DNA of 10,398 bases from Capsulimonas sp. (lineage in GTDB: Bacteria > Armatimonadota > Armatimonadia > Armatimonadales > Capsulimonadaceae): the NCBI GenBank assembly GCA_025963815.1, contig JAOQAA010000186.1:1-10398 (forward strand), in the 5' to 3' direction. Under the pieces are notes generated by a model. It did not search any database, had not been told where the DNA came from, and saw nothing but the letters and a program-made list of their open reading frames with translations. Shown here piece after piece: positions 1-10,398 of this stretch; position 1 is the stretch's first letter, and the number at the start of each line of letters is the position of its first letter. The position numbers were made by a program, and so were the translations under genes.

Positions 1-163
1 AGCCGGAATGGATAGTCGTTAAACCAGATCCTGTATCCAATCCCATAGCGGGACTGGCGCTTGACGGGACCGGCTGCTCAGCATGGGCAGTCACACCAGA
101 CAAGCTAATACTGAGCGCAGCAGAGGCAATTTTCAATACTTTAGGAGAGAGTGTTCGATTCAT
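1..163 (-). CDS. Exported protein of unknown function (N-terminal 54 codons only)
   Basis: Read on the minus strand, an ATG at 163 opens a frame that stays open to the window edge, so the C-terminus is missing. An AAGGA Shine-Dalgarno-like stretch lies about ten bases upstream and an AGG lies nearer. The first 28 residues look like a Sec signal peptide: a basic start (MNRTLSPK), a hydrophobic core (VLKIASAALSISLSGV) and an Ala-His-Ala cleavage site before Glu-Gln-Pro. The visible mature part is short and rich in Ser, Pro, Gly and Thr, as in a linker or a low-complexity N-terminus. I recognise no domain. The gene is divergent from the pilin gene, and the roughly 600-base interval between them must hold the promoters of both. 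The product should be periplasmic, outer-membrane or secreted, but no function can be named. Confidence 0.7.
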   Translation of the reverse strand, partial: MNRTLSPKVLKIASAALSISLSGVTAHAEQPVPSSASPAMGLDTGSGLTTIHSG

Positions 164-542
164 GACCTAATAATCCTTTTTAGCAGACGACCACAAAACG
201 TCAAAATGGAATTACATTGATGTGCTTTCTAACCTATATATTTTATTGCTTAGCCTCCTTCCAGTCCTTCTCAAATCCGTGCCGCTTTTCAATTCAAGTG
301 GTCTCATGGCGACGAAGACAAAAAAGTATGTTTAGCTACTCTCAAATTAATCTTAAAATACTCCCAAACAGAAATTTTATTTACTATATATTTGTTCAAC
401 CTAGCTTAGAATAACATTCTGTCGATCGTCGGGTCAATAGTTTGGCGCTAATTAGTCTCGATCGCCATTCATACTTTTGGTTTTCGAAAAAAACCACCTA
501 AAAATGCTATGAATCTGCAAATTTAGGAGATATTCTCAATGA

Positions 543-575
543 TTTGGGAGTCTTTTGGGAGTCGGACCGTATAAT
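543..575 (+). promoter_or_regulatory. Candidate pilin promoter: 11-base tandem repeat plus TATAAT
   Basis: The ten bases TTTGGGAGTC occur at 543-552 and again at 554-563, a direct repeat with an 11-base period, or about one helical turn. Six bases downstream, 570-575 is a perfect TATAAT. No good -35 hexamer stands at normal spacing: TTGGGA at 544-549 is 20 bases away. This fits a promoter whose -35 is replaced by an activator site, as with response regulators of the PhoB type, which bind 11-base direct repeats. The regulator is unknown. Transcription from here would give a leader of almost 190 bases ahead of the pilin. The promoter call is inference. Confidence 0.4.
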
Positions 576-655
576 ATACCTATCACGCTCATCAAGCGGT
601 TGGCAATGGAGCCGACAAAACGCCACCCCGCAAGGACGCGGCAGACTCATTAAAG

Positions 656-690
656 GCGAGTTTAACTACGGACAAAATAGTAAAACTCGC
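656..690 (+). promoter_or_regulatory. Leader hairpin 1 upstream of the pilin gene
   Basis: GCGAGTTT at 656-663 is perfectly complementary to AAACTCGC at 683-690. After one A/A mismatch the stem continues with ACTA (665-668) against TAGT (678-681), giving 12 pairs over 13 positions with a 9-base loop. No run of T follows, so it is not a normal intrinsic terminator. The 3' arm shares bases 688-690 with an alternative pairing, GGACGCG (634-640) with CGCGTCC (688-694), so two conformations are possible. It lies in the presumed untranslated leader of the pilin mRNA. A role in mRNA stability or translation control is inference. Confidence 0.5.
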
Positions 691-701
691 GTCCGGCTGA
701 C

Positions 702-735
702 CAGACAACAGGAGGCCCAACGCCCTGTCCGTCTG
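702..735 (+). promoter_or_regulatory. Leader hairpin 2 upstream of the pilin gene
   Basis: CAGAC (702-706) pairs with GTCTG (731-735), and after a small internal loop ACAGG (708-712) pairs with CCTGT (724-728), leaving an 11-base loop. This makes a 10-pair hairpin ending about 35 bases before the pilin start codon. It is followed directly by the inverted repeat TGTTTC-GT-GAAACA at 734-747. The ribosome site at 757-763 lies outside the stem. Function is unknown. Confidence 0.4.
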
Positions 736-769
736 TTTCGTGAAACACGTTAGCGCAAAGGAAACTTTT

Positions 770-1558
770 ATGAACACCGTCACCCGCCCTTCTTTCCGAT
801 CCCAGCGGTCGGGTTTTACTCTGATCGAGCTCCTCGTCGTCATAGCCATCATCGCGATTCTCGCCGCGATCCTGTTCCCAGTCTTCGCTAAGGCCCGCGA
901 AAAAGCACGGCAAGCCACATGCCAGAGCAATCTGAAGCAGATCGGCATCGCCACGTTGATGTATGTTCAGGATTACGATGAAGCCTTATTTCCTTCACAG
1001 AGATATGACGCCGCCGCGGCGACGGTTTACTCCTGGGACCATTCCATCAATTATGCGAAAGGCGGCGTCACCGATCAGAAAGACGGTCTGCTGCAGCCGT
1101 ATATGAAGAATGTCCAGATCCAGGATTGCTTGAGCGCCGCCGGCCTGCCGAAAACGAGCGAAGTTCTGGTCGCTTACGGCATCAATTCTGGTATTCCCTC
1201 TGTGCCGTATCCGCTGACTTCCTCGTATGCGCCGCTTAACCTGGCTCAGGTGGATACCCCGGCCGATACGGTTCTTATGGGAGACTGCGCCTCATTCAGC
1301 AACAACGTGATCCAGCGCGACAATCAACTGGCGCGTCCATCGGACAATTTTCCGGATTTCCATGGGCGGCATAACGGTTTCGGGAATGTACTCTGGTTTG
1401 ACGGTCATGTCAAAGCCACAAGACCCGTTTTCCCGACAGTAGAGCATGAGTTCCACACAACGCCCGCCACATTTCAGTCGAATAGTGTGGGTGACCTGAT
1501 GCCTCCCGCATCGCTCAACAAGTACCCTGACTACTATTTCGACTTCACCAAGAAATAG
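770..1558 (+). CDS. Type IV-like prepilin / pseudopilin, DUF1559 (H-X9-DG) type
   Basis: This 262-residue protein has a class III signal peptide. A 15-residue leader ending in Gly15 precedes FTLIE, with the conserved Glu at position +5 (residue 20), followed by a hydrophobic helix to about residue 37. A PilD-type peptidase would cut after Gly15 and N-methylate Phe16. The sequence [12 protein letters not shown] (36-47) and the segment through QSNLKQIG (52-59) are classic for the large pseudopilin families of Armatimonadota, Planctomycetes and relatives. [18 protein letters not shown] (198-215) is the C-terminal H-X9-DG element. Cysteines are at 51, 120 and 173. The ATG at 770 is chosen over the in-frame GTG at 740 because AAAGGAAA lies 6-7 bases upstream and the leader then has normal length. 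It stands alone, with no secretion ATPase or other pilin nearby, so it probably uses a type II secretion/type IV pilus machine encoded elsewhere. The exact role, surface fibre or pseudopilus, is not known for most of this family. Confidence 0.93.
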
Positions 1559-1584
1559 CGCCTGAATATTGCGGAATACTCTAG

Positions 1585-1596
1585 CCGAGATCTCGG
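1585..1596. repeat. 12-base perfect palindrome
   Basis: CCGAGATCTCGG is a perfect palindrome with no spacer, 27 bases after the pilin stop codon and just before the 1605-1635 hairpin. As RNA it could form only a very tight stem, so a protein-binding site or chance is as likely. Confidence 0.5.
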
Positions 1597-1604
1597 AACT
1601 GTCC

Positions 1605-1635
1605 ACGGGAGCCAGCTTTATGCGTCGGCTCCCGT
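1605..1635 (+). terminator. Hairpin terminator candidate after the pilin gene
   Basis: ACGGGAGCC (1605-1613) and GGCTCCCGT (1627-1635) form a perfect 9-pair GC-rich stem with a 13-base loop, in the gap between the pilin and the thioredoxin-fusion gene. The following bases (CTTACCGTT) are only weakly T-rich, so it is a suboptimal intrinsic terminator and could instead stabilise the 3' end of the pilin mRNA. It ends 26 bases before the next start codon. Confidence 0.5.
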
Positions 1636-1661
1636 CTTACCGTTAAGAAAGATCCAGTCCC

Positions 1662-2861
1662 ATGATTACGCCAACACCCCGACACGCGTCGTGCGCCGCC
1701 TTCGCGGCGTTCGTCGCACTGAGCGTCGCGCTTCCCGCGCAGGCCGCGCCCGTCTCTCCTCTCACCACCGCGAAGACGATCCACGTCGAGGAAACGTGGT
1801 CCATTTCGGCGGGCGAGGATAAGATGGTCACGGCTTACAAAATCACGACGGATATCGCGAAACCGTCGTCGTTTCACACCACGCTGGTTCCCATGATGCG
1901 TAAGGGCGAGCTTCCGTCGGCGCTGATCTCCGACGGCAAAATCGCGCATGAAGTGAACGGCTTCCAGAAGACTTACAGCGCGATTGATCCGCCCAAGACG
2001 GGGGAAGCGCCGGCGTCCGAGATCAGCAGTATGGCGAGCCTCGGAGTGGTTTTCAATCCTGACGCCGCTCCAGTGTCGCCGGAAATCACACGGACAGTCA
2101 GCAGCGACACGCTGGACGGTCGCGCCATGGTGCTGCGCACGGACACCTACCCGCCGCGATCCTTCGGCGGACGCCCCTCGATCACGGAGCTTCACAAGCT
2201 CTGGATCGACGCCAAGACCGGTCTGCCGCGCCGACGCTCCACGTTTGTCATCGCGGACGGAAAGACCCGCGAGGAAGACCGGACGGATTTCCTGACCTGG
2301 ACGCTCAACAAGCCGATCGCCGCCAAGCAATTTGCGTGGTCGCCCCCGGCCGGGATCACGGAGCACGTCGAGCCAAAGCTGCTGGCCTTAGGAACGCCCG
2401 CGCCCGATTTTACCGCGATCGCGCCCGACGGCAAGGAAGTCAAGCTCTCAGATTACAAGGGCAAAACGGTCATTCTGGACTTCTGGGCGACCTGGTGCGG
2501 TCCTTGCCAGGCCAGCATGCCCCACTTAAATTCCGTCTATCAGCAGGTCAAGGACAAAGACGTCGTCGTTCTGGCGCTTTGTGTTTGGGACACTAAGCCC
2601 GAATACGATAAGTGGGTGGCCGCGAAGAAAGACGCCTACTCGTTCCCGACCGCGTACGATCCTGCGGGACGCGGCGAGAAGAGCGTTTCGGGGAGCCTGT
2701 ACAAAGTCTCGGGCATTCCCACCCAGTACATCATTGACAAGGACGGAAAAGTCGCCGCGACCACGGTCGGCTACTCCGAGGGCTCTCACTCTCTGGAAGA
2801 CGCGCTGAAATCGGCGGGAGTGACCGTGGCGGAACCGGTCAAAGGCGCCTCTGCCCAATAA
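1662..2861 (+). CDS. Exported TlpA/ResA-like thioredoxin fused to a LolA/DUF2092-like domain
   Basis: The 399-residue product starts with a Sec signal peptide (about 1-28, cleavage after ALPAQA). Residues about 35-235 resemble the LolA-like/DUF2092 type of beta-rich domain: an N-terminal strand set (HVEETWSIS), a central LWIDAKTGLPRRR (180-192) and a terminal FAWSPPAG (224-231). Residues about 243-385 are a thioredoxin fold of the TlpA/ResA type, with PAPDF (246-250), the WCGPC redox site (Cys279, Cys282) and a cis-proline loop GIPT with Pro353. Members of this family reduce or exchange disulfides in the periplasm and usually need electrons from a DsbD/CcdA-type membrane protein; a DsbD gene lies 1.75 kb downstream. 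The N-terminal domain may bind a lipid-like or hydrophobic ligand, which is inference. The ribosome site (AAGAAAG, 11 bases upstream) is weak. The redox domain is certain and the N-terminal family assignment less so. Confidence 0.9.
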   Translation: MITPTPRHASCAAFAAFVALSVALPAQAAPVSPLTTAKTIHVEETWSISAGEDKMVTAYKITTDIAKPSSFHTTLVPMMRKGELPSALISDGKIAHEVNGFQKTYSAIDPPKTGEAPASEISSMASLGVVFNPDAAPVSPEITRTVSSDTLDGRAMVLRTDTYPPRSFGGRPSITELHKLWIDAKTGLPRRRSTFVIADGKTREEDRTDFLTWTLNKPIAAKQFAWSPPAGITEHVEPKLLALGTPAPDFTAIAPDGKEVKLSDYKGKTVILDFWATWCGPCQASMPHLNSVYQQVKDKDVVVLALCVWDTKPEYDKWVAAKKDAYSFPTAYDPAGRGEKSVSGSLYKVSGIPTQYIIDKDGKVAATTVGYSEGSHSLEDALKSAGVTVAEPVKGASAQ

Positions 2862-2972
2862 TGCATTCCCGTTGAAGAGTTGCGCAAGAGTGATTTTGGA
2901 CTTATTTGAGAATCGCCCGGCATACTGATGTCCATTGCGTTCTCATTACGGACAGGGGAAGTCGAACGTAAG

Positions 2973-3218
2973 ATGAAAGTGACTTATAATCCCGACGAGG
3001 ACAAGCTGCGGATCTTGTTCTGCAACGCTCCGATCCAGGAAAGCGAGGCCCACCGCTCCGGATTGATTCTGGACTACGACCAGAACGGGCGGATCGTCGG
3101 TCTGGAACTGAGCGATGCGTCCGAGCAGATGTCGGTTCCCTATACCGTAAATTTCGCCGAGCGCGCCTTCACCCTGGCGGCCGGCGGTTCTCAAACCGAG
3201 GAAGATAGCACTCCATGA
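2973..3218 (+). CDS. Small DUF2283-like protein
   Basis: This is an 81-residue protein without a signal peptide, so cytoplasmic. MKVTYNPDEDKLRILF at the start, then ESEAHRSGLILDYDQNGRIVGLE and LSDAS, matches the DUF2283 pattern as I recall it (K-x-TYDPEADALYI ... ESE ... DYD-x-DGRVVGIEILDAS). The frame is open from 2928, but the family begins at MKVTY, so the ATG at 2973 is preferred; AGGGGAA about 12 bases upstream is only a fair ribosome site. The last 20 residues (FTLAAGGSQTEEDSTP region) extend past the usual domain and look disordered. Its stop overlaps the racemase start (ATGA at 3215-3218), which implies co-translation. DUF2283 proteins are small and of unknown function; some lie beside toxin-antitoxin-like genes, but no toxin is seen here. 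Confidence 0.7.
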   Translation: MKVTYNPDEDKLRILFCNAPIQESEAHRSGLILDYDQNGRIVGLELSDASEQMSVPYTVNFAERAFTLAAGGSQTEEDSTP

Positions 3219-3955
3219 AAGCCATTGGACTGATCGGCGGAATGAGCTGGGAAAGCACTGCGATTTACTATCAGCAGATCAACCAAGCTGTGCGCGAAAA
3301 GATGGGCGGACTGCACTCCGCCGAGATCGTCATGCACTCTTGTGATTTCGCGGAAATCGTTTCTCTGCAGCAGCAGGGCGACTGGGACGCGATGGCCGGC
3401 AAGCTGGCCGCCGCCGCGCAGTCTCTGGAGCGCGCCGGCGCGGGCTGTCTGGCGATCTGCACCAACACGATGCACAAAGTCGCCGCCGAAGTACAGGCGG
3501 CGGTGAATATCCCGCTGATCGACATCCGCGACGTCATCGGCGAAGCAATTGAAGCCGATGGACTGCACACCATCGGCCTGCTGGGCACCCGTTACACCAT
3601 GGAGCAGGAGTTCTTTCGAGCCCATCTCGCCCGCGAGTGGGGCCTCAAAGTGCTCACCCCGCAGGAAGAAATGTACGGCGTGGTCCACGAGATCATTTTT
3701 GGCGAACTCTGCCAGGGCATTGTCAGCCCCGCCAACCGTGTCCGGATGACCGAAATTATCTCCGAAATGGCCAAACGCGGCGCGCAGGGAATTATTTTGG
3801 GCTGTACGGAGTTAATGCTCTTATTGAGCCAGGATGATTCGCCGCTGCCGCTCTACGACACCACAACTCTGCACGCCCGCGCTCTGGTGTCCTACGCCAT
3901 GGGAGAGGACGCCCACATCCTCCCGGCTTCGCACGCCGTCCTTGCCGCCGTTTGA
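3215..3955 (+). CDS. Aspartate/glutamate racemase family protein (YgeA-like amino acid racemase)
   Basis: The 246-residue cytoplasmic protein has the family's usual length and hallmarks. The start KAIGLIGGMSWEST (2-15) is nearly the same as in E. coli YgeA, followed by GGLHSAEIVMHS (31-42). The first catalytic loop is CTNTMHK (82-88), then LLGTRYTMEQ (122-131), and the second catalytic loop is GCTEL with Cys197. Enzymes of this group are PLP-independent: two opposed acid/base residues, from the CTNT and GCTE loops, remove and return the alpha proton. Both loops are intact, so activity is expected. YgeA-type enzymes act on several amino acids or on Asp/Glu, so the substrate is open. D-amino acid supply for cell wall or signalling is possible. 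Translation is coupled to the DUF2283-like gene by the ATGA overlap, and GAGGAAG lies about ten bases upstream. No murein or amino acid pathway gene is adjacent. Confidence 0.92.
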   Translation: MKAIGLIGGMSWESTAIYYQQINQAVREKMGGLHSAEIVMHSCDFAEIVSLQQQGDWDAMAGKLAAAAQSLERAGAGCLAICTNTMHKVAAEVQAAVNIPLIDIRDVIGEAIEADGLHTIGLLGTRYTMEQEFFRAHLAREWGLKVLTPQEEMYGVVHEIIFGELCQGIVSPANRVRMTEIISEMAKRGAQGIILGCTELMLLLSQDDSPLPLYDTTTLHARALVSYAMGEDAHILPASHAVLAAV

Positions 3956-4059
3956 TCTTAACCGTGATTTTGACGATTTCGAGTGCGCTCAAAAAAGGTA
4001 CACTGAGTTTGCCGCCCCGAGCCGCCCATAATCTTAATTAAGCCGCAGCGCCGTAACAT

Positions 4060-4083
4060 TGGAACTTTCCATTGCGTATAAAT
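4060..4083 (+). promoter_or_regulatory. Candidate promoter element for the dsbD operon: inverted repeat next to TATAAA
   Basis: In the 177-base gap ahead of the DsbD-alpha gene, TATAAAT at 4077-4083 resembles a -10 box, and immediately upstream TGGAA (4060-4064) and TTCCA (4067-4071) form a short inverted repeat that could be an operator. No good -35 is seen at 16-18 bases, so this rests mainly on the -10 likeness and the local drop in GC. The gene itself has a good ribosome site, AGAGGTAA, eight bases before its ATG. Confidence 0.25.
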
Positions 4084-4132
4084 GTCTAATTCGGTAACGC
4101 TTTCAGAACATCTGCTTTAGAGGTAATCTTTC

Positions 4133-4618
4133 ATGATCCGACGATCTTTTGCGGCCGCCGCGGCCCTGCTAATCACCGCCGCCATCCCTGCGCTGGCCCA
4201 GATGCCCGGCGCGAATGTGGCGAAGGTGAGCACGACGGCAAAGCCCGCCGCCGTCAAGCATGGCGGCAAAGGCGTGCTGGCGATCACCGTCAACGTCGCT
4301 CCCGGCTTCCATATCAACGCCAACAAGCCCAATGACCCAGACCTGATCCCCACGGTCTTCACGGCGGAGAACACGCCCGGCGTGAAGTTCGGCGCGCCGA
4401 AGTATCCGGCAACCAAGTCGATCACCGTCAGCTATGAGAAGAAGCCGATGCTGGTTTACCAGGGCAAGGCCGTGATCCTGATCCCCTACACCATCGCGCC
4501 GACCGCGAAGCCCGGCAAGGTGGTTCTGAAGGGAACGCTTGGCTTCCAGGGCTGTAACGACTCCAGCTGCTTCCCGCCGGACAGCGCGCCCGTGTCCGCA
4601 TCGGTAACCGTGAAATGA
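4133..4618 (+). CDS. Free-standing DsbD N-terminal (alpha)-domain protein, exported
   Basis: This is a 161-residue protein with a clear signal peptide (about 1-22, ending ALA before QMPG). The mature part matches the immunoglobulin-like DsbD alpha domain: a core HGGKGVLAITVNVAPGFHINAN (43-64), whose second half is the typical pro-GxHI/VN element, and a C-terminal GFQGCNDSSCFPPDS with Cys141 and Cys146, the pair that in DsbD alpha accepts electrons from the gamma domain and passes them to periplasmic partners. It lacks any membrane helix beyond the signal, so it should be a soluble periplasmic protein. The ribosome site AGAGGTAA is strong. Its stop overlaps the start of the downstream dsbD (ATGA, 4615-4618), so the two are probably made together. 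Since that DsbD has its own alpha domain, this one looks like an extra, mobile electron acceptor or shuttle, which is inference. Confidence 0.87.
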   Translation: MIRRSFAAAAALLITAAIPALAQMPGANVAKVSTTAKPAAVKHGGKGVLAITVNVAPGFHINANKPNDPDLIPTVFTAENTPGVKFGAPKYPATKSITVSYEKKPMLVYQGKAVILIPYTIAPTAKPGKVVLKGTLGFQGCNDSSCFPPDSAPVSASVTVK

Positions 4619-6912
4619 AACGTACGCCCCTCGCCCTGATCTTCGCCCTGCTGTCGGCCTTCGCCGTAACGCTCGCGCCCGGCGCGCGCGCCGGCACGCC
4701 GACGCCGATCCACTTCACCGCCACGGTCAGCCCTTCGCCGGTCCATGCCGGCGAAGTGGCGACGGTGACAGTCAAGGCGGCCGTGGATCCGGGCTGGCAC
4801 GTGTACTCCGTGACTCCGGCCGTCAATGGGCCGGCCGTCACGAACATTCTCTCGCTGACGGGATCGGTAAGCGCCGGCCCGACCACCGAGGACACCGTGA
4901 TCCGTAAGTTCGATGCGAACTTCGGGCGCGAGGTCGGCTACCATGCGAACGCCGCGACCTTCCAGCGCCAATTTCGCGTCGGAAGCGATCCGATTGCGTC
5001 TCCCTCGGTGACCCTGCACTACCAAACGTGCAACGACAAAGTCTGCCTCCCACCCACCGACGTCACCCTGCCCGTCACACTGACGGTGGCCGCCGGAACC
5101 GTCCGTCCAGAGTTCGCGACAGCGAAGGTCATCGCCGCCCCGCCCGCCATCGCCGCTGCGGCGACGGCGGCGAAAGCGCCCAGCACCGGGCTGGGACTGT
5201 TTCTATTGGCCGCGCTCGGCGCGGGCCTGCTCGCCCTGATCACTCCCTGCGTCTTCCCACTGATCCCCATCACGCTGACAAACTTCGTCAAGCAGGCCGA
5301 TGGCGACAAGGGAAAGCTGGTTCGACTGTCGTCGGGCTATGCGCTGGGGATCGTCGCGCTGTATGTCGCGCTCGGGGCAATCGTGACGGCGACAGTCGGC
5401 GCCACGGGTATCAACAAGATCGCCGCGAACCCCTGGGTCAACCTCGGGATCTTCGTCGTCTTCGTGGTATTCGCCCTGTCGTTCTTTGAGACGATCCAGC
5501 TAACGCTTCCCGCGAACCTCGGCGCGATGCAAAATACGGCGCGCAAACACGGCGGAGTCACGGGCCTTGCGCTGCTCGGGATCACATTTGTTCTGGCGTC
5601 GTTCACCTGCACGGCGCCATTTCTAGGTACGCTGCTGGTGGCGGCGGCGGGCGGCGAGCGCTTCCGTCCGCTGCTCGGGATGCTGGTCTTCGCCTTTGCC
5701 TTTGTGTCGCCCTTCTTGATCTTTGCCGCCTTCCCGCAGTGGATCGGCAAGATCCCCAAGAGCGGCGTGTGGCTGGCGCGCGTCAAAGCGACGCTTGGTT
5801 TCGTCGAGCTCGCCGCCGCCCTGAAGTTTCTTTCCAACGCCGATCAAGTATGGCAGTGGAAGCTGCTGACCGAACCGGTCCTGCTGGCCGCGTGGTCGCT
5901 GATCTTCTTCTGCGCCGCTTTGTATCTCTGGGGAACCCTGCGCTTCGGCATCGTCGCCGAGACCGAGCCGCACGGCGCCAAAGTCCCGCTGGCGCGCGGC
6001 GCGTTCGCTCTGCTCTTCCTGGTACTGGCAGGCTACTGCTTCAAAGGTCTCGCAGGCCGTCCCGTCGCGCTCTTCAGCGCCTTCCTGCCACCGTCGGGCT
6101 ATGGTGTGAAGGGCGGAGGCGCCTCCGAGGATGGTCTGACCTGGCTGACGAATTACGATGGCGCGCTCGCCCAGGCTAAAGCCGAGGGCAAGCCGCTCTT
6201 CATCGACTTCACGGGCGTCACCTGCACGAACTGCCGCCAGAATGAGAAGAACGTATTCCCGCTCGCTGACGTCCGTGAGGAGCTCGGCAAGTACGTCCGC
6301 GTCCAACTCTACACGGATCGCCCCGGCGACGCCGCCAACCAAAAGCTTCAGCTGACGAAGTTCGGCGATGTCGCGCTGCCCCTCTACGGCGTTGTCGACC
6401 CGCAGACAGGGAACGTGATCGACAAGACCGCCGGCACGATCATCGACACGGGCGCATTCACCCAGTTCCTCTCAAGGTCGCGCATGGCGATCGCCGCGCC
6501 CTCCGCGACAGCTCCCACCGTCGCCGCCGCTCCGGCGTGGGCGCCGTACACTCCCGAGTCGGCGGCGGCCGCTACGCAGGCGGGCAAGCCGACCATCGTG
6601 GACTTCACAGCCGCATGGTGTGTCAACTGCAAGGAGATCGAACACGACGTTTTCGAGCACCCCGACGTCGCGCCCGCCCTGGGACGAAACTTCACCACTC
6701 TGCGCGCCGATCTGACGAAGTGGAACGATCCCGCCAATGTCGCGCTGCAAAAGCAGTACGGCTTTGCAAGCCTGCCCACCATCGTCTTTCTGGACCCCAG
6801 CGGCAAAGAGATCAAGAGCCTGCGCATCACTGGGCGCCTGAGCGTGGCCGAGTTTCAAAAGCGCATGCAGACGGCCGCCCCAGCGGCCGCCGTCTCGGTC
6901 GCACGGGGATAA
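4615..6912 (+). CDS. dsbD: Thiol:disulfide interchange protein DsbD with two C-terminal thioredoxin domains
   Basis: The 765-residue inner-membrane protein moves electrons from cytoplasmic thioredoxin to periplasmic disulfides. In order: a signal peptide (1-26); an alpha domain (about 30-160) with QTCNDKVCLPP, Cys139 and Cys144; an Ala-rich linker; a CcdA-like membrane core (about 192-480, around eight helices) with Cys212 in ITPCVFPLIPIT and Cys332 in SFTCTAPFLG, spaced as in known DsbD; a first thioredoxin domain (about 508-620) with Cys537 and Cys540 in VTCTNC and a cis-Pro in ALP; a Pro/Ala linker (625-642); and a second thioredoxin domain (about 643-755) with Cys669 and Cys672 in WCVNC and SLPT. 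Normal DsbD has only one such gamma domain and is near 570 residues, so about 130 residues here are extra. All eight expected redox cysteines are present. It is coupled to the upstream alpha-domain gene. Likely clients include the TlpA-like protein at 1662. Confidence 0.95.
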   Translation: MKRTPLALIFALLSAFAVTLAPGARAGTPTPIHFTATVSPSPVHAGEVATVTVKAAVDPGWHVYSVTPAVNGPAVTNILSLTGSVSAGPTTEDTVIRKFDANFGREVGYHANAATFQRQFRVGSDPIASPSVTLHYQTCNDKVCLPPTDVTLPVTLTVAAGTVRPEFATAKVIAAPPAIAAAATAAKAPSTGLGLFLLAALGAGLLALITPCVFPLIPITLTNFVKQADGDKGKLVRLSSGYALGIVALYVALGAIVTATVGATGINKIAANPWVNLGIFVVFVVFALSFFETIQLTLPANLGAMQNTARKHGGVTGLALLGITFVLASFTCTAPFLGTLLVAAAGGERFRPLLGMLVFAFAFVSPFLIFAAFPQWIGKIPKSGVWLARVKATLGFVELAAALKFLSNADQVWQWKLLTEPVLLAAWSLIFFCAALYLWGTLRFGIVAETEPHGAKVPLARGAFALLFLVLAGYCFKGLAGRPVALFSAFLPPSGYGVKGGGASEDGLTWLTNYDGALAQAKAEGKPLFIDFTGVTCTNCRQNEKNVFPLADVREELGKYVRVQLYTDRPGDAANQKLQLTKFGDVALPLYGVVDPQTGNVIDKTAGTIIDTGAFTQFLSRSRMAIAAPSATAPTVAAAPAWAPYTPESAAAATQAGKPTIVDFTAAWCVNCKEIEHDVFEHPDVAPALGRNFTTLRADLTKWNDPANVALQKQYGFASLPTIVFLDPSGKEIKSLRITGRLSVAEFQKRMQTAAPAAAVSVARG

Positions 6913-7009
6913 CGACACTTCATTTTCGTGCTTGATATGGGTCAACGCCGCCCCAGCAACGAAGCCGCATCAACGATTTCGCATCCCAACATCCAAGAAA
7001 GCACACGCA

Positions 7010-8950
7010 ATGAAGTCTACTTCCCACGTCTCTCTGGTGACGATTCTCGCGCTCGCGGCGAGCGCCGGCGTCTGTCAGGCGACATTCGCGGCCGATAAGA
7101 ATGCGCCCAGACCCGATACGCCGCTGAGCGCGCTGATCGTCGGCGGCGGGCCGGATATCAAGCACAATCAGGTCGCCATCGAAAGCAATGTCGTATACGT
7201 GCGGAGCTTGCTGCCTCCCAGCGCCGACACGCGGATTCTATTCGCCGACGGAAATCCGAAATCGGAGACCGTGCTGTACGAGAATAGGCGGCATAACGAG
7301 GTCACGCGCGCGCCGAAGCTGCCCGCACTGGACGCGCCAACCGTTCCTGCAAGCGTCGAGAGCGCCATGGACCTCACCGCGAAGACGGCGGCGGATAAGC
7401 CCTCCCTGCTTTACTTCACGGGACACGGCAGCCCGAACGACAGCGGCGATGTCGACAACAACAAATTCGACATGTGGGATAAGAACGAGTTCACGGTCAA
7501 AAATCTCGCCTCGTCGATCGGCAAGCTGCCCGCGAAAACGCCCGTCACGGTCGTGATGGCGCAGTGCTTCTCCGGAAGCTTCGGCAACCTGATCTTCCAG
7601 AACGGCGACCCTGTCGCGCCGCTGACGGACCGGAACATCTGCGGCTTCTTCGCCAGCATCGCCCAGCGCCCCGCCGCCGGATGTACGACGGAAATCAACC
7701 AGAAAAATTATCGCGACTTCACCAGCTACTTCTTTGCCGCCCTGAGCGGCGAGGATCGATTGGGAAAGCTCACGACCGGCGCCGATTACAACAATGACGG
7801 CAAGGTCGGCATGGATGAAGCGTTCGCCTATACGATCATCAACGACGATTCCATCGACACTCCCGTCTGCACCTCCGATGTCTTCCTGCGGCGATACGCC
7901 AAGATCTCGGACGACGCGATCTTCAAGACGCCCTATTCGCAGGTGATCGCCTGGGCGACGCCCGGGCAGCACGCGGCGATCGAGGCGCTTTCCGATCAGC
8001 TCAAACTCACAGGTGATGGGCGTGTCGGCGACGCTTACAAGACCTTCGCGACCACGATGCTCGCCAGCTTCGAAACCAAGGACGTTCGGGTCATCCGGTT
8101 CGTCCGCCTCGCGAAGACAATCGTCCTTTCCCACGAGATGGTGACGAACGGCGACGAGAGCCTCAAGGCGCGGTACGACGCGCTCAAGGGCGCCGAAGCG
8201 GGCAATCCGCTGACCGGCCCCGCCGCCCCCAGCCCTCTCCCCGCCGTGATCGCCACGCCGAAAACACCCGATGCTCCCACCCCGGCGTTCCTGGCGCATC
8301 AGACCTTCACATTGGGAAAAATGCTCCCGCCCCCAGTGGTGACGATCGATGTGACCGATGCGCCCGAGACAAAAGCGTGGGCCGAAAATGCACAAAAGAT
8401 CGTGACGGAGTGGTTCCCGCTCATCACGCCGTTTCTCGCCACGGATCATTGGAAGGCGCCCAAAACCCTCAAGCTGATCCTGAAGCATGAGAACGACGCG
8501 CCCGCCTACACGGACGGCGACGGCATCACGATCAGCGCCCAGTGGATTACCGACCATCCGGACGACTTCGGCATGGTCATCCACGAACTGACCCACGTGA
8601 TCCAGGGCTACCCCGACAAGGGCGACAAGCCGGGCTGGCTCGTCGAAGGCATCGCCGACTATATCCGCTTCTGGCGCTACGAGTCCGATGTTCCGCGTCC
8701 ACGCATCGATCCGACCAAAGCCAAGTACACCGACGCCTATCGCACCACGGCCGCGTTCATCGCCTGGGCGCAGGGCAAGTACGACCGCAGCCTGATCTTG
8801 AGATTGGACGGCGCCCTTAAGACCGGCGACTACCACGACGCCATGTTCGAACAAATCACGGGCAAGAACCTGGACGCCCTCTGGAGCGAGTTCATCAAGA
8901 CTGTCCCACCGCCCCCGCACCGGCCGTCGGTCACGATGACGATTTCGTAA
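7010..8950 (+). CDS. Secreted two-peptidase fusion: caspase-like (clan CD) domain + EF-hand + BSP-type HExxH metallopeptidase
   Basis: This is a 646-residue exported protein. The ATG at 7010 is chosen over an upstream in-frame TTG because it gives a proper signal peptide (about 1-28, ending ATFA) with AAGAAAG eight bases ahead. Residues about 38-300 show the caspase/legumain-like pattern: a first strand SALIVGGG (40-47), LLYFTGHGS with His139, and VTVVMAQCFSGSF with Cys186, the expected catalytic dyad. A canonical EF-hand loop follows, with Asp259, Asn261, Asp263, Gly264 and Glu270, suggesting calcium binding. After a Pro-rich linker (398-426), residues about 440-632 match the plant and bacterial peptidase/basic secretory protein family (PF04450): VIHELTHVIQGY with His525, Glu526 and His529, then PGWLVEGIADYIRF, which supplies the third-ligand region. 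The protein ends after a Pro-rich tail. It may act on extracellular protein. It follows dsbD by 97 bases and its mature part has several cysteines, so it could be a thiol-redox client. Both active sites look intact; no substrate can be named. Confidence 0.85.
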   Translation: MKSTSHVSLVTILALAASAGVCQATFAADKNAPRPDTPLSALIVGGGPDIKHNQVAIESNVVYVRSLLPPSADTRILFADGNPKSETVLYENRRHNEVTRAPKLPALDAPTVPASVESAMDLTAKTAADKPSLLYFTGHGSPNDSGDVDNNKFDMWDKNEFTVKNLASSIGKLPAKTPVTVVMAQCFSGSFGNLIFQNGDPVAPLTDRNICGFFASIAQRPAAGCTTEINQKNYRDFTSYFFAALSGEDRLGKLTTGADYNNDGKVGMDEAFAYTIINDDSIDTPVCTSDVFLRRYAKISDDAIFKTPYSQVIAWATPGQHAAIEALSDQLKLTGDGRVGDAYKTFATTMLASFETKDVRVIRFVRLAKTIVLSHEMVTNGDESLKARYDALKGAEAGNPLTGPAAPSPLPAVIATPKTPDAPTPAFLAHQTFTLGKMLPPPVVTIDVTDAPETKAWAENAQKIVTEWFPLITPFLATDHWKAPKTLKLILKHENDAPAYTDGDGITISAQWITDHPDDFGMVIHELTHVIQGYPDKGDKPGWLVEGIADYIRFWRYESDVPRPRIDPTKAKYTDAYRTTAAFIAWAQGKYDRSLILRLDGALKTGDYHDAMFEQITGKNLDALWSEFIKTVPPPPHRPSVTMTIS

Positions 8951-8956
8951 GAGGGG

Positions 8957-8962
8957 TATAAT
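8957..8962 (+). promoter_or_regulatory. Candidate -10 box (TATAAT) for the FAD oxidoreductase gene
   Basis: A perfect TATAAT starts six bases after the stop of the peptidase gene. The expected -35 area (about 8934-8939) lies in the end of that gene and has no good match to TTGACA, so the box stands alone. Transcription from it would begin near 8970 and include the hairpin at 8982-9016 in a leader of about 65 bases. Confidence 0.3.
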
Positions 8963-8981
8963 CTCCTAACAACAACTGCGC

Positions 8982-9016
8982 AAAGAAGCCTGGCGAATTT
9001 ATTCACCAGGCTCTTT
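8982..9016 (+). terminator. Long hairpin between the peptidase and oxidoreductase genes
   Basis: AGCCTGG (8987-8993) pairs with CCAGGCT (9006-9012). The stem continues inward past one C/A mismatch with GAA/TTC around a TTTA loop, and outward past a bulged A with AAAG/CTTT. The result is about 14 pairs followed by TTTGGG, a short T run. It can serve as terminator for the upstream gene, or, if the TATAAT at 8957 is a promoter, as a leader hairpin 20 bases before the start codon of the next gene. The ribosome site AGAGGAA (9024-9030) lies outside the stem. Confidence 0.55.
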
Positions 9017-9035
9017 GGGCATTAGAGGAACAAAT

Positions 9036-10394
9036 ATGCCCACCGACACCCACCTCCCCACCATCGCCTCTCCCGAAGTCCTCGTCTGCGGCGGCGGTAC
9101 CGCCGGCGTGGTGGCGGCGATTGCGGCGGCGCGGGCGGGGGCGTCGGTGCTGATCGTGGAGCAGCTCGGGCAGCTGGGAGGAACGCAGTCGGCGGGATGG
9201 GTGACGCCGATGATGCCCAACAAGATGCTCGAAGAGTCGCTGACCCATGGGATCAACGACGAAATCATCCACCGGGCCGCCAAAATCGATCCTCCCCCTA
9301 CCGAGCGCACCGGCGATCTGCTCTGGTTTAACCCCATCACGCTTGCCCTGGTTCTGGACGACATGATGGCGGAGGCGGGTGTCCGCGTGCTGTTTCACAC
9401 CTTCATCAGCGACGCGATTGTGGAAGACGGCGTGCTGCGCGGAGTGATCGTCGAAAATAAAGACGGGCGCGGCGTCATTACAGCCCGGGTGACGATTGAC
9501 AGCACCGGCGACGCCGATGTGGCGCTGCGCGCGGGAGCGCCGACGGTGTCGGGCGATCCCGAGGACGGCCATAACCAGCCCATGTCCCTGCGCTTCGCCA
9601 TGGCGGGGGTGGATCAAAAGGGCGCGGCGGCGTTTTTGGTCGACGAAATTGGCATGAACTGTTACTCGCGCGACCCGCTCTTCGAGATCGGCGCGGGTGA
9701 AGCAAAGAATACGCCGCTTGAGCCACTGATCGGCAAAGCGATTGAGGCCGGCGTGCTGGCCGAAGACGACCTTGGCTATCTCCAATTTTTCTCCATACTC
9801 GGACGACCCGGCGAGCTGGCGTTTAACTGTCCGCGCATCACTGGCCTTTCGGCGACCTCGGCGTGGGATCTTTCGCAAGCGCAGATCGTCGGACGCCAGA
9901 AGATCCGGCGCATCGCCCGGTTCTTCAAAGAGTATATCGGCGGCTTCGAGGGGGCCTATATCGGGACGATTGCGCCGATGGTCGGCGTGCGCGAATCGCG
10001 GCGCATCGTCGGCGATTACACGCTGACCGAGGACGATTTCCTCTCCGAGGCGCGCTTCCCCGACGCCATCGCCCGCAACTCCTACCCGATCGATATTCAC
10101 ACCGCCAAGTCCCAAAAGGGCCTGGTCATGAAGTATCTGCCCCCCGGGCATTACCACGAAATCCCCTATCGCTGCTTGCTGCCGCAGGGTGTGGAGAATT
10201 TACTAGTCGCTGGGCGCTGCCTGTCCGCCACCTTCGCCGCGCAGGCCGCCGTGCGCATCCAGCAGAACTGCCGCGCCTTCGGCGAAGCCGCCGGGCTCGC
10301 AGCGGCCATGAGCGTCGCACAGAACATTACTCCCAGAAACATCGACACGAACGAACTGCGGCGGCGTCTCAACGCGCAAGGCGCGCAGATTTAA
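9036..10394 (+). CDS. FAD-dependent oxidoreductase (FAD_oxidored family)
   Basis: The 452-residue protein has no signal peptide and is expected in the cytoplasm. The N-terminus has a Rossmann dinucleotide fold: EVLVCGGGTAGVVAAIAAARAG (14-35) with the GxGxxG glycines (19, 21, 24), and Glu42 at the end of the second strand, which binds the FAD ribose. LGGTQSAGWVTP (47-58) follows, a typical second FAD contact. IDSTGDADVALRAGAP (154-169) and GVRESRRIVGDY (317-328) are typical of the PF12831-type family, and the C-terminus has the third FAD motif, ENLLVAGRCLSATFAAQAAVR (387-407). The ATG at 9036 is preferred over an in-frame start at 9015 because AGAGGAA lies six bases upstream. Many relatives are large-genome environmental bacterial enzymes of unknown substrate, often near sugar-use genes, but no such neighbour is visible here. 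The gene ends four bases before the window edge, so any downstream operon partners are out of view. Confidence 0.9.
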   Translation: MPTDTHLPTIASPEVLVCGGGTAGVVAAIAAARAGASVLIVEQLGQLGGTQSAGWVTPMMPNKMLEESLTHGINDEIIHRAAKIDPPPTERTGDLLWFNPITLALVLDDMMAEAGVRVLFHTFISDAIVEDGVLRGVIVENKDGRGVITARVTIDSTGDADVALRAGAPTVSGDPEDGHNQPMSLRFAMAGVDQKGAAAFLVDEIGMNCYSRDPLFEIGAGEAKNTPLEPLIGKAIEAGVLAEDDLGYLQFFSILGRPGELAFNCPRITGLSATSAWDLSQAQIVGRQKIRRIARFFKEYIGGFEGAYIGTIAPMVGVRESRRIVGDYTLTEDDFLSEARFPDAIARNSYPIDIHTAKSQKGLVMKYLPPGHYHEIPYRCLLPQGVENLLVAGRCLSATFAAQAAVRIQQNCRAFGEAAGLAAAMSVAQNITPRNIDTNELRRRLNAQGAQI

Positions 10395-10398
10395 GCCT

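Follow-up and report, generated by a model that had tools for sequence, protein, structure and literature searches.

The closest described relatives of the fusion protein analysed here are found in four groups: the metacaspases and orthocaspases (family C14), legumain and GPI8 (family C13), the EACC1-associated caspases (NCBIfam NF047832), and the BSP or PR-17 proteins (PF04450). In the metacaspase AtMC4, the S1 pocket is formed with Asp137, which lies ahead of the catalytic Cys139, and the term "EF-hand" is absent from the accessible portion of the structure paper (PMC7206013). A 2012 survey of prokaryotic caspase homologs showed that extra enzyme domains are common, with 71 Pfam domain types; in the accessible portion, the main text has no word starting with "metallo", and section 8 names no metallopeptidase partner (PMC3501461). 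The same word start is absent from the accessible portion of a 2020 review (PMC7475262). The plant BSP protein PRp27 has been labelled with a hydroxamate in a manner that depends on its metal site, according to the part of that study available (PMC9322406).

Among titles and the first parts of abstracts, none pointed to a fusion of clan CD and BSP domains. No paper containing both "metacaspase" and "armatimonad" was found in a search that had most subscription papers outside its scope, and a phylum-wide Armatimonadota family of clan-CD peptidases with an EF-type loop is described nowhere in the literature searched. The fusion looks new as a combination and ordinary in kind. The window, a stretch of 10,398 nucleotides, contains the fusion gene together with redox genes (Table 1).

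Table 1. Features of the window, with positions numbered from its first nucleotide.
Feature	Position	Strand	Basis
Redoxin gene (AhpC-TSA, TlpA/ResA-like), weak DUF2092 match	1662..2861	+	Gene calls, Pfam
DsbD N-terminal-domain gene and DsbD-type thiol:disulfide interchange gene, directly upstream of the fusion gene	4133..6912	+	Gene calls, Pfam
Fusion gene, 646 aa	7010..8950	+	Same fusion also in G021
Sec-type signal peptide, about residues 1-28, MKSTSHVSLVTILALAASAGVCQATFA	7010..7093	+	Cleavage site by inspection
Clan-CD (caspase/legumain-fold) domain, residues 38-405	7121..8224	+	Model pLDDT 89.4, pTM 0.87; legumain and metacaspase matches; hhalign to C14
His139, predicted catalytic dyad	7424..7426	+	Aligned to C14 His
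Cys186, predicted catalytic nucleophile	7565..7567	+	Aligned to C14 Cys
EF-hand-type loop, residues 259-270, DYNNDGKVGMDE	7784..7819	+	Strict pattern; D259 and E270 invariant
Pro/Ala-rich linker, residues 406-440	8225..8329	+	Sequence
BSP (PF04450) gluzincin-like domain, residues 441-635	8330..8914	+	Pfam; model pLDDT 92.8, pTM 0.88
HELTH, residues 525-529	8582..8596	+	H525, E526 and H529 invariant in 53 aligned rows
Glu546, predicted third zinc ligand (HExxH-x16-E)	8645..8647	+	Invariant in 53 rows
Strong hairpin after the fusion gene, terminator-like, without a long T run	8977..9021	+	Folding energy

A genus-level fusion gene

The gene is a real, conserved, genus-level fusion between a member of a phylum-wide clan-CD family and a BSP gluzincin-like domain. 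The first-pass annotation had described a caspase-like cysteine peptidase joined to a metallopeptidase in one protein, and both folds as well as their fusion are supported by Pfam, structural models, structural matches and hhalign. The motifs that it listed are present at the residues given: YFTGH139GS, VMAQC186FSGS, DYNNDGKVGMDE at 259-270, and HELTH at 525-529 followed by PGWLVEGIADY. The reading frame is free of stops. A longer frame could start from TTG at 6932, but the ATG at 7010 is taken as the start because the signal peptide fits best there. A crude test for a hydrophobic N-terminus is passed by 105 of the 120 proteins listed, this protein (P0001) among them.

The window comes from a draft assembly of 734 contigs that is 69% complete (G000), which is the point in favour of an assembly artefact or a frameshift joining two genes, the refutation that the annotation had itself proposed. 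This explanation is refuted by a second genome of the genus (G021), a single 7.6-Mb contig with the same fusion (81% identity over residues 1-646), and its probability is close to nil. The single open frame also argues against it, as do dN/dS values well under 1 in both halves. When the two fusion genes are compared, dN/dS comes to 0.17 for the cysteine core, 0.11 for the helical part and 0.10 for the BSP half (Nei-Gojobori), and each half has thus been kept; the 28 signal-peptide codons give 0.99. Synonymous change in the linker is saturated.

The fusion looks like a recent genus-level join, since it was found in 2 of the 291 genomes of the phylum that were searched and the halves are separate genes elsewhere. 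A match was present in 106 of these genomes, and among the matches listed only G000 and G021, both of the genomes of the genus that were searched, have one match over residues 1-646; where a genome had many candidates four were scored, so that a diverged fusion or a neighbouring pair could escape. The search for the same domain order suggested by the annotation thus restricts it to one genus among the genomes searched. Similarly, of 180 listed relatives (the first protein search listing 120 of 936), 120 contain the cysteine half and 62 the BSP half, and both halves occur only in P0001 and in P0002, which is contained letter for letter in the fusion protein of G021. The 62 BSP proteins, from a searched range of about 355-1130 aa, are otherwise stand-alone or have other partners, and the BSP half is a common protein. 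Matches in plasmid records were found in three, to the BSP half only.

Phylogenetic trees show each half nested in families whose genes are separate. The cysteine-half tree has 82 rows, of which 72 differ, and there the fused pair lies among proteins lacking a BSP part and is grouped with P0008, other proteins from the searches and one of two paralogs of its own genome, although this grouping is not strongly supported (92/90). The BSP tree, of 68 rows, unites the fused pair in a single clade (100/99), which sits in a group (100/99) with separate genes of G022 and G036 and with two-part BSP proteins that lack the cysteine half. G022 belongs to another genus of the same family, and its BSP is a separate gene (L038) with its own signal-like N-terminus. 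By inspection, the end of the linker is similar to the part of L038 that follows the signal-like N-terminus. Contig ends truncate both cysteine-half pieces of G022, and in the one that includes the C-terminus the protein ends with no BSP part. An origin from an operon of adjacent genes was considered and is unsupported: among the matches listed, no genome besides G000 and G021 has adjacent halves. Several genomes have both halves on different contigs or far apart.

The cysteine half and its family

The predicted structure and the conserved dyad place the cysteine half in clan CD. The halves were modelled separately, because a mixed full-length alignment of the relatives of both drew BSP rows onto the cysteine half. 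In the model, which has a caspase/legumain-like fold, strand 132-141 has H139 close to its end and C186 comes just after strand 179-184. These are the strand positions of that fold, so the structure prediction called for by the annotation agrees with its proposal for this half. The predicted dyad follows the His-then-Cys order in HG and Cys contexts, and in a single hhalign comparison with C14 it was aligned with a probability of 95.2 (P 7.4e-9). H139 and C186 are present in 151/151 aligned rows, which include P0001 and some duplicates, and in 120/120 rows of a second set consisting of 120 further relatives of a longer class. Other cysteines are also conserved: C225 is found in 150/151 rows and in 120/120 of the longer class, and C287 in 146/151 and 118/120. 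C211 is found in 139/151 rows; the longer class mostly has Ala at this position.

The cysteine half is distant from the curated peptidase families. The annotation had suggested profile searches of both halves, and only the BSP model was reached; the cysteine half of P0001 reaches no cut-off against all of Pfam, including the families named (C13, C14 and C25). P0001 has no match up to E 1 to PF00656 (Peptidase_C14) or PF01650 (Peptidase_C13). At E <=0.1, 16 of 95 family members match PF00656 (best 2.7e-4) and 38 of 95 match PF01650 (best 1.4e-4). A paralog in the same genome scores 16.6 bits against PF01650, below the cut-off of 22.8, and four members in related genomes are above it. The best curated model for the family is NF047832 (caspase_w_EACC1), which 76 of 95 members match at E <=0.1. 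P0001 matches it over residues 107-248 (E 1.6e-4) with 21.3 bits against a cut-off of 140, and it is not a member. Unlike the metacaspases and orthocaspases, which have an acidic residue (Asp) at position -2 of the Cys, the family has Ala or Val in 151/151 rows and Val in 120/120 of the second set, and a basic P1 preference of the metacaspase kind would therefore not be expected. When the P0001 sequence was compared with the PDB, the eight matches were weak (E at least 0.17), all to leucocyte antigen or MHC class I chains, and were judged to be chance; the A2 alignment profile had no match there. C14 caspase matches number eight in a genome of the same family (G025), and there are none in G000 (69% complete) or G021.

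Judged from sequence comparisons, the cysteine half belongs to a large Armatimonadota family that has no name. Two protein searches gave 936 and 658 relatives at E <=1e-3, two sets that may overlap, and part of the 936 may match through the BSP half. Thirty contig loci encoding the cysteine half bear 26 names from Armatimonadota lineages, one from Abditibacteriaceae and three that read only "bacterium"; the scan used two short peptide patterns and could miss other phyla. One relative (P0181) is labelled Chloroherpetonaceae by one source, and the identical protein is on a contig named Chthonomonadaceae in another record. A second class of about 490-550 aa has an insertion of about 75-80 residues ahead of the last conserved helices (14/151 rows: L018, L019, L022-L024 and L026-L034); P0181-P0300 probably also belong to it, by length. 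Among the 120 listed of 658 relatives of the 514-aa class, P0262 alone bears a precomputed Pfam label, PF00656, so that no further fusion was apparent. The family is one of clan-CD proteins that contain an EF-type loop and mostly look exported, and this neglected family may matter more than the fusion.

The EF-type loop is a conserved feature of the family in the alignments. D259 and E270 are invariant (151/151 rows, and 120/120 in the second set), and the strict loop pattern is found in 142/151 and 117/120. The sequence is a canonical 12-residue EF loop followed by a helix at 268-278, and in the model the preceding helix ends at 246 and not directly at the loop. The annotation had placed an EF-hand directly after the peptidase core, but when the structure is aligned to legumain and metacaspases the match extends over about residues 36-404, so that the loop lies inside the domain span. 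The parallel that it drew with calcium-activated metacaspases is an analogy, because the AtMC4 paper lacks the term in its accessible portion (PMC7206013) and most of the P0001 loop is opposite a gap in the C14 profile. The loop is also an addition relative to legumain.

The BSP half

The C-terminal half is a member of the BSP family with a predicted gluzincin (clan MA) site. PF04450 matches residues 484-628 with 67.7 bits against a cut-off of 23.8 (E 1.6e-18), and the HExxH motif and the downstream Glu are retained throughout the aligned rows. HELTH is on a helix (residues 520-532, or 100-112 of the model) in a gluzincin-like predicted fold, as the annotation had anticipated. Glu546 is presumably the third ligand of the predicted zinc site, a role carried over from the gluzincins. 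A match to eCIS_core (E 0.0067, below its cut-off) was rejected because it is short and only surrounds the HExxH. Some other BSP proteins (P0123, P0125-P0129 and P0132) have a second C-terminal part with HEV-x-H-[VI]-V-E-G, and they perhaps have two metallopeptidase-like sites. Both genomes of the genus also have a tandem pair of other BSP genes (L044:1531-4499 and L037:7108-10023).

Proposed function and gene neighbourhood

The protein is probably, with somewhat better than even confidence, a two-headed peptidase that is secreted and whose cysteine half is stabilised by calcium; proteolysis and calcium dependence are predictions. After export, the cysteine half would fold around Ca2+ and act as a protein-cutting endopeptidase, preferring at P1 residues other than the Arg/Lys that metacaspases use. 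The zinc half, tethered to it, would next trim or cut the same substrate. The tether may have arisen in the ancestor of the genus, through placement of a secreted BSP gene after one of the copies of a stand-alone cysteine-peptidase gene, and it would couple the production and export of the two activities. The probable role of the protein is in extracytoplasmic turnover of proteins or in nutrition. Two catalytic types on one secreted chain would allow cascade activation to be tested against joint degradation by tethering.

Other readings of the two halves are less probable. An unlikely one is that the cysteine half, triggered by calcium, cuts in or near the linker and frees or activates the BSP half, which then degrades substrates. 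Legumain is known to cut itself. The metacaspase AtMC4 does so on calcium, according to the accessible portion of its structure paper (PMC7206013). The linker is also rather well conserved between the two fusion genes (80% identity, dN 0.12), with conserved Lys and Asp residues. However, no cleavage site is predictable, the Asp that serves the metacaspase S1 pocket is replaced by Ala or Val, and by inspection no pro-region is evident in the stand-alone L038 from its signal-like N-terminus to the domain, so that nothing suggests that a stand-alone BSP needs activation. More doubtful still is the idea that one or both heads are not ordinary proteases. The best fold matches of the cysteine half include legumain, peptide ligases and GPI transamidase, and it could be a ligase or transamidase of the legumain or GPI8 kind; the BSP half could be a small-molecule hydrolase or only a metal binder. 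In the available part of one study, plant BSP relatives did not cleave casein or gelatin, and the effect of PRp27 on immunity was independent of its metal site (PMC9322406). On the other hand, the sites of both halves are intact and invariant. Most clan-CD folds in which the dyad is intact are proteases.

Thiol control by the neighbouring genes is about as improbable as a non-protease function, and is compatible with the two-headed peptidase. The upstream DsbD and nearby redoxins would keep C186 reduced or handle disulfides of the domain. The DsbD gene ends 97 bp ahead of the ATG of the fusion gene, and the order redoxin, DsbD, fusion, FAD-oxidoreductase is kept in G021, with a second redoxin in between. 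In G000, each of the three contigs on which a cysteine-half gene lies has AhpC-TSA matches (4 of the 25 in the genome), where about 0.15 would be expected by chance on 29.5 kb, in a test chosen after the pattern was noticed. A relative of the cysteine half is naturally fused to a DUF2092-like redoxin (P0008), and the conservation of C225 and C287 would also fit. Against this, the association was a post hoc observation, redoxins are frequent, with 25 and 35 matches per genome, and losses of C225 and C287 are not coupled. Redoxin neighbours are rare outside the genus: a six-frame scan found them at 5 of 44 loci, four of the five from the genus of the fusion, the 44 including duplicate contigs such as L049/L054, L046/L062, L051/L082 and L039/L064. 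Across loci, the genes next to cysteine-half genes include nothing widely recurrent. Least probable of these functional readings, and very unlikely, is a one-chain extracellular cascade in which a caspase-like protease, switched by calcium and by thiols through the neighbouring DsbD/TlpA proteins, frees its own tethered zinc metallopeptidase.

The surroundings of the gene have several other features. The small DsbD N-terminal-domain gene (4133-4618) overlaps the DsbD gene (4615-6912), which has two thioredoxin-like stretches; the small gene was not seen in the gene list of the G021 neighbourhood. Elsewhere in G000 a redoxin gene is directly upstream of another cysteine-half copy (L042:8697-9185 and 7451-8716). 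A consensus promoter scan gave 6 matches against 2.8 expected, none near the fusion gene, and a consensus terminator scan gave 11 against 10.5 expected, with none at the end of the fusion gene and the hairpin at 8977-9021 unmatched. The region containing this hairpin (8951-9035), between the fusion gene and the FAD gene, has a folding energy of -32.9 kcal/mol (z -6.4), and such a strong structure past the stop codon suggests that transcription ends before the FAD gene.
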